Below, piece after piece: positions 1-64,000 of a stretch of DNA of 64,000 nt (positions are counted from its first letter, which is position 1; each line of letters begins with the position of its first letter). The notes under the pieces were generated by a model. It saw only the letters and a program-made list of their open reading frames with translations. It was not told where the DNA came from and searched no databases. The stretch is from the NCBI GenBank assembly GCA_015065785.1, contig SVPR01000005.1:62001-126000 (forward strand). Reading direction: 5' to 3'. The stretch is from Oscillospiraceae bacterium. GTDB lineage: Bacteria > Bacillota > Clostridia > Oscillospirales > Acutalibacteraceae. Both the position numbers and the translations under genes were made by a program.

Positions 1-31
1 CTTGCACTTTGTAGAAATCTTTTCATTTTAA

Positions 32-1039
32 TTAACCCTTCTTATTAAATCCGAGAAAGTCTTTTTCAAGACAAATACCTGTACCATTAACAACACAATC
101 AAGCGGATTTTTAGCCACATGAACAGGCATACCTGTACCAGCTGAAATAAATTTATCAAAGCCTCTTAAAAGAGCTCCACCTCCCGTGAGCATAATACCT
201 CTTTCAACAATATCGGCAGAAAGCTCAGGTGGAGTTCTGTCAAGTGTGTATTTAATAGCGTCAAGTATCTGGTCAACAGAATATGCTAAAGCCTCTCTTA
301 CCTGCTCACTTGTAATTTCAACTGAGCTTGGTAAACCGCTTATTGTACTTCTACCTTTAATTTCCATTGCAGCTTCGCCCTCGTAAGGATAAGCCGAGCC
401 TAATTTAACCTTAATATCCTCAGCAGTTCTTTCACCAATTAAGAGGTTCATTGAATTTCTTACATAAGAAATAATCGCTTCATCAAAATTGTCACCAGCC
501 ATTTTTATTGACTTTGAAGTAACAATATCACCTAATGAAATAACTGCAACCTCACTTGTACCACCGCCGATGTCAACAATCATACTACCGGTTGCTTCAA
601 GTACAGGAAGCCCTGCACCAATAGCCGCTGCCATTGGCTCTTCAATAAGGCTTACATATCTTGCACCCGCACTTTTTGCAGCATCGTGAACGGCACGGCG
701 TTCAACCTCTGTAACACCTGACGGAATACAAATCATAACTCTTGCTCTGTTAAACGGTGAGTTGCTTATAGCACGACGGATAAACTCTTTAAGCATATCA
801 GAGGTCATATCAAAGTCGGCAATAACACCGTCTTTAAGTGGTCTTACCGCAGTAATTGAGCCTGGTGTTCTGCCTATCATTCTTTTAGCATCTGCACCAA
901 CTGCAACAACTGTTTTAGGGTTAGTTCTTTCATCAACCGCAACAACAGACGGCTCTCTTATAACAATGCCTTTACCTTTAACAAAAACTAATGTATTAGC
1001 TGTACCAAGGTCAACGCCTATATCTTGTGAAAATAACAT
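32..1039 (-). CDS. mreB: Rod shape-determining protein MreB/Mbl (actin-like)
   Basis: MreB motifs: [68 protein letters not shown]. Confidence 0.95.
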
Positions 1040-1067
1040 TTTTTAAAATCCTTTCTCTTTCTTTTTC

Positions 1068-1901
1068 TTACTTTTTCTTTACTATATATGTCGCAAAAAA
1101 TACTATTGCAAGAGCTACAACTATTGTTGCACCTGCAGAAGTATTTATATAGAACGAGGTTACAAGTCCTGCCACACCACAAAGCAATGATGTAATAACA
1201 GAAACACATAAATAGCTTCTTGAATTTTTACCTATATTCCTTGCAGTTGCCGCAGGAAGAATAAGAAGTGAGTTTATGAGAAGAATACCCACAGACTTAA
1301 TTGAAAGCATAACAACAACTGCAACTACTATAACGAAAATATTTTCGTAAAGTACAGTTTTAACGCCACGACTTGCGGCAAGCTCACGGTTAATAGAAAT
1401 AAGTAAAAGCTTATTATAAATAAATGCCCAGATAATTATTACCGCAATGAGAGCAATAAAAAGACAAACAATTTCACTTGCTGTAACGCTTAAAATATCG
1501 CCCACTAAATAAGCTGAATATTTTGAAAAGCCACCGCCATAAGAAAGCACTAAAAGTCCTAACGCTATTGCGGTTGATGAAAACACGCTTATTACAGTAT
1601 CACTTGAAGCGTTACCTTTATTTTTAACTCTTGTAATAACGAGTGCCAATAAAACACCAAAAGCTACAAGAGAGATAATTTCATTTTTAATTCCTAAAAG
1701 CACACCGAGTGCTACACCTGTTAATGCACTATGACCTAATGCATCTGAGAAAAAAGCCATTTTGTTGTTTACTGCCATTGTGCCTAAAATGCCCATAAGC
1801 GGTGCAATAATTATAATTGCTAAAAGTGCATTTTTCATAAATTTGTAATCTGCCCAGGAAAACGGCAAAATCACATCTAATATGTTATATATAACAGACA
1901 T
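1068..1901 (-). CDS. znuB: Metal (zinc) ABC transporter permease, ZnuB/MntB family
   Basis: Polytopic; MGTMAVNNKMAFFSDALGHSALTGVALG signature; adjacent to ATPase and His-rich binding protein. Confidence 0.9.
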   Translation of the reverse strand: MSVIYNILDVILPFSWADYKFMKNALLAIIIIAPLMGILGTMAVNNKMAFFSDALGHSALTGVALGVLLGIKNEIISLVAFGVLLALVITRVKNKGNASSDTVISVFSSTAIALGLLVLSYGGGFSKYSAYLVGDILSVTASEIVCLFIALIAVIIIWAFIYNKLLLISINRELAASRGVKTVLYENIFVIVVAVVVMLSIKSVGILLINSLLILPAATARNIGKNSRSYLCVSVITSLLCGVAGLVTSFYINTSAGATIVVALAIVFFATYIVKKK

Positions 1902-1905
1902 CTAA

Positions 1906-2643
1906 TCAATCCAATCCATAAAAGAAGCTTTCTTTAAACTCAGGTGAAGAGAAAACATCTTCTGCATTACCACTTTTTAAAACAGATTTATTTATGAGAA
2001 TAACATTATCTGCATACTCTTTTACAATTCCTAAATCGTGAGAAACCATTGCAATAGCAATATGATAATTCTTTTTGAGATTCTTTATAACCTCATAAAA
2101 TTTTTCGCTACCCTTTAAATCAACACCTGAAACGGGCTCGTCCAGAATCAATAATTCAGGTAGTGGATACAATGCACTTGCAAGCATTACTCTCTGAATC
2201 TCACCACCGGAAAGCATTCCTAAGGTTTTGTTTTTTAATTCAAGGCAACCAACCAATTCCAATGCTTCATCAATCGCTTTAAGCTGTTTTTTATCCTTTT
2301 TAAAGCAAACAGGTGAATTTGTTCTGCCAATAAGCATAAAATCCTCTACACTGACAGGAGCAGAACGGTCAAAATCCAGATGTTGCGGAACATAACCGAT
2401 TGTAATATTTTCAATTTTTTCGCCGTGATGTGATTCAAAGGTAACTGTGCCATCGTGCTTGATTTCATTGAGAATAGATTTTAAAAGTGTAGTTTTACCT
2501 GCACCGTTTACACCGATTAACGCCGTAAGCTGACCACAAAAAAGGTCAAATGATACACTTGAAAGTAAAACATCCTTACCTTTTTTTACACCTACATCAT
2601 TTACAGATATTTTACATAAGCCACAACCATTTTGTGATGACAT
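1906..2643 (-). CDS. znuC: Metal (zinc) ABC transporter ATPase
   Basis: Walker A GVNGAGKTTLLK, signature LSGGEIQRVMLASAL, Walker B LLILDEPVSGVD. Confidence 0.92.
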   Translation of the reverse strand: MSSQNGCGLCKISVNDVGVKKGKDVLLSSVSFDLFCGQLTALIGVNGAGKTTLLKSILNEIKHDGTVTFESHHGEKIENITIGYVPQHLDFDRSAPVSVEDFMLIGRTNSPVCFKKDKKQLKAIDEALELVGCLELKNKTLGMLSGGEIQRVMLASALYPLPELLILDEPVSGVDLKGSEKFYEVIKNLKKNYHIAIAMVSHDLGIVKEYADNVILINKSVLKSGNAEDVFSSPEFKESFFYGLD

Positions 2644-3563
2644 CAGCTCACCGCCTTTAAAATAATACTCATATTTTCACGCATAATATCTTCGTAAGAG
2701 GTAAGCACCCTTTCACCCTTTATAACAGGATTTATAGTGCAAATCTCCACGCCTGTTTCATTGCTTAAAACAGTAGCCGCCGAGCCCTTATAATCCGGCT
2801 CAGTAAACAGAACCTTTACATTTTGTTCTTTGATAATTTCTGTTAATTCTGCAAGCTCCTTTGCAGAAGGCTCGCCACCCTCGTGGCTCTCGACTGTTGC
2901 AATAACATTAAAGGAATATTCCTTTGCCAAATAGTCAAATGACTCGTGAAAGGTAATAATATTTTTACCCTTTAAGAACTCTGCTTCTGATTTCAATTCA
3001 TTATCTAAAGCCTTTAAACGCTCAACAAAATCAGTTTTATTAGCTTCAATTTTTTCTTTATATTGCGGATACACAGAAGCTAATTCGTCTGCAATATTTT
3101 CACTTTGAATAATTGCATTGCTTACAGACATCCATATATGTGAATTAACGCTGTGATTGTGGCCGTGATGTTCTTCTTCGTGATGCTCTTCATTACCGCA
3201 ATTCTCTAAAAGCTGAACACCTTTAGAAGAATCAATCACTTTAAGGTTTTCAGCACTCAAATAAACATCCTCTAAAAATTCTTCCATTCCTGCACCGTTG
3301 ATTATAAAAGCATCGGCATCAGAAATAAGACGGGCATCCTTACTTAAAATCTGGTAATCGTGAAGACATCCCACATTTTGCTCTGCCATACACTCAACCG
3401 CAATTTCATCAATACCATCAACTATATTAAGGGTGAAAATATAAACAGGGTAAAATGAAGCGACTAAAAGAAATTCTTTTTCAAAAGCCTTTTCTGTTGT
3501 GCAGGAACTGAACACAGACAGCATTAAAGCTAAAACCAAAATACACGCTAATGTTCTTTTCAA
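2643..3563 (-). CDS. znuA: Zinc ABC transporter substrate-binding lipoprotein
   Basis: Lipobox-like signal (LSVFSSC), His-rich loop HHEEEHHGHNH, ZnuA core (VNSHIWMS, ITFHESFDYLAKEY). Confidence 0.92.
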   Translation of the reverse strand: MKRTLACILVLALMLSVFSSCTTEKAFEKEFLLVASFYPVYIFTLNIVDGIDEIAVECMAEQNVGCLHDYQILSKDARLISDADAFIINGAGMEEFLEDVYLSAENLKVIDSSKGVQLLENCGNEEHHEEEHHGHNHSVNSHIWMSVSNAIIQSENIADELASVYPQYKEKIEANKTDFVERLKALDNELKSEAEFLKGKNIITFHESFDYLAKEYSFNVIATVESHEGGEPSAKELAELTEIIKEQNVKVLFTEPDYKGSAATVLSNETGVEICTINPVIKGERVLTSYEDIMRENMSIILKAVS

Positions 3564-3585
3564 GTCGCTCCCCCCTTTAATTCAT

Positions 3586-5235
3586 TTATGCAATTATCTT
3601 AAACCAATAGGTATCCTCTGATGAATAGAGGTCATTTTCAATAAGGATATAGTAAGTACCCTTAGTAAGCTCAATAACGCCTGTTGAAACAACATAGTCA
3701 TTCTTTGCAGATTGAACCTGTTTTACTTCATTGCCGTTTTCATCAATAATTGTAGCAACCCATGCCAATGAGTTTTCACTGGTGTAATCGTGATAGAACT
3801 GGAATGCAATGTTTCTGTCTTCTGTCACTTCAAATTTATAGAAGTCTCTGTCAAAATTCATATCGGTTGAAATGAGAGTACCATAGTAGTTTTTAAGAAT
3901 ACCAACCTCATTTGCAGTTTCTTTTGTATTGTTACTTTCGTGCTCATATAAAATATCATTTTCACAAGTATAAATAAGCTCATAAGAAACAGAAGTGTAT
4001 CTCATTGAATCGGCATCGACTAAAATGTAATAGTCACCAGCAGGAAGTCCCATACCTGTAATGCTTACACCCTCATCATTCCACTTAGAAATACGCTTAA
4101 CGATTTCTGTGTAGCTTCCGTCACTTTCGGGTCTTAAAAGACGAACATTCCAGCCGTTGTAATCCTCGTCGAATTCTTTTTCGTCGAATGCGTGTGTAAA
4201 GTTAATTGTTACATAGCTTTCTTCGGTTAATGTCATTCTGAAGTAGTCCTTATCAAGACCTAATACCCTTGGTGCGAGGCTACCGCTTACAATAGTATTT
4301 TCAGGGAAGTCCTCTGCCTGTTCAGGTGTGTCGTTTATTTCAAATTCCGTAGTTTCTGAAATACCCGTTTCAATCTTCAGGCGATAGGTTAAGCCTGTCT
4401 GAATCTGAGTTTCAACACAAATATAATAAATACCCGGTCTTAAATTGATTTTACCTGTATTAAGAGAAAGGTCCTGATATTTTGAAGAGAATGAAGAAAT
4501 CTCCTGACCGTCATCGGTAAGAAGTCTTACTACCCAACCTACCTGTGGTAATTTTTCATCATCATGGGCAAAAGTAACATCAACATAAGTATCATTTGTT
4601 ATTTCAAATTTGAAATAATCAGCATCTGCTTCACCTGAGCGTTGACCTGATGAGCCATAAATAACTCTGTTGAGTCTTAACTGATTTGCAGTTTCTTTTG
4701 TATCATTAAACTCTTTTTCAAAGCTCTCTGTTGGTGTAAAGCTTACAGTTAAATCAAATTCACCCGGGAAAAATAACTGGCCCGGCTCAACTATGATGCA
4801 ATAAGTACCTTTCTCAAGTCCTGTTTCACCCCAGGATGATGTAAGTGCCTTCAAAAGCGCATCAAAGTATGTCAGCTCTTTGTACTCGTACCAGTCATCA
4901 ACACCGGTATTCTGAACACTGTAAAGCGTAACACGCCAACCATCAAGTACTGATTCAGCAACCTCTTCATGATTAAAGCTGACAGTCAAAGAGCCATTTT
5001 GTTCGAGTGTGAAAAGATATGCCTCATATTCCTTATTATCATCAAGACTACCCTTGACTGTTACATTGAAGCCGTGGGTACCCAAAGATAAAGGCTTAGT
5101 ATTTATATAAGTAGGTGTATTCAGATAAAAAAGGGTGTCTTTAACTTCTAAAGCTATAACAGTAGCCGAAACTGCTACCAGAGCAAAAACTACTGCAATT
5201 AAAATTAAAGCTCGTTTTTTGAGAAGCTTCTTCAT
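3586..5235 (-). CDS. Exported protein made of repeated PPC-like (pre-peptidase C-terminal) beta domains, no catalytic domain recognised
   Basis: N-terminal TM/signal; repeats beginning E-x-N-(D/N)-T-x-E-x-A followed by D-x-D-(Y/F)-(F/Y)-K/R-F/M. Confidence 0.65.
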   Translation of the reverse strand: MKKLLKKRALILIAVVFALVAVSATVIALEVKDTLFYLNTPTYINTKPLSLGTHGFNVTVKGSLDDNKEYEAYLFTLEQNGSLTVSFNHEEVAESVLDGWRVTLYSVQNTGVDDWYEYKELTYFDALLKALTSSWGETGLEKGTYCIIVEPGQLFFPGEFDLTVSFTPTESFEKEFNDTKETANQLRLNRVIYGSSGQRSGEADADYFKFEITNDTYVDVTFAHDDEKLPQVGWVVRLLTDDGQEISSFSSKYQDLSLNTGKINLRPGIYYICVETQIQTGLTYRLKIETGISETTEFEINDTPEQAEDFPENTIVSGSLAPRVLGLDKDYFRMTLTEESYVTINFTHAFDEKEFDEDYNGWNVRLLRPESDGSYTEIVKRISKWNDEGVSITGMGLPAGDYYILVDADSMRYTSVSYELIYTCENDILYEHESNNTKETANEVGILKNYYGTLISTDMNFDRDFYKFEVTEDRNIAFQFYHDYTSENSLAWVATIIDENGNEVKQVQSAKNDYVVSTGVIELTKGTYYILIENDLYSSEDTYWFKIIA

Positions 5236-5792
5236 TGTAAATCCATCCTTTCTAATATGCCGATTATTTCTGTTTCTGCTTTTTTTACATTTGCATTTGT
5301 ATCTGTAAAATTACAAAGAGCAGAGCCAACAAATTCAATATTCAAAATTGAAAATGCAAATTTAAGCTGTTCTTCCATAAAAGCCAACGGTTTTTCACCA
5401 GCTCTGCCGGAAGAAGCTATTAAAATAGCCTTTCTTGTCTTTTCAATTTTCTGCTTTTTGTTATGCTTATAAAAATATGTGTAATATGGTTGAAACCTGT
5501 CAATCAACGCTTTTAACGGTGCAGAGAATGTTCCGTTATAAACAGGTGACGCAAAAACAATTAAATCGGCATTTTCAAATTCTTTGAAAAATAAATCCAG
5601 ATCATTATATTTGCAATGTTCATTTTCTTCACAGAAATTACAACCATCACAAAATTCAAGTTTTTCTTTATAGGCTTCAAACCTGACTACATTTTCACAT
5701 TCGACATTACTTTCAAAAAACTCAATAAGCTTTTTTGTGTAGCCGTTTTTTCTGCCTGAGCCGTCTATGATTAAAATATTGTTGTATTTCAT
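5232..5792 (-). CDS. NADPH-dependent FMN reductase / flavodoxin-fold oxidoreductase
   Basis: IIDGSGRKNGYTKKLIEFF; CDGCNFCEENEHC; LIVFASPVYNGTFSAPLKALIDRFQPY. ATGA overlap with downstream ORF. Confidence 0.85.
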   Translation of the reverse strand: MKYNNILIIDGSGRKNGYTKKLIEFFESNVECENVVRFEAYKEKLEFCDGCNFCEENEHCKYNDLDLFFKEFENADLIVFASPVYNGTFSAPLKALIDRFQPYYTYFYKHNKKQKIEKTRKAILIASSGRAGEKPLAFMEEQLKFAFSILNIEFVGSALCNFTDTNANVKKAETEIIGILERMDLQ

Positions 5793-5796
5793 AAAA

Positions 5797-6855
5797 TCAC
5801 TTTGCTTCGTATTTCTGACCGCAATATTTGCAAATCAATTCGCCCTCAGCATTTTCGTGGAAAAGCGGTGGCAAATAATCTTCAGTTGAAGTAATACAGT
5901 CATCTTTCATACACTTAAAATCGTGTGTTGCTTCTTCTGCACAGGGCTTTATGAGTCTGCCTGTTCTTTTTGTAATAAGCTTTAAAATAATAGCCATTGC
6001 AGAATTAACATTGTAATTAAGCATTTTAAAGTATTTTGCTCTTTCATCTGAGTCAATGCTCATATCAAGCTCTTCACCTCTTGGGAATTGGTGAAGAATT
6101 GCTAAATCCTTTTTAGCAGTAAGAAGTAAGCGCTCGTTTAATGAAAAGCAATGCTTTCTTGCTTCGTATTGAATGGCTGAATCAAATGAATCTTTTTTTA
6201 CCTCGGTAAAGTAAATTACATCTAACTCAGGTAATGGCTCAGCTAAATTATCGTAAACTACGAATGGTTTTTCGCGTCTGTCCATAATAGAAATAAAATC
6301 ATCTGTAATAGGCTTACCGTTTACAGAAATAAAATAGAATTCATTACCTTTATAAATATTAAGGCACTGTAAAAGCCCACGAACAAGTGCATTATTGCTG
6401 AAATCACCAACAAAGCCTATTTTCATATTTGAAATATGATTTTTTTCAATCCACACAGAAGAAATATCTGCAAGAGTTTTTACAGGGTAAGCTCTGTCAC
6501 CATCACCTGCATTTATTACAGGAATTGTCGCATATAATGATGCTGCTCTTGCCGCACCTTTTTTAGGATGCTTTAAAACAATTACATCACCACAAGCAGA
6601 CATAGTCATAACAGCATCCTTTAAGCTCTCGCCCTCTTTTAAAGGGAAATCGAAATGAGAGCCACCCATTCTTGTTGCTGCAGTAGTAAAAGTCATTTTT
6701 GCATTTCTGTCTTCTTCAAAAAAAGCGTTAATAAGAGTGCGGTTTACCATTTCGTTTGCATAAACATGCTGGTTGTCTTTCACGAATGTAACAAGGTTAA
6801 TTGCCTCGCGTAATTCCTCGCGTGTAAAATCTGTAATATCTATAAACCTTTTCAT
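5797..6855 (-). CDS. Aspartate carbamoyltransferase-like protein with divergent active site and C-terminal PyrI-like zinc ribbon
   Basis: Collinear with E. coli PyrB (FFEEDRNAKMTF, HPKKGAARAAS, NAGDGDRAYPVKTLADI, HQFPRGEELDMSID) plus tail CMKDDC...CKYC. Start set at MKRFID (RBS AGAAGG) rather than track start 6897. Confidence 0.85.
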   Translation of the reverse strand: MKRFIDITDFTREELREAINLVTFVKDNQHVYANEMVNRTLINAFFEEDRNAKMTFTTAATRMGGSHFDFPLKEGESLKDAVMTMSACGDVIVLKHPKKGAARAASLYATIPVINAGDGDRAYPVKTLADISSVWIEKNHISNMKIGFVGDFSNNALVRGLLQCLNIYKGNEFYFISVNGKPITDDFISIMDRREKPFVVYDNLAEPLPELDVIYFTEVKKDSFDSAIQYEARKHCFSLNERLLLTAKKDLAILHQFPRGEELDMSIDSDERAKYFKMLNYNVNSAMAIILKLITKRTGRLIKPCAEEATHDFKCMKDDCITSTEDYLPPLFHENAEGELICKYCGQKYEAK

Positions 6856-6907
6856 TAAAAAACCTTCTTTCTCTGACAAAATGCAACAAAACACCATTAT
6901 CCATAGA

Positions 6908-6935
6908 ATTATATCACAAATCTCAGTAAAATCAA
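6908..6935 (-). promoter_or_regulatory. Candidate sigmaA promoter for the ATCase-like/zinc operon
   Basis: Minus strand TTGATT-N16-TATAAT, about 50 nt upstream of the MKRFID start. Confidence 0.55.
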
Positions 6936-7024
6936 AGACTTTATTAGCAATTTAATTATTTTTTTACATTTTTCAGAACAAAAAATTACAGATTAATATC
7001 TGAGCTGTTGATTTTAGATGCAGA

Positions 7025-7085
7025 AGGCTTTTAATTCACCCCGCAGGCGTACACAGAGTACATCAAGTGGGTGAATAAAAAGCCT
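7025..7085. repeat. Long imperfect hairpin (17-bp arms, one mismatch, 27-nt loop) in intergenic region
   Basis: AGGCTTTTAATTCACCC (7025-7041) pairs with GGGTGAATAAAAAGCCT (7069-7085). Confidence 0.6.
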
Positions 7086-7092
7086 AAAAAAG

Positions 7093-7129
7093 CAAAAAAA
7101 CAGTCGTTTCACCAAAAGTGATACGACTG
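7093..7129 (-). terminator. Rho-independent terminator of ferredoxin gene
   Basis: CAGTCG...CGACTG hairpin (7101-7129) followed on the minus strand by T7. Confidence 0.75.
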
Positions 7130-7172
7130 TTTTATTTTGCTTTTTGTTCTGCGCTAAAAGCGACAGTTCAGA

Positions 7173-7343
7173 TTAAGCTTCAACAGGAGCTTCTACAGGG
7201 CAAGAACCTGCACATGCACCACAATCGATGCAAGTATCAGCGTCAATTACATAGATGCCATCGCCTTCAGAAATTGCTTCTACTGGGCAATCTGAAGCAC
7301 AAGCGCCACATGAAATGCAAGCGTCAGTAATTTTGTATGCCAT
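7173..7343 (-). CDS. 2[4Fe-4S] ferredoxin (56 aa; below the ORF-track cutoff)
   Basis: Translates MAYKITDACISCGACASDCPVEAISEGDGIYVIDADTCIDCGACAGSCPVEAPVEA*; two CxxCxxCxxxCP motifs; upstream GGAGGAG RBS. Confidence 0.95.
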   Translation of the reverse strand: MAYKITDACISCGACASDCPVEAISEGDGIYVIDADTCIDCGACAGSCPVEAPVEA

Positions 7344-7451
7344 TGTTACTCTCCTCCTTTTTCAATTAAAAACTCTTAAGAGTTTTGTTTGTACTCATTG
7401 TATCATATCTAAAAAAAATTTCAATAGGTATTTTTTAAATTTTACAAAAAA

Positions 7452-8315
7452 TTATTCCATTCCCTTAAGAGCTTCCATTTCGCTCTTATCTACCTGAATT
7501 TTTCCGTCTTTGATAATTTTTACATCTTTTTTAGAGTAAACAGTTGGTGCAGCCTCAGGTCTGCGTTCAAGCTGAACCTTTACCGTACCTGCTAAAATAT
7601 TGGTTTCTACTACTGTGCCCTTACCCTCTCTTGTGTCAACAATAGCACCTACTTTAGGTGTTGTTTTATAGAGATACTCATAGGTATCCTGCTCATATTT
7701 CAAACAGCACATAAGTCTGCCACAGGTACCGCTTATTTTAGTCGGATTAAGTGAAAGCCCTTGTTCTTTTGCCATCTTAATAGAAACAGGGTGGAAATCT
7801 GACATATACTGACCGCAACAGAAGGGTCTTCCGCAAATACCAAGCCCACCAAGCATTTTAGCTTCATCACGGACACCTATCTGACGCATTTCAATTCTTG
7901 TTCTGAAGTTAGAAGCAAGAATTTTAACAAGCTCTCTGAAATCGACTCTGCCATCTGAAGTGAAATAGAAAAGTATTTTACTTCCGTCAAAGGTACATTC
8001 AACATCAACAAGCTTCATATCAAGCCCTAATTCGAGTGCCTTTTTTTCGCAGTATGAAAAGGCGTCTTTTTCTTTTTTTCTGTTAGCCTTAGTGATTTTA
8101 ATATCCTCTTCACCAGCTAAACGGATAATTGATTTTAAAGGACGCATAATTTCGCTTTCAGGAACCTCTTTATTTTCCATAGCGATTTCACCGCATTCTA
8201 CTCCGCGTGAAGTTTCTACAATGACCATATCGCCCTTATTAAAACTTTTTGAGTCAGGCGAAAAGTAATAAACCTTTCCGACCTCTTTAAATTTGACTCC
8301 TACAACCTCTGCCAT
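7452..8315 (-). CDS. ricT: PSP1-domain protein RicT (YaaT)
   Basis: LGGLGICGRPFCCGQYMSDFHPVSIKMAKEQGLSLNPTKISGTCGRLMCCLKYE. Confidence 0.92.
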   Translation of the reverse strand: MAEVVGVKFKEVGKVYYFSPDSKSFNKGDMVIVETSRGVECGEIAMENKEVPESEIMRPLKSIIRLAGEEDIKITKANRKKEKDAFSYCEKKALELGLDMKLVDVECTFDGSKILFYFTSDGRVDFRELVKILASNFRTRIEMRQIGVRDEAKMLGGLGICGRPFCCGQYMSDFHPVSIKMAKEQGLSLNPTKISGTCGRLMCCLKYEQDTYEYLYKTTPKVGAIVDTREGKGTVVETNILAGTVKVQLERRPEAAPTVYSKKDVKIIKDGKIQVDKSEMEALKGME

Positions 8316-8336
8316 AATATATCTCCAATTTTTAAT

Positions 8337-9206
8337 TTACTTAAGTTTTGCACAAAGCTGTGCAGCTAAAAGAGTGTAATTAGGATTACCTTGTGTTAAT
8401 TTCAACAATTCATTTACAGCTTCGTAGCGTGTTAAAAGTGCTTCCTGTGAAAAAGAGTAAGCAACACTTTCTGCCTGATTTTCTAAATCCTTTATTAACG
8501 CCTTACCGCCGTTTTTTATTACTAAAGCATCCCTGAAAAATACCGATAACGCTTTTAAAACATCAACAGTAAGCTGTTTATTACCATCAAGGGGTGCTGC
8601 GGCTGCTATTATATCAAACTCATAATTTGATGACAGCGCCACCGCTATTTTTTCGACAACGCCAAGTGTTTTTTCGCTGAAAACCAGCTCTTCGTTACTC
8701 TCGCCGATTCTGAAACGGGAAACTCTTGAAAGCACTGTGCCTATTACATTATTGGCACTTTCAGCTGTGAGAATGAACGCAGTATATGTCGGCGGTTCTT
8801 CTAAAATTTTCAAAAGAACATTCTGACTGTCAACCTTCATCAACTGCATTTCAGAAATAATTAAAACTCTCACCTTTGCTTCATTAGGTGTCTGATAAGC
8901 ATTTTCAACAATAGGCTTTACATCTGATGTCTTGCTGTAATATTTTTTGTCAGACTGCTTTGTAATTTTAACAATATCAGGGTGGATTTTTTCATCTGCT
9001 TTTCTGCAGGATGAGCAAGAGCTACAAGGCTCACTATCAGTTGCATTTTCGCAAACATAAATTTTTGCCAAAAGATAAGCAATCTCTTCTCTTTCACTTT
9101 CAGTTCCGCCATCAACTAAAACAGCGTGGGGTCTTCGCCCACCAGAAACTGTTTTAATAAGCTCCTGCTTTTTCTGTTCGTTTAAATTATCTATATTAAA
9201 ACTCAT
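8337..9206 (-). CDS. holB: DNA polymerase III delta' subunit
   Basis: CSSCSSCRKADEKIHPD, SQNVLLKILEEPPTYTAFILTAE; between darA and ricT as in the yaaQ-holB-yaaT locus. Confidence 0.88.
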   Translation of the reverse strand: MSFNIDNLNEQKKQELIKTVSGGRRPHAVLVDGGTESEREEIAYLLAKIYVCENATDSEPCSSCSSCRKADEKIHPDIVKITKQSDKKYYSKTSDVKPIVENAYQTPNEAKVRVLIISEMQLMKVDSQNVLLKILEEPPTYTAFILTAESANNVIGTVLSRVSRFRIGESNEELVFSEKTLGVVEKIAVALSSNYEFDIIAAAAPLDGNKQLTVDVLKALSVFFRDALVIKNGGKALIKDLENQAESVAYSFSQEALLTRYEAVNELLKLTQGNPNYTLLAAQLCAKLK

Positions 9207-9529
9207 AATTTAATAAACTTTTCCATATCCATAACAAAAATTGTGGCACCGCCGATTGTTATTTCAACAGGTGCGGCGCTTAAAAAACCTTCACCTATAA
9301 AAGGTGGTGCAGTAGGAACCATCTGAGTTCTTCTTGAGCAACAATTTCTGAACACTTCAATAAGCTCATCTAATCTTTCATCTTCGACGCCAACAAGGAA
9401 TGTTACATTACCTGTTTTTAAAAAGCCACCTGATGTAGAAAGCTTTGTTGCCTGGAATGATAATTTATTCATTTCGTTAAGAAGCTCAGTTGCATCGTCA
9501 CTATTTACGATACCTATTAAAAGTTTCAT
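9203..9529 (-). CDS. darA: Cyclic-di-AMP receptor DarA/PstA (YaaQ, DUF970)
   Basis: 108 aa; STSGGFLKTGNVTFLVGVEDERLDELI; GGATIFVMDMEKF. Confidence 0.92.
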   Translation of the reverse strand: MKLLIGIVNSDDATELLNEMNKLSFQATKLSTSGGFLKTGNVTFLVGVEDERLDELIEVFRNCCSRRTQMVPTAPPFIGEGFLSAAPVEITIGGATIFVMDMEKFIKL

Positions 9530-9560
9530 AAATGCACCTCCAGAATTTCTGTTATTTTAA

Positions 9561-10379
9561 TTATAATTGATTTTCGTGGATTTTACAACACATTATTTTA
9601 AGATTTCTATTAATTACCTCTGGCTTCCGCCATGAAAAAGCCCGATTTTCGTTGTAATCAGCTTCATTGCGGTAATTACCTTTTGCATTTTCGTAAAACT
9701 CTTTTATCGGAGTAGTTTTTATATTTTTATTCATCGGACAAACATTCTGACAAATATCACAGCCCCAGATACAGCCACTTTTTCTTATAAGCTCTTTTTC
9801 AGCTTCTGTTAATTCACCTTTCCTTTGTGTAATTGAAGAAAGGCATTTTCCTTTATCAACTGTACCTGAATTCAAAGCATTATTTATGCATTTTTTATTA
9901 CAGGCACCACATTTTAAACACGATTTAATTTCATTTTCAGTTGCTTCTATTTTCAGGTCAGTAATAATTTCGCCAATGAAACAAAAGCTACCGTAGGCTT
10001 CATTTATTAAAAGAGAATTTTCGCCCTTTACACCAAGACCTGAAATACACGCCGCCTTAACTTCGTTCAATGGTGAATTGTCGCAAAAATACTGGAATGA
10101 ATTATCGGGATATTTTCCTTTTAAAAATGCTACTGCTTTTTCCAAATACTCACCACAAATTTTGTGGTAGTCATCCGGCACTGCATATTTTGAAAGATTG
10201 GAATTTTCATAATAGGCTTCACCCAGATAATAAGGAAACAAATAAACAATTACGCTTTTTGCGTCAGTCGGTATTCTGTTTATTGCTCTGCAAGGAATCA
10301 AATCTTGCTTTAAATCATCGAAATTACAAACACCAACAGGCAACAAATCGTAAAAGGGTAATTCTTTTATATTAAACAT
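9561..10379 (-). CDS. QueG-like 4Fe-4S double-cluster protein (epoxyqueuosine reductase-related)
   Basis: GLGVKGENSLLIN, CLKCGACNKKCINNAL, GCDICQNVCPMN; shorter than canonical QueG. Confidence 0.75.
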   Translation of the reverse strand: MFNIKELPFYDLLPVGVCNFDDLKQDLIPCRAINRIPTDAKSVIVYLFPYYLGEAYYENSNLSKYAVPDDYHKICGEYLEKAVAFLKGKYPDNSFQYFCDNSPLNEVKAACISGLGVKGENSLLINEAYGSFCFIGEIITDLKIEATENEIKSCLKCGACNKKCINNALNSGTVDKGKCLSSITQRKGELTEAEKELIRKSGCIWGCDICQNVCPMNKNIKTTPIKEFYENAKGNYRNEADYNENRAFSWRKPEVINRNLKIMCCKIHENQL

Positions 10380-11304
10380 GGCTTAAAGCTATCATTACGG
10401 GAATTGTAAGCACCGAAAGCAGTGAACAAAAAGCCACTACTGTAGAAGCAACACCCGTATCCTTTCCGTATTTCGCGGCAAACATTACTGTATTTGTAGC
10501 GCTCGGAACAGAAGCCGAAATCATACAGGCAGTAATAATTGTACCGGAAAGTCCAATCAACTTAAAAATCGCAAACATAATTGCAGGTAAAACCAGAAGC
10601 TTTAATAAAGCCACTAAATAATTCTGCTTTTGCTTAAACATTGCCTTTAAATCAGAGTTTGCAATATAAGTGCCTAAAAATATCATTGCAAGTGGTGTGT
10701 TTAAATTTGCAATGTGAGTGACTGCACCATTAATTATTTCAGGTAAATTAACGCCTGAAATAAATAGCGGAAGTCCGACTGCAACAGATAAAACACCCGG
10801 ATTTAATATTATTGATTTTATTTTGAAGCCCTCATCATTTTCAGTACCCTTTTTCATAAGCCATATTCCGTGGACAAATGAAAGTATATTAAATGCTACA
10901 ACTCCCGCCGAGCAATAAAACACACCCTCACTGCCAAGTAGCGATTGACAAAGTGGCAAAGCCATATAGCCCATATTACCATAGCTTACGGCATATTTGA
11001 AAATTGATGAATTATCTTTATCTTTTCTGAAAAACGGAATTACTATAAAAATACCCACAACAAGTGTTGTAAACATACAAACAAACGCTAATAAAAATGA
11101 GCTTATAGTATCTTTATTGAATTCCATATTTAAAAATGACTGCACAATAACCGTCGGCGTGATTACATAAAAAAGTAAATCATTTGACTTTTTAGCAGTA
11201 GTTTGCTTAAAAATACCAATGCGGTCGGCTATAAAACCGACCGCAACTATCAGGTAAAGAATAGCAACTTGCTGTGCAGCCATCGACATATTTTGTAAAA
11301 ACAT
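10372..11304 (-). CDS. AEC family (auxin efflux carrier-like) transporter
   Basis: Ten-TM pattern; SYGNMGYMALPLCQSLLG; PLAMIFLGTYIA. Confidence 0.85.
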   Translation of the reverse strand: MFLQNMSMAAQQVAILYLIVAVGFIADRIGIFKQTTAKKSNDLLFYVITPTVIVQSFLNMEFNKDTISSFLLAFVCMFTTLVVGIFIVIPFFRKDKDNSSIFKYAVSYGNMGYMALPLCQSLLGSEGVFYCSAGVVAFNILSFVHGIWLMKKGTENDEGFKIKSIILNPGVLSVAVGLPLFISGVNLPEIINGAVTHIANLNTPLAMIFLGTYIANSDLKAMFKQKQNYLVALLKLLVLPAIMFAIFKLIGLSGTIITACMISASVPSATNTVMFAAKYGKDTGVASTVVAFCSLLSVLTIPVMIALSHV

Positions 11305-11320
11305 CGTTTACCTCTCGAAA

Positions 11321-14300
11321 TTAAAACCTATTCCTGTTGTTTTGTTTTTTCATTTCAGCAAGAGAAAGCATTGCTTTACCATCAATATTAGGTTGAACAT
11401 TAGGTGCATTTTCATCTGTTAATACAATTTCCTTAACAGGTGCTTTCTCGTTTTCTGTTGGCTTCTGGCGTTTTCTCTTTCTTACAACCTTAACGCCGTA
11501 ACTGAATTCGCCATCATCCTCTTTTTCTTCTTCCGCATCTGAGAACACGAAATCCTCGTCATCCTCATTATCGTCATACAAATCAACATAAGAAAGTCTG
11601 CCGAAATCTGCAGGAGCAACCTCTTCCTCTTCTTCTCTGTCAGAGAATGGGATGTACTCCTCATAAACCTCGTATTCGCCATCATCACTTATGGTATATG
11701 TCACTCGTTCAGGTGGTGTAGCAGGTTTTTCTGCTTTTCTTTCCACTTTCGGTTCAGGCTTTACTTCAACAGGCTTTTCTGCCGGTTTTACGCCTTTTTT
11801 CGAGGATACCATCGGTGGAGGTGCCGGTCTTCTTGTAGCAGCTTCTGCTACAGCGCCTGCCACTGCTATATCAGCATTTGCACCTGTTCTAACTTGTGGC
11901 TTTGAAGCTCTTTTTGCTTCCTCCGCCTTGCGTGCCATTTCAGCTTTTCTTGCTTCTTCAAGACGACGAGCCTCTTCTGCCTGACGCTTAGCTTCTTCCA
12001 TCTTGCGCCTTGCTTCTTCTCTGAGTCTTGCCTCTTCAGCTCTGCGAGCCTCTTCAATGCGTCTTGCTTCCTCTTCAGCCTTTCTTCTTGCCTCTTCGGC
12101 TCTGCGAGCTTCCTCAAGGCGACGAGCTTCTTCAGCCTTTCTCGCTTCCTCCTGAAGTCTTGCTGCCTCGCGTCTTCTTGCTTCTTCGGCAATTCGTGCT
12201 TGTTCAGCCTTTCTTGCCTCTTCTGCCTTACGGGCTTCTTCAAGACGACGAGCTTCCTCTGCAATTCGAGCCTCTTCAAGACGGCGAGCCTCTTCGGCTT
12301 TTCTTATAAGCTCTGCTTTACGAGCTTCTTCTGCTCTGATTCTTTCTTCTTCAGCTCGTTTTCTTGCTTCCTCCTGAAGTCTTGCTTCTTCTGCTCTACG
12401 AGCTTCTTCAAGGCGACGAGCTTCTTCTGCTTTTCTCGCTTCTTCAAGGCGTCTTGCCTCTTCGGCAATTCTTGCTTCTTCTGCCTTTCTTGCTTCTTCT
12501 GCTAATCTTTTTTCTTCAGCAATTCTTGCAGCCTCTGCCTTTTTAGCTTCTGCCGCTAATCTTTTTTCTTCTGCAATTCTTGCAGCCTCTGCTTTTTTAG
12601 CTTCTGCCGCTAAGCGTCTTTCCTCAGCTTTTCTTTCAGCCTCTGCCTTTTTAGCCTCCGCAGCCAAACGACGCTCCTCAGCTCTTCGTGCCATTTCGGC
12701 TTTTCTTGCTTCCTCAGCTAAACGGCGTTCTTCCAATTTTCTTTCTTTTTCAGCCTGCTTTGCTGCCGCCGCTGCTTCCATTTCAGCTATTTGTTCAGGA
12801 GTATAAACCTTTTTAGGTCTTCCTCGACCGCGTTTAACTTCTTCCACTACTACTTCGGGAAGCGGATTTTTTCTTGGTCTGCCACGACCACGCTTAACTT
12901 CTTCTACCGGTGCTTCTGCAACAACCGCTGAAGCAACCTCACTTATTACAGGTGCAGCAGCTATAGCTTCCGGAAGAGGATTCTTTCTTGGTCTGCCACG
13001 GCCGCGTTTTACAGGCTCAGCAGGAATTTCTGCTACTGTCGGTTGTGCAACCGGTGTACTTGCAACAGAAGCAGGGGTAGCAGTAGCTTCAGGAAGCGGA
13101 TTCTTTCTTGGTCTGCCTCTACCGCGTTTTACAGGCTCAGCAGGAATTTCTGCTACTGCTGAAGCAACATCTGCTGTCGCTGAGAACTGACTTTCATAGC
13201 CTGAAGAAGCACTTTCATATAAAGCGCTATCAGAATATATATCCTCAGCACCGCTCTCAACATAAGAGTTACTTTCATTCTCCACGAACTCATTTATATT
13301 ATTTACTAACGGATTTTCATCACTATAGCTGTAAATCTCGTCATTTTCTTCAATTAAATCTTCAATATCATCTACCTGAGGTTCTTCCTCTTTAACAACA
13401 GGAGCCTCTTTTTCCACTATTTTCTCTTGTGGGCGTGAATTGATTAATGGTAAAGAATCGTCTGTACGACTTGGAATACCTGCATTAGTAGCAATGATTT
13501 CTTCCTCTTCGTAATCATCCTTAGCATCCGATGCATTCACCTCACCGTACTCGGCATTATCAGATTTAAAGCCTACACCGAGAGAAGCGAAAATATAAGA
13601 AACTACAAATATAAGACACGCAAAATCGCTGAAATTAAACGGACTACCCTCAACCGCATCTCTGCCAACAACAAACATTACTAATCTCGGAACAGTAATA
13701 AGTGCGGCAAAAATAGCTGCTGAAAGACCATAGCCGTAAATTCCCCACATACTGTCTTCTGTGAAAATGCCGGAAGTAATTCTTGCAAATGTCAAGAAGA
13801 AAAGCATAAGGAATACAAGCATAAATATTTCAAAGAGTAGCTCTGAAACGCTCATAAAGCTTATAGCGCTCATAAGCTTTGAAACAAGTCTTGTAATAGC
13901 CCAGCATAAAGGTGTAAGGGCTAAAATTTTATATTCTTTATAATGCCCTTTTCCTGTCAGATGAGAAACAGCGAATATTAAAAAATAAAGGAATGCCAGA
14001 AGTCCAAAAATGAATTGGAAAATTATAAATGCGCCACCGGCATTTGCTATATTGCTTTTTAACACCTCCATAAATGCTGTTATAGCACTGCGGGGAGGAA
14101 TAATCTGGAATAATACTGAAAAAACATCAACAAAAAATGCAACGCCTAATATTGATGAGGAAACGCCAAGAAGCATATTTTTACCCTCAGGCAATTTAGG
14201 TGACGGCACCTCTTTACTGATAAATGAAAGGATAATAAACGCACCGACAACTAACAAAAGTATTCCGGAAAGCAAATAAATAATTCCGTTGTCTTCAATA

Positions 14301-14437
14301 TAAAAGCCTGTTTTATTATCTATTAACGCTAAAAGCTGATAAACTCTTAACGGCAATGCAACGAGCGTTGCAGCGGCAAATATGAACAATAAATAACGCA
14401 ATTTAATTGCTTCATAAGCACCCTTAATTCGCTTCAT
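11321..14437 (-). CDS. Large polytopic membrane protein with acidic linker, four AT-hook-like KRGRGRP(R/K)K motifs and a long E/A/R/K-rich predicted helix
   Basis: N-terminal TM block; VKRGRGRPRKNPLPE x3 and VKRGRGRPKKVYTPE; then roughly 290 aa of (K/R)AEEARRLEEA repeats. Confidence 0.8.
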   Translation of the reverse strand: MKRIKGAYEAIKLRYLLFIFAAATLVALPLRVYQLLALIDNKTGFYIEDNGIIYLLSGILLLVVGAFIILSFISKEVPSPKLPEGKNMLLGVSSSILGVAFFVDVFSVLFQIIPPRSAITAFMEVLKSNIANAGGAFIIFQFIFGLLAFLYFLIFAVSHLTGKGHYKEYKILALTPLCWAITRLVSKLMSAISFMSVSELLFEIFMLVFLMLFFLTFARITSGIFTEDSMWGIYGYGLSAAIFAALITVPRLVMFVVGRDAVEGSPFNFSDFACLIFVVSYIFASLGVGFKSDNAEYGEVNASDAKDDYEEEEIIATNAGIPSRTDDSLPLINSRPQEKIVEKEAPVVKEEEPQVDDIEDLIEENDEIYSYSDENPLVNNINEFVENESNSYVESGAEDIYSDSALYESASSGYESQFSATADVASAVAEIPAEPVKRGRGRPRKNPLPEATATPASVASTPVAQPTVAEIPAEPVKRGRGRPRKNPLPEAIAAAPVISEVASAVVAEAPVEEVKRGRGRPRKNPLPEVVVEEVKRGRGRPKKVYTPEQIAEMEAAAAAKQAEKERKLEERRLAEEARKAEMARRAEERRLAAEAKKAEAERKAEERRLAAEAKKAEAARIAEEKRLAAEAKKAEAARIAEEKRLAEEARKAEEARIAEEARRLEEARKAEEARRLEEARRAEEARLQEEARKRAEEERIRAEEARKAELIRKAEEARRLEEARIAEEARRLEEARKAEEARKAEQARIAEEARRREAARLQEEARKAEEARRLEEARRAEEARRKAEEEARRIEEARRAEEARLREEARRKMEEAKRQAEEARRLEEARKAEMARKAEEAKRASKPQVRTGANADIAVAGAVAEAATRRPAPPPMVSSKKGVKPAEKPVEVKPEPKVERKAEKPATPPERVTYTISDDGEYEVYEEYIPFSDREEEEEVAPADFGRLSYVDLYDDNEDDEDFVFSDAEEEKEDDGEFSYGVKVVRKRKRQKPTENEKAPVKEIVLTDENAPNVQPNIDGKAMLSLAEMKKQNNRNRF

Positions 14438-14479
14438 AACTCGATCCTTCCTAATTTTACTTACATATATGTATATAAA

Positions 14480-15901
14480 TTATCTTTCGTCTAACGGAAC
14501 ATATTTTGATGAACTGCCTACTGAGTTTTCTCTTTCACCAAGAGGAACATATTCAGTAGGAGCCGCAACACTCTTATAAGCAGGTCTTATAACTCTGTTA
14601 CCTGCAATGAGCTCTTCAATTCTGTGAGCAGACCAGCCTGCAACACGGGCAATTGCAAAAAGAGGTGTGTAAAGGTCCTCAGGAATTCTTAACATCTGAT
14701 AAATAAGACCTGAGTAAAGGTCAATATTAGCACAGATTTTCTTGTTCTGACCTTTTTCTTTTGCAAAAATTTCAGGTGTGAGCTGTTCAATAAGCGAAAG
14801 AGCCTTGAACTCGTCACCGAAGCCTGCTTTTTCTGCAAAGCTTTCTGCTTCTGCTTTAAGAATTTTTTCACGCGGGTCAGAAAGTGTATAAACAGCATGA
14901 CCCATACCGTAAACGAGTCCGCTACCGTCCCCCGCTTTTTTATTTATAACATTTTTAAGGAAGTCAGCAACCTGACCTTCGTTTGTAATATCGCTTACAT
15001 CCTGTTTTAAGTAGTTAAGCATTTCAACAACCTTAATATTAGCACCGCCGTGACGAGGACCTTTAAGTGAGCCGATACCAGCCGCGAGAGCTGCATAAGT
15101 ATCAGTACCGCTTGAAGAAAGCACTCTTGTAGCAAATGCTGAGTTGTTACCGCCACCGTGCTCAGCGTGAAGAATAAGGCATAAATCCAAAAGCTTTGCT
15201 TCTTCATCAGAAAAAGTACGGTTTGAACGGGTTGTGTAGAGAATTGACTCTGCTGTTGAATGCTCAGGCTTGATAGGGTGAATATACATACTCTTTTTAT
15301 AGTAATGTCTTCTCTTAACCTGATAAGCATAAGTCATAATTGTCGGAAGCTGTGCTAAAATCTGCAAGCTCTGACGAAGTACATTCTCTATTGATAAATC
15401 GTCCGGATTATCATCATAAGAGTAAAGCGCAAGCACTGAACGAGCAAGCTTGTTCATAATATTTGGTGAAGGCGCTTTAATAATCATATCCTCAATAAAA
15501 TCCTCAGGAAGCTCTCTTGCAGCGGCAAGAACTACTCTGAAATTTTCGAGTTGTTCTTTTGTTGGTAGATTTCCGAAGAGAAGCAAATAACAAACCTCTT
15601 CGTAACCAAAGCGGTTTTCGCTTCTGCAGCCTGTCACTATATCCTGTAAATCAATTCCGCGATAAATAAGCTTACCGTCAATAGGCGTTCTCTCGCCGTC
15701 TTTAATATAGTAGCCTTCTACCGAGCATATTTTACTAAGACCTGCCATAACGCCACTACCGTCGCGATTACGAAGCCCTCTTTTAACATCAAATTTTTCA
15801 AAGTATTCCGCAGAAATTGCACTGTTCTTCTTAATTTCCTCACAAAGAGAAGAAAGTGCATCATTCGGAATAGGTGAAATATATGTCGGCAAAATTTTCA
15901 C
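14480..15901 (-). CDS. gltA: Citrate synthase
   Basis: LHAEHGGGNNSAFATRVLSSSGTDTYAALAAGIGSLKGPRHGGAN; GMGHAVYTLSDPR; IARVAGWSAHRIEE. Confidence 0.95.
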   Translation of the reverse strand: MKILPTYISPIPNDALSSLCEEIKKNSAISAEYFEKFDVKRGLRNRDGSGVMAGLSKICSVEGYYIKDGERTPIDGKLIYRGIDLQDIVTGCRSENRFGYEEVCYLLLFGNLPTKEQLENFRVVLAAARELPEDFIEDMIIKAPSPNIMNKLARSVLALYSYDDNPDDLSIENVLRQSLQILAQLPTIMTYAYQVKRRHYYKKSMYIHPIKPEHSTAESILYTTRSNRTFSDEEAKLLDLCLILHAEHGGGNNSAFATRVLSSSGTDTYAALAAGIGSLKGPRHGGANIKVVEMLNYLKQDVSDITNEGQVADFLKNVINKKAGDGSGLVYGMGHAVYTLSDPREKILKAEAESFAEKAGFGDEFKALSLIEQLTPEIFAKEKGQNKKICANIDLYSGLIYQMLRIPEDLYTPLFAIARVAGWSAHRIEELIAGNRVIRPAYKSVAAPTEYVPLGERENSVGSSSKYVPLDER

Positions 15902-16008
15902 TCCAATCTTTTGTCGTCAGTTATTAAATGAAAAAATAATTCATATTATTTTATAACAAAATAAAAGAAAAGTCAATAATAAAACAACAAGGATGGTATC
16001 AAAATATT

Positions 16009-17019
16009 ATGAAAAATTATTTATTTTCAATCGCATTTATATTCATTTCGCTGATAATCACACCTGTAATAGCACTTACAGATGGTGTCGGCGAAACAAA
16101 AAATGACGGCAATGTGGCAAATTTTACAGAAAATGCAGTCACAGAAAGCGAAAAAACCACTAACGCCGACACCCCCGAAGAAAGTGTTATAACTGTATTT
16201 TTAAGTGACACCAAGAAAAATTTAACCGTCAGCGAATTTGAATATGTGTGCGGAAGTGTGGCGGCAGAAATGCCCCTGATGTATCACGAGGAAGCCTTAA
16301 AGGCGCAGGCGGTGGCGTGTTACACAAACAGCTTAAGGCTTAAAAATTCGAGCAACAAAAAATCAATAAACGGAGCCGATATTTCTGACGACACATCTAC
16401 TCATCAGGGCTATTTAACCCGTGAGGAAAGAAAAGAAAAATGGGGCGACTCTTACCAGAAATATGAATCGAAGCTTGAAACTGTTGTTGAAGAGGTTATG
16501 GGCGAACATTTAACCTACGACGGTGAATATTGCGTTGCGGCATTTTCTGCAATCTGCACCGGCACCACCGAAAGTGCAGAAAATGTCTGGGGAAGCAAAA
16601 TTCCGTATTTAGTAAGTGTCAAAAGCAGTGGCGACACGCTTTCACCGCAATATTCATCAACCAACACCTTCACAAAGGCACAGTTTATTTCAATTATGAA
16701 GGATTTGGGCGTTTCTATAAATTCAAAAACCAATTTAACAGATGTTATAGGCAAAGAAAAATGTTCAAAAGCAGGAACAGTTTTAAAAATTAAAATAGGC
16801 GAAAAAGAAGTAACGGGCGAAAAAATAAGAAGTGCATTTTCTTTAAAAAGTGCTGCATTTAAAATAACCGCCACCGAAAATGAGATTACATTTAAGGTAA
16901 GCGGTTACGGTCACGGCGTAGGAATGAGTCAGTACGGTGCAGATTATATGGCACGGCAAGGCAGTACCTACGACGAAATTTTAAAACACTATTATAAGGG
17001 TGCAGAAATTGAGAAATAA
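16009..17019 (+). CDS. SpoIID/LytB domain protein
   Basis: Signal peptide; VAAEMPLMYHEEALKAQAVACYT; GYGHGVGMSQYGADYMARQGSTYDEILKHYYKG. Confidence 0.9.
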   Translation: MKNYLFSIAFIFISLIITPVIALTDGVGETKNDGNVANFTENAVTESEKTTNADTPEESVITVFLSDTKKNLTVSEFEYVCGSVAAEMPLMYHEEALKAQAVACYTNSLRLKNSSNKKSINGADISDDTSTHQGYLTREERKEKWGDSYQKYESKLETVVEEVMGEHLTYDGEYCVAAFSAICTGTTESAENVWGSKIPYLVSVKSSGDTLSPQYSSTNTFTKAQFISIMKDLGVSINSKTNLTDVIGKEKCSKAGTVLKIKIGEKEVTGEKIRSAFSLKSAAFKITATENEITFKVSGYGHGVGMSQYGADYMARQGSTYDEILKHYYKGAEIEK

Positions 17020-17024
17020 ACAAT

Positions 17025-17062
17025 CACTCCGATTGAAAAATTTTGATTTTTCAATCGGAGTG
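17025..17062. terminator. Bidirectional terminator between convergent genes
   Basis: Perfect inverted repeat CACTCCGATTGAAAAAT...ATTTTTCAATCGGAGTG with flanking T-run. Confidence 0.85.
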
Positions 17063-17068
17063 TAATTT

Positions 17069-17842
17069 TTAGATAACCGATGTTCCTTCCCATTCTTTAG
17101 CAGGGCTTACTTCAAGAAGCTTTGCAATTGTCACTGCGACATCTTTAATTGAAATTGCGCCTAATTCTTTACCCTTTTCGAAGCGATTGCCGCAGAACAC
17201 AATCGGGATTGTCATATCCTCAGGAATATCGTCACCGTGGCAACGGTCGTGACCGCCGTGGTCTGCAAGAAGAATTATTGTGTAATCATCAGGAATGCTG
17301 TTTTTGAGCTTTTCTGTACAAGAAAGAGCCTTACTTACACTCTTCATATATTGCTCACTCATCCAACCGCAATCGTGACCGCCGACTTCATCTGTTTCAC
17401 CTAAATAAAGGAATAAGAAATCCGGATTTTCTTCGTTGATATATTTTATAGCCGCATCTGTGATTTTTGTGTCGGTATCTCTTTGCTTGTGTTGATTCAA
17501 GCAAAGTGCCGTGTGAAGATGGTCGGGTCTGCTTAAATCTCTTAACTCTTCCCAGGTGTAGAAAAATGCACATTTTTTGTCGTGATTATCAAGACGGTCA
17601 AAAAGGCTTTCAATAGGTCTTACCTGTGGAACATAAGTATTTGTTAAAATACCGTGACGCATTGGGTCAACACTGTGGAATAAAGCCAAGTGACAAGGAA
17701 GTGTTACAGATGGCATAACAGTCTGTGCTTTAAGAGAATATGTACTTTCTTTTATAAGCTTTTCGGCAAACGGATTACCGCACTGCATCATTCCGTCAGG
17801 ACGCATACCGTCAACTAACACTAAAATTACTTTTTCTGACAT
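17069..17842 (-). CDS. Alkaline phosphatase superfamily / type I phosphodiesterase
   Basis: LVDGMRPDGM; TVMPSVTLPCHLALFHSV; LLADHGGHDRCHGDDIPEDMTIPIVF. Confidence 0.85.
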   Translation of the reverse strand: MSEKVILVLVDGMRPDGMMQCGNPFAEKLIKESTYSLKAQTVMPSVTLPCHLALFHSVDPMRHGILTNTYVPQVRPIESLFDRLDNHDKKCAFFYTWEELRDLSRPDHLHTALCLNQHKQRDTDTKITDAAIKYINEENPDFLFLYLGETDEVGGHDCGWMSEQYMKSVSKALSCTEKLKNSIPDDYTIILLADHGGHDRCHGDDIPEDMTIPIVFCGNRFEKGKELGAISIKDVAVTIAKLLEVSPAKEWEGTSVI

Positions 17843-17872
17843 TTTAAAGTCCCCTTTAAATAAATTTTTATT

Positions 17873-18955
17873 TTACTTTTTAATTTTTACAATAAATTCT
17901 GTTCCCTTGCCCACTTCGCTCTGAACGATTATTTCGTAGCCGTTTCTTTCAGCAATTTTCTGAACAAGAGCAAGCCCTAAGCCATTACCCTCTTCTGCGT
18001 GAGAGGTGTCGCCCTGGTAAAATTTATCGAAAATCTGCTTTTTGGTTTCTTCGTCAAATCCGCAACCGCTATCCTTTACTCTTACTTCAATAAATTCATC
18101 ATCAGAAGTCTGAATCAATGAAACCTTACCGCCATTTTCAGTAAATTTAAAGGCATTTGAAAGAAGATTGTGCCAGATAACATCTAAAAATGCAAAATTC
18201 TCATTAACTATTACTCTGTCTTCCATTTCAACAAAGAAATCAATATTTTTTTCTTCCCACACCTCTTCAAATGACAAGGCACATTCAGAAAGCTGACGGC
18301 ATAAATCAAACTCACTTTTTTCAGGCAGAATTTTTCTGTTTTCAATTTTACTGAGCCTTAAAATATTTGTAACTAAATCTGAAAGCTTTTCTGTGCTTTC
18401 AATAACGGTTTCAATATATTCTTCACGCATTTTTTCGGGCAAATTTTTATCCTTTAACGCCGTTGTGTAATTGTTGATTACTGCAAGTGGCGTTTTTATT
18501 TCGTGAGAAACATTTGAAATAAAATCATCCTTTAATGATTCAATACTGTTTAATTCCGCAACCATTGTGTTAAAATCACGGAACATAATATTTATGTAAG
18601 AATTATCTTTAAGACCTTCGTCAAGGTCGATTTTTACAGAGAAGTCACCTTTTGCAACCTTTCTTGTTGCCTCACTTATTTTTCTCAGATGCTTACTGTA
18701 ATTTATTTTAATTATATACAAAATCAATCGGTAACTAAGAATTGCCATCAGTATATAATACAAAATAAAGGGGATTCCAAATCTTGAAAAAAATGTTTCT
18801 ATATTAAACTCAAACATAAGCGGTGGAATCAGAGCAATAACCAACGCCGTTAAAACCGCTACAATATAACCTCTTATAGAAAAGAACGAAACCTCTTCGA
18901 GCAAAGGAACCTGAACAGTCTTTTTATTTGCTTTACGACTTTTTAGTATTTTCAT
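17873..18955 (-). CDS. Sensor histidine kinase (HAMP, HisKA, HATPase_c)
   Basis: FISNVSHEIKTPLAVI H-box; LLSNAFKFTENGG N-box; GNGLGLALVQKIAE G-box. Confidence 0.93.
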   Translation of the reverse strand: MKILKSRKANKKTVQVPLLEEVSFFSIRGYIVAVLTALVIALIPPLMFEFNIETFFSRFGIPFILYYILMAILSYRLILYIIKINYSKHLRKISEATRKVAKGDFSVKIDLDEGLKDNSYINIMFRDFNTMVAELNSIESLKDDFISNVSHEIKTPLAVINNYTTALKDKNLPEKMREEYIETVIESTEKLSDLVTNILRLSKIENRKILPEKSEFDLCRQLSECALSFEEVWEEKNIDFFVEMEDRVIVNENFAFLDVIWHNLLSNAFKFTENGGKVSLIQTSDDEFIEVRVKDSGCGFDEETKKQIFDKFYQGDTSHAEEGNGLGLALVQKIAERNGYEIIVQSEVGKGTEFIVKIKK

Positions 18956-19623
18956 TTGAGTACCGCCTTGTAGCCAAGACCGTGAATTGTGATTATTTTA
19001 AAATCCTCACAAGCTGAGAATTTTTCTCTTAATTTAGTAATATAAACATCTACCGAGCGAAGACTCGTGCTACCATCAACACCCCAGAATTCATCAAGAA
19101 GCTGTGAGCGTGAAAATGTCTTTTTAGGATATGACAAAAGCTTATAAAGAATATTGAATTCTCTTACTGTTACCGGCACCTCTTCGCCATTTATCATAGC
19201 TGACATTTCATCTGCATCAAGCACTAAAGAGCCGACTGTTATTTTTTTGTCTGAAACAATATTTGCACGGCGCAAAATTGCCCCCACTCTTAAAATCAAT
19301 TCATCTAAATCAATAGGCTTTACCATATAGTCATCAACACCCAGTTTAAAGCCCCTTTCTTTAGATGCATAGTCATCCTTTGCAGTCATAAATAACACAG
19401 GGATATTCTTATTTACTTTTCTGACATTTTCTAAAAATGCAAAGCCGTCTGTTTTAGGCATCATAATATCTGAAATTATCATATCATATAAGCTGTTATA
19501 CATAACATCATAAGCTTCTTCAGCTGTTGCACAACCCTTTGCAGAGTAACCGTGTTTTTCAAGATGAGCACAAACAATCTGATTGAGCTTTACATCGTCT
19601 TCAACAACTAAAATATTTACCAT
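18952..19623 (-). CDS. OmpR/PhoB family response regulator
   Basis: MVNILVVEDDVKLNQ receiver and winged-helix C-terminus (VTVREFNILYKLLS). Start moved from track 19698 to MVNILVV. Confidence 0.93.
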   Translation of the reverse strand: MVNILVVEDDVKLNQIVCAHLEKHGYSAKGCATAEEAYDVMYNSLYDMIISDIMMPKTDGFAFLENVRKVNKNIPVLFMTAKDDYASKERGFKLGVDDYMVKPIDLDELILRVGAILRRANIVSDKKITVGSLVLDADEMSAMINGEEVPVTVREFNILYKLLSYPKKTFSRSQLLDEFWGVDGSTSLRSVDVYITKLREKFSACEDFKIITIHGLGYKAVLK

Positions 19624-19844
19624 TCTGAACACCCCTTTTCTTAGACAAAAATATTTTACCATATATTTAAAGTTATAGCAACTAATAATTATTGTCAATT
19701 ACTCTTGTAATTTTTGAAAAAATGTAGTATTATAACTGTATGTTTGCATTTTAATTATAATTTTTCAAGGAATTTTAACAAAAGTTTAATAAACGGTAAT
19801 TTTCCGAGAAAAATTTTTACTGATTCTGTATCAGGAGGTATAAA

Positions 19845-20792
19845 ATGTTAAAAAAATTATTGAAGCTCGCTCAAAAGGATTTATATGTTCAGGCGGTTTC
19901 TATTTTTGCTATACTGTTAAGTGTTACAGTCGTTGCAGTAGCTTATATTAAAACTACCGCTAATGATAAAAATGTTGATAACACAAACACATCATACAAT
20001 TACGAAACACTTCCACAACAAACACAATTTTCTACAAACTCGGCAATTGTGGCACCGTTAGATACAACACTTCCACAAACTGCAGCACCTAATGCCGGTT
20101 GGCAAAACACACCCGGCACACCACAGCAACAAACACCAAACGCAAACCAGGGTTCTTCTGTTTATTCCTGGAGCACACAAGAGATACTTTCTAAAATGAC
20201 TGCGGCTATTAACCAGACAAAAGCCTACAAGGGTAATTTAGCAGTTCACCACTCTGAAAGCTTCACCGCAAACATTACAGAATGTACCGGTGGTGCAATA
20301 GGTCAGCGTGTTGCTAATTCTCTTGTCGGGGCTGTTGTTAAGCCTACTGACCAGACATTAAATTTTGCTAATGGTACTGCACTTACCGATGAGGGCGAAA
20401 CAACACAGATTCTTCTTCCAAAGAACGGACAATTTTCACTTTCAAGTGCAGGTATTAAATCTGCTAAAGCGTATCAGGAGGGTGACAAAACAGTTCTTGT
20501 TGTTACACTTGTACAGGAAAATGTTAACGAAAAGACTGTTCCGCAACACAACGCAAAGGGCGTTGGTTACCTTGATGTAGCAAGTGTTGACCTTATGGGT
20601 ATGACTATAACCAATGGTGAAATTCAATATCTCGGCTCAAGCATTATGATAAAAGTAAATCAAGCTGGCTATGTAACCTACGCTAAATACACAATCCCTC
20701 TTCATGTTTACGGTGAGGGCGCAAGAGGTTCGTTAAGTGGCTACGCTGTATTTGACGGCGAACAGACTGAAATCTGGGAATTACCTCTATAA
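19845..20792 (+). CDS. Hypothetical membrane-anchored extracytoplasmic protein
   Basis: N-terminal TM helix, Gln/Thr/Pro-rich linker, globular C-terminus; RBS AGGAGG. Divergent from the two-component system. Confidence 0.6.
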   Translation: MLKKLLKLAQKDLYVQAVSIFAILLSVTVVAVAYIKTTANDKNVDNTNTSYNYETLPQQTQFSTNSAIVAPLDTTLPQTAAPNAGWQNTPGTPQQQTPNANQGSSVYSWSTQEILSKMTAAINQTKAYKGNLAVHHSESFTANITECTGGAIGQRVANSLVGAVVKPTDQTLNFANGTALTDEGETTQILLPKNGQFSLSSAGIKSAKAYQEGDKTVLVVTLVQENVNEKTVPQHNAKGVGYLDVASVDLMGMTITNGEIQYLGSSIMIKVNQAGYVTYAKYTIPLHVYGEGARGSLSGYAVFDGEQTEIWELPL

Positions 20793-20864
20793 TATTAATT
20801 AAACAAAAATGCAAATAATCCGAGCTTTCGGAATAATATAAAAAACATAAATATTGAGATAAGG

Positions 20865-22304
20865 ATGAAAAAAATGGGTATTAAAGAGACTGCTATTAAA
20901 TTGGCTGTTAAAAAAGGCGTTAAATATCTTAAAGAAGATGTTGACGCAAACTCAATTAAGTTGATTGACAAGGGCCTTAAGCTTACAGAGGGCAAGGACC
21001 TTTACCACAATGCACTTTTAAAGCTCAGAGAAGGTATGATTGACCCTAATCACGAATGGGCAAACTTTGTTAAGCATATCATTGAATATGTTGACGCAGA
21101 TATTATTGAAAAATTAGTACCACCTTTTATGAGCGCATTTATCCGTGGTTACGAATTAAGAAAAGAAGCTCAGAAAAAATATGACTGCAACATTCCTTGG
21201 GCTATTCTTTTAGACCCTACAACTGCTTGTAACTTAAGATGCACAGGCTGTTGGGCAGCAGACTATTCAAAAGCAAGTCAGCTTACTTATGATGATATTA
21301 CAAGCATCATTAAACAAGGTAAAGAAATCGGTACTTTCGTTTACCTTTACACAGGTGGCGAGCCACTTATGAGAAAGAAAGACTTAATCCGCATCTGTGA
21401 AGAAAATCCTGAATGTCTTTTCATTTCTTTCACAAATGGTACCTTAGTTGACGATGCATTTGCTGATGATGTTAAACGCGTTGGTAACTTATTACTCACA
21501 ATTTCAATTGAGGGTAATGAAGAAACCACTGACGCTCGTCGTGGTAAGGGTACATACCAAAAGGTTATTTCTGCTATGGAAAAGCTCAAAGCACGCGGTA
21601 TTCCTTTCGGTGCTTCTCTTTGCTACACAAAAGCTAATGCAGATGTTATTGCATCTGACGAATATGCAGATTTCCTTATTGATTTAGGCGTTATTTTCGC
21701 TTGGTACTTCACATTCGTTCCTGTTGGTGCAGATGCTACAAATGAGCTTATGGCAACTGCTGAGCAAAGAGAGCTTATGTATAACCAAATCAGAAAATGG
21801 CGTTTCACTAAAGGCTCTCAAAAGCCACTCTTTACTATCGACTTCTTCAATGATGGTGAATATGTTGGCGGTTGTGTTGCCGGTGGTAAGCAATATTTCC
21901 ACATCAGTGCAAACGGTGACTGCGAGCCTTGCGTTTTCGCTCACTACTCAAATGTAAATATTAAAGAAGCAACTCTTATTGATGCACTTCAGAGTCCTAT
22001 CTTTATGGCTTACAGAGAGCGTCAACCATTCAGTTCAAATATGCTTCGTCCTTGTCCTGTTATGGACCAACCCGGTGCTCTTAAGAGAATGGTTGAGGTT
22101 TCAGGTGCTAAATCAACTGACCTTAGCTGTCCTGAACCGGTTGAAGATTTATTCAACAAAATTGTTGATGTTTCTGCTAAATGGAAAGAAACCGCAGACA
22201 GAATGGAAAAGCAATATGGCTTTACAAATGTAAGACTCAGAAGTATCAGTATTTATGACGATGCTGAAGCAAATCACATTAAAGATTACGAAGATTTTGC
22301 TTAA
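20865..22304 (+). CDS. Radical SAM protein with C-terminal auxiliary Cys region
   Basis: TTACNLRCTGCWA; YTGGEPLMR; late Cys GGCVAGGKQYFHISANGDCEPCVFAHYS. Confidence 0.88.
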   Translation: MKKMGIKETAIKLAVKKGVKYLKEDVDANSIKLIDKGLKLTEGKDLYHNALLKLREGMIDPNHEWANFVKHIIEYVDADIIEKLVPPFMSAFIRGYELRKEAQKKYDCNIPWAILLDPTTACNLRCTGCWAADYSKASQLTYDDITSIIKQGKEIGTFVYLYTGGEPLMRKKDLIRICEENPECLFISFTNGTLVDDAFADDVKRVGNLLLTISIEGNEETTDARRGKGTYQKVISAMEKLKARGIPFGASLCYTKANADVIASDEYADFLIDLGVIFAWYFTFVPVGADATNELMATAEQRELMYNQIRKWRFTKGSQKPLFTIDFFNDGEYVGGCVAGGKQYFHISANGDCEPCVFAHYSNVNIKEATLIDALQSPIFMAYRERQPFSSNMLRPCPVMDQPGALKRMVEVSGAKSTDLSCPEPVEDLFNKIVDVSAKWKETADRMEKQYGFTNVRLRSISIYDDAEANHIKDYEDFA

Positions 22305-22318
22305 TAAAACAATTATAA

Positions 22319-22348
22319 CAGGCATCGAGTTATCTCGGTGCCTGTTTT
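22319..22348 (+). terminator. Rho-independent terminator
   Basis: CAGGCATCGAGTTATCTCGGTGCCTGTTTT. Confidence 0.8.
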
Positions 22349-22366
22349 AAAAAGGTGTTGAAATAG

Positions 22367-23959
22367 TTGGAAAAGCTTTTAGAAAAACAATTAGAAAGAG
22401 CCAAGAATCCCGAAAGTGTAGGAATTTCTTCAAAAGTTATAAGCGAAATGCTTGAAGAAATGGAACGAGAAGAATGTGAATTACACAGCCTTATGATTCT
22501 TCGTCACGGCAAGGTTGCAGTTGAAACATATCAGGCACCACTTAAAAGTGATGATGCTCATATGGTATATTCTGTAAGCAAGAGCTTTTTAGCGACTGCT
22601 TTTGGTTTTGCTTTAGATGAAGGACTCTTGACAAAAGAAACTAAATTTCTTGATATTTTCCCTGACTACAAACCAAAAAAGAAAGATAAATATTTAGAAA
22701 AACTCACAATAGCTCACCTTGTTTCTATGACAAGTGGTAAAGCGGCATCTGTAAAAGGAAGAACAGAAAAAGACTGGATAAACCTCTTTTTAAAGGCAAA
22801 ATGGGCATTTGAGCCCGGCACAGATTGGCGTTACATAAACGACAACTTCTATGTTGCAGCGGCGGCTATCAGCAGAGTTGCAAAAATGTCTGTTACAGAG
22901 TATTTAACTCCCCGCCTTTTCCTCCCACTTGGAATAGATGTTCCCGTATGGGAAAAATCGCCTACCGGTATTGAAGCAGGTGGCTGGGGACTTTTCTTAA
23001 AAACAGAAGATATTGCAAAGCTTATTCTCTGCTATATGAACGGTGGTAAATATAACGGTGAACAGGTTATTCCTGAATGGTGGACTAAAGAAGCAACAAG
23101 TTATCATAACGATAACTCCGGTTCACAATCAAAACCCGACTGCAAAGCGGGTTACGGTTATGGCTTCTGGCGCTGTGCGGGAATGGAAAACACTTACCGT
23201 TGCGAAGGACTCTATTCACAATATGCAATTGCAATTCCTGATTACGATGCTTGCGTAATTACAACAAGCAGTAACTCAAATCTTCAACAGACACTTGATA
23301 TTATATGGAAATATATTAAAGCTTCTTTTATTGAAGAAATTGACACAGAAGCTACAGTAAAATGTGAATTAGCCCCTGAAGCACCACCTGTTGTCACAGA
23401 AAGAAGTCCTTTAGAAAAAGAAATTGAGGGCAAGGTTTACTCTTTAAGAAAGCCGATTTTTGTAAACAAAGCGGCACATTTACCTGTAAGTGCTTTGCCA
23501 ATGCCTGTTGTTTATTACCTCGAAAATCCGGGCGGTAATATGACAGATATCTCTTTCAAATTCAATGAATACGGCTTCCATTTCAGCTGGTCTGAAGATG
23601 GCGACGAAAAAAATACTATACCTGTTGGTATGAACGGCACACCTTTAAATGGCGAAATCCATTTAAGCGGTCTTACTTATAAGGTTATTTCTGACGCTCA
23701 TTGGGAGGACGAAAAAACTCTTACAATTACAATAAGAGCACTTTCCGCAGTAGCAAAAAGAATTCTCACATTCAAATTTGATGGTGACAAAATTGCTATG
23801 TACCCCGATGTTTACCCAGGTCTTGAAAAGAAAGCAAGAATTTTAGGTGACACATTAAAGAATGTATTAAAGGGTGCATATTTCCATGCGTGGATTGACT
23901 TTTTAGTGCCGAGGATGAAGAAGATACTGTTTCCGAAACACACAGGGCGCGCTCGATGA
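22367..23959 (+). CDS. Serine beta-lactamase-like hydrolase (class C / beta-lactamase family)
   Basis: YSVSKSFLATAFG (SxxK), RYINDNFYVAAAAISR (YxN-like). TTG start. Confidence 0.85.
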   Translation: MEKLLEKQLERAKNPESVGISSKVISEMLEEMEREECELHSLMILRHGKVAVETYQAPLKSDDAHMVYSVSKSFLATAFGFALDEGLLTKETKFLDIFPDYKPKKKDKYLEKLTIAHLVSMTSGKAASVKGRTEKDWINLFLKAKWAFEPGTDWRYINDNFYVAAAAISRVAKMSVTEYLTPRLFLPLGIDVPVWEKSPTGIEAGGWGLFLKTEDIAKLILCYMNGGKYNGEQVIPEWWTKEATSYHNDNSGSQSKPDCKAGYGYGFWRCAGMENTYRCEGLYSQYAIAIPDYDACVITTSSNSNLQQTLDIIWKYIKASFIEEIDTEATVKCELAPEAPPVVTERSPLEKEIEGKVYSLRKPIFVNKAAHLPVSALPMPVVYYLENPGGNMTDISFKFNEYGFHFSWSEDGDEKNTIPVGMNGTPLNGEIHLSGLTYKVISDAHWEDEKTLTITIRALSAVAKRILTFKFDGDKIAMYPDVYPGLEKKARILGDTLKNVLKGAYFHAWIDFLVPRMKKILFPKHTGRAR

Positions 23960-23998
23960 ATGCAGATGTAAAATTCAAATTTATATCTTTATAATTTT

Positions 23999-24041
23999 TT
24001 ACACCCTACAGAAAATTTTTAAAATTATCTGTAGGGTGTAA
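23999..24041. terminator. Bidirectional terminator between convergent genes
   Basis: TTACACCCTACAGA...TCTGTAGGGTGTAA. Confidence 0.85.
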
Positions 24042-24050
24042 TTCTATATC

Positions 24051-24467
24051 CTAATTCAAACTTTCATTCAACTTTTTTGTACATTTTCGTGTTGCCACAA
24101 AAACAATACCCCAGATTATTAAATAGCCAAGAATAAAGCAACCAGTGAATATCATTATTGGTTTAAGCGATGATTGAAGCCAACCATTGAAAAGGTAAAG
24201 TAGAATATAATCAAGGTAAAGCACAACTCCGTGAATAAGTGCGGCAGAAAATGGTGAGAGTTTATCAATAGTATAAATCACAGTAACTCCAGCGGCAATA
24301 AACGCTAATAGTGTTGATGAGAATATTCCTGTTACAACCTCACCTACTGTAAAACTTTCAACTGCACTAACTAAACCTAATATGCCATATACGATTGCTA
24401 ACACAAGCGGTCCACCAAAACAAAAACTCATTCCTCGTTTTAAAAACTCAACTACATATTTTCTCAT
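24051..24467 (-). CDS. DUF3021 family membrane protein
   Basis: Four-TM small protein directly downstream of a LytTR gene, the usual DUF3021 context. Confidence 0.75.
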   Translation of the reverse strand: MRKYVVEFLKRGMSFCFGGPLVLAIVYGILGLVSAVESFTVGEVVTGIFSSTLLAFIAAGVTVIYTIDKLSPFSAALIHGVVLYLDYILLYLFNGWLQSSLKPIMIFTGCFILGYLIIWGIVFVATRKCTKKLNESLN

Positions 24468-24901
24468 TTTATTAGCCTCCTTTTAACTTGTGGCAAACAT
24501 CTTCTTGAAATATAATCATTATAACCTGACTTAAATTCAACATTAACTCCACCACTGTAAGTTGATATAAATTTTTTAATTCTGTTGATATTTGCAACTG
24601 ACGATTTATTGATTCTGATAAAAGAGCTGGTAAGTATTTTTTCAACTTCGTAAAGACGATTTTTTATTAAGAATTTTCCGTTTTCTGTTATTGCCCATAC
24701 CTTGTTGTCAATAACCGTTACACACTCTATATTTTTTATTTCTAATATAACAGTTTCGTCTTCACCAAAAGCGACAATTTTATTTTCACCAACATATTCT
24801 TTTACAAGGTTTTCTATTCTGTCAGTTAGTTCGTTGGATTTTTTCACTCTTGCAGTTATCAGTTCTTCATTTTCTTCATCAATTATCAGTTGAAACTTCA
24901 T
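24464..24901 (-). CDS. LytTR-type DNA-binding regulator
   Basis: LEKILTSSFIRINKSSVANINRIKKF-type LytTR core and GYNDYISRRCLPQVKRRL; start at MKFQLII after AGGAG. Confidence 0.85.
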   Translation of the reverse strand: MKFQLIIDEENEELITARVKKSNELTDRIENLVKEYVGENKIVAFGEDETVILEIKNIECVTVIDNKVWAITENGKFLIKNRLYEVEKILTSSFIRINKSSVANINRIKKFISTYSGGVNVEFKSGYNDYISRRCLPQVKRRLIK

Positions 24902-25000
24902 TTCATCAACTCCTTTCATTTTTGTTATATCATATTTTTTCTTATTTGTGTGAAATTTAAAGCAACTGGTTGGTTTTTAAATACAAGCGGTAAAAAAATA

Positions 25001-25037
25001 TCTCTCCACAGTATTTTGAGAAAATACTGTGGAGAGA
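25001..25037 (-). terminator. Rho-independent terminator of the GH3 gene
   Basis: TCTCTCCACAGTATTTT gag AAAATACTGTGGAGAGA, 17-bp perfect stem followed on the minus strand by a T-run. Confidence 0.85.
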
Positions 25038-25043
25038 ATATCT

Positions 25044-27521
25044 TTAGATATTATTCAAAAGTTCCGGCAAGCCTTTAATTACACTTGGCAAAGCCTTAAC
25101 AATAAGCTTAATAATACCCCATGTTAATGGCTCTTTATCGTTGAGAATGTCAAGAAGTCTGTTTGCCATTTTCGGACTGAACACGCCCATTGACATTGAA
25201 ATAAAGTTCTTAACAGGTGTCTGAACTGCAATAGCATAAGCCATACCGTCAGTACCGATAAGCTTGCCAATAAGGTTGCAAATCTTTTTACCGTTCTTAC
25301 CCTGGCAAGAATCTTCAAGTGTATTTGCGAATGTAAGATTCGGATAATCTACAACATTCTTTTCAGGAATTTTGTAACCTAAAAGCTTCTCAAATTGTTC
25401 GTCGGTAATATTCTTAACATCAGCATTTATATATGCAGGATACATCGCTTTCATATCAGGAACTTCTGCGGTACTGGTAGAAGTTACATTTACTGAAGAA
25501 GTAAGAAGAATATCTCTTGAAGAAGCACCAACAAGAATGTTATATTTACCGCTTTCTACATGCCAATCGTGAATTTCTACATTGTAGAATGCGAATGACC
25601 TTTTTGAAAGCTCGATTTCTACTTCTTTTTCTTCGCCTGCTTTTAAGTAAACCTTTTTAAAGCCTTTTAATTCTTTTTCTGCTCTGAAGATTTTGCTATC
25701 CTCTTTAGAAACATAAAGCTGAGCAATTTCTGCACCATCTTTATCGCCAATGTTTTTAACTTTAAATTTAACTGTGATTGTGTCAGTATCTTTAATATCA
25801 TCTGCTGAAACAGAAATATCACTATACTCAAATTTTGTGTATGAAAGACCGAAACCGAATGGGTAACGAACATCCTTTTTTGCTGTATCGTAATAACGAT
25901 AACCAATATAAATACCCTCTCTGTATTCAACAGTTGTGTTGTTGCCGGGGAAGTAATCATAGCAAGGTGTGTCTTCAAGTGCATAAGGATAAGTTTCAGC
26001 AAGCTTACCAGATGGGTTAACATCACCAAAGAGAAGGTCAACAACTGCACTACCGCTTGCTTCACCGCCTAAGAAGCTGTGAAGAATTGCTTTTGCGTTA
26101 TTTTCCCAAGGCATTTCAATTACTGCACCGCCAGCAAGAACTAAAACGACATTTTCATTTGCTGTTTTAACTGCATTGATAAGTGCAACATGCTCCGGTG
26201 GAATTCTTAAATGGCTTCTGTCAAAGCCCTCTGATTCAAAAACATCTGTAAGACCAACGAAAACTAATGCAATGTCTGCATTTTTCGCAGCTGCTACTGC
26301 TTCATTTATATATGCATCCTGTGTCTTTTTCTTGCTCTCTTTCTTTGTAAGAGCATAACCCTCAGCGTAAGTAACATTAATTCCTCGGTCGAACATTGTG
26401 TCGAAAGCATTATCAAGCTTAATCGGATTAACAAGTGAGCTACCTGCACCCTGATGACGAGGCTTTTTAGCCATCTGACCGATTACTGCATATTTTTTAT
26501 CCTTTTTAAGAGGAAGAATATCTTCTTCATTCTTTAAGAGTACCATTGAATCCTGAGCAACTTTTCTTGCGAATTCGTGGTGCTCTGCTTCGTTATATGT
26601 ATGCTCGCCTAAAACTTCTTTTGCTTTAAAGATAACATCAAGAACGCCGTCAACCATTTCGTTAAGCTGGTCTTCTGTAATTCTGCCGTCACGGACTGCA
26701 TCAGCAATCTCCCTGTTACCCTCACCATTAGAGGTTGGCATTTCAAGATTCTGACCTGCAAGAAGACCGGGAACACGCTCGTTTTCTGCACCCCAGTCAG
26801 TAACAATCATACCCTCGAAGCCGAATTCATCTCTTAAAACATCAGTAAGGAGCCATTTGTTTTCAGCACCATAAATACCATTAAGGCGGTTATACATACA
26901 CATAACAGTCCAGGGCTGTGCTTCTTTTACTGCGATTTCAAATGCTGTGAGATATATTTCTCTTAAAGTACGCTCATCTACAACAGCGTTAACTGTCATA
27001 CGACGGGTTTCCTGATTATTAACTGCGTAGTGCTTTAAAGATGTACCAACGCCCTTGCTCTGAACACCATTACAGAATGCTGCTGAAAGCTTACCGGCAA
27101 GAAGTGGATCTTCTGAAAAATATTCAAAGTTTCTGCCACAGAGTGGTGAACGCTTCATATTGATACCTGGGCCTAAAAGAACTGAAACCTTTTCTTTAAG
27201 TGACTCCTCACCTAAACGAACGCCCATCTGGTAGAGTAATTCAGGATTCCATGAGCAAGCAGTAGTTGCTGCTGTCGGGTAACAGATTGCAGGAACACCA
27301 CCTAAGAAGTTATCGCTCTTTTTTTGTTGCTCCTTTAATTCTTTTTTCTTTTCCTTATCTTTAGTGCCTACACTGTTTCTGATTCCGTGAGGGCCGTCAC
27401 TCCAGAGAATTGCAGGAATGCCGTATTTCTCAATAGAATCAGTGTGCCAATAATCTTTACCTGAACAAAAACGAACTTTTTCTTCAAGTGTCATTTGGTT
27501 TATAATATCCGCGTGTTTCAT
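25044..27521 (-). CDS. Glycoside hydrolase family 3 (beta-glucosidase-like)
   Basis: WSDGPHGIRN; LGPGINMKRSPLCGRNFEYFSEDP; GFEGMIVTDWGAEN; fibronectin III-like C-terminus. Confidence 0.93.
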   Translation of the reverse strand: MKHADIINQMTLEEKVRFCSGKDYWHTDSIEKYGIPAILWSDGPHGIRNSVGTKDKEKKKELKEQQKKSDNFLGGVPAICYPTAATTACSWNPELLYQMGVRLGEESLKEKVSVLLGPGINMKRSPLCGRNFEYFSEDPLLAGKLSAAFCNGVQSKGVGTSLKHYAVNNQETRRMTVNAVVDERTLREIYLTAFEIAVKEAQPWTVMCMYNRLNGIYGAENKWLLTDVLRDEFGFEGMIVTDWGAENERVPGLLAGQNLEMPTSNGEGNREIADAVRDGRITEDQLNEMVDGVLDVIFKAKEVLGEHTYNEAEHHEFARKVAQDSMVLLKNEEDILPLKKDKKYAVIGQMAKKPRHQGAGSSLVNPIKLDNAFDTMFDRGINVTYAEGYALTKKESKKKTQDAYINEAVAAAKNADIALVFVGLTDVFESEGFDRSHLRIPPEHVALINAVKTANENVVLVLAGGAVIEMPWENNAKAILHSFLGGEASGSAVVDLLFGDVNPSGKLAETYPYALEDTPCYDYFPGNNTTVEYREGIYIGYRYYDTAKKDVRYPFGFGLSYTKFEYSDISVSADDIKDTDTITVKFKVKNIGDKDGAEIAQLYVSKEDSKIFRAEKELKGFKKVYLKAGEEKEVEIELSKRSFAFYNVEIHDWHVESGKYNILVGASSRDILLTSSVNVTSTSTAEVPDMKAMYPAYINADVKNITDEQFEKLLGYKIPEKNVVDYPNLTFANTLEDSCQGKNGKKICNLIGKLIGTDGMAYAIAVQTPVKNFISMSMGVFSPKMANRLLDILNDKEPLTWGIIKLIVKALPSVIKGLPELLNNI

Positions 27522-27542
27522 TTTTTACCTCCAAAAGTTTAA

Positions 27543-29240
27543 TTATATTTCTTTCTTACTATTTTCGCCTGTATTCCAATTGATTAAATGCTCGAACTTT
27601 TTGCCGTTTTCTTCGCAAGTGAGCTTAACCCAGTTATCACCCTCGTAAATTGCATCAAGCACTTTAACAGTTGGTGCACTGTATGTTTTCATAAGTTCTG
27701 CGCTTTGTTTTTCGTCATAGTTTGCAGCATTATCAGATGTAAATATAATTGTACCTAAATTTCTGCAAAGGTCTGCCCATAAAACTCGTTGTTCCCAGGT
27801 GATTCCGAGCTTTTTCTTACTCTTTCTGTCACCGTCAACCTCTTTTAAAGCATTTCTTAAATAGAAAACATCAGGGTCGTTGCCGAATACTCTGCCGTTG
27901 AGTCCTCTGCGGAAAATTGTATTTTTAATTGCAGTCTGAACAGAAACAATTTCTCTGTTTACTTTACTCTTAACAGGAACTGGCTCAAATACTAAATCAA
28001 CATCGCTACCAATTCGGCAATAATCAACCTTGCCAAAAGCCGGTCCCAACGGAACGCCACAGCCTAAAATAAGCTTTTCGCCAACACATTCTCTTAAAAG
28101 TGCCATAGCATCGCACATAATTTCACCACGGCTCTTGCCGTTTCTCGGAACGATACAAGCAGTGTAAAGGAAGTCGAGCTTTACCATATCGAAGCCCCAT
28201 GTGTTGAGAATTGTGTTAAAGAATTGCTTGATGTATGCGGCACATTCCGGATTATAAAAATCGAGTGTGTAGCAATCCCTGCCAAGACCTACAAAACCAT
28301 AAACAGGTTTACCATCCGGTTTTTTAACAATCCATTCAGGGTGATTTTTAGCAACAACTGAATTCTTCTGAATATAGAACGGTGCAAGCCAGAGTCCTGC
28401 AAGCCAGCCTTTAGCGTGAATTTCATCTGCAATATATTTCATACCCTTAGGGAATTTTTCATTTGGAACTTCCCAGTCACCTATAAAGCTCTGGTAACCG
28501 TCATCAATCTGGAAAATGTTTATATCTGCACCTGTTGCCTTTAGTGCTTCAAGGTCACGGATTATAATTTCCTCTGTAATATCGGTGTAGTAGTTGTACC
28601 AGCTTGTGTAGCCGTTAATTCTGTTTGTTTTTGGTTTTTCAATACCCATAATGGTGAAGTATTCCTCAAAAATTGCGTCGTGTTCACCATTTAAAACAAC
28701 TGCATCTAAAACAGTCACTTCGCCGTTTATTACTTTACATTCTAAATCCTTTTCAACAATAATTGTGTTTGCGTTTGTGTCAAAATTTAAAATTGTGTAG
28801 CCCTCTTTTTCACTTAAGCTACCAATAAGCGTAAAGTCATTACCTGTACGGATATATGAATATGTATAGCCGTGGAATACACCTGACTTATCAGGATAAT
28901 TTCTGAACATATAGTCGCCACTGCAGCCTGCCATATTAAAGCCTAAAGGAATTGATTTAACGAGCTTGTTCATCCCTCTGTAAAGCTCGTTCTTTTTATA
29001 TTCCCTTGTCATACTCCAGCTCTGGTAGCCGTTTGGCATAATTCGGACATCATCAGGATATTTGTAATCTGCGATTACTTTAAGATTTACCAATTCCAAT
29101 TCACTTTCAGTCTTTAAAGTAACCTTGAGAGCTTTACCGTCAAACGAGAAATTTACAGCTAAATCTTTACTGTTTTCAGAAAACGCAACTGTCTTTCCAT
29201 TTGATTTGTAATTAACTGCAATTTTTGCATTACTGAACAT
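27543..29240 (-). CDS. GH36-type alpha-galactosidase
   Basis: INIFQIDDGYQSFIGDWEV; WGFDMVKLDFLYTACIVPRNGKSRGEIMCDA; start at MFSNAKIAV. Confidence 0.87.
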   Translation of the reverse strand: MFSNAKIAVNYKSNGKTVAFSENSKDLAVNFSFDGKALKVTLKTESELELVNLKVIADYKYPDDVRIMPNGYQSWSMTREYKKNELYRGMNKLVKSIPLGFNMAGCSGDYMFRNYPDKSGVFHGYTYSYIRTGNDFTLIGSLSEKEGYTILNFDTNANTIIVEKDLECKVINGEVTVLDAVVLNGEHDAIFEEYFTIMGIEKPKTNRINGYTSWYNYYTDITEEIIIRDLEALKATGADINIFQIDDGYQSFIGDWEVPNEKFPKGMKYIADEIHAKGWLAGLWLAPFYIQKNSVVAKNHPEWIVKKPDGKPVYGFVGLGRDCYTLDFYNPECAAYIKQFFNTILNTWGFDMVKLDFLYTACIVPRNGKSRGEIMCDAMALLRECVGEKLILGCGVPLGPAFGKVDYCRIGSDVDLVFEPVPVKSKVNREIVSVQTAIKNTIFRRGLNGRVFGNDPDVFYLRNALKEVDGDRKSKKKLGITWEQRVLWADLCRNLGTIIFTSDNAANYDEKQSAELMKTYSAPTVKVLDAIYEGDNWVKLTCEENGKKFEHLINWNTGENSKKEI

Positions 29241-29387
29241 AGTTTTTGCACCTTTCAAACGAGAATTTAGTTTACAAAATATTTTAACATAAACTAACAA
29301 AAAACACAATGTAATTATCTCCAATAAATCATAACAAAAATTAGTAAAAACAACAGTAAAAAAGTCGTTTTTTTCGGTCGTTTCGTA

Positions 29388-29416
29388 TTGACTTATTTTG
29401 AAAAAAGGCATAAAAT
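29388..29416 (+). promoter_or_regulatory. sigmaA-type promoter of the atp operon
   Basis: TTGACT-N17-TAAAAT, about 26 nt before the MALIFSG start. Confidence 0.75.
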
Positions 29417-29441
29417 TAACATTGATATGCGAGGTGACTTA

Positions 29442-29735
29442 ATGGCATTAATTTTTTCGGGTATCGCTTACGGCATTTTAGAAATTTTTTTACTTAATTT
29501 ATTGCTTAAAAATGTTTTAAAGGGCAATATGACAAGCTCTGTCATATTTCTTTTCATAAAGCTTATTTCTTATGCCGTAGCTTTAGCACTTATCTACTTT
29601 TTCTTTTTAGATTCAGTAAAGTATTTAGCAATAGGCTATACTGTGGGTGTTATAATTTCTATTCCATTTATTTTACTGCTTTCAAAAAAGAATAACAATA
29701 TTATTAAATCCAACGAAGGAGATGATAATAAATGA
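29442..29735 (+). CDS. Small hydrophobic protein at ATP synthase operon start (AtpI-like position)
   Basis: Multiple TM helices; GAGGTGA RBS; track start 29388 lies inside the promoter. Confidence 0.6.
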   Translation: MALIFSGIAYGILEIFLLNLLLKNVLKGNMTSSVIFLFIKLISYAVALALIYFFFLDSVKYLAIGYTVGVIISIPFILLLSKKNNNIIKSNEGDDNK

Positions 29736-30673
29736 GTACGGCTGAACTGATTAAAATCGGTTTGAGCGTAGTCGTTTTTGTCCTTTGTCTTGTCGGAAAT
29801 ATTCACTTTAAAGGAGTGCTTAAAAACTTCGGTGATGATTTCGATAAAAAGAAGTTCAAAAAGAAAAAAAGACTAAAAACACTATGCTTTTCAGGAATGC
29901 TCATAAGCGTATGGTTTGCTTTTGGTGTATTTGTTACATGGTTCTCAGGCAAACACAGCGGTATGCACATTGAATTTTCAATGTTCGGTGACAGAAGCTC
30001 TGTTGAGCTTTTCGGTCTGAAATTAGGCGAAACAACAATTTACACAATGATTATTGTCTTAATTGTTCTTGTTCTTTGTCTTCTTTTCAGATTCCTGGTT
30101 TTTCCAAAATTCAAGGAAAAGCCTGAGGGCTTTCAGAATGTTATTGAGCTTTGTGTAGAAACAATTGAAAATTTCTGCATAAATGCAACTGACAAAAAGG
30201 CAGGTAAAAGTCTTGCACCTTATATGTTCTCACTTGCAATTTATTTAATACTCAGTGCAAGTTTTGAACTATTCGGTTTAAGAGCACCTACATCTGACCT
30301 TGTTGTTACATTCTCAATGGGTCTTTTAACATTCATTCTTCTCAATTACCACGGCTTCAGAAAATTGGGATTTGGCGGAAGACTCAAAGCAATGGGCGGT
30401 CCTATGCCGGCTATGAGACCTATTATGATACCTATGAAAATCGTCAGTGACATAGCTGTGCCTATCTCGCTTGCCTGCCGTCTTTTCGGTAATATGCTCG
30501 GTGGTATGATAGTTATGGAGCTTTTAAAAGGCGCTTTAGGTGGATACGCGGCAGGTATTCCGGGTATTGCAGGTTTATACTTCAACCTTTTCCACCCACT
30601 TATTCAGGCTTATATTTTCATTACTCTCTCGCTCACATTTATTGACGAAGCGATGGAGTCAAGTGAAGAATAA
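29732..30673 (+). CDS. atpB: F0F1 ATP synthase subunit a
   Basis: SLACRLFGNMLGGMIVMELL; LFHPLIQAYIFITLSLTFIDEAME. Confidence 0.93.
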   Translation: MSTAELIKIGLSVVVFVLCLVGNIHFKGVLKNFGDDFDKKKFKKKKRLKTLCFSGMLISVWFAFGVFVTWFSGKHSGMHIEFSMFGDRSSVELFGLKLGETTIYTMIIVLIVLVLCLLFRFLVFPKFKEKPEGFQNVIELCVETIENFCINATDKKAGKSLAPYMFSLAIYLILSASFELFGLRAPTSDLVVTFSMGLLTFILLNYHGFRKLGFGGRLKAMGGPMPAMRPIMIPMKIVSDIAVPISLACRLFGNMLGGMIVMELLKGALGGYAAGIPGIAGLYFNLFHPLIQAYIFITLSLTFIDEAMESSEE

Positions 30674-30724
30674 AACATAAAAACAAAATTAAATTTAATT
30701 TTAAATTTTCGGAGGTAATTTATT

Positions 30725-30925
30725 ATGAGTTCAGCAATAGCAATGCTTACAGCACTTGGTGCAGGTTTCGGTATGTGTTTCGCAACTGCAAAGGCAGTTG
30801 AATCAGTTGCCCGTCAGCCAGAAGCAGCAAGTAAAATTCAGACAATTCTTCTTTTAGGTTGTGCACTTGCAGAATCAACAGCTATTTACGCTTTCGTTGT
30901 AGCTCTTATTCTCTCAGGTAAATAA
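30725..30925 (+). CDS. atpE: F0F1 ATP synthase subunit c
   Basis: 66 aa; AKAVESVARQPEA loop; ALAESTAIYAFVVALIL. Confidence 0.95.
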   Translation: MSSAIAMLTALGAGFGMCFATAKAVESVARQPEAASKIQTILLLGCALAESTAIYAFVVALILSGK

Positions 30926-30960
30926 TTCATTAACTAAACTAAATAAGGTGATTTTTTATT

Positions 30961-31485
30961 ATGGAAATGCTTGAATCTTTAGGTATGTCAAAAGACCTTA
31001 TTGCCGATCTTTTGATTAACATAGTAAGCATAATTGTTCTTTACCTTGTTGTTAAAAAATTAGCTTACAACCCTGTCAGAAAATTCTTGAATGCAAGAAC
31101 TGAAAAGGTAGAGGCTGCAAAAGCAGAAGCACAGAAAAATCTCGAAGAAGCAACTGAAATGAAAGAAAAATATGACGAGCTTCTTAAAGAAAGTGAAAAT
31201 GCCAAAGCAGAAGCAATTAAAGAAGGCATAAACAATGCCAGAGCAGAAGCAACTGAAATTCTTGATTCTGCAAGAGAACAAGCAAAGACAATTGTTGATA
31301 AGGCAAATAAAAATGCAAAAGCAAAGGAGCAGGAGTTAATTGACAGCTCCCGTGACGAAATAGTAAACCTTGCTATTGATGCATCCGCTACTCTTTTAAA
31401 AAGAGATTTTGACGATGCCGATAACAAGCGACTTATTGAAGATTTTCTTGATTCATTAAAAAGTAACGGTGATATAGATGCGTAA
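30961..31485 (+). CDS. atpF: F0F1 ATP synthase subunit b
   Basis: N-terminal TM followed by long Ala/Glu/Lys helix; position. Confidence 0.9.
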   Translation: MEMLESLGMSKDLIADLLINIVSIIVLYLVVKKLAYNPVRKFLNARTEKVEAAKAEAQKNLEEATEMKEKYDELLKESENAKAEAIKEGINNARAEATEILDSAREQAKTIVDKANKNAKAKEQELIDSSRDEIVNLAIDASATLLKRDFDDADNKRLIEDFLDSLKSNGDIDA

Positions 31486-31708
31486 ATCAACTATTATAGT
31501 TGCCGATAATATCACTACCCCTACTTACGAATATCTTTGCGATGAATTAAAAAAGAAACTCGGCGAGGATATTGAGTTCGAGTATAAAATTGACAACTCA
31601 ATTATCGGTGGCTTTATACTTAATCTTGACGGTATAGTTTACGACAACAGCATTAAAACACAACTTGACCGTTTGAAAAAACACATAAAGAACGGAGATG
31701 AGGCTTGA
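31478..31708 (+). CDS. atpH: F0F1 ATP synthase subunit delta, C-terminal portion only (76 aa)
   Basis: IIGGFILNLDGIVYDNSIKTQLDRLKKHI matches the delta C-terminus; no N-terminal helical domain. Confidence 0.75.
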   Translation: MRKSTIIVADNITTPTYEYLCDELKKKLGEDIEFEYKIDNSIIGGFILNLDGIVYDNSIKTQLDRLKKHIKNGDEA

Positions 31709-33201
31709 TGTCTAACGAAGTTTTTGCTACTAAAAACGAATATCTTAAAAGCCGACTTAAAAGCTTCTCCGCTTCCCCTGTTGTTTATGAATGCGGTAAG
31801 GTGTCATCAGTTGGTGACGGTGTTGCAACTGTTTCGGGACTTAAAAACCGTCTTTATGGTGAGCTTTTAGAATTTGACGGCGAAATTTACGGTATGGCTT
31901 TAGACCTTAACGAAGACGGCGTTGGCGCTGTGCTTTTTGACAGTGCAGACTCAGTAAGCGTTGGCGATACGGTTAAGGGTACTAACAGAGTTGCTGAAAT
32001 CCCCGTAGGCCCTGAGCTTCTGGGCAGAATTATTGACCCAATAGGCAGAGCTATTGACGGTAAGGCACTCGACGCTAAAAAATATTTACCTGCAGAAAGA
32101 CCTGCACCAACAATAATTGACCGTGAACCGGTTTCAAAACCACTTGAAACAGGCATTCTTGCTATTGACAGTATGGTGCCGATTGGTCGTGGTCAGCGTG
32201 AGCTTATTATTGGTGACAGACAGACAGGTAAAACCTCTATTGCGCTTGATACTATCTTCAACCAGAAGGGTAAGGATGTTATTTGTGTTTATTGTGCAAT
32301 CGGACAAAAGGCATCTAACATTTCTCAGGTTGTTGATTATCTTAATAAAAATGAAGCTATGGAATACACAGTAGTTGTTGCTTCAACTGCTTCAGATTCC
32401 CCTGCAACTCAATATTTAGCACCTTACTGTGCTTGCACTGTTGCAGAAGGCTTTATGGCTGAAGGTAAAGATGTTTTAGTAATTTATGACGATTTATCCA
32501 AACACGCGGTAGCTTACCGTGCAATGTCATTACTTCTTCACAGACCACCAGGACGCGAAGCGTATCCGGGTGATGTTTTCTACCTTCATTCAAGACTTCT
32601 TGAAAGAAGTGCTTGTCTTTCTAAAAAAATAGGCGGTGGCAGTATTACTGCTTTACCTATTGTTGAAACAACCGGTGGTAATATTTCTGCTTACATACCG
32701 ACAAATGTAATTTCAATTACTGACGGTCAGATTTATTTGGAGAGCGAATTATTCCACAGTGGTATGCGTCCTGCTATTAACACAGGTCTTTCAGTTTCCC
32801 GTGTTGGTAGAAGTGCTCAGCACAAGGCTATGAGAAAGGTTTCGGGTACACTTCGTATCGAGCTTTCACAATACAGAGAAATGGCTATTTTCACCCGTTT
32901 CGGTAGCGATGTTGACGAGTCAACCGCAAAGCTTTTAAGAAAGGGTGAATGCCTTACTGAGCTTTTAAAGCAGGGCAAGGGCGAGCCACTTAATCTCTTT
33001 AAACAAGTTGCAATTCTTTTAGCTTATAAGCTTGATGTATTCGAGAATATTCCTAAAAAGGAAATTAAAAACAAAGCTGATGAGCTTATAGAAATGCTCC
33101 AGAGCCAATATCCTGACTATGTGAAAGAAATCAATCAGACAGGTGATATTACAGAAGCTGTTGAAAAGATTTTCACTAAAACAATGTTGGAGTTTAAATA
33201 A
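31708..33201 (+). CDS. atpA: F0F1 ATP synthase subunit alpha
   Basis: GDRQTGKTSIALDTI; HRPPGREAYPGDVFYLHSRLLER; TGLSVSRVGRSAQHKAMR. Confidence 0.96.
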   Translation: MSNEVFATKNEYLKSRLKSFSASPVVYECGKVSSVGDGVATVSGLKNRLYGELLEFDGEIYGMALDLNEDGVGAVLFDSADSVSVGDTVKGTNRVAEIPVGPELLGRIIDPIGRAIDGKALDAKKYLPAERPAPTIIDREPVSKPLETGILAIDSMVPIGRGQRELIIGDRQTGKTSIALDTIFNQKGKDVICVYCAIGQKASNISQVVDYLNKNEAMEYTVVVASTASDSPATQYLAPYCACTVAEGFMAEGKDVLVIYDDLSKHAVAYRAMSLLLHRPPGREAYPGDVFYLHSRLLERSACLSKKIGGGSITALPIVETTGGNISAYIPTNVISITDGQIYLESELFHSGMRPAINTGLSVSRVGRSAQHKAMRKVSGTLRIELSQYREMAIFTRFGSDVDESTAKLLRKGECLTELLKQGKGEPLNLFKQVAILLAYKLDVFENIPKKEIKNKADELIEMLQSQYPDYVKEINQTGDITEAVEKIFTKTMLEFK

Positions 33202-34070
33202 TGAGTAACGCTAACGAAATTAAGCAACATCTCAAAGCAGTTGAACAAACGAGGAAAATAACAAACGCAATGTATCTGTTATCTACCTCCCGTATGAAAA
33301 AGGCTATGCAGAGTATTGACTTCAACCTTTTTTATTTACAGAGACTGCGTTCTACAATTAAAGATATTCTTTCAAAAACAAAAAACAATAATATAACGAA
33401 CAAATTCATTGAAGAACGCGACAGCGGTTCTGCGGTTTTTGTTGTTGTCACCTCTGACAAAGGTCTTTGCGGTGGTTATAATTCAAGTGTTGTAAATTTA
33501 GCACTTGAAAAAATGAAAGAGCACAAAGACCCCATGGTTATATCTTTAGGTATAATCGGTGACAGACTTTTTAAAAACCACGGTATTGAACCTGCATTTT
33601 CCTGGTACGGTGCCTCACAACACCCTACCTTAAACCTTGCAGGTCAGGTTGCTTCAAAGCTTATTGAGTTATTCCTCACAAACGACTACAGAGAGGTTTA
33701 TCTGGTTTACACCGAATATATTTCCTCTGCCGTTCAGACGCCTTGTGTTAAAAGACTTTTACCTCTTTTAAGACACGATTTTCTTGATATTGAATTTGAA
33801 AGTGACGAACGCGCTCAGATGATTTATGAGCCTTCAATTGAATCTGTTTTTGAACATATTGTTTACCAATATGTGACGGGCTTTATGTACGATGTATTTA
33901 TGCAGTCGGCAGTCAGTGAAAACATTGCAAGAATGAACGCAATGCAAAGTGCTACAAAAAATGCCGATGAGATGATTGAAACTCTTTCAAAAGAGCTTAA
34001 CGCTGCCCGTCAGCTTCAAATCACTAATGAAATAACAGAAATTGCTGCGGCAACAGAATTACAAGGGTGA
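33201..34070 (+). CDS. atpG: F0F1 ATP synthase subunit gamma
   Basis: N-terminal EIKQHLKAVEQTRKITNAMYLLSTSRMKKA; C-terminal ENIARMNAMQSATKNADEMI...QITNEITEIAAA. Confidence 0.94.
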   Translation: MSNANEIKQHLKAVEQTRKITNAMYLLSTSRMKKAMQSIDFNLFYLQRLRSTIKDILSKTKNNNITNKFIEERDSGSAVFVVVTSDKGLCGGYNSSVVNLALEKMKEHKDPMVISLGIIGDRLFKNHGIEPAFSWYGASQHPTLNLAGQVASKLIELFLTNDYREVYLVYTEYISSAVQTPCVKRLLPLLRHDFLDIEFESDERAQMIYEPSIESVFEHIVYQYVTGFMYDVFMQSAVSENIARMNAMQSATKNADEMIETLSKELNAARQLQITNEITEIAAATELQG

Positions 34071-34076
34071 TTTTAA

Positions 34077-35465
<1,389 letters not shown>

Positions 35466-35470
35466 AGGGT

Positions 35471-35893
35471 GTGACAAATAATATGCCTAAATTCAAATTA
35501 GAAATGTTCACCCCGAAAAAGCAATTTTTTGTTGGTGAGGTAGATGCAGTTACCTGTAACGCATTTGACGGTGAGCTTTGTGTGCTTTACGGTCACCAGC
35601 CAATGATTGTAGCTTTGCCACCGGGTGAAATTAAAATTAAGCAAGACGGTGAATGGAAAAAAGCTTTTGCAGGCGACGGCTTTATAGAAGTAAGACCTGA
35701 CGATGTTTTAGTTTTCACTCACCTTTTAGAGTGGCCTGAAGATATTGACGAAGCAAAAGCTCAGCTACTTTTAGAACAAGAAAGAGAGCAGCTGAGAAAT
35801 GCTGAAAGCTTCAGCGAACACAGAAGAACTGAAATCGAGCTTCAGAGAATGATGACCACTTTAAGAAAAAGGAATTATAATCTTAATATATAA
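35471..35893 (+). CDS. atpC: F0F1 ATP synthase subunit epsilon
   Basis: FKLEMFTPKKQFFVGEVDAVTCNAFDGELCVLYGHQPMI; downstream of atpD. Confidence 0.92.
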   Translation: MTNNMPKFKLEMFTPKKQFFVGEVDAVTCNAFDGELCVLYGHQPMIVALPPGEIKIKQDGEWKKAFAGDGFIEVRPDDVLVFTHLLEWPEDIDEAKAQLLLEQEREQLRNAESFSEHRRTEIELQRMMTTLRKRNYNLNI

Positions 35894-35895
35894 AA
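35812..35895 (+). repeat. 84-bp repeat, copy 1 (3' end of atpC)
   Basis: 81/84 identity by eye to 37558-37641. Confidence 0.93.
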
Positions 35896-35930
35896 ACAAC
35901 AGACAACTGCCAAAACAGTTGTCTGTTGTT
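35895..35930. terminator. Bidirectional terminator between atpC and the convergent ATPase gene
   Basis: AACAACAGACAACTG ccaaaa CAGTTGTCTGTTGTT, 15-bp perfect stem. Confidence 0.88.
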
Positions 35931-37319
35931 TTAACTAATCATATCTTCGTAACTGATTAGTTTAATATTACCCATATTTTTTGCATGCTGCTCGCACTTT
36001 TCAGTAAAACCATTTTTTGCAAATATATAGAAATATTTATTTTTGAAATTAAATATCTCGCTTCGTTCTATTAAAGTTTCAACAACTTCAACATCAACTT
36101 TTGAATTAGTCCATTTACATTCGCCGAAAAGAGCAGCTTCCTTATCCTGAGTACCTAAAATATCAATTTCTTCCTGTTGCTTAGTTTTAGGATTTGTCCC
36201 CCACCATCTGCCAATATCAGTAAATAAAATTTCTGTTTCGCCCTTTAACAATTGACGCCATAAATATTGCTTACATATCTCCTCAAAAACAAAACCCATA
36301 TATCCAGACAAAAAGGGTTCTATTTTTTTATATACAAGATCTTTTGCACCTCTTGATATAATAGAAGTATTCTCTGGTACAAAACGATACCAGAAGCGGA
36401 ACATATTATCTTCAATAGTATAGATTGTTTTTCTTGATGAATTTTCACCAAATGGTACTTCTTTTTTTACGATACCCAAAGTAATAAGATTTTTAATATA
36501 AGTAGCACAAACGCTTGTCTCTTCACCAATTTTATTGGCAATTTCAGAAAGCTTTGATGAACCTGTTGCTATCGCTGTAACTACAGCATTGTAAATAGCC
36601 GGTTCTCTTACTTCTTGTTTTAGCAAGTTATTAGGTTCTTCATAAATAACAGAAACAGGATTCAGATATATATTTTTTATATTTTCTTCAATTGATAATT
36701 CATCATTAATTTGTAAAAGATATTGTGGTGTACCACCAACCAAGCCATACGCTAAAGCCTTTTCTTCCCTTGAAAAATTCTTAAAATACTCAACTGATTC
36801 AAAAAAATCAAAAGGCAAAATTTTAAATTGTGCTGTTCGTCTTCCATAAAGAGGTGCCTTATACGCTAACACATTATCCTCCATATAAGACATTGATGAA
36901 CCACAAAGAATTAAAAATAATTTTGAATTATCTTTATATTTATCAATTAAAAGTTGAAGTGTCGAAGCAAGACTTTTTGATGCTCTTGCAACATAAGGAT
37001 ATTCATCAATACAAAGGATTAATCTTTGTTTTAAAGAAAGTTCAAACACATACTCCAGTGCATCCTGAAAAGATGAGAAAGTAAAATTAGCTTCAACACC
37101 TGTACCAAACCCGATTATACATCTGCTCAAATTTTCAAGATTTTGTTTTGCATTGGTTTCAACACCTGTAAAACATATAGAATTTTTATCTTTAATAAAT
37201 TCGTTTATGATTGCAGTTTTACCAACACGCCTTCTGCCATATATAACCGCAAATTCAAACTTATCGGACCTATAAAGATTGTTAAGCTCATTTAATTCCC
37301 GTGTTCTTCCTATAAACAT
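35931..37319 (-). CDS. AAA ATPase of the archaeal-type ATPase/DUF234 family
   Basis: MFIGRTRELNELNNLY; YGRRRVGKTAIINEF; LILCIDEYPYVA; C-terminal GECKWT nuclease-like DUF234 region. Confidence 0.88.
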   Translation of the reverse strand: MFIGRTRELNELNNLYRSDKFEFAVIYGRRRVGKTAIINEFIKDKNSICFTGVETNAKQNLENLSRCIIGFGTGVEANFTFSSFQDALEYVFELSLKQRLILCIDEYPYVARASKSLASTLQLLIDKYKDNSKLFLILCGSSMSYMEDNVLAYKAPLYGRRTAQFKILPFDFFESVEYFKNFSREEKALAYGLVGGTPQYLLQINDELSIEENIKNIYLNPVSVIYEEPNNLLKQEVREPAIYNAVVTAIATGSSKLSEIANKIGEETSVCATYIKNLITLGIVKKEVPFGENSSRKTIYTIEDNMFRFWYRFVPENTSIISRGAKDLVYKKIEPFLSGYMGFVFEEICKQYLWRQLLKGETEILFTDIGRWWGTNPKTKQQEEIDILGTQDKEAALFGECKWTNSKVDVEVVETLIERSEIFNFKNKYFYIFAKNGFTEKCEQHAKNMGNIKLISYEDMIS

Positions 37320-37345
37320 ACCGTCACCCTCTTGAATTTAATTGC

Positions 37346-37405
37346 TTGCGGTTTACTCACTTGCAATATACTTATTTACGATTTACTAATTTACGATTTA
37401 CTTAA
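37346..37405. repeat. Four tandem degenerate 15-bp repeats upstream of the ATPase gene
   Basis: TTGCGGTTTACTCAC / TTGCAATATACTTAT / TTACGATTTACTAAT / TTACGATTTACTTAA, contiguous. Confidence 0.75.
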
Positions 37406-37557
37406 TTATACTTTAGCAAAAGAGTTTTGTCAATAGTTTTATTTGCAAACACTGAATTATGCAAGTCCAATTCAGCAAGCTCCTTAATTTTCATTCAATG
37501 ATATTGGTAGGCGTTGCTCAGTATAATTTTATTTTTTCATTTAATAGAATTTCCATC

Positions 37558-37641
37558 CAGTGAACACAGAAGAACTGAAATAGAGCTTCAGCGAATGATG
37601 ACCACTTTAAGAAAAAGGAATTATAATCTTAATATATAAAA
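37558..37641 (+). repeat. 84-bp repeat, copy 2 (orphan atpC 3' end)
   Basis: Same as 35812-35895 with three differences, all at synonymous sites in the atpC frame. Confidence 0.93.
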
Positions 37642-37664
37642 TAATAGTAAAAACCTATAAATTT

Positions 37665-37704
37665 ATTCCTATGTATTCCAATTTTTAGTTGAATACATAG
37701 GAAT
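37665..37704 (+). terminator. Rho-independent terminator (possibly the ancestral atp operon terminator)
   Basis: ATTCCTATGTATTC...GAATACATAGGAAT then T7. Confidence 0.8.
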
Positions 37705-37726
37705 TTTTTTGTTGTGTCAAAATTTA

Positions 37727-37755
37727 TTGAAAACTGAAAATTCCGGGTGTATAAT
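37727..37755 (+). promoter_or_regulatory. sigmaA-type promoter of the SulP gene
   Basis: TTGAAA-N17-TATAAT. Confidence 0.7.
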
Positions 37756-37797
37756 ATCCCCTGTTAAAAATCATTTTTCAAGCAGGCAGGGGTATTT

Positions 37798-39441
37798 ATG
37801 ACAAAATTAAAGCCGAAGCTTTTTTCGGTAATTAAAAATTATAACAAAGGACAATTCGTTAAAGATATTACATCAGGTTTAATCGTTGCAATTATTGCTT
37901 TGCCACTTTCTATTGCATTAGCATTGGCCTCCGGTGCAACACCGGAGCAAGGTCTTTACACCGCAATTGTGGCTGGTTTTTTAATTTCCTTTTTAGGCGG
38001 TAGCCGTGTTCAGATTGCAGGTCCTACTGCGGCGTTTGCTTCAATTGTTGCAGGAATTATAGCAACAAATGGCTTTTCGGGACTTGTTATTGCAACTCTT
38101 ATGGCAGGCGTTATGCTTATACTAATGGGGCTTTTCAAATTTGGTAGCCTTATTAAATTTATTCCTTTTACAATTACAACAGGCTTTACTTCAGGTATTG
38201 CGGTTACAATTTTAATTGGTCAGATAAAAGACTTTTTAGGTCTTACATTTAAAAATTCACCAGTTGAAACAATTGAAAAGGTTGAAGAAATTATTCACTG
38301 CATAACTACTGTAAACCCAATGGCAGTAGTTATAGGCGTCGTTTCACTTGCAATTTTAATTGTAATGCCAAAGCTCATTAAAAAAATCCCACCATCAATT
38401 TTTGCAATTCTTGTTTCAGCATTGCTTGTTAAATTTTTAGATTTAGATGTTCTTACTATTGGCGATTTATATGAGATTTCATCAAAAGCACCAACACTCT
38501 CAATCCCTGAATTTTCGCTTGAAACCGTAAAGGCGGTTTTCCCTGATGCAGTTACAATTGCGGTTTTAGCCGCTATTGAGTCACTTCTTTCCTGTGTTGT
38601 TGCTGACGGTATGATTGGTAGCAGACACAACTCAAATATGGAATTAGTTGCTCAGGGCGTAGGTAACATTGGCTCTGCACTTTTCGGTGGTATTCCTGCA
38701 ACAGGTGCCATTGCGAGAACTGCCGCTAACATAAAAAATGGTGGTAGAACACCAATTGCCGGTATGGTACACGCAGTAGTTCTTCTTTTGGTTTTACTCG
38801 TTTTAATGCCACTTGCTTCATACATTCCAATGCCGACAATTGCAGCAATTCTCTTCATAGTTGCTTACAATATGAGTGAATGGCGTGAGTTTAAAGCCAT
38901 TGTTAAAACAGCACCAAAAAGCGATATTTTCATTTTAGTTTTAACATTTGTTTTAACCATTGCATTCGATTTAGTTGTTGCTATTGCAGTCGGACTTATT
39001 CTTGCAACTGTACTCTTTATGAAGCGTATGAGCGACGAAACAAACGCTTACGGCTGGAAAGAATTTGACGAGGCTACTGACGAGGATAATGTTAACTTAA
39101 AGGTTATTCCTGAGGGTGCTTCTGTATTTGAAATTACAGGTCCTATCTTCTTTGGTGCGGCTACAAAATTCACTGACACAATTTCTTCGTCTGACAAAAA
39201 GGTTTTAATTTTAAGAATGAGAAGTGTACCTGCTATTGATGCAACAGGTATTCACGCTTTTGAAACAATTTTAAAAGCATTCGAGAAAAAGGGTAAAACA
39301 CTCATAATTTCTCACGCTAACGAGCAACCGTTAAAAGCATTCAAAAAATCAGGGCTTTATTCAAGAATCGGTAAAGAAAACTTCCAACGAAACATTAACG
39401 ATGCTTTGAAGAGAGCAAGTGAGATTCTTTCAGAAAATTAA
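37798..39441 (+). CDS. SulP family inorganic anion transporter with STAS domain
   Basis: DITSGLIVAIIALPLSIALALASGATPEQGLYTAIVAGF; GSRVQIAGPTAAF; C-terminal STAS (VLILRMRSVPAIDATGIHAFE). Confidence 0.95.
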   Translation: MTKLKPKLFSVIKNYNKGQFVKDITSGLIVAIIALPLSIALALASGATPEQGLYTAIVAGFLISFLGGSRVQIAGPTAAFASIVAGIIATNGFSGLVIATLMAGVMLILMGLFKFGSLIKFIPFTITTGFTSGIAVTILIGQIKDFLGLTFKNSPVETIEKVEEIIHCITTVNPMAVVIGVVSLAILIVMPKLIKKIPPSIFAILVSALLVKFLDLDVLTIGDLYEISSKAPTLSIPEFSLETVKAVFPDAVTIAVLAAIESLLSCVVADGMIGSRHNSNMELVAQGVGNIGSALFGGIPATGAIARTAANIKNGGRTPIAGMVHAVVLLLVLLVLMPLASYIPMPTIAAILFIVAYNMSEWREFKAIVKTAPKSDIFILVLTFVLTIAFDLVVAIAVGLILATVLFMKRMSDETNAYGWKEFDEATDEDNVNLKVIPEGASVFEITGPIFFGAATKFTDTISSSDKKVLILRMRSVPAIDATGIHAFETILKAFEKKGKTLIISHANEQPLKAFKKSGLYSRIGKENFQRNINDALKRASEILSEN

Positions 39442-39446
39442 AATAT

Positions 39447-39483
39447 GGGGCTGTAAAAAAACGCTAAGTTTTTTTACAGCCCC
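39447..39483 (+). terminator. Rho-independent terminator
   Basis: GGGGCTGTAAAAAAAC gctaa GTTTTTTTACAGCCCC TTTTT. Confidence 0.88.
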
Positions 39484-39495
39484 TTTTTGTTTGGT

Positions 39496-39717
39496 TTATT
39501 TATATGGTTTTGTTTCATCTGTAAGACCAACAATATAATCAATACTTGTATTATATAACTTTGCTAACTTTATCAAAACATCTACAGGAATATTAAGATT
39601 ACCTATTTCATAATCCGAATAAGTTGTCTGGTGTATTTTTAAATATTCCGCTATCTGCTTTTGAGTGTAGTCATTATCTTCTCGTAAATCACGAACTCTC
39701 TTGAACAACATAATCAC
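39496..39717 (-). CDS. XRE family HTH transcriptional regulator
   Basis: FKRVRDLREDNDYTQKQIAEYLKIHQTTYSDYEIGNLNIPVDVLIKLAKLYNTSIDYIVGLTD. Confidence 0.92.
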   Translation of the reverse strand: MIMLFKRVRDLREDNDYTQKQIAEYLKIHQTTYSDYEIGNLNIPVDVLIKLAKLYNTSIDYIVGLTDETKPYK

Positions 39718-40610
39718 CTATCGACACCACTTACTTGCGGATTAAATTCTGTCGCAGCCTTTACATAAGCTTTTTTGACTTTTGAATTCTTTATTTTTCT
39801 GAACTCGTCTGAAAGCTCAATTTCGGTTTCTGTCCGTTTGTTGTCGCCGATTTTAAACTCAGCTTTTTCATTTTTACCAACAAGAGTTTTTACAGCATCC
39901 GCAATTTCTTCTGAGGTCGCGGTCTTTACTTCCCCTGTTTCCTGCTTTCTGCTTTCTGCTTCCTGAATTTCCTCTGTTTCCTGATCCCTGATTTCTGTTC
40001 CCTGATCCCTGAGCTTTGCTTCCTCCATTTCTTTTTCTGTCTGGAATTTTTCTGCATCGGTAGGAAGAGCTGCATACTCACCACTCTCGATAAATTTCAT
40101 AGTGATTTTTTCAATTTCACGCATTTTCGCCTGTTCAGCCTGAGCAAATGCTAATTTATCTGCATCTGAAATATTCGGGTTACTTTCCACAGAGCGAATG
40201 CTTGCTACAGAAGCATTAATTTTATTCATTTTAATTCGCTGTGCTTCATCCTTTGTTTTACAACGCTTTAAGTCTTCTTCGTATTGCTTTGCTTCTGCCT
40301 CTATTGCTCGCATTTTCTGATAAAGAACAGGATTTTTCTTTTGCAAATATTGCATTTCTTGTTCTGTTAATTTACTACCAGCGTAAATTTTATTTGTTAT
40401 CCTTTGCATTTCTTTATCTTCAGGATGCATTTCTTGTTGCTCTTTGTATGATTTTATAAAAGCAACATTATCTTTCTGGCGTTCAGTTAAACCATCAGTA
40501 GAGTAGCCCTGTTGCTTTCTTTGCTCCCACTTGCTTTCAAGCTTGGCATTTTTTCTTATGTGGTTAAGAGAAGTCATAAGACCAAAGCTACTTGTATCTA
40601 TAAAGCTCAT
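39714..40610 (-). CDS. Hypothetical charged, probably helical protein with a 7-aa periodic segment
   Basis: Start at MSFIDTSSFG; segment RDQGTEIRDQETEEIQEAESRKQETGE is encoded by a 7-bp DNA repeat. Confidence 0.6.
   Translation of the reverse strand: MSFIDTSSFGLMTSLNHIRKNAKLESKWEQRKQQGYSTDGLTERQKDNVAFIKSYKEQQEMHPEDKEMQRITNKIYAGSKLTEQEMQYLQKKNPVLYQKMRAIEAEAKQYEEDLKRCKTKDEAQRIKMNKINASVASIRSVESNPNISDADKLAFAQAEQAKMREIEKITMKFIESGEYAALPTDAEKFQTEKEMEEAKLRDQGTEIRDQETEEIQEAESRKQETGEVKTATSEEIADAVKTLVGKNEKAEFKIGDNKRTETEIELSDEFRKIKNSKVKKAYVKAATEFNPQVSGVDR
39931..40013. repeat. Intragenic heptanucleotide repeat tract
   Basis: CTG at 39935, 39942, 39949, 39956, 39963, then 39974, 39981, 39988, 39995, 40002, 40009: 7-nt period with one 11-nt step. 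Confidence 0.85.
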
Positions 40611-40710
40611 TTTCACACCTGCTTTCAATACTAAATATTATATATTTACTAACAACCAACAGGGTATAATTGCCCTCTAATTAGATTATTCCACGATTTT
40701 CAAATTACTA

Positions 40711-40754
40711 AAGAGAACCCTTTGAATTTTTTTAAAATCCAAAGGGTTCTCTTT
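40711..40754 (-). terminator. Rho-independent terminator of the hybrid kinase gene
   Basis: AAGAGAACCCTTTG...CAAAGGGTTCTCTT. Confidence 0.8.
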
Positions 40755-43700
40755 TATTCTTTCATAAGCTCTAAGCTGATAACCTTATAAAGCTCTTTAA
40801 CATCAAAGGGCTTACCAATATGAGCCGACATTCCCGCTTTTAAAGCGATTTCAACATCATTTTTATGAGTATTGGCACTCATTGCAATTATTGGCACTTT
40901 TTTAGAGTCCATTCGTTCTAAATTACGAATTACCTTTGTAGCCTCCAAGCCATCCATAACAGGCATTCTGACATCCATCAGAACAACATCATAATAGCCC
41001 TCGTCAGAATTGTTGAATTTTTCAAGACCGGCTTTGCCGTCAGGAACACAGTCAACAAGCATTCCCTTTTTCTCTAAAACTCTGACAGCAATCTGGCTAT
41101 TCATTTCATTATCTTCACAAAGAAGAACTCTTTTACCCTTGAGGATTATATCACTATCCTCTTGTAAAAGCCTGTCCTTTGACTCAGCTAATGAACTATC
41201 CACTTCAATTTCCTGCAAAGCTAATTCAACTACAAATTCACTACCCTTGCCAACTTCACTGCTGACAGAAATTGTACCGCCCATAAGCTCTACAACATAC
41301 TTTGTAATGAAAAGACCTAAGCCTGTACCGGAGGTATTCATAGAACTGCTACCCTCGCGAGTAAACTGATTAAACATCTTCTTCTGGAAATCCTTACTCA
41401 TACCAATTCCGGTATCTCTTACAATGAAGCGTTGAACAATTACACCATTGCTTCGGCTCACGAATTCTATAATAAAATCAATTCTGCCTTTTTCAGGTGT
41501 AAATTTAACAGCATTAGAAAGAAGATTGAAGAAAATCTGGTTAAATCTTAGCTTATCGGTACTCACGCACTTTGCAAGATTATCAGAAGTCGTCATAGTA
41601 AATTCAATTTTTTTCGCATCGCATAACGAACGCACCATTGAATTTACATAGTGCTTAAACTCTTCCATTAAATAAGGCTCATTAGTAAGAGTTAAAACAT
41701 TTTTTTCTATTTGTGAGCTGTCAAGAGCATCATTTATAAGTCCCAAAAGGAAATGAGCAGAAGCATCAATATTTGTAAAATACTTTTTGATTGTTTCGTC
41801 CTTACTCTCATCAACACCTAATGCAGACATACCAATAATCGCATTCATCGGTGTACGCATATCGTGACTGATTCCTGCAAAGAAATCTGAACGGGCTTCA
41901 TTTGCTTTCTTTGCTTCTTCCATTGCCTTTTTCAGCTTCTTTTCTTTCTTTTCGCTATCTCTTACAATGACATCTACATTAGACCTTGTTGAAAGCAAAA
42001 TATCATCTCTGTCTTTAAATAACGGCTTAATTAACATACTGTTATATTCTTCTTCGCCGTTTCGGTCAAGACCTAAGAATTGGAATTCCAGACTACCCTG
42101 CTTTTTAATTGCAGAGGTAATATATGGAATAGTCATATACTTTTTAACTCTTTTACGGTCTCTTTCGGTAACACGCTTTTCACAGAAAACAGCCATACCA
42201 CCTTCAAATTCAAAGGTGTTATTAAAACGGTTTATGTTTGTTCCCGATGAATAGAAGCGGGTGTAAACATTACTTGAAGTGTCAATTACACCAACCTCAA
42301 GGTAGTTTTGGGAAAGAATATTTTCAGAAATAATTGATGACATTTTTTCCTTTGTCATATCCTTATTATAGAAAAATGCAAGTATATTGCCTGTTTTAGG
42401 ACTTTTCAAAATATTCACATCGACACAAACCCAGATTTTTTTGCCATCTTTGAGCTTTGCAAAATATTCCTCTCTTACCTCAGTAACGCCTTTCTCAAAA
42501 AGTCTGAGAAGATTTTCAACAGATAAATTCTGCGCCTGTTCATCTGTCATTTCGCACTCTTCCAGGAAATGCATTGAGCGTTCTCTGTAATCAATAGTTG
42601 TAATTATTTTTTCATCTTTTACATAAGACTCGCCATATCGAAGATTTTCAAGTATTCCCAAGGTTAAGTTAACACAAGAGGTAGAAATAATTGTGTCGCC
42701 TGTTTTATTTCTGAAAGCAAGCTCTTCTCTGAAGCGTTTTTCTGTAAATTTCTGCTCAGTAACATCACGGCTCATACCATAGGCAATAATGCCGTTACTG
42801 GCTTCATCTCTCACAACAAAATAAGAAATTTCAACGCATCTTTTGATATTTGATGTTGAATTAAGCATCCAGAATGTACCTTTTAATTCTCTTTCTTCGC
42901 CAAAATCAACGCGTTTATAAAATTCTCTGAACTCGTCGCGTTGCTCTTCAACTACAATATCCTTATTAAAAAGTCTGGTCGGGAAGTCGTAAAGAATGAC
43001 TTCTCTGCCAATTTTACCTATTTCAGTACCCTGAGGATAACGAGCACACTTGTTCTTGATATCATACTCCCAAACAAGCATTTTTGCACCGCTGATTGCA
43101 AGCTTGAAACGATTTTCACTATCCTTTAATTTTTGCTTTGTTTCAACATTTTCGGTAACATCGTGGCACACGCTGACTAACGCGATTCTATCCTGTACCC
43201 TGACAACCTTACCGTCTTCCTTTATCCAGATATATCTGCCGTTTTTCTTTCTTACACGATAAAGTGAAGTATATTTTTCACCCGGCTTCTGAAACTTTTT
43301 AAATTCCTCAGTAACACGCGGTAAATCATCAGGATAAATTAAGTTTGCAACCTTATTGTTGATATCAATAAGAATTTCCTTTTTATTCGCATAACCGAGC
43401 ATTCTGACAAAATTATCGTCAACTACATAAAGCGGAAAGTCAGGTTCATTAAATGAGCCTAAAATACCCGCATTTACACCCTCACTCAAAATATCTCTGT
43501 AAAGCTCTGCCTCGTAGCCCAATTCCACTTCATCAATAAAATAACGAACCGGCATAGAATTCCTGTCAACCACAAAAATGTTGAGAGAAGATATTTTTAA
43601 CTCGCTATCTGCTTCAAGCACTATCGCAGAAACTCTTAACACCATAATCTGTTCTGTTTCAGTATTTTTTACTTCTGTAACAAAATTGGCTGAATATACA

Positions 43701-43948
43701 CCCGGTGAAATAATTTTTTCAGCCTCGTCAGAAAAGCTTAAAGTACATTTGACATTTGTAAAAGTCAAAAAAGTGCGTAATGCCGCTTTAATTGTCGGTA
43801 AGCCGTGAATACTTCCGTTAGGCACCAAGCCAAAAATATCAGCATCTTCTGTAAAACACTTGTAGCTGTCTTCAATATTTTTTTCTTCTAAATGTGAAAG
43901 AAATATACTTTTTACAAATTCTACCGTTCTTTTAACCTCATCACTCAT
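40754..43948 (-). CDS. Hybrid sensor histidine kinase: N-terminal NTF2/SnoaL-like domain, PAS domains, HisKA/HATPase_c, receiver
   Basis: FFAGISHDMRTPMNAIIGM; LLSNAVKFTPEKGR; GTGLGLFITKYVVELMGG; receiver VLLCEDNEMNSQIAVRVL...VLMDVRMPVMDG. Start at MSDEVKRT after GGGGGTGG. Confidence 0.9.
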   Translation of the reverse strand: MSDEVKRTVEFVKSIFLSHLEEKNIEDSYKCFTEDADIFGLVPNGSIHGLPTIKAALRTFLTFTNVKCTLSFSDEAEKIISPGVYSANFVTEVKNTETEQIMVLRVSAIVLEADSELKISSLNIFVVDRNSMPVRYFIDEVELGYEAELYRDILSEGVNAGILGSFNEPDFPLYVVDDNFVRMLGYANKKEILIDINNKVANLIYPDDLPRVTEEFKKFQKPGEKYTSLYRVRKKNGRYIWIKEDGKVVRVQDRIALVSVCHDVTENVETKQKLKDSENRFKLAISGAKMLVWEYDIKNKCARYPQGTEIGKIGREVILYDFPTRLFNKDIVVEEQRDEFREFYKRVDFGEERELKGTFWMLNSTSNIKRCVEISYFVVRDEASNGIIAYGMSRDVTEQKFTEKRFREELAFRNKTGDTIISTSCVNLTLGILENLRYGESYVKDEKIITTIDYRERSMHFLEECEMTDEQAQNLSVENLLRLFEKGVTEVREEYFAKLKDGKKIWVCVDVNILKSPKTGNILAFFYNKDMTKEKMSSIISENILSQNYLEVGVIDTSSNVYTRFYSSGTNINRFNNTFEFEGGMAVFCEKRVTERDRKRVKKYMTIPYITSAIKKQGSLEFQFLGLDRNGEEEYNSMLIKPLFKDRDDILLSTRSNVDVIVRDSEKKEKKLKKAMEEAKKANEARSDFFAGISHDMRTPMNAIIGMSALGVDESKDETIKKYFTNIDASAHFLLGLINDALDSSQIEKNVLTLTNEPYLMEEFKHYVNSMVRSLCDAKKIEFTMTTSDNLAKCVSTDKLRFNQIFFNLLSNAVKFTPEKGRIDFIIEFVSRSNGVIVQRFIVRDTGIGMSKDFQKKMFNQFTREGSSSMNTSGTGLGLFITKYVVELMGGTISVSSEVGKGSEFVVELALQEIEVDSSLAESKDRLLQEDSDIILKGKRVLLCEDNEMNSQIAVRVLEKKGMLVDCVPDGKAGLEKFNNSDEGYYDVVLMDVRMPVMDGLEATKVIRNLERMDSKKVPIIAMSANTHKNDVEIALKAGMSAHIGKPFDVKELYKVISLELMKE

Positions 43949-44064
43949 ACCGCCACCCCCAATGATAAGCGTAAAATTATCCAATGATAGTATAATTTTA
44001 CCATAATTTTCGTCAGATTTCAATATTTTTTGTCTATTTTTGTTGCTAAAAAACAAAAAAACAA

Positions 44065-44090
44065 GCTTTTTGGAATTTCTTCCAAAAAGC
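44065..44090 (-). terminator. Rho-independent terminator after flgC
   Basis: GCTTTTTGGAA tttc TTCCAAAAAGC, with T-rich sequence on the minus-strand 3' side. Confidence 0.75.
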
Positions 44091-44108
44091 CTAAGTTTTA
44101 TCAGTTAA

Positions 44109-44531
44109 TTATTTTTTCATATCAAGTGTTTTTGTAATCATTGATTTTACAACAGATAAAGCTGTAAGGTTTGCCTGGTATGCATTTGAAGCAGCCATCA
44201 AATCAATCATTTCTTCTGTTGTATCAACATTTGAATATGTAACATAGCCATTTTCATCTGCAAGTGGGTTTGTCGGGTCATAAGCTTTAGTAAACTCGCG
44301 TTCACTTTCAACAACCTCAGCAATTCTTACGCCACCACCCTGAGCATTTGAAAGCTCCTCTGAAAAAGACATTGCTCGTTCTTGTAAAACAACCTGTTGT
44401 CTTCTGTATGGCTCTCCACTTTCAGTCATTGTTGTTTTTTCGTTTGCTATGTTCTGTGTAATAATATCTGTTCTGAATCTTTCAGCAGTTAAAGCAGAAC
44501 CTACTATATCTAAAGAATTACAAAATCCCAT
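44109..44531 (-). CDS. flgC: Flagellar basal-body rod protein FlgC
   Basis: ALTAERFRTDIITQNIANEKTT; YDPTNPLADENGYVTYSNVDTTEEMIDLMAASNAYQANLTAL. Confidence 0.93.
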   Translation of the reverse strand: MGFCNSLDIVGSALTAERFRTDIITQNIANEKTTMTESGEPYRRQQVVLQERAMSFSEELSNAQGGGVRIAEVVESEREFTKAYDPTNPLADENGYVTYSNVDTTEEMIDLMAASNAYQANLTALSVVKSMITKTLDMKK

Positions 44532-44543
44532 ATTTAATCACCC

Positions 44544-44903
44544 TTATTTCATATTACTGTTTAACACATAACCGAATTTATCGAATTCTGACTTAACCTT
44601 TGTTAATAACATACTGTACTGAGCATAAGCCTTGTAAAGCTCAATGCTCTCTTTTTCCATATTAACATTATTGCCATCAGAGCGTGTTGATGCAGTTTCA
44701 TCTTCAATAACCTGAGTTTCAATAATATTACTTGCAGTAATATTTCTTCTTTCTTCACTCAAAACATTTACAAAATCAAGTTGTTTTGCCTTGTAACCGG
44801 GAGTTTCAACATTTGCAATATTTTGCATGTGAAGCTCTTGCTTTGTCCAAGCAAGGTTAGTACCTGCCTCAAGTAATTTAAAATCATAAGAATTGAAAAA
44901 CAT
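44544..44903 (-). CDS. flgB: Flagellar basal-body rod protein FlgB
   Basis: LHMQNIANVETPGYKAKQLDF; next to flgC. Confidence 0.92.
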   Translation of the reverse strand: MFFNSYDFKLLEAGTNLAWTKQELHMQNIANVETPGYKAKQLDFVNVLSEERRNITASNIIETQVIEDETASTRSDGNNVNMEKESIELYKAYAQYSMLLTKVKSEFDKFGYVLNSNMK

Positions 44904-44938
44904 ATGTAAGTTCTCCTTTTAAAAGCTAACAGCTCAAA

Positions 44939-45337
44939 TTACGCACCTGCACCTGATGAACGAGCTATTCTGTCAGCCTGAACATAAGTATCACGAAGTT
45001 CCTTAATCATCGCAATAACATCATCAACCTGAGAGAAGTCTTTTTTAATATTAGCCTGAATTGCAACATTTAAAAAATACTCATAAAGCTGGTCAAGATT
45101 TTTAGAGATATCATATTTGAAATCAAGATTTCCTCTTAAATATCTGAAAATCGCCTGTGCCTTCTGAAGATTTTTATTAATCCCGGTAATGTCATTTTTT
45201 TCGTGTGCAATTTTTGCTAATTCAAAATCCTTCATAGCAGCATCATATAATGCAGTAAGCATTTCAACAGCAGTCATAGACATAACAGATTGTTGCTTGT
45301 ACTGCTGTGAGTACTGTTGGTACGGATTATTTACCAT
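44939..45337 (-). CDS. fliS: Flagellin export chaperone FliS
   Basis: NPYQQYSQQYKQQSVMSMTAVEMLTALYDAAMKDFELAKIA. Confidence 0.92.
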   Translation of the reverse strand: MVNNPYQQYSQQYKQQSVMSMTAVEMLTALYDAAMKDFELAKIAHEKNDITGINKNLQKAQAIFRYLRGNLDFKYDISKNLDQLYEYFLNVAIQANIKKDFSQVDDVIAMIKELRDTYVQADRIARSSGAGA

Positions 45338-45373
45338 AATACACCCTCATTTTATACTATTTCTCAGAAAAAA

Positions 45374-47293
45374 TCAATAGGTAAATTGTTGACCTAAGTA
45401 TGCACTTTGTGCACTGTAGTTAGAAATGATAGTTTCCATAGCATTAAATTGCTTCCAATATCTATCTTTTTCTTTATTATATCTTGTGTTAAGAAGTGAA
45501 ATTCTTTCATCAATTCTTCTGAGTTCTTCATAAAGAGTTGATTGAGTCTGAGTAGCCTTTGACTCCTTAGCACCCGCAATACGAACTAATTCACCTGGTG
45601 TAGCAGCACTGACTTTAGCAGTTCTGTCCATAATATCGGTAAGCTTACTTGCAAGTCCGTTTGTGCCGGCAAATAATTTTTCAACCTCTTCCATATTTGT
45701 TGAAAGAGCTTTTTTGAGTGCCTCTTCATCAATAACGAGCTTACCTCTGTCATCTTTATTGCTTGAAGTCTCAATACCTATATCATAAAGAGCAATTTTA
45801 GATGTTGTTGATTTAGTATAAAGAGCACTTCTCATATTCTGAAGGAAGTTACGGATTGTTGAGTCACCATAAAGAAGACCTTGTTTTGATTTTTCTTCCC
45901 ACTTTTCAATCTGACTTTCAGTCATTTCATCTCTTTGAGCATCTGTAAGAGGTGCGTACTTACGATAGTTAGGCTCTTCATATACATAGCCATTAAGCTT
46001 TTCAATCATCTTGTTGTAATCTTCAACAAATGATTTAATTGTATTAAAAATAGCATCTGTATCGCGTTCTGTTGTAATCTTTGATTCTTCATAACCGATT
46101 ACATTGCCGCTTGCATCATATTTTGCAGTGCTTACATCTGTAAGCTGTAATGTAACACCTTCAATTGTGAAATTGTTTGAGGTTCTTGAGAATTCGTTAC
46201 CATTGATTGATACAACAGCATCCTTACCTGCAACTACCGCATCAGCTTTCAATGCACCGTTCTCAAATTTATCAGCGCCAAAAATCTTTGACAAGAAATC
46301 GCCTGAGGTTTCTGTGATGTTAATACCATATTTAGCACCTGATTCTGTTGCTTCCATTGAGAATGAATCAGAAATTGAAGAATATGAAAGCTTAACACCA
46401 GCGTCACTCTTATTTACCGCACTGATAACATCAGCAACTGTATTGTCTGCTGTGAACGAGAATTTTTCGCCATTTATCTCAAATGAGAAGCTGTCGCCTG
46501 TTAAACCTAAATCACTTAATTTAGAAGATGTGCTGATTCTTGTTGAAGAACCAGGCTCAAAACCAAGTGCACCAGCGTTAGAACCGGTAACTTTTAATTC
46601 GTGACCTTTTTCACCATTGAAATCAATTGCTAAGCTAACAGCTTTTTCGCTATCAACATTAACCTTAACATATCCGCCGAATTTTTGAGAAATTTCTGTT
46701 TCTAAAGCACTGATAACAGAATCTTCTGTTATGTTTCCGTCAGCATCCATTATATCCTCTTTCTTAAGAGTTATGGCTTTCTGAGCACCATCTAATGAAA
46801 GAGTAAATGTAAATTCGCCACTTGTATCAATTACTGACTTAATCTGGTCAACATTAACCTTGCCACCTTTAAGAACTGACTCGCCACTTACATTAACAGA
46901 TGAAGTAAGCTTAGCCTTAGAAGCAAGCTGTTTAACAATAATATTCATATCTTCAGTTGAAGCACCTGCTGCTGAAGATATAATTTTAACAGCATTACCA
47001 CCTGAAACTTTAGATGTCATAGTATTAAAGAATGCAGATGATGACAAATTGTTAGTAGTGCTTGCACCGTAAGAAGTGTCAAAATATTTGCTTGAAAAGC
47101 TATTTATTGATGTAATAACATCACGATAGTTTTCTATTTTCCACTCAGTCTGAGTTTTCAAAGCATTTTGCTTATCAATTTTTGACTGTGTACCAGAGAG
47201 TAATTTTTCAACTAAGCTATCAGTATCCATACCGGAAATCATACCGGAAAAACCATTATTTGAACTTACTGAAGATGTAGAATTAACATTCAT
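45374..47293 (-). CDS. fliD: Flagellar filament cap protein FliD
   Basis: FSGMISGMDTDSLVEKLLSGTQSKIDKQNALKTQTEWKIENYRDVI; C-terminal DERISLLNTRYNKEKDRYWKQFNAME. Confidence 0.93.
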   Translation of the reverse strand: MNVNSTSSVSSNNGFSGMISGMDTDSLVEKLLSGTQSKIDKQNALKTQTEWKIENYRDVITSINSFSSKYFDTSYGASTTNNLSSSAFFNTMTSKVSGGNAVKIISSAAGASTEDMNIIVKQLASKAKLTSSVNVSGESVLKGGKVNVDQIKSVIDTSGEFTFTLSLDGAQKAITLKKEDIMDADGNITEDSVISALETEISQKFGGYVKVNVDSEKAVSLAIDFNGEKGHELKVTGSNAGALGFEPGSSTRISTSSKLSDLGLTGDSFSFEINGEKFSFTADNTVADVISAVNKSDAGVKLSYSSISDSFSMEATESGAKYGINITETSGDFLSKIFGADKFENGALKADAVVAGKDAVVSINGNEFSRTSNNFTIEGVTLQLTDVSTAKYDASGNVIGYEESKITTERDTDAIFNTIKSFVEDYNKMIEKLNGYVYEEPNYRKYAPLTDAQRDEMTESQIEKWEEKSKQGLLYGDSTIRNFLQNMRSALYTKSTTSKIALYDIGIETSSNKDDRGKLVIDEEALKKALSTNMEEVEKLFAGTNGLASKLTDIMDRTAKVSAATPGELVRIAGAKESKATQTQSTLYEELRRIDERISLLNTRYNKEKDRYWKQFNAMETIISNYSAQSAYLGQQFTY

Positions 47294-47325
47294 AATAACA
47301 ACTCCTTATGTAATTGATTTTTATT

Positions 47326-47805
47326 TCAGATTTTAATATCTCTTGAAACATTGACAGTTGTTAACCCGCCTGTTCCGTGAATTGACTTGTAGTACCTCTG
47401 AGTAGCTGCCTCGCCACCCTGATTAAAGACCTGAATCTTATTAAGAATTTTTTCTCTTTCGTACTCGATTCTGTTTTTAATAACATTATCGTTACTGTTT
47501 ATTCTGTTTAACACAGCGTTTACTGCAAGAACCTCGATATATACTTTAGAAAGCTCCGGTGTTAAATCGTCTTTTTCACAAGAGTTATTTAAGACGCTTC
47601 TTATATCGTTATCCATTCCTGCAAACTCTCTGAGCTTATCATCAATTATCTTGATTTCATCTACTAATTTACCGCGTTTTTCAGTACAGCCTAAAAGCTC
47701 TTCCTGAGGAACAACAGCCATTGAATCTGTAATTTTCTCAACTTCGCTTAAAAGCTTTGATTTTTCTCGGAGGTAACCGATTACATCTTCATAAATCTCG
47801 GACAT
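47326..47805 (-). CDS. Small coiled-coil flagellar protein (FlgN/FliT chaperone-like) between csrA and fliD
   Basis: Helical 159-aa protein; position next to fliD and resemblance in length and pattern to FlgN-type proteins. Confidence 0.45.
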   Translation of the reverse strand: MSEIYEDVIGYLREKSKLLSEVEKITDSMAVVPQEELLGCTEKRGKLVDEIKIIDDKLREFAGMDNDIRSVLNNSCEKDDLTPELSKVYIEVLAVNAVLNRINSNDNVIKNRIEYEREKILNKIQVFNQGGEAATQRYYKSIHGTGGLTTVNVSRDIKI

Positions 47806-47829
47806 AACGATAACACCCCTTTCTTATAT

Positions 47830-48078
47830 TCATTTATTAAGTTTTTGTACCATTGATTTAAGATTTGCTTTTGGCAACTCTGTTGTAGCAGCTGCCGCCT
47901 GTTTATTTGCCTGAATTGTCTGATACAATTCTTCACGCCAGATTTTACACTCCTTTGGAGCAGTAACACCGACTCTGACCTGATTATTTATATCAACTAT
48001 TTTAAGTTCTATTGGTTCTTTAAGGCCTTCAACCTCAATTATTAAGGATTCGCCTTCTTTTCTTGTTAATAACAACAT
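47830..48078 (-). CDS. csrA: Carbon storage regulator CsrA
   Basis: MLLLTRKEGESLIIEVEGLKEPIELKIVDINNQVRVGVTAPKECKIWREELY. Confidence 0.95.
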   Translation of the reverse strand: MLLLTRKEGESLIIEVEGLKEPIELKIVDINNQVRVGVTAPKECKIWREELYQTIQANKQAAAATTELPKANLKSMVQKLNK

Positions 48079-48079
48079 A

Positions 48080-48502
48080 TTATTTTTCCCCCTCCATAAT
48101 AGGATGTCTTACGGGGTAATCCTGTTCTAAAATTATCTGTGCAGCAACACCTGTTGTGCTATTGATAATAACAGGACTCTTAAGATTTACAGTTGAAGCT
48201 TCAAAATCCTCTTTTAATGATAAAACTGTCCAACAAGCATATTCGCCTGAGCCTAAAAGCTTTTCATTTTCTTCAGTTATTTCAGGTTTATAAAAAGCTT
48301 CAAACTGTGAGGGGTTAAATAATAAGAAACAAAGACCCGGCTCTTCAAGAGATTGTAACCAAACAATCTGTTCACCAATCTCTTCATCAAAAATCATTGT
48401 ATATCGTGTGTAATCTTCAAATCCAAAAATTGGTTGTTTGAAGATTATTACCTTTGAATCCGGAATTTCTCTTTCACCAAAGTCTCTTGTTTTATAAATC
48501 AT
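48080..48502 (-). CDS. fliW: Flagellar assembly factor FliW
   Basis: KQPIFGFEDYTRYTMI; FLLFNPSQF; VNLKSPVIINSTTGVAAQIILEQDYPVRHPI. Confidence 0.94.
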   Translation of the reverse strand: MIYKTRDFGEREIPDSKVIIFKQPIFGFEDYTRYTMIFDEEIGEQIVWLQSLEEPGLCFLLFNPSQFEAFYKPEITEENEKLLGSGEYACWTVLSLKEDFEASTVNLKSPVIINSTTGVAAQIILEQDYPVRHPIMEGEK

Positions 48503-48522
48503 AGTTTAGAACTCCTTGTGGT

Positions 48523-49125
48523 TTATTCAGCGTCTGCCTCGTAGTCAGGGTCTGAACTTTTTGGGAAGTAGTTAGGACCACCAACATATTCAATATCAAC
48601 ACTTGCTCTCTGAACAACGTTGAATTTAACACTACCGGCAATATATGTCATTGAACGGTCAAGCTCCTGCCAGTTAATGTCAAGCTCAGTTGGAGTATAT
48701 TCCATATTAAGATCATTTGGCTCCCATGAAATGTTAGGACCAACACTTGGGAAAAACGCTGTAACAAGATGTGTTGTTCCCTCGTTCATTCTCTTCTGAG
48801 CAATGATGCTTGGGATATTTGCACCCTCGTGAATATTTGAAATCTGCTTGCCGATATCAACATATTCTCTTGTTTTTTGTTCTATGTGCTGTTTCCCACG
48901 ATTTGCTTCATAGCTGATTCTGTCGCCCATTGTCATTAAGCCGATTGACTTACGACTTTCATAGCTATCAATTTTTACAGAAATGTTTTTCGCATCAATT
49001 TTAAGTGTAGACGGTGTTGTCTGCACATGCATATCGCGAACCGCGTCATTATCATACTCTAATTTTGCAGGTGTTACTTCTAATTCGTACTTACCCGGAG
49101 TAGTTTTAATTTCGATAACTTGCAT
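48523..49125 (-). CDS. DUF6470-type flagellar-operon protein
   Basis: QVIEIKTTPGKYELEVTPAKLEY...DSYESRKSIGLMTMGDRI; between flgL and fliW. Confidence 0.7.
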   Translation of the reverse strand: MQVIEIKTTPGKYELEVTPAKLEYDNDAVRDMHVQTTPSTLKIDAKNISVKIDSYESRKSIGLMTMGDRISYEANRGKQHIEQKTREYVDIGKQISNIHEGANIPSIIAQKRMNEGTTHLVTAFFPSVGPNISWEPNDLNMEYTPTELDINWQELDRSMTYIAGSVKFNVVQRASVDIEYVGGPNYFPKSSDPDYEADAE

Positions 49126-49191
49126 TTAAATCCCTTCTTCTATTCTAAAATTAAATCCATTTAATTTCGTATGCTTATAAATCTTTGCTGA

Positions 49192-50220
49192 TTATCTTAA
49201 ATAGTCCCACAATGAAACAGGAAGTATTTGTGAGCCCATCTGAATAACGGCCTTTAAAATGTAGTCATTCATTGACTGATTGGTTGCTTCCTCTGCATCG
49301 TTGATACCAACAAGCTCATCAATTCTGAATTTATAGTTATCAACCTGATTCTGAAGTCTTGCCTCCATTGTATCAAGGAAGTTGGTTTTTGCACCCATAT
49401 CGGTGATATTTGTTCTGAAAATATCAACTCGTGCTGTGAGATGGTCCTGAAGCTCATGGAATCTTTCAGGGTCATAGTTAATCAATGTGTCCTCTATCTG
49501 AGTTATAAGATTGATTATATTGTTTGTATTGCCAGTCTCATCATCTACACCAAATCCTAAAATCTGAAGACCTGAGAAGGATGCTTCAAAGCCGGAAACG
49601 GAGTTGAATGAATTACCATCTACACGCACACCTAAACCAATATCTATAAATAACGGATTATCCTTTGCAATGTCTTGTTCAACACCATTTTCATCAAGAT
49701 AGTATTTTGTACCGTCTGCTCTTTGTTTTACAGAATCTACATCAATACCATTGTAAAGAAGCTTGCCATCGTCACTTAATGAGAACGGTGCAACCTTTGC
49801 AGTAGAACCACCAAAAGGATATTTAGTAGCAAACTTTAAATTTGCGAACTGAATAATCTCTTCTTTCATAGATTTAAGCTCAGCTGCTATTGTAACACGG
49901 CCTGTATCACCGGCAGTTTCTGAAGAAGCCTTAATAAGCTTTGTACCAATAATCTCATTAAGAACATCATTCATAGAAAGCATTGAATCTTCAACTGCTT
50001 TGAATTCACTGTTAATAGCCTGAACATTTGAAAGTTGTTTTTCGGACTTGAAAAGTTCAACTCTAGAGTTGAGCATTCTTGTACCTGCAGAAACATCTTT
50101 TGATAACTCTATGAAACGGTTACCTGAAGCAATTTTCATATTTGTTTCAGCATAGTCATTTCTTGCTTTGTTGAGATATTTTATATAGTTTCTTTGTGTT
50201 GTTTTATCTGCAACTCTCAT
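49192..50220 (-). CDS. flgL: Flagellar hook-associated protein FlgL
   Basis: MRVADKTTQRNYIKYLNKARNDYAETNMKIASGNRFIELSKDVSAGTRML; downstream of flgK. Confidence 0.88.
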   Translation of the reverse strand: MRVADKTTQRNYIKYLNKARNDYAETNMKIASGNRFIELSKDVSAGTRMLNSRVELFKSEKQLSNVQAINSEFKAVEDSMLSMNDVLNEIIGTKLIKASSETAGDTGRVTIAAELKSMKEEIIQFANLKFATKYPFGGSTAKVAPFSLSDDGKLLYNGIDVDSVKQRADGTKYYLDENGVEQDIAKDNPLFIDIGLGVRVDGNSFNSVSGFEASFSGLQILGFGVDDETGNTNNIINLITQIEDTLINYDPERFHELQDHLTARVDIFRTNITDMGAKTNFLDTMEARLQNQVDNYKFRIDELVGINDAEEATNQSMNDYILKAVIQMGSQILPVSLWDYLR

Positions 50221-50237
50221 TGCCTATTCACCCTTTC

Positions 50238-51785
50238 TTAAAGTCCTACACGACCCATTCTGTTTATAATTGTATCTAATAAGTCATCCATTGCAGTCAT
50301 TAAACGAGATGCTGCTTCATAAGCTTTCTGATAAACTATCATATCTGCTGCTTCTTCGTCAGATGAAACTGCTGAAATTGAATCTCTCTGACCCATAAAG
50401 TCATTTGCAACAAGTTCAGTAGCACTGTGACGACCCTCCTGGAAGCTGATTTCAGTAGCAAGCTTACCTAAAAAGTCGATTTCATATTCAGCGAATGTAC
50501 CTGTAAAGGTTTCGCCATAAGCCTCAAAAGTAAATTTATCTTCAATAAGTGCTGAAGCTAAATTTGAAGCGTAATCTTCAATTGTTTCAGCTCTGTTATA
50601 AATAAAGTAGCCTGCTGCGTTATTTACCCATTCATCACTGAGTGAAATGTTTGCTGCAGTAACAGGAATTTTTGAATTTGTTTTACCGCTTTCAGTTTTA
50701 CCTGCAAGTAAAATCTTATAAACAGTTCTGCCTTCTTCATCAACCTTTGGTTGACCTGTTGTTTCATCATATTCAGGAATTGAGTTATTTGCGATTTTTG
50801 CAAATGCGCTCGCAATTGAGTCAATTCTGTCACGGTAATACATAAGACCGTTTGCAGCAGTTTCGTTACCACTTTGCATACAAGGACCGCGACCGTTAAG
50901 GAACTCTACATAAGCGTGAATTGAACCGCCTGTAAGACCTACATTCTTACCTGTATCACTCCAGGTAACAGCAACTGTGCCATCCTGATTCTGATAAAGG
51001 TTAAGGACATTGTACTTAACGCCGTCAATTGCATTGTGGTCACCAATATCAACATCTATTGTACCATCCATATTCTCAGTAACATGAATATCACAATAGC
51101 CTGAAAGCTCATCTAAAAGTAAGTTTCTCTGGTCTAAAAGCTCATTTGACTGATAATCATTATCTGTTGCAATGTTATCACGAAGAGTTTTATTGATGTG
51201 AGCGATTTGCTCTAATATACTATTTGTTTTATCAATAGTAACAGTCATATCTGTGTACTGTTGTTTAAGAACATTGTCAAGTCTTGCATTCATTTGTGAA
51301 AGCACTTGAGTTAAGTTCTTGAATGCAGACATTACAAGGTTTGCTTCTGAGTCTGAAACAGGTGAACTGATGAAGTTCTGAAGATTTGTATAAATCTGCT
51401 GAATAGCTCCTAAAAGACCTGATTCATCAGTAATATCAGCACCATCGCCTAAAGCAGACTGGATATCTGAAAGAATTGTTGCAGATTGGTCGTGGAAAGC
51501 AGCCTGTGCATTTTCTTCTCTGTATCTTTTATCAAGGAAAGCATCTCTCATCTGGCTGATGCTTGTAGCCTGAACACCCTGACCTGCAAGACCGATTCCA
51601 TCGTAAGCTACACGCTGAGTTGATGTGTTAACCGCGATAACCGCTCTGTCAACTCTTTGTCTTGTGTAACCATCAGTATCAACATTTGCAAGGTTGTTAC
51701 CAACTATATCTAAAGATTTTTGGTTTGTAAAAACAGAACTTTTGGCAGTTTCAATGCCCATAAAGGTAGGTCTCAATTGTAACAC
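50238..51785 (-). CDS. flgK: Flagellar hook-associated protein FlgK
   Basis: FMGIETAKSSVFTNQKSLDIVGNNLANVDTDGYTRQRV; C-terminal SSDEEAADMIVYQKAYEAASRLMTAMDDLLDTIIN. Confidence 0.95.
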   Translation of the reverse strand: MLQLRPTFMGIETAKSSVFTNQKSLDIVGNNLANVDTDGYTRQRVDRAVIAVNTSTQRVAYDGIGLAGQGVQATSISQMRDAFLDKRYREENAQAAFHDQSATILSDIQSALGDGADITDESGLLGAIQQIYTNLQNFISSPVSDSEANLVMSAFKNLTQVLSQMNARLDNVLKQQYTDMTVTIDKTNSILEQIAHINKTLRDNIATDNDYQSNELLDQRNLLLDELSGYCDIHVTENMDGTIDVDIGDHNAIDGVKYNVLNLYQNQDGTVAVTWSDTGKNVGLTGGSIHAYVEFLNGRGPCMQSGNETAANGLMYYRDRIDSIASAFAKIANNSIPEYDETTGQPKVDEEGRTVYKILLAGKTESGKTNSKIPVTAANISLSDEWVNNAAGYFIYNRAETIEDYASNLASALIEDKFTFEAYGETFTGTFAEYEIDFLGKLATEISFQEGRHSATELVANDFMGQRDSISAVSSDEEAADMIVYQKAYEAASRLMTAMDDLLDTIINRMGRVGL

Positions 51786-51807
51786 TCCTTATTGCGACTT
51801 CACTCGC

Positions 51808-52281
51808 TTATATTTTTTCTTCGAATGATGAACTTGACCAGTTCGCATTCGCACCCGACGCGGTGTAAACTCCGGTATTTTCCGCTTGTTGTTGCTGCAA
51901 AATCGTATTCGCAATTTTGAGATTTGATTTTGCAATATCTATTGAAATCTTGTTGAGATTCTGAATCTCCTCAACAATCACTCTTAATTCGTTTACTGTA
52001 GCTGCAAAGCTGTTTTTCTGCTCACTATCTTCTATTTTTTCGATTATTTCATCGGCTTTCATTTCGCCAAAGCCGGCCTTTTCCTGAGCAGCAATTCTCT
52101 TTTTCTCTATATTTTCAAGCTTCATAATAGTAGCCTGCTGAGATTGAAGCACTGTAGTTAAATTATTAACATCACTTTCTAAAAGCGCCTTTCTTTTCTC
52201 CGCTTCAAAATCAAGCATCTTTTTACACTCAACAAGGCACTCTTCTAAAACAGCTTTGTATTCAACGATATTCTGATTCAT
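51808..52281 (-). CDS. flgN: Flagellar chaperone FlgN
   Basis: FlgN-like helical protein between flgM and flgK. Confidence 0.82.
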   Translation of the reverse strand: MNQNIVEYKAVLEECLVECKKMLDFEAEKRKALLESDVNNLTTVLQSQQATIMKLENIEKKRIAAQEKAGFGEMKADEIIEKIEDSEQKNSFAATVNELRVIVEEIQNLNKISIDIAKSNLKIANTILQQQQAENTGVYTASGANANWSSSSFEEKI

Positions 52282-52302
52282 ATTGTCCTCCGAAAAATAA
52301 CA

Positions 52303-52623
52303 TCAGCGATTAAAGCCGATAACATTACCCATAATTGCACCTGCAATTTCAGAAGATGATATCGGACAAGCGTCACCCTGATATTTTTCTTTTAACTCTT
52401 TGATTTTAGCAGCATCAGTTGGCTTATTATAAGCAACCTTGTAGTTCATAACTGCTTTATCATAAGTTGATTTTTCAGTACCCTTTGCACCGAAATCTAC
52501 AACATCAACATTACTCTGTGAAGCTTTGATTACAGAATCTGTGCTTTTAGCACTTACATCCTTTGTATAAACGCTATTGACATTGTTTCTTGTGTAATAA
52601 TTTCTGATTGAATTTATATCCAC
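52303..52623 (-). CDS. flgM: Anti-sigma-28 factor FlgM
   Basis: Small protein; VDFGAKGTEKSTYDKAVMNYKVAYNKPTDAAKIKELKEKYQGDACPISSSEIAGAIM; GTG start. Confidence 0.82.
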   Translation of the reverse strand: MDINSIRNYYTRNNVNSVYTKDVSAKSTDSVIKASQSNVDVVDFGAKGTEKSTYDKAVMNYKVAYNKPTDAAKIKELKEKYQGDACPISSSEIAGAIMGNVIGFNR

Positions 52624-52856
52624 AATATTTGCCTCCTTATTTTAATTTTTTCATCAACAAGACATAGTTTTAGTCATGTTTTTATATCTCACTTATAATT
52701 GTTCTACGATTTTTTAAAAACTAAAGTGTTTTTTAAAAAAATTTTTTATTTTTTTCAAATTTTTTCATTTTTTATGAAAACTACCTTAAAATCCTTAAAA
52801 AACAACATTTTTTCACTATTTTTTCATACACTCTTTTAATTTAATTTTAAATGTGA

Positions 52857-52862
52857 TATAAT
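52857..52862 (+). promoter_or_regulatory. Extended -10 promoter element upstream of parA
   Basis: TGATATAAT in very AT-rich DNA. Confidence 0.5.
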
Positions 52863-52884
52863 ATTGTTTTAGGGAGTGGTTTCT

Positions 52885-53652
52885 TTGGCAAAAATTATTT
52901 CTTTAATAAATGAAAAAGGTGGCGTTGGCAAAACATCATCTGCGAATGCAATTGCTGTTTGCTTAAAGCATAAAAACTACAAGGTACTCGGTGTAGATTT
53001 TGACCCGCAGGGCTACTTTTCTTTCAGCGTGGGTGCAGATACCCGTGAGCACCCTACAATTTATGATGTAATTAAAAAGAGAGTTAAAGCTATTGATGCA
53101 ATTCAGCACGCACCTGTTTTAGATATAATTCCGACCGATGGTATTTTAGGTAATGTTGAAAGAGAATTTTCAGGTGCAGGCACAGAAAGAATGTTAAAGG
53201 ATGCACTTAAAACAATTGAGCATTTATATGACTACATCGTTATAGATTCTCCTCCTGAATTAGGACTTCTTTCTGCAAATATTATTACAGCTTCAAATGT
53301 AGTTTTGGTTCCGGGCTTAAGTGACGGTTACAGCCTTCGTGGTGTTATTCAGGTTCACGAAACAATTTCAAGAATCAAGCAAGCAATTAACCCCGAATTA
53401 GTTTTAGGCGGTATGTTCCTCTGCCGTTATTACCCAAGAGAAGAATTGAGCAGAGTTACAAAAGAAACTGCTGCTGAGCTTTGCAAGGCACTTAATATGA
53501 CCTTGCTTGATACAAATATCCGCCACAGCACCGTAATCAGTAATGCCATGACAGCTTTGCAGGAGGATATTATTGAATATGCACCAAGAAATGCAGTTGT
53601 TAAGGATTATATTGCTTTAGTCGATGAACTTTTTGAAAGGGGGATTCTCTAA
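52885..53652 (+). CDS. parA: ParA/Soj family ATPase
   Basis: NEKGGVGKTSSANAIAVCL deviant Walker A; GVDFDPQGYFSF; DYIVIDSPPELGLLS. TTG start after AGGGAG; track start is GTG 52876. Confidence 0.92.
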   Translation: MAKIISLINEKGGVGKTSSANAIAVCLKHKNYKVLGVDFDPQGYFSFSVGADTREHPTIYDVIKKRVKAIDAIQHAPVLDIIPTDGILGNVEREFSGAGTERMLKDALKTIEHLYDYIVIDSPPELGLLSANIITASNVVLVPGLSDGYSLRGVIQVHETISRIKQAINPELVLGGMFLCRYYPREELSRVTKETAAELCKALNMTLLDTNIRHSTVISNAMTALQEDIIEYAPRNAVVKDYIALVDELFERGIL

Positions 53653-54110
53653 TGGCAAAGACACGAAGAGAGCTTGACAAGGACTTAATGTTCCAGAAAA
53701 TTATGCCCGCAATTGCGGACAACCCTTTTTCAACAGTATATAATGCAAATCATTCCGGCGAAGCTGCTACCGAAGCAGAAAAAAGCAACCACGATGCTTT
53801 TCAGAATTTAAGAAAAAAGGTTTTTTCAAGCACATATATGTGTGACCCCGGCACTGAAATTTCTGTTATAAATATAATGGAAAATTTAGTTTTAGGTTAT
53901 CTTGATTCTGCAATGAAGAAATTTAATGTCTGCACCTGTGATAAATGTAAATGCTATGTTGCTGCTTTCGCACTTAATGTTGCAGAAACAAAATATGTTG
54001 CAGGAACTCAGGAAGAATTAAGACAAGCTGAGCAGGAAATACCACAAAAGGTTATTACAGATGCTTTAATAAAAGCAGTAATAAGCCTTCGTTCAAATCC
54101 GCAACACTAA
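53652..54110 (+). CDS. ComFB domain protein
   Basis: VINIMENLVLGYLDSAMKKFNVCTCDKCKCYVAAFALNVAETKYVAG matches the ComFB core with conserved Cys. Confidence 0.82.
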   Translation: MAKTRRELDKDLMFQKIMPAIADNPFSTVYNANHSGEAATEAEKSNHDAFQNLRKKVFSSTYMCDPGTEISVINIMENLVLGYLDSAMKKFNVCTCDKCKCYVAAFALNVAETKYVAGTQEELRQAEQEIPQKVITDALIKAVISLRSNPQH

Positions 54111-54129
54111 AAAACGCGGAGCGTTTTTT

Positions 54130-54343
54130 AAATGCAGAATGCAGAGTGCAGAATTGCGGAACTGCGTTAGCAATTATAATTAAATAACAAAAAGTTAAGT
54201 TCTATCATTTAAAGTTTGTGTTAACTAAAAATGATAGAACTTAGTTATTTTTATTCAATTAAATACAATCAAGGCGAAGCCTTCCGAAACTCAGCACTCA
54301 GCATTCAGCACTCAGCATTTTTTGTGCTCTGCATTCTGCATTT
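54130..54343. repeat. Nested palindromic repeat element, copy A (about 214 bp)
   Basis: Outer arms AAATGCAGAATGCAGAGTGC / GTGCTCTGCATTCTGCATTT; 7-bp tandem repeats; 14-bp perfect central stem AAGTTCTATCATTT/AAATGATAGAACTT; homologous to 59849-60050 in inverted orientation. Confidence 0.9.
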
Positions 54344-55008
54344 TATTTGCCATCAGCTTTTGCTGCTTCGATTTGTTTATAATAATTCTCTAAAGTACGC
54401 GAATTTTGAACACCCAGCTTTCCTAAAGCTTCATCAATAGTGATTTTTCCTTTTTCGTATTCTTTGAGAACTTTTGCAGCATTATCGTAGGCATCTTTTG
54501 ATCTTTTTATTTTTTCATAATTTTCAGATGTAGGGTTATTTCTGTAGGAGTTTTTATCGAATGTCAAATTTTCTTTTTTGAAAAAGACACTTTGCTCTAA
54601 CATTCGTTCCTTTTCTGTTAAAATTTCCAAATCTGATGGCGGAAAAATATATAACCAATCGTTTAATGTTTTTGATAAAGATTTGTAAGAAGCATCAGCA
54701 AAATCAATTTCTTCAGCAGTTTTATTAACACAATAATCAAGATAATATACTTTTAAGTTTTCTATTTCTGACAGAACCTCATCCCTGCTTTTATACTCAC
54801 TCTTTAAAGTATAACTGAACTTCTCAGTGGCTTTATTTATTGTGTTTTCGGTTTCAGCTTTATTTGCTAAATCAGTGTAAGATGATGTATCTGATGTTGG
54901 TTGATTAGCTTTTTTGTTATTAGACTTTAATAAAAAGATACTTCCAACAGAAGTAATTAAAATAATACAGAATATGATAATAACAGATTTTTTTGACAAT
55001 AATCTCAC
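54343..55008 (-). CDS. Hypothetical membrane-anchored protein
   Basis: N-terminal TM, extracytoplasmic charged helical domain; no family recognised. Confidence 0.55.
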   Translation of the reverse strand: MRLLSKKSVIIIFCIILITSVGSIFLLKSNNKKANQPTSDTSSYTDLANKAETENTINKATEKFSYTLKSEYKSRDEVLSEIENLKVYYLDYCVNKTAEEIDFADASYKSLSKTLNDWLYIFPPSDLEILTEKERMLEQSVFFKKENLTFDKNSYRNNPTSENYEKIKRSKDAYDNAAKVLKEYEKGKITIDEALGKLGVQNSRTLENYYKQIEAAKADGK

Positions 55009-55087
55009 TCCTTAACGAGGGAAAATCAGGGGTCGGTTAGCGTGAAAACCGAGCCTGATTGTTCTATCCCCTGATTGTCCTCATTTG

Positions 55088-55663
55088 TTAATATATTACA
55101 TGTGGGTGATCCTCGAAAGTAAATATTTCCATTAGTTTGTCAATATAAAAACGATATTCAAAATTGTTGTAATTTTTTATCATTTCTTCTTGCAAATTTC
55201 TATCTAATGGCATTAAAGCTGTAGGAGTCATATACCCTAACTCCCCACCGCTGAAAAAAACTTCGATTTTTTTGTAACATTTAAAAACGCCACTTGTATT
55301 TTCAGGAATATAATAATAACCATTTGTTTTTGATTTAGCTAAAAAAATTTTGTAACATGTATCCGCTTTAAATGGAATTGGTTGTTGTTGAATAATAGTG
55401 ATTTCATCAGGGAGTACTTCTCGTGTACGCGAACGCTCATTAAAAACTTTTAAAGAATAAATATATTCACCGTTTTCATTCGACTTTATTTCAGCTGACT
55501 CCCCGTTGAAATACGCGTCAGTGTAAAAGTCTGATTTATCGATAATTGTATCTATCGTTAATGGCTTTTCGCTATCTTTGAAATTTTCTAAAATCAAAGT
55601 AATTCCCAAGAATACGAGTAGCAAAGTAATGAACTGCAGGCTTTTTTTTAAGCTTATTTTCAT
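55088..55663 (-). CDS. Hypothetical membrane-anchored protein
   Basis: N-terminal hydrophobic segment; no family recognised. Confidence 0.55.
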   Translation of the reverse strand: MKISLKKSLQFITLLLVFLGITLILENFKDSEKPLTIDTIIDKSDFYTDAYFNGESAEIKSNENGEYIYSLKVFNERSRTREVLPDEITIIQQQPIPFKADTCYKIFLAKSKTNGYYYIPENTSGVFKCYKKIEVFFSGGELGYMTPTALMPLDRNLQEEMIKNYNNFEYRFYIDKLMEIFTFEDHPHVIY

Positions 55664-55749
55664 ATTAGATCACGCACTCACTTTACTGTAAATTTGGTTT
55701 AAGTGATGAAAAAATCGGGGGACGGTTCTATGATTGTGTTGGTTTCCCA

Positions 55750-55793
55750 ACGCGAAGCATTTCAAAATTCTGCATTCAGCACTCAACATTTTT
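55750..55793. repeat. Solo arm of the nested palindromic element family
   Basis: CGCGAAGCATTTCAAAATTCTGCATTCAGCACTCAACATTTTTT resembles copy A right arm GGCGAAGCCTTCCGAAACTCAGCACTCAGCATTCAGC. Confidence 0.6.
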
Positions 55794-55816
55794 TATCTCG
55801 TCCCTAATTTTCTTGA

Positions 55817-56224
55817 TTAATAAATATTTTCATTTAAAGGGATCATTATTGTATGGGGTAATTGTTCATCACCTAAAAATGTTATTTTAAAATATTGGGG
55901 AGACCATTCTGTTTTAAAATCACCTGATTTCCCATCATCAGACACATTCACAAAAAATGTGTTTATTTCTGTAAAACTCTTTTCTTCCGTTGGGTCTGTT
56001 TTATTGTTGTATTTTTGTAAGGACACTTCAAAAGTGACAGGACCAAACGGAAATACTGGATCCCCTTTTTGATAAACAACTACTTTGTACTTTTGATTTG
56101 GCGAAATTTCTTCTGAACGAATGATATTTTGCTCATTGGTATTAATAGAGTTTAATCCGATTATAAGTAGTAAAATTAGAATAGTTACACTTTCTATTAT
56201 GATAACTGCTTTTGATTTATTCAT
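55817..56224 (-). CDS. Small membrane-anchored protein (DUF5412-like)
   Basis: N-terminal TM plus SPNQKYKVVVYQKGDPVFPFGPVTFEV. Confidence 0.5.
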   Translation of the reverse strand: MNKSKAVIIIESVTILILLLIIGLNSINTNEQNIIRSEEISPNQKYKVVVYQKGDPVFPFGPVTFEVSLQKYNNKTDPTEEKSFTEINTFFVNVSDDGKSGDFKTEWSPQYFKITFLGDEQLPHTIMIPLNENIY

Positions 56225-56226
56225 TT

Positions 56227-56862
56227 TTATCCCTCCAGTTGAACTTCAAAAGAATTAAAATCTGTATGAATTGTTTGAGCCAAACGATCATCCAAAACAT
56301 GTGCTTTATCAATTACACATTGAAAATAACAATACGATTCAGTGTTTTCAATCCTGTATATTCCGTGCAATCCTATCCCATTGTTTAAACTGTCATAAAA
56401 AAAATGCATTGTAGTATTATTAATCGTATATTTAGAATAAGATGTTTTTGAACTTGTTTCAGAAGCAAAATCGTTAATTAATTCATTGAAATCCCCATCA
56501 AGAAAATCTATTTGGATTTCTATATTCGAATAAGTAATGTTACTATTAGACGAATTTATAATATTATTATACTTTAAATGAATAATAGTATCAATATTTT
56601 TGCATTCCAAAAACTCAAAATTTGCTTTTTCTAATAAAATATTCGGAATATAAACTACATTTAAATTCGAATTATTGATTTTTTTTGAAAAGAAATTTTC
56701 AACTTGATTTTTGGTTGTTTCGTTTTGTGAATTCGGAGAATTGCTATAAAAAATAGTTGTCTCGTTACTCGGATTATTTAATGGCACATCTTTATTTCCA
56801 AATGTACATGATGAAATAAAAAAAAGAATTGACAACAACCAACATAATTTAATGACTTTCAT
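56227..56862 (-). CDS. Hypothetical lipoprotein
   Basis: Lipobox LLSILFFISSC; start at MKVIKLC. Confidence 0.6.
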   Translation of the reverse strand: MKVIKLCWLLSILFFISSCTFGNKDVPLNNPSNETTIFYSNSPNSQNETTKNQVENFFSKKINNSNLNVVYIPNILLEKANFEFLECKNIDTIIHLKYNNIINSSNSNITYSNIEIQIDFLDGDFNELINDFASETSSKTSYSKYTINNTTMHFFYDSLNNGIGLHGIYRIENTESYCYFQCVIDKAHVLDDRLAQTIHTDFNSFEVQLEG

Positions 56863-56872
56863 ATCACATCTC

Positions 56873-59527
56873 CTATATTTGTGCAAAAATAAAATCAGTA
56901 AAGGCTTGTGCTGCTGCTTTTGATTGAGTTGTTGTTACAGAATATCCTTTGTCTTCATAAATAGGCCATTGTTTTAAACCGGCGAATTTATTTTTGGCAA
57001 ATTTATATACATCATCATAGAATTCATCAGAATCTCTACCATCTATAAAATATATATATCTATTTTTGTAAGTATCCCCAGAATAGTAATTATATATATT
57101 TGTCCCCAAGGAACTACTATCTGAATAGTTATCGCAAAAATAAATCGCATCTAAATCGGCATATAAATCTTCGTAGGAAAAAGAATACCCACTAGAACCC
57201 ATAATGCTTTTAAATTTATTATAGAAAGTTGTGTAATCATTTGAATTATTTGTTGCTATAATCGTATCTATTACAAGAGTTTGAAAATCACCTGCCCATC
57301 CTGATAAAGCGTCTACATTTTTTTCGCCTACAGCAATGGATTTTAAGCTTGAAGAGTTATATAATATTGCATTTGCTACAGCGCATAAATGAGTGAAGTC
57401 AATACATTGAGAATTTCCAGAATAGAAAAATTGTTGATTGTTTTTCATTATTTGCAGATAATCAAAATTCGATTTGATATAGGATGCAAATCCTGAATCT
57501 ATCTTTCCAGCTACTTCATCCCAAAGTGAATTATTATATGCCTTACTTCGAATATATTGATAAACAAGTAATTGTGAATCCCTTTCATCATAATCCGCAG
57601 CAAAAGATTGAAGAAATATAATATCTGTTTGTAGTTGTCGATTAACTGGATAAAACCTCCAACGTTGAGCTATATTACCAGTATATTTTGCTAATTGAAC
57701 ATTAGCACCGCTTGATGTACTAGAATTTGTAACTGTAAGCCCGTAATTATATCCGCTACATTTTGACAAAACCCTATATGTTCCATCCTTATTTGGTATA
57801 ATTCGGAATAGGCGACTATTATTAGTGGCTGTAGAAACACCTATATTACTACCATTAGAAACACTTGTACTATCGCTTGTTAAGAATTTTTTAAAATTCC
57901 CTTCACTTGATTTTAAATAGTAATATCCATTTCCCATATTAATTACAGACCAATGTTGATTTCTTTGCTGATTATAATTATACTGAACGACATTTGTTCC
58001 GGTTACATTTAAATACAAATCACTGTTTTCTGAAAAAATATAATAAACATTTTCTTCAAGACTGGCATCTTCAGTATAGTTTATAATAATAGATGGTGGA
58101 TAACTACTATGATTTGCAGCGCAAAAATGTCTGCTAGAAACACCAGTTGACATCATTTTTAATGCTAGTCCTCGTTCCTGTGGTTTTCCATCATCTTTTA
58201 GTTCATAACGCAACCAATTTCTGATAAAACCTGAGATATCAAGATTATGCCAACCCGAAGCAGAAATTGTTTTTTGACTATATGGCTCAGCATAAAGTGC
58301 CGGCATATTATTGTAGGTGATAGTTGTGTTATTCCACGCTGTTCCCATATTGTAAACACCAACTGTTGCAGTTGAAGTTTTACCTGAACCCTCATAGATT
58401 TTTAAATATGCGCTTGTTATATTTTCAGGGCGAATATATACATAATTTTGAATGTTATTAATTTTAATAAAAGAAATAGCTTCACCATAAGTAGAACCAT
58501 GATAACCAACAACATTATATGTGTTTGAGTTGAAGTTTGTATTTGGGTAACCACTGAATACAGGTGAGTCGAAAATTGGTTCAGAATTAAAAGTTACAGT
58601 CGGGTCAACTATTACAGGGTAAACAGTTGTTTCGGCAGTTAAAAACTCTTCATCTAAAGTAATTTTTAAATTATAAATATCACCATCAACTTTAGTGAGT
58701 TCAATTTTATTAAACAAACTTGTGTTAAAAGCTTCTCCTTGTGAAGAGTCACGCATATCAATCTGGCTTATTGCCGCTACTTCTTCACCTGTTGCTTTAT
58801 CTATTAAAGGAATAGAATCACCGCTTAAATAAAGAGGTTCTAAGTCTTTTAACTCAACAGTAAATTCATAAATGTTGTTCCCATTATATTCTTCAATAAT
58901 AATTTCTTCTTTAACACCGGTTGAAATAGGGGTGTAAGTAATTATATCATTATCATCAAAAACATCTTCATACCTTAAAACATTTTCTTCATCTAAAGTC
59001 GGTTTAGAAAAAACATCCTTGAATTTCAATTTTTTGTTTTTGGTGTTTGGGTAACATTTTATTTCGTATTCATCATCAGTAATGGTTACCCCGTCTTTAA
59101 TGTGATTAGGAAAAAAAGATTTGACAGGTGCTTTTGTACACTTGTAATAGTGTTTAGATAAAACTTTATCAAAAGAAGAAAGTTCTTCTAATTTTGTGTC
59201 TATAAATTTGATTTCCTCATCTTCAATATACTTAATAGGTGTCTGGAAAATTTCAACTGTTTTTGTTCCATCAGTGTTATTTGTAGTAACTGAATATGGA
59301 TCTTCGTCGTAAATATCAAGCGATTCCGCTTTTTCATTTTCGTTATAAGAATCTTCAATGTAGTCCGGAAGTTCTTCAACTGTACCTTTATATGATACTA
59401 ATTCATCGTTAATATTTTCTGTTGCCTGCAGTGTTTCTGTTGGTTCATTTGCGTAAACTGCATATGTTTCTAGTACCAATGATAACATAATTGCAATGCA
59501 CATTGCAACAGATAAAACTTTTTTCAT
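56873..59527 (-). CDS. Large secreted protein: DNRLRE-type domain, ricin-B-like lectin (RICIN) domain, uncharacterised C-terminal domain
   Basis: Signal peptide; ITSAYLKIYEGSGKTSTATVGVYNMGTAWNNTTITYNNMP (DNRLRE-like); QRNQHWSVINMGNGYYYLKS and AQRWRFYPV (QxW); C-terminus CIDFTHLCAVANAI...SGWAGDFQTLVIDT. Confidence 0.78.
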   Translation of the reverse strand: MKKVLSVAMCIAIMLSLVLETYAVYANEPTETLQATENINDELVSYKGTVEELPDYIEDSYNENEKAESLDIYDEDPYSVTTNNTDGTKTVEIFQTPIKYIEDEEIKFIDTKLEELSSFDKVLSKHYYKCTKAPVKSFFPNHIKDGVTITDDEYEIKCYPNTKNKKLKFKDVFSKPTLDEENVLRYEDVFDDNDIITYTPISTGVKEEIIIEEYNGNNIYEFTVELKDLEPLYLSGDSIPLIDKATGEEVAAISQIDMRDSSQGEAFNTSLFNKIELTKVDGDIYNLKITLDEEFLTAETTVYPVIVDPTVTFNSEPIFDSPVFSGYPNTNFNSNTYNVVGYHGSTYGEAISFIKINNIQNYVYIRPENITSAYLKIYEGSGKTSTATVGVYNMGTAWNNTTITYNNMPALYAEPYSQKTISASGWHNLDISGFIRNWLRYELKDDGKPQERGLALKMMSTGVSSRHFCAANHSSYPPSIIINYTEDASLEENVYYIFSENSDLYLNVTGTNVVQYNYNQQRNQHWSVINMGNGYYYLKSSEGNFKKFLTSDSTSVSNGSNIGVSTATNNSRLFRIIPNKDGTYRVLSKCSGYNYGLTVTNSSTSSGANVQLAKYTGNIAQRWRFYPVNRQLQTDIIFLQSFAADYDERDSQLLVYQYIRSKAYNNSLWDEVAGKIDSGFASYIKSNFDYLQIMKNNQQFFYSGNSQCIDFTHLCAVANAILYNSSSLKSIAVGEKNVDALSGWAGDFQTLVIDTIIATNNSNDYTTFYNKFKSIMGSSGYSFSYEDLYADLDAIYFCDNYSDSSSLGTNIYNYYSGDTYKNRYIYFIDGRDSDEFYDDVYKFAKNKFAGLKQWPIYEDKGYSVTTTQSKAAAQAFTDFIFAQI

Positions 59528-59848
59528 AATTTTTTCTCCTTTAATTTAAAAATCCCCCTATAATCTCCTTAATCATAATTGTTGTTTTTTATTTCTCCTT
59601 ATGATTTGACTACCCACCTTTACGAAAAAGTCTTTATAGGGTTCCATATATATATGACAAAAAGTTTAAAAAGCTACATAAAATTTTATGGTTTTTTAGA
59701 AAATCTATATTTTGACCAAAAAACAGGGAGACTATTTGTATAAAGTGAAGCATTGCATTGCCATAATTTGCTTTCCGTTGATTATTTTATAATTTTTCTT
59801 TCAGATTTTACATCCCCTGAAAAGCGAATTTGCGAGAAGTTGTTTTAA

Positions 59849-60050
59849 AATTAAGAATTAAGAATTAAAAATTAAAAATTTCGGAAGTCCTGCGGACTTG
59901 ATTATAAAATGAACAAAATTAATGCATCTTATCATTTATAGTTGATATTAAAACCAGCTTAAAATGATAAGATGCATTTCCTTTTATAATATTATAATTG
60001 CCGACCGCAGTCCCACAATTTTCAATTTTCAATTCTCAATTTTTAATTAT
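59849..60050. repeat. Nested palindromic repeat element, copy B (about 200 bp)
   Basis: (AATTAAR)n left, (CAATTYT)n right, each 7-bp period; 17-bp perfect stem 59921-59937/59962-59978; arms homologous to reverse complement of copy A. Confidence 0.9.
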
Positions 60051-60452
60051 AACAAAAGCGGATGCAAATTAGTGTTGTTCTTAACGAAGAATTTAAAAGT
60101 GTACTCATTTTCCGTTAAGAACCAGCATCGCATTTGTATGTACAAACGCACTTGGGCAGTAGCCCAAACCCACTAACAACAGAAAAGAGAAGACTCGTCA
60201 ATCTACAAATCTTCTCTTTCTTTTTGTCTGTTAAGTGATATGCTGACGGTCGTCAGCGTGATATTTTCGCCTTGCGAAAGTGATATGAAACCTATGGGCT
60301 TCGTGATATTCTATTCTCCATAAACTGTCCGCAGGACAATATCACTATGCGTAGCATAATATCACTGCGAAGCAATATCACTCGCCGTAGGCGAATAGAG
60401 TTGCGTGATACTCCGCTTGGAGTATCACGCTAACTGCATCCGCTTTTTGTTA
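60050..60452. repeat. Terminal-inverted-repeat composite element containing many hairpins
   Basis: TAACAAAAGCGGATGCAAATTAG (60050-60072) versus CTAACTGCATCCGCTTTTTGTTA (60430-60452). Confidence 0.8.
60235..60428. repeat. Array of short variable hairpins separated by GTGATAT / ATATCAC heptamers
   Basis: GTGATAT at 60235, 60258, 60280, 60303; ATATCAC at 60339, 60359, 60375; terminal palindrome GTGATACTCCGCTTGGAGTATCAC at 60405-60428. Confidence 0.9.
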
Positions 60453-61499
60453 TTTATTAGTTTTGTTAATTTGATAAATTACTTCTGAACCAATCTGGTC
60501 TAATGGGAGCTGACGGGTAATGCCGCCGATTTTATAAGCTTCCATTGGCATACCATAAACAACGCAGGTTTCTTTATCCTGACCAATGGTGTAAGCACCG
60601 GTGTCTTTAAGGAATTTAATGCCCTTAGCACCATCGGCACCCATACCTGTAAGAATAACACCCACTGCATTTTTACCTGCTGTTTTTGCAACTGAATCAA
60701 ACATTACATCAACTGACGGACAGTGTCCGCTGACTTTTTCACCGCGTTGGCTTCTGATGTAATAGCCTTTTGCATCTTCCTTTAATGTAAGATGGAATTC
60801 ACCTGCTGCAATAATAATCTGCCCAGGTACAACTCTGTCAAAATCTTCTGCTTCTTTAACACGCATTTTACAGATTTTGTCGAGTCTTTGTGCATAAAGG
60901 TCTGTAAATTTAGGTGGCATATGCTGAACAATAACAACGCCTGGTGTATTTGCAGGGAAGTCTTTAACAACCTCAATAATTGCTTCTGTACCGCCTGTTG
61001 AAGCACCGATAGCAATAACTGACTTGCTACCTGCTTTAACATTCATCATAGAAGCAAGTGCGCTGGTTGCCTGTGTTTTTTGTGCAACCTCAGCAACAGG
61101 TCTCATTCTTTTAACCTTTGCCTTAGAAGCAACCTTAACCTTTTCGGTTAATTCCAGGAAGAATTCCTTTATAGCCTCCTGACTTGCATCAGGCTTTTTA
61201 ACGAAATCAACAGCACCTGCATCAAGAGCATCAAGTGCATTTATAGGAAGTGAGCTCACAACAACAACAGGAATTGGTCTTTGCGGAATAAGTGTTTTTA
61301 AAAACTCAATTCCGTTCATACCCGGCATTTCAACATCAAGTGTTACAACATCGGGATTCAATTCCTCAATTTTACCCATTGCGTCTTTGGCATTAATTGC
61401 ACTGCCTACAACTTCAATTTCTTTATCCTGACTAAGTGACAGTTGTAATTTGGTTCTGAAAATAATAGAATCGTCAACAACAAGAACACGAATAGACAA
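60450..61499 (-). CDS. cheB: Chemotaxis response regulator protein-glutamate methylesterase CheB
   Basis: Receiver plus GASTGGTEAI; IVQHMPPKFTDLYAQRLD; VILTGMGADGAKG. Confidence 0.96.
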   Translation of the reverse strand: MSIRVLVVDDSIIFRTKLQLSLSQDKEIEVVGSAINAKDAMGKIEELNPDVVTLDVEMPGMNGIEFLKTLIPQRPIPVVVVSSLPINALDALDAGAVDFVKKPDASQEAIKEFFLELTEKVKVASKAKVKRMRPVAEVAQKTQATSALASMMNVKAGSKSVIAIGASTGGTEAIIEVVKDFPANTPGVVIVQHMPPKFTDLYAQRLDKICKMRVKEAEDFDRVVPGQIIIAAGEFHLTLKEDAKGYYIRSQRGEKVSGHCPSVDVMFDSVAKTAGKNAVGVILTGMGADGAKGIKFLKDTGAYTIGQDKETCVVYGMPMEAYKIGGITRQLPLDQIGSEVIYQINKTNK

Positions 61500-61514
61500 C
61501 TAATTCACCGACTT

Positions 61515-62351
61515 TCATTTTTTTGTGATTTTCTGATATGTAGAAGGTCTGACATAGGTATATCCGGTATATTCTTTATCAATTGATTCTGAATGACCTA
61601 TAAACAAATATCCACCCTCAGCGGTAGCATCGTAAAATCTTTTTACGAGTTTATTTGTTGTTTCAGCGTCAAAATAAATCATAACATTACGACAGAAAAT
61701 AATGTCAAACGGTTTTTTATAGACAATTTCGTCCATAAGGTTAAACACCTTAAAAATTACTTCCTTACGCATAGCTTCAGAAATCTGGTAGCTGCCATCG
61801 GGTTGCATTTTAAAGTATTTAGTACGCCAGGCTGGTGGCAAATCTGTAAGATTATCTGCAGTGTAAGCACCAACTTTAGCTTTTTCAAGCACAGCAGTAG
61901 AAATATCGGTAGCAAGAATTCTTGTATCCCAAAGGTTTTTTCTCGGACCGAAATATTGATCTAATGTCATAGCTATGTTATATGCTTCCTGACCTGCAGA
62001 ACAGCCGGCACTCCAGATTCTTAATTCCTTTTGTCTGCGTTTTTCAAGGTCGGGAAGTGCTACATTCTGAAGAAATTCAAAATGCTCATTTTCTCTACCG
62101 AAATAAGAGTGGTTGGTTGTGATTTTATTTAAGAATAAATTCATTTCAGTGCCACTTTTATCATCAAGAAGCATCTTGAAATATTGGTCAAAGCTTGTAA
62201 GTCCCTTTGTTTTAATAGTCTGAGAAAGACGACCTTCAATAAGCTGTCTTTTCTTTCTTAAATCTATGCCATAAGTTCTGTAAACAAAACCTACAATTTT
62301 TTCGAATTCTGCATCAGTAATAGTTACAATCGGGCTGTTCTGAGCAATCAT
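61515..62351 (-). CDS. cheR: Chemotaxis methyltransferase CheR
   Basis: ITTNHSYFGRENEHFEFL; RIWSAGCSAGQEAYNIAM; FDIIFCRNVMIYFD; GHSESI. Confidence 0.95.
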   Translation of the reverse strand: MIAQNSPIVTITDAEFEKIVGFVYRTYGIDLRKKRQLIEGRLSQTIKTKGLTSFDQYFKMLLDDKSGTEMNLFLNKITTNHSYFGRENEHFEFLQNVALPDLEKRRQKELRIWSAGCSAGQEAYNIAMTLDQYFGPRKNLWDTRILATDISTAVLEKAKVGAYTADNLTDLPPAWRTKYFKMQPDGSYQISEAMRKEVIFKVFNLMDEIVYKKPFDIIFCRNVMIYFDAETTNKLVKRFYDATAEGGYLFIGHSESIDKEYTGYTYVRPSTYQKITKK

Positions 62352-62384
62352 TCTTAATTCCCCTTTGAAATTTATAAAATATTA

Positions 62385-62864
62385 TTATAACTGAAGTGAA
62401 TTAACATCTTGCTCTAAGAATTTAACACAGTCAATGTTAAGAACAATTTTGTCGCCAATTTCAGAAACTGAATCAAGATAGTTGCTTACTACATCACCCA
62501 TATCAGGTGGTGCAACAAGCTGATCCTGTTCAACAGTAACAACCTCTGAAACGCGGTCAACAATTAAACCTACGCTTGTGTCGTGAACATCTAAAACAAC
62601 GATACAGGTCTGGCTGTCATATTCACGCTCAGGCATAGCAAATTTAAGACGAACATCAATAACAGGAACAACACCGCCACGAAGGTTGATAATACCTTTA
62701 ACATATTCTGGTGTGCCCGGGATATCTGTAATTTTAGGAACACTGATAATTTCTCTTACTGATGTAAGTGATAAACCATAATAAGCTTCATCAATTTTGA
62801 ATAATAAATATCTGTTGCTTAATTCCTCAATAACATCGTTGCTGATTGTTGCATTTTCGTTCAT
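62385..62864 (-). CDS. cheW: Chemotaxis coupling protein CheW
   Basis: LSLTSVREIISVPKITDIPGTPEYVKGIINLRGGVVPVIDVRLKF. Confidence 0.94.
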   Translation of the reverse strand: MNENATISNDVIEELSNRYLLFKIDEAYYGLSLTSVREIISVPKITDIPGTPEYVKGIINLRGGVVPVIDVRLKFAMPEREYDSQTCIVVLDVHDTSVGLIVDRVSEVVTVEQDQLVAPPDMGDVVSNYLDSVSEIGDKIVLNIDCVKFLEQDVNSLQL

Positions 62865-62893
62865 AATATATTTCTCCTTTAGATATTACTTTA

Positions 62894-64000
62894 TTATTTC
62901 TTGTTATTTGCTATAAGTGTTGCAGCATCGATAATTAAGCTTATGCTACCATCACCAAGAATACTACAACCTGAAAGTCCCATTTTCTTTAAACCGTAGT
63001 GGTTAAAGAGTACCGGGAATGGCTTAACAACAACCTGATATTCGCCTAAAAGTTCATCTGCGAAGAAGCAGGCATTGCCGTTACCGCTTTCTACATGGAT
63101 AAGAAGTCCGTCTGTAAACGGTTTTTCTGCATCACCAATACCAAATACTTTATGTAATCTGTATATCGGGTAGCACTCACCACGAATCATAATCATTTCT
63201 GCACCATTTGTATTTTTAACAATTGATGATTCATCAGAAAGTCTGAACAATTGCTTGATTGATGTAATTGGTAATGTAAACACATTATTACCAAGACCAA
63301 TGTTCATACCATCAACAATTGCAATTGTAAGCGGAATTTTAATAGTAAATGTAGTTCCCTGGTCTTTAACACTGTGGATTGAAATTGAACCATTGATTTG
63401 TTCAATATTCTTTCTTACAACATCCATACCAACGCCTCTGCCTGAGAATTCAGTAACAGTTGAGTTGGTTGAGAAGCCTGCAGCCATAATAAGCTGGAAT
63501 GCCTCTTTTTCTGTATATTCACTTTCAGGCTTTGTCAAAATGCCCTTTTCTTTTGCTTTTGCAATAAGCTTCTGAGCATCAAGACCAGAGCCATCATCTG
63601 AAATATCAATTAAAATTTCACCACCGGCATTACGCGCATGAAGAGTAACTGTACCGGTTTCAGGTTTGCCTAATTCTCTACGACGCTCAGGTGACTCAAT
63701 AGCGTGGTCAACAGAGTTTCTTACCATATGCATAAGTGGGTCAACAATAGCATCGTTGATTGTTTTATCAACCTCTGTATCCTCACCTATTGTAACAAGC
63801 TCAACCTTTTTGTCGAGCTTTTTGCTCATATCACGAACAATTCTGCTCATCTTGTGGAATGTACCCTGAAGAGGAACCATTCTGATTGACATAACAATAT
63901 CCTGAAGCTCATCTGTTAATTTATCTAATTCACGAAGTGACTTTGTGAAATTATCAAGCTTTAAATCCTGAATATCAGGGTTGCGGGCAACCATTGATTC
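62894..64000 (-). CDS. cheA: Chemotaxis histidine kinase CheA (5' end beyond window)
   Basis: LQDIVMSIRMVPLQGTFHKMSRIVRDMSKKLDKKVELV; DPLMHMVRNSVDHAIE; GRGVGMDVVRKNI; CheW-like C-terminus. Confidence 0.95.
   Translation of the reverse strand, partial: ESMVARNPDIQDLKLDNFTKSLRELDKLTDELQDIVMSIRMVPLQGTFHKMSRIVRDMSKKLDKKVELVTIGEDTEVDKTINDAIVDPLMHMVRNSVDHAIESPERRRELGKPETGTVTLHARNAGGEILIDISDDGSGLDAQKLIAKAKEKGILTKPESEYTEKEAFQLIMAAGFSTNSTVTEFSGRGVGMDVVRKNIEQINGSISIHSVKDQGTTFTIKIPLTIAIVDGMNIGLGNNVFTLPITSIKQLFRLSDESSIVKNTNGAEMIMIRGECYPIYRLHKVFGIGDAEKPFTDGLLIHVESGNGNACFFADELLGEYQVVVKPFPVLFNHYGLKKMGLSGCSILGDGSISLIIDAATLIANNKK

What the first reader, a model, noticed from the sequence alone, without database searches (positions are those of the whole stretch)
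60235..60428. Array of mutually different mini-hairpins separated by a constant GTGATAT/ATATCAC heptamer
Constant heptamers alternate with short palindromes of unrelated sequence: GCTGAC-ggtc-GTCAGC, TTTCGC-ctt-GCGAAA, GAAaCC-tatg-GGcTTC, then after an inversion point TGTCC-gca-GGACA, TATGC-gta-GCATA, TGC-gaa-GCA, TCGCC-gta-GGCGA, and a closing palindrome GTGATACTCC-gctt-GGAGTATCAC. Left units read GTGATAT+hairpin and right units read hairpin+ATATCAC, so the array is itself an inverted repeat. A repeat that is constant between variable spacers which are all self-complementary is not a CRISPR, REP/ERIC or standard terminator pattern known to me. It may be generated by a hairpin-templated process, serve as a substrate for a single-strand transposase, or form a structured RNA.
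Basis: seen in the sequence. Interest (0 to 1): 0.75.

Follow-up and report, generated by a model that had tools for sequence, protein, structure and literature searches.

The report
Hairpin-array mobile element inside a terminator
The odd row of small hairpins is the core of a roughly 360-base non-coding mobile DNA element, part of it already catalogued as the "Gut-1 RNA", which has spread through gut Clostridia by inserting itself into the loops of the hairpins that end transcription of genes.

Summary
The array is real and not chance: seven spacers keep 35 of 36 stem pairs, and the best of 100,000 shuffles reaches 25. One arm scores above threshold for Rfam Gut-1 RNA (RF01706). The other arm matches the same model on the opposite strand, below the curated threshold. 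Rfam has therefore modelled half of a two-armed element.

The whole element (about 60067-60434) lies in the loop of the cheB intrinsic terminator. A relative has that terminator empty; a second empty site is at rpsR in another genus. Of 36 related elements with both ends recognised, 34 lie between the two arms of a terminator stem, and the stems differ. The element is therefore mobile and targets terminator loops.

Between subfamilies the constant word changes together in both arms. Hairpin loops are C(GNA)G or C(GNNA)G on opposite strands in the two arms. That fits DNA mini-hairpins better than one folded RNA. Y1, IS110 and reverse-transcriptase enzymes are not consistently present in array-rich genomes, so the mobilising enzyme is unknown.

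New variant of a known kind (MITE/REP-like repeat) and a reinterpretation of a catalogued RNA.

The parts
60053..60066 (.). left arm of the cheB intrinsic-terminator stem (target site)
   Evidence: CAAAAGCGGATGCA, complementary to 60435-60448; empty ortholog AAAACGGATGCA-AAA-TGCATCCGTTTT in L079
60067..60434 (+). whole inserted element, about 368 bp; outer limits known to a few bases
   Evidence: homologous to L057 and L035 only over this stretch; flanks unrelated
60072..60091 (+). left end GTGTTGTTCTTAACGAAGAA
   Evidence: conserved left end, found in 17 of 18 genomes allowing 2 mismatches; alignments
60125..60171 (+). conserved left module GCATCGCATTTG..CAAACGC..GGGC..GCCC (two hairpins)
   Evidence: (10 of 16 genomes), alignment
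60181..60229 (+). AAGAGAAGA/TCTTCTCTT hairpin with T-rich tails
60235..60309 (+). left arm: GTGATAT x4 separated by hairpins GCTGAC-ggtc-GTCAGC, TTTCGC-ctt-GCGAAA, GAAACC-tatg-GGCTTC
   Evidence: Gut-1 model match on + strand, 45 bits, below gathering score 50
60310..60319 (+). 5' half of the long-range pair, TCTATTCTCC
   Evidence: family consensus TNTATTCGCC covaries with GGCGAATANA
60326..60394 (-). right arm: hairpins TGTCC-gca-GGACA, TATGC-gta-GCATA, TGC-gaa-GCA, TCGCC-gta-GGCGA separated by ATATCAC x3
60334..60403 (-). Rfam Gut-1 RNA (RF01706) match
   Evidence: 59.9 bits, gathering 50, E 2.2e-9
60390..60399 (+). 3' half of the long-range pair, GGCGAATAGA
60403..60430 (+). right-end hairpin GCGTGATACTCC-gctt-GGAGTATCACGC; resembles the left end in inverted orientation
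60435..60449 (.). right arm of the terminator stem, TGCATCCGCTTTTTG
60450..61499 (-). cheB-like gene (response regulator plus methylesterase) whose terminator carries the insertion
   Evidence: ORF; identity from its sequence and the neighbouring chemotaxis-like ORFs

Best explanation
The array is the core of a small non-coding mobile element of about 310-400 bp that inserts into the loop of intrinsic (Rho-independent) terminators; here it split the cheB terminator. SHOWN: dispersed copies, common ends, terminator-loop sites, two orthologous empty sites, two inverted arms, covariation of hairpins, of the constant word and of the long-range pair. INFERRED: it is moved in trans by an enzyme not yet identified. 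INFERRED: the constant word plus mini-hairpin units are repeated recognition sites that fold when DNA is single-stranded or cruciform; word and enzyme co-evolve, which changes all copies of the word together, while the hairpin sequence is free as long as it stays self-complementary. INFERRED: terminator loops are safe, gene-free targets and are themselves hairpins. Rfam's 'Gut-1 RNA' is one arm of this element.
For: 36 elements with both ends, 314-396 bp: 34 have a flanking stem score of at least 7 (swapped flanks 22%), 21 have at least 10 (swapped 0.6%), and 32 of the 34 have a T-run. Wider set: complementary flanks of 10 nt or more in 39% of 125 against 5.2% swapped. Empty sites: cheB in L079; rpsR in L370, with plain hairpin-terminator-like sequences after rpsR in the other listed relatives. 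Copies with unrelated flanks within one genome. Word changes in both arms: GTGATAT, GTGAAGT, TCGATAT, ATGATGT, GTGAAAT, TGAAAT and GCGATAT. Long-range pair: C:G 35, T:A 31, A:T 29, G:C 1 distinct hairpin sets, 2 exceptions. Loop polarity: GNA 88 against TNC 1, GNNA 72 against TNNC 0 in the ATATCAC orientation of each arm, so opposite strands in the two arms. GNRA to GNYA is 33:31, and most outer pairs do not fit cUNCGg. d(GCGAAGC)-type DNA hairpins with GNA or GNNA loops are exceptionally stable (PMC4686876).
Against: No autonomous copy and no enzyme were found. No clear target-site duplication was seen. A subclass next to tRNA or tmRNA genes has no left module and no paired flanks. G-T against A-C stem mismatches favour opposite strands in the two arms only modestly, 36 to 14 over both arms, and copies are related. 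RNA function was not tested. Most genomes are metagenome assemblies with copies at contig ends.
Confidence: 0.7

Rival explanations
1. Structured non-coding RNA, as in Rfam: the element encodes a Gut-1 RNA folded on one strand, and mobility is secondary or is how the gene spread.
For: Rfam match 59.9 bits; strong fold, z -6.5; Weinberg et al. 2010 scored Gut-1 as certainly an RNA (PMC2864571); the long-range pair covaries.
Against: Both arms match the same model on opposite strands. Loop type is fixed relative to the word, not to one strand. GNRA is not preferred over GNYA and cUNCGg is in the minority. No strand shows the expected G-U excess in both arms. Only one weak promoter-like match in the region, fewer than in shuffles.
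Confidence: 0.2
2. Hairpins are a mutational product: replication template switching in palindromes copies one arm over the other, so perfect stems drift in sequence without selection on structure.
For: Compensatory-only stem differences outnumber one-sided ones 134 to 47, many changing 2-5 pairs at once; few wobble pairs; the mechanism is documented (PMC8794818).
Against: Does not explain fixed loop type, the conserved word, element ends or terminator-loop sites. It can act together with the main explanation.
Confidence: 0.3
3. IS200/IS605- or RAYT-type Y1 transposase substrate (REP/BIME-like).
For: Hairpins with a conserved foot sequence resemble REPs; some array-bearing genomes have Y1 genes.
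Against: No Y1 domain in 4 of 10 array-bearing genomes, three of them rich in copies and at least 97% complete; no array cluster beside the Y1 genes found.
Confidence: 0.08
4. A terminator or attenuator module that evolved in place from duplicated terminator sequence, not a mobile element.
For: All sites are terminators, and the element contains further terminator-like hairpins.
Against: Near-identical elements with unrelated flanks; empty orthologous sites; conserved ends in many genera.
Confidence: 0.04

Closest known systems
Gut-1 RNA (Rfam RF01706; Weinberg et al. 2010, PMC2864571)
   Same: The right arm in the window is a member above gathering score; same word-hairpin-word pattern, with GTGAAAT as the consensus word.
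   Different: Rfam models one arm only, as a stand-alone RNA, listed as human gut only. Here it is half of a two-armed mobile element, found in many ruminant and deer gut Clostridia, with several other constant words.
REP/BIME repeats with RAYT (TnpA-REP) transposases
   Same: Extragenic hairpins with a conserved foot word, in alternating orientation.
   Different: Hairpins differ completely in sequence, the unit is a larger element with ends, it lies inside terminators, and Y1 enzymes are not consistently present.
BOX/RUP elements of pneumococcus and bacterial MITEs (PMC3049150, PMC10969869)
   Same: Small non-coding mobile elements, modular, predicted to fold, moved in trans.
   Different: Target is the loop of an intrinsic terminator; a two-armed hairpin array; no parent IS and no clear duplication known.
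ISPsy8 and ISRm22 (IS elements in REPs, PMC1525189)
   Same: Insert at the symmetry axis of a palindrome.
   Different: They carry a transposase and target REPs; this element is non-coding and targets terminators. The IS110-type Transposase_20 domain is absent from all 18 genomes tested.
Group IIC introns
   Same: Target intrinsic terminators (own knowledge).
   Different: They insert after the stem, not in the loop (own knowledge); reverse transcriptase is absent from 8 of 10 array-bearing genomes.

Membership tests
Gut-1 RNA (RF01706) | match to the covariance model above gathering score | tested here: met
   59.9 bits against 50
Gut-1 RNA (RF01706) | function as an expressed structured RNA | not testable with these tools
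   no RNA-seq; loop polarity and opposite-strand arms argue against it
MITE | short, non-coding, dispersed in several copies with common ends | tested here: met
   314-396 bp, multiple copies per genome; no ORF of 80 aa or more in the element
MITE | terminal inverted repeats | tested here: inconclusive
   left end resembles the inverted right-end hairpin (GCGTGTTGTTCTTAGCGGAG / GCGTGATACTCTTAACGGAG); clear in some subfamilies, weaker in others
MITE | target-site duplication | tested here: inconclusive
   no consistent duplication in 36 flanks, but the exact ends are uncertain by a few bases
MITE | empty sites | tested here: met
   cheB and rpsR
MITE | related autonomous element | tested here: inconclusive
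   none found among left-end matches or by Y1, IS110 and RVT searches; the search was not exhaustive
REP/RAYT | associated Y1 transposase gene | tested here: not met
   missing in 4 of 10 array-bearing genomes; none flanked by arrays
IS110/IS1111 derivative | IS110-type transposase in the genome | tested here: not met
   Transposase_20 (PF02371) in 0 of 18 genomes
Group II intron derivative | reverse transcriptase in the genome, insertion 3' of the stem | tested here: not met
   RVT_1 (PF00078) in 2 of 10 array-bearing genomes; insertion is in the loop
CRISPR | identical repeats with non-repetitive, non-palindromic spacers and cas genes | tested here: not met
   spacers are perfect hairpins and orientation inverts mid-array; cas genes were not searched

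The most novel reading that the evidence does not exclude
A new class of mobile element that is a programmed single-stranded-DNA fold: an array of exceptionally stable d(C-GNA-G) mini-hairpins and a co-evolving word, recognised by an unidentified recombinase that joins the element's end hairpin to terminator hairpins of the host.
Probability: 0.25. Interest if true: 0.85.

Novelty: new variant of a known kind. Interest (0 to 1): 0.62.

Why it matters
A family that Rfam has listed for years as a non-coding RNA is better read as half of a mobile DNA element. Its covariation would then report DNA-level hairpin upkeep, a warning for RNA discovery by covariation. Terminator-loop targeting is an unusual, harmless site choice, shown here by 34 of 36 sites and two empty sites; it makes the unknown mobilising enzyme and its hairpin recognition directly testable.

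Tried and rejected
Terminal inverted repeat AAAAGCGGATGCA taken as the element's own end: rejected, because it is the host terminator stem (empty site in L079) and differs in every copy. Simple nested pairing of all GTGATAT with ATATCAC: only weak register-specific covariation (L4:R1 7 of 7 when both deviate, otherwise little), so general pairing is not claimed. Y1, IS110 and RVT as mobiliser. No 'distant' match on plasmids; two faecal phage contigs carry array fragments. Scan of viral contigs failed twice, no answer. A generic scan of part of one genome (G238) gave only three arrays; its permuted-letter control was badly designed and was replaced by shuffled sequence, which gave 0 arrays.

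Full report
WHAT IS THERE. Seven spacers hold 35 of 36 possible stem pairs; the best of 100,000 within-spacer shuffles holds 25. GTGATAT-spacer-GTGATAT occurs five times against 0.01 expected. Folded as RNA the stretch has z = -6.5.

KNOWN NAME. cmscan gives one Rfam hit in the whole 64 kb window, Gut-1 RNA RF01706 at 60334-60403 minus, 59.9 bits, threshold 50. The left arm matches the same model on the plus strand at 45 bits, below threshold. In further loci many elements show two such hits on opposite strands. The Rfam consensus word is GTGAAAT, a variant of the one here. The only paper found that carries the accession is Weinberg et al. 2010, which lists Gut-1 as an RNA found in human gut only (PMC2864571).

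THE WHOLE ELEMENT. BLAST and alignment of the window with L057 and L035 show homology from about 60067 to 60434 and none outside. The element has a left end (GTGTTGTTCTTAACGAAGAA), a left module with three hairpins, the two-armed array, and a right-end hairpin GCGTGATACTCC-gctt-GGAGTATCACGC. Left and right ends resemble each other in inverted orientation.

THE SITE. Immediately outside lie AAAAGCGGATGCA and TGCATCCGCTTTTT, complementary to each other. In relative G001 the same place after cheB reads AAAACGGATGCA-AAA-TGCATCCGTTTT, an ordinary terminator without the element. At rpsR, genome G238 has AAAAGCTACCGCA-element-TGTAGCTATAGCTTTG, whereas relative G470 has AAAGCTACCGC-AAAA-GCGGTAGCTT; the other listed relatives also show ordinary hairpin-terminator-like sequences there. 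Across 36 elements with both ends recognised, 34 sit between complementary arms (stem score at least 7), against 22% for swapped flanks; at a score of at least 10 the figures are 21 of 36 against 0.6%; 32 of 34 are followed by a T-run. The two misses are L276, where a stem AGACGAGCTAA/TTAGCCTGTCT is visible by eye, and L241, where sequence is lacking. In a wider set of 125 the excess persists (39% against 5.2% at 10 nt).

DISTRIBUTION. Three copies in the window's own genome: C17 (window), C28 beside tRNA-Tyr, and C29 (L281). Arrays occur in 32 of 99 relatives (a few of those hits are simple repeats rather than hairpin arrays) and, by a different pattern, in 90 of 396 genomes of the order, up to 18 matches in one genome. 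In 300 genomes across the phylum the only convincing arrays are within the order. Named records are mostly Clostridia and Oscillospiraceae assemblies from ruminant and deer gut. A subclass lies directly after tRNA or tmRNA terminators; there the host terminator stands where the right-end hairpin would be and the left module is missing.

STRUCTURE AND ITS STRAND. (a) Between sister elements, compensatory-only stem changes outnumber one-sided changes 134 to 47. (b) TNTATTCGC and GCGAATANA covary (C:G 35, T:A 31, A:T 29, G:C 1 distinct hairpin sets, 2 exceptions). (c) The constant word changes as a set in both arms: GTGATAT, GTGAAGT, TCGATAT, ATGATGT, GTGAAAT, TGAAAT and GCGATAT. (d) Read in the ATATCAC orientation, loops are C(GNA)G or C(GNNA)G in both arms: 88 GNA to 1 TNC and 72 GNNA to 0 TNNC. 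In one transcript, one arm would then have GNA and the other UNC loops. GNRA is not preferred over GNYA (33:31), and only 19 of 78 C(TNC)G loops have the C-G pair needed for a cUNCGg tetraloop. d(GCGAAGC) and its GNA/GNNA relatives are exceptionally stable as DNA (PMC4686876); TGCGAAGCA at 60366-60374 contains d(GCGAAGC). (e) Stem mismatches lean to G-T on the ATATCAC strand of each arm, 36 to 14, again opposite strands. The argument mirrors one used by Weinberg et al. for STAXI, where UUCG loops were taken to favour RNA.

MECHANISM. Shown: dispersal, common ends, terminator-loop sites, empty sites, covariation. Inferred: mobilisation in trans by an enzyme that reads the word and the folded hairpins. 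That all copies of the word change together is better explained by shared recognition than by pairwise base pairing. Template switching in palindromes (PMC8794818) may keep stems perfect and is compatible with this. Candidate enzymes tested: Y1_Tnp is missing in 4 of 10 array-bearing genomes, Transposase_20 (IS110) in all 18 genomes searched, RVT_1 in 8 of 10. Array-bearing genomes of that set: G000, G238, G214, G203, G437, G119, G173, G201, G009, G007.

LIMITS. Most genomes are incomplete assemblies and copies often sit at contig ends. No transcription or mobility data exist here. Counts treat related copies as separate. The exact ends are uncertain by a few bases.

Noticed in passing
window 59849-60048: A second, AT-rich inverted-repeat element (AATTAAGAATTAAGAATTAAAAATT.../...AATTTTCAATTCTCAATTTTTAATT) in the same intergenic gap; a related stretch lies after cheB in relative G002 (L081).
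   Followed up: partly
L004, L038, L039, L049, L059, L344 (tRNA), L072 (tmRNA): Arrays without the left module directly after tRNA or tmRNA terminators, the host terminator standing in for the right-end hairpin.
   Followed up: partly
L257 1-700; L228 800-1600: Several arrays with different constant words lie close together (GTGAAGT beside TCGATAT; GTGAAAT, ATGATGT and GTGATAT).
   Followed up: no
L032, L036, L067 just left of the array: Sigma-70-like promoter (TTGCTT, 17 nt, TATAAT) pointing from the array into the left module in some subfamilies.
   Followed up: no
GenBank MT835815 5074-5168, MT835476 34081-34157: Array fragments on two unannotated faecal phage contigs.
   Followed up: no
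window 12026-12721: Long run of imperfect 18- to 168-base tandem repeats, probably a repetitive coding region.
   Followed up: no
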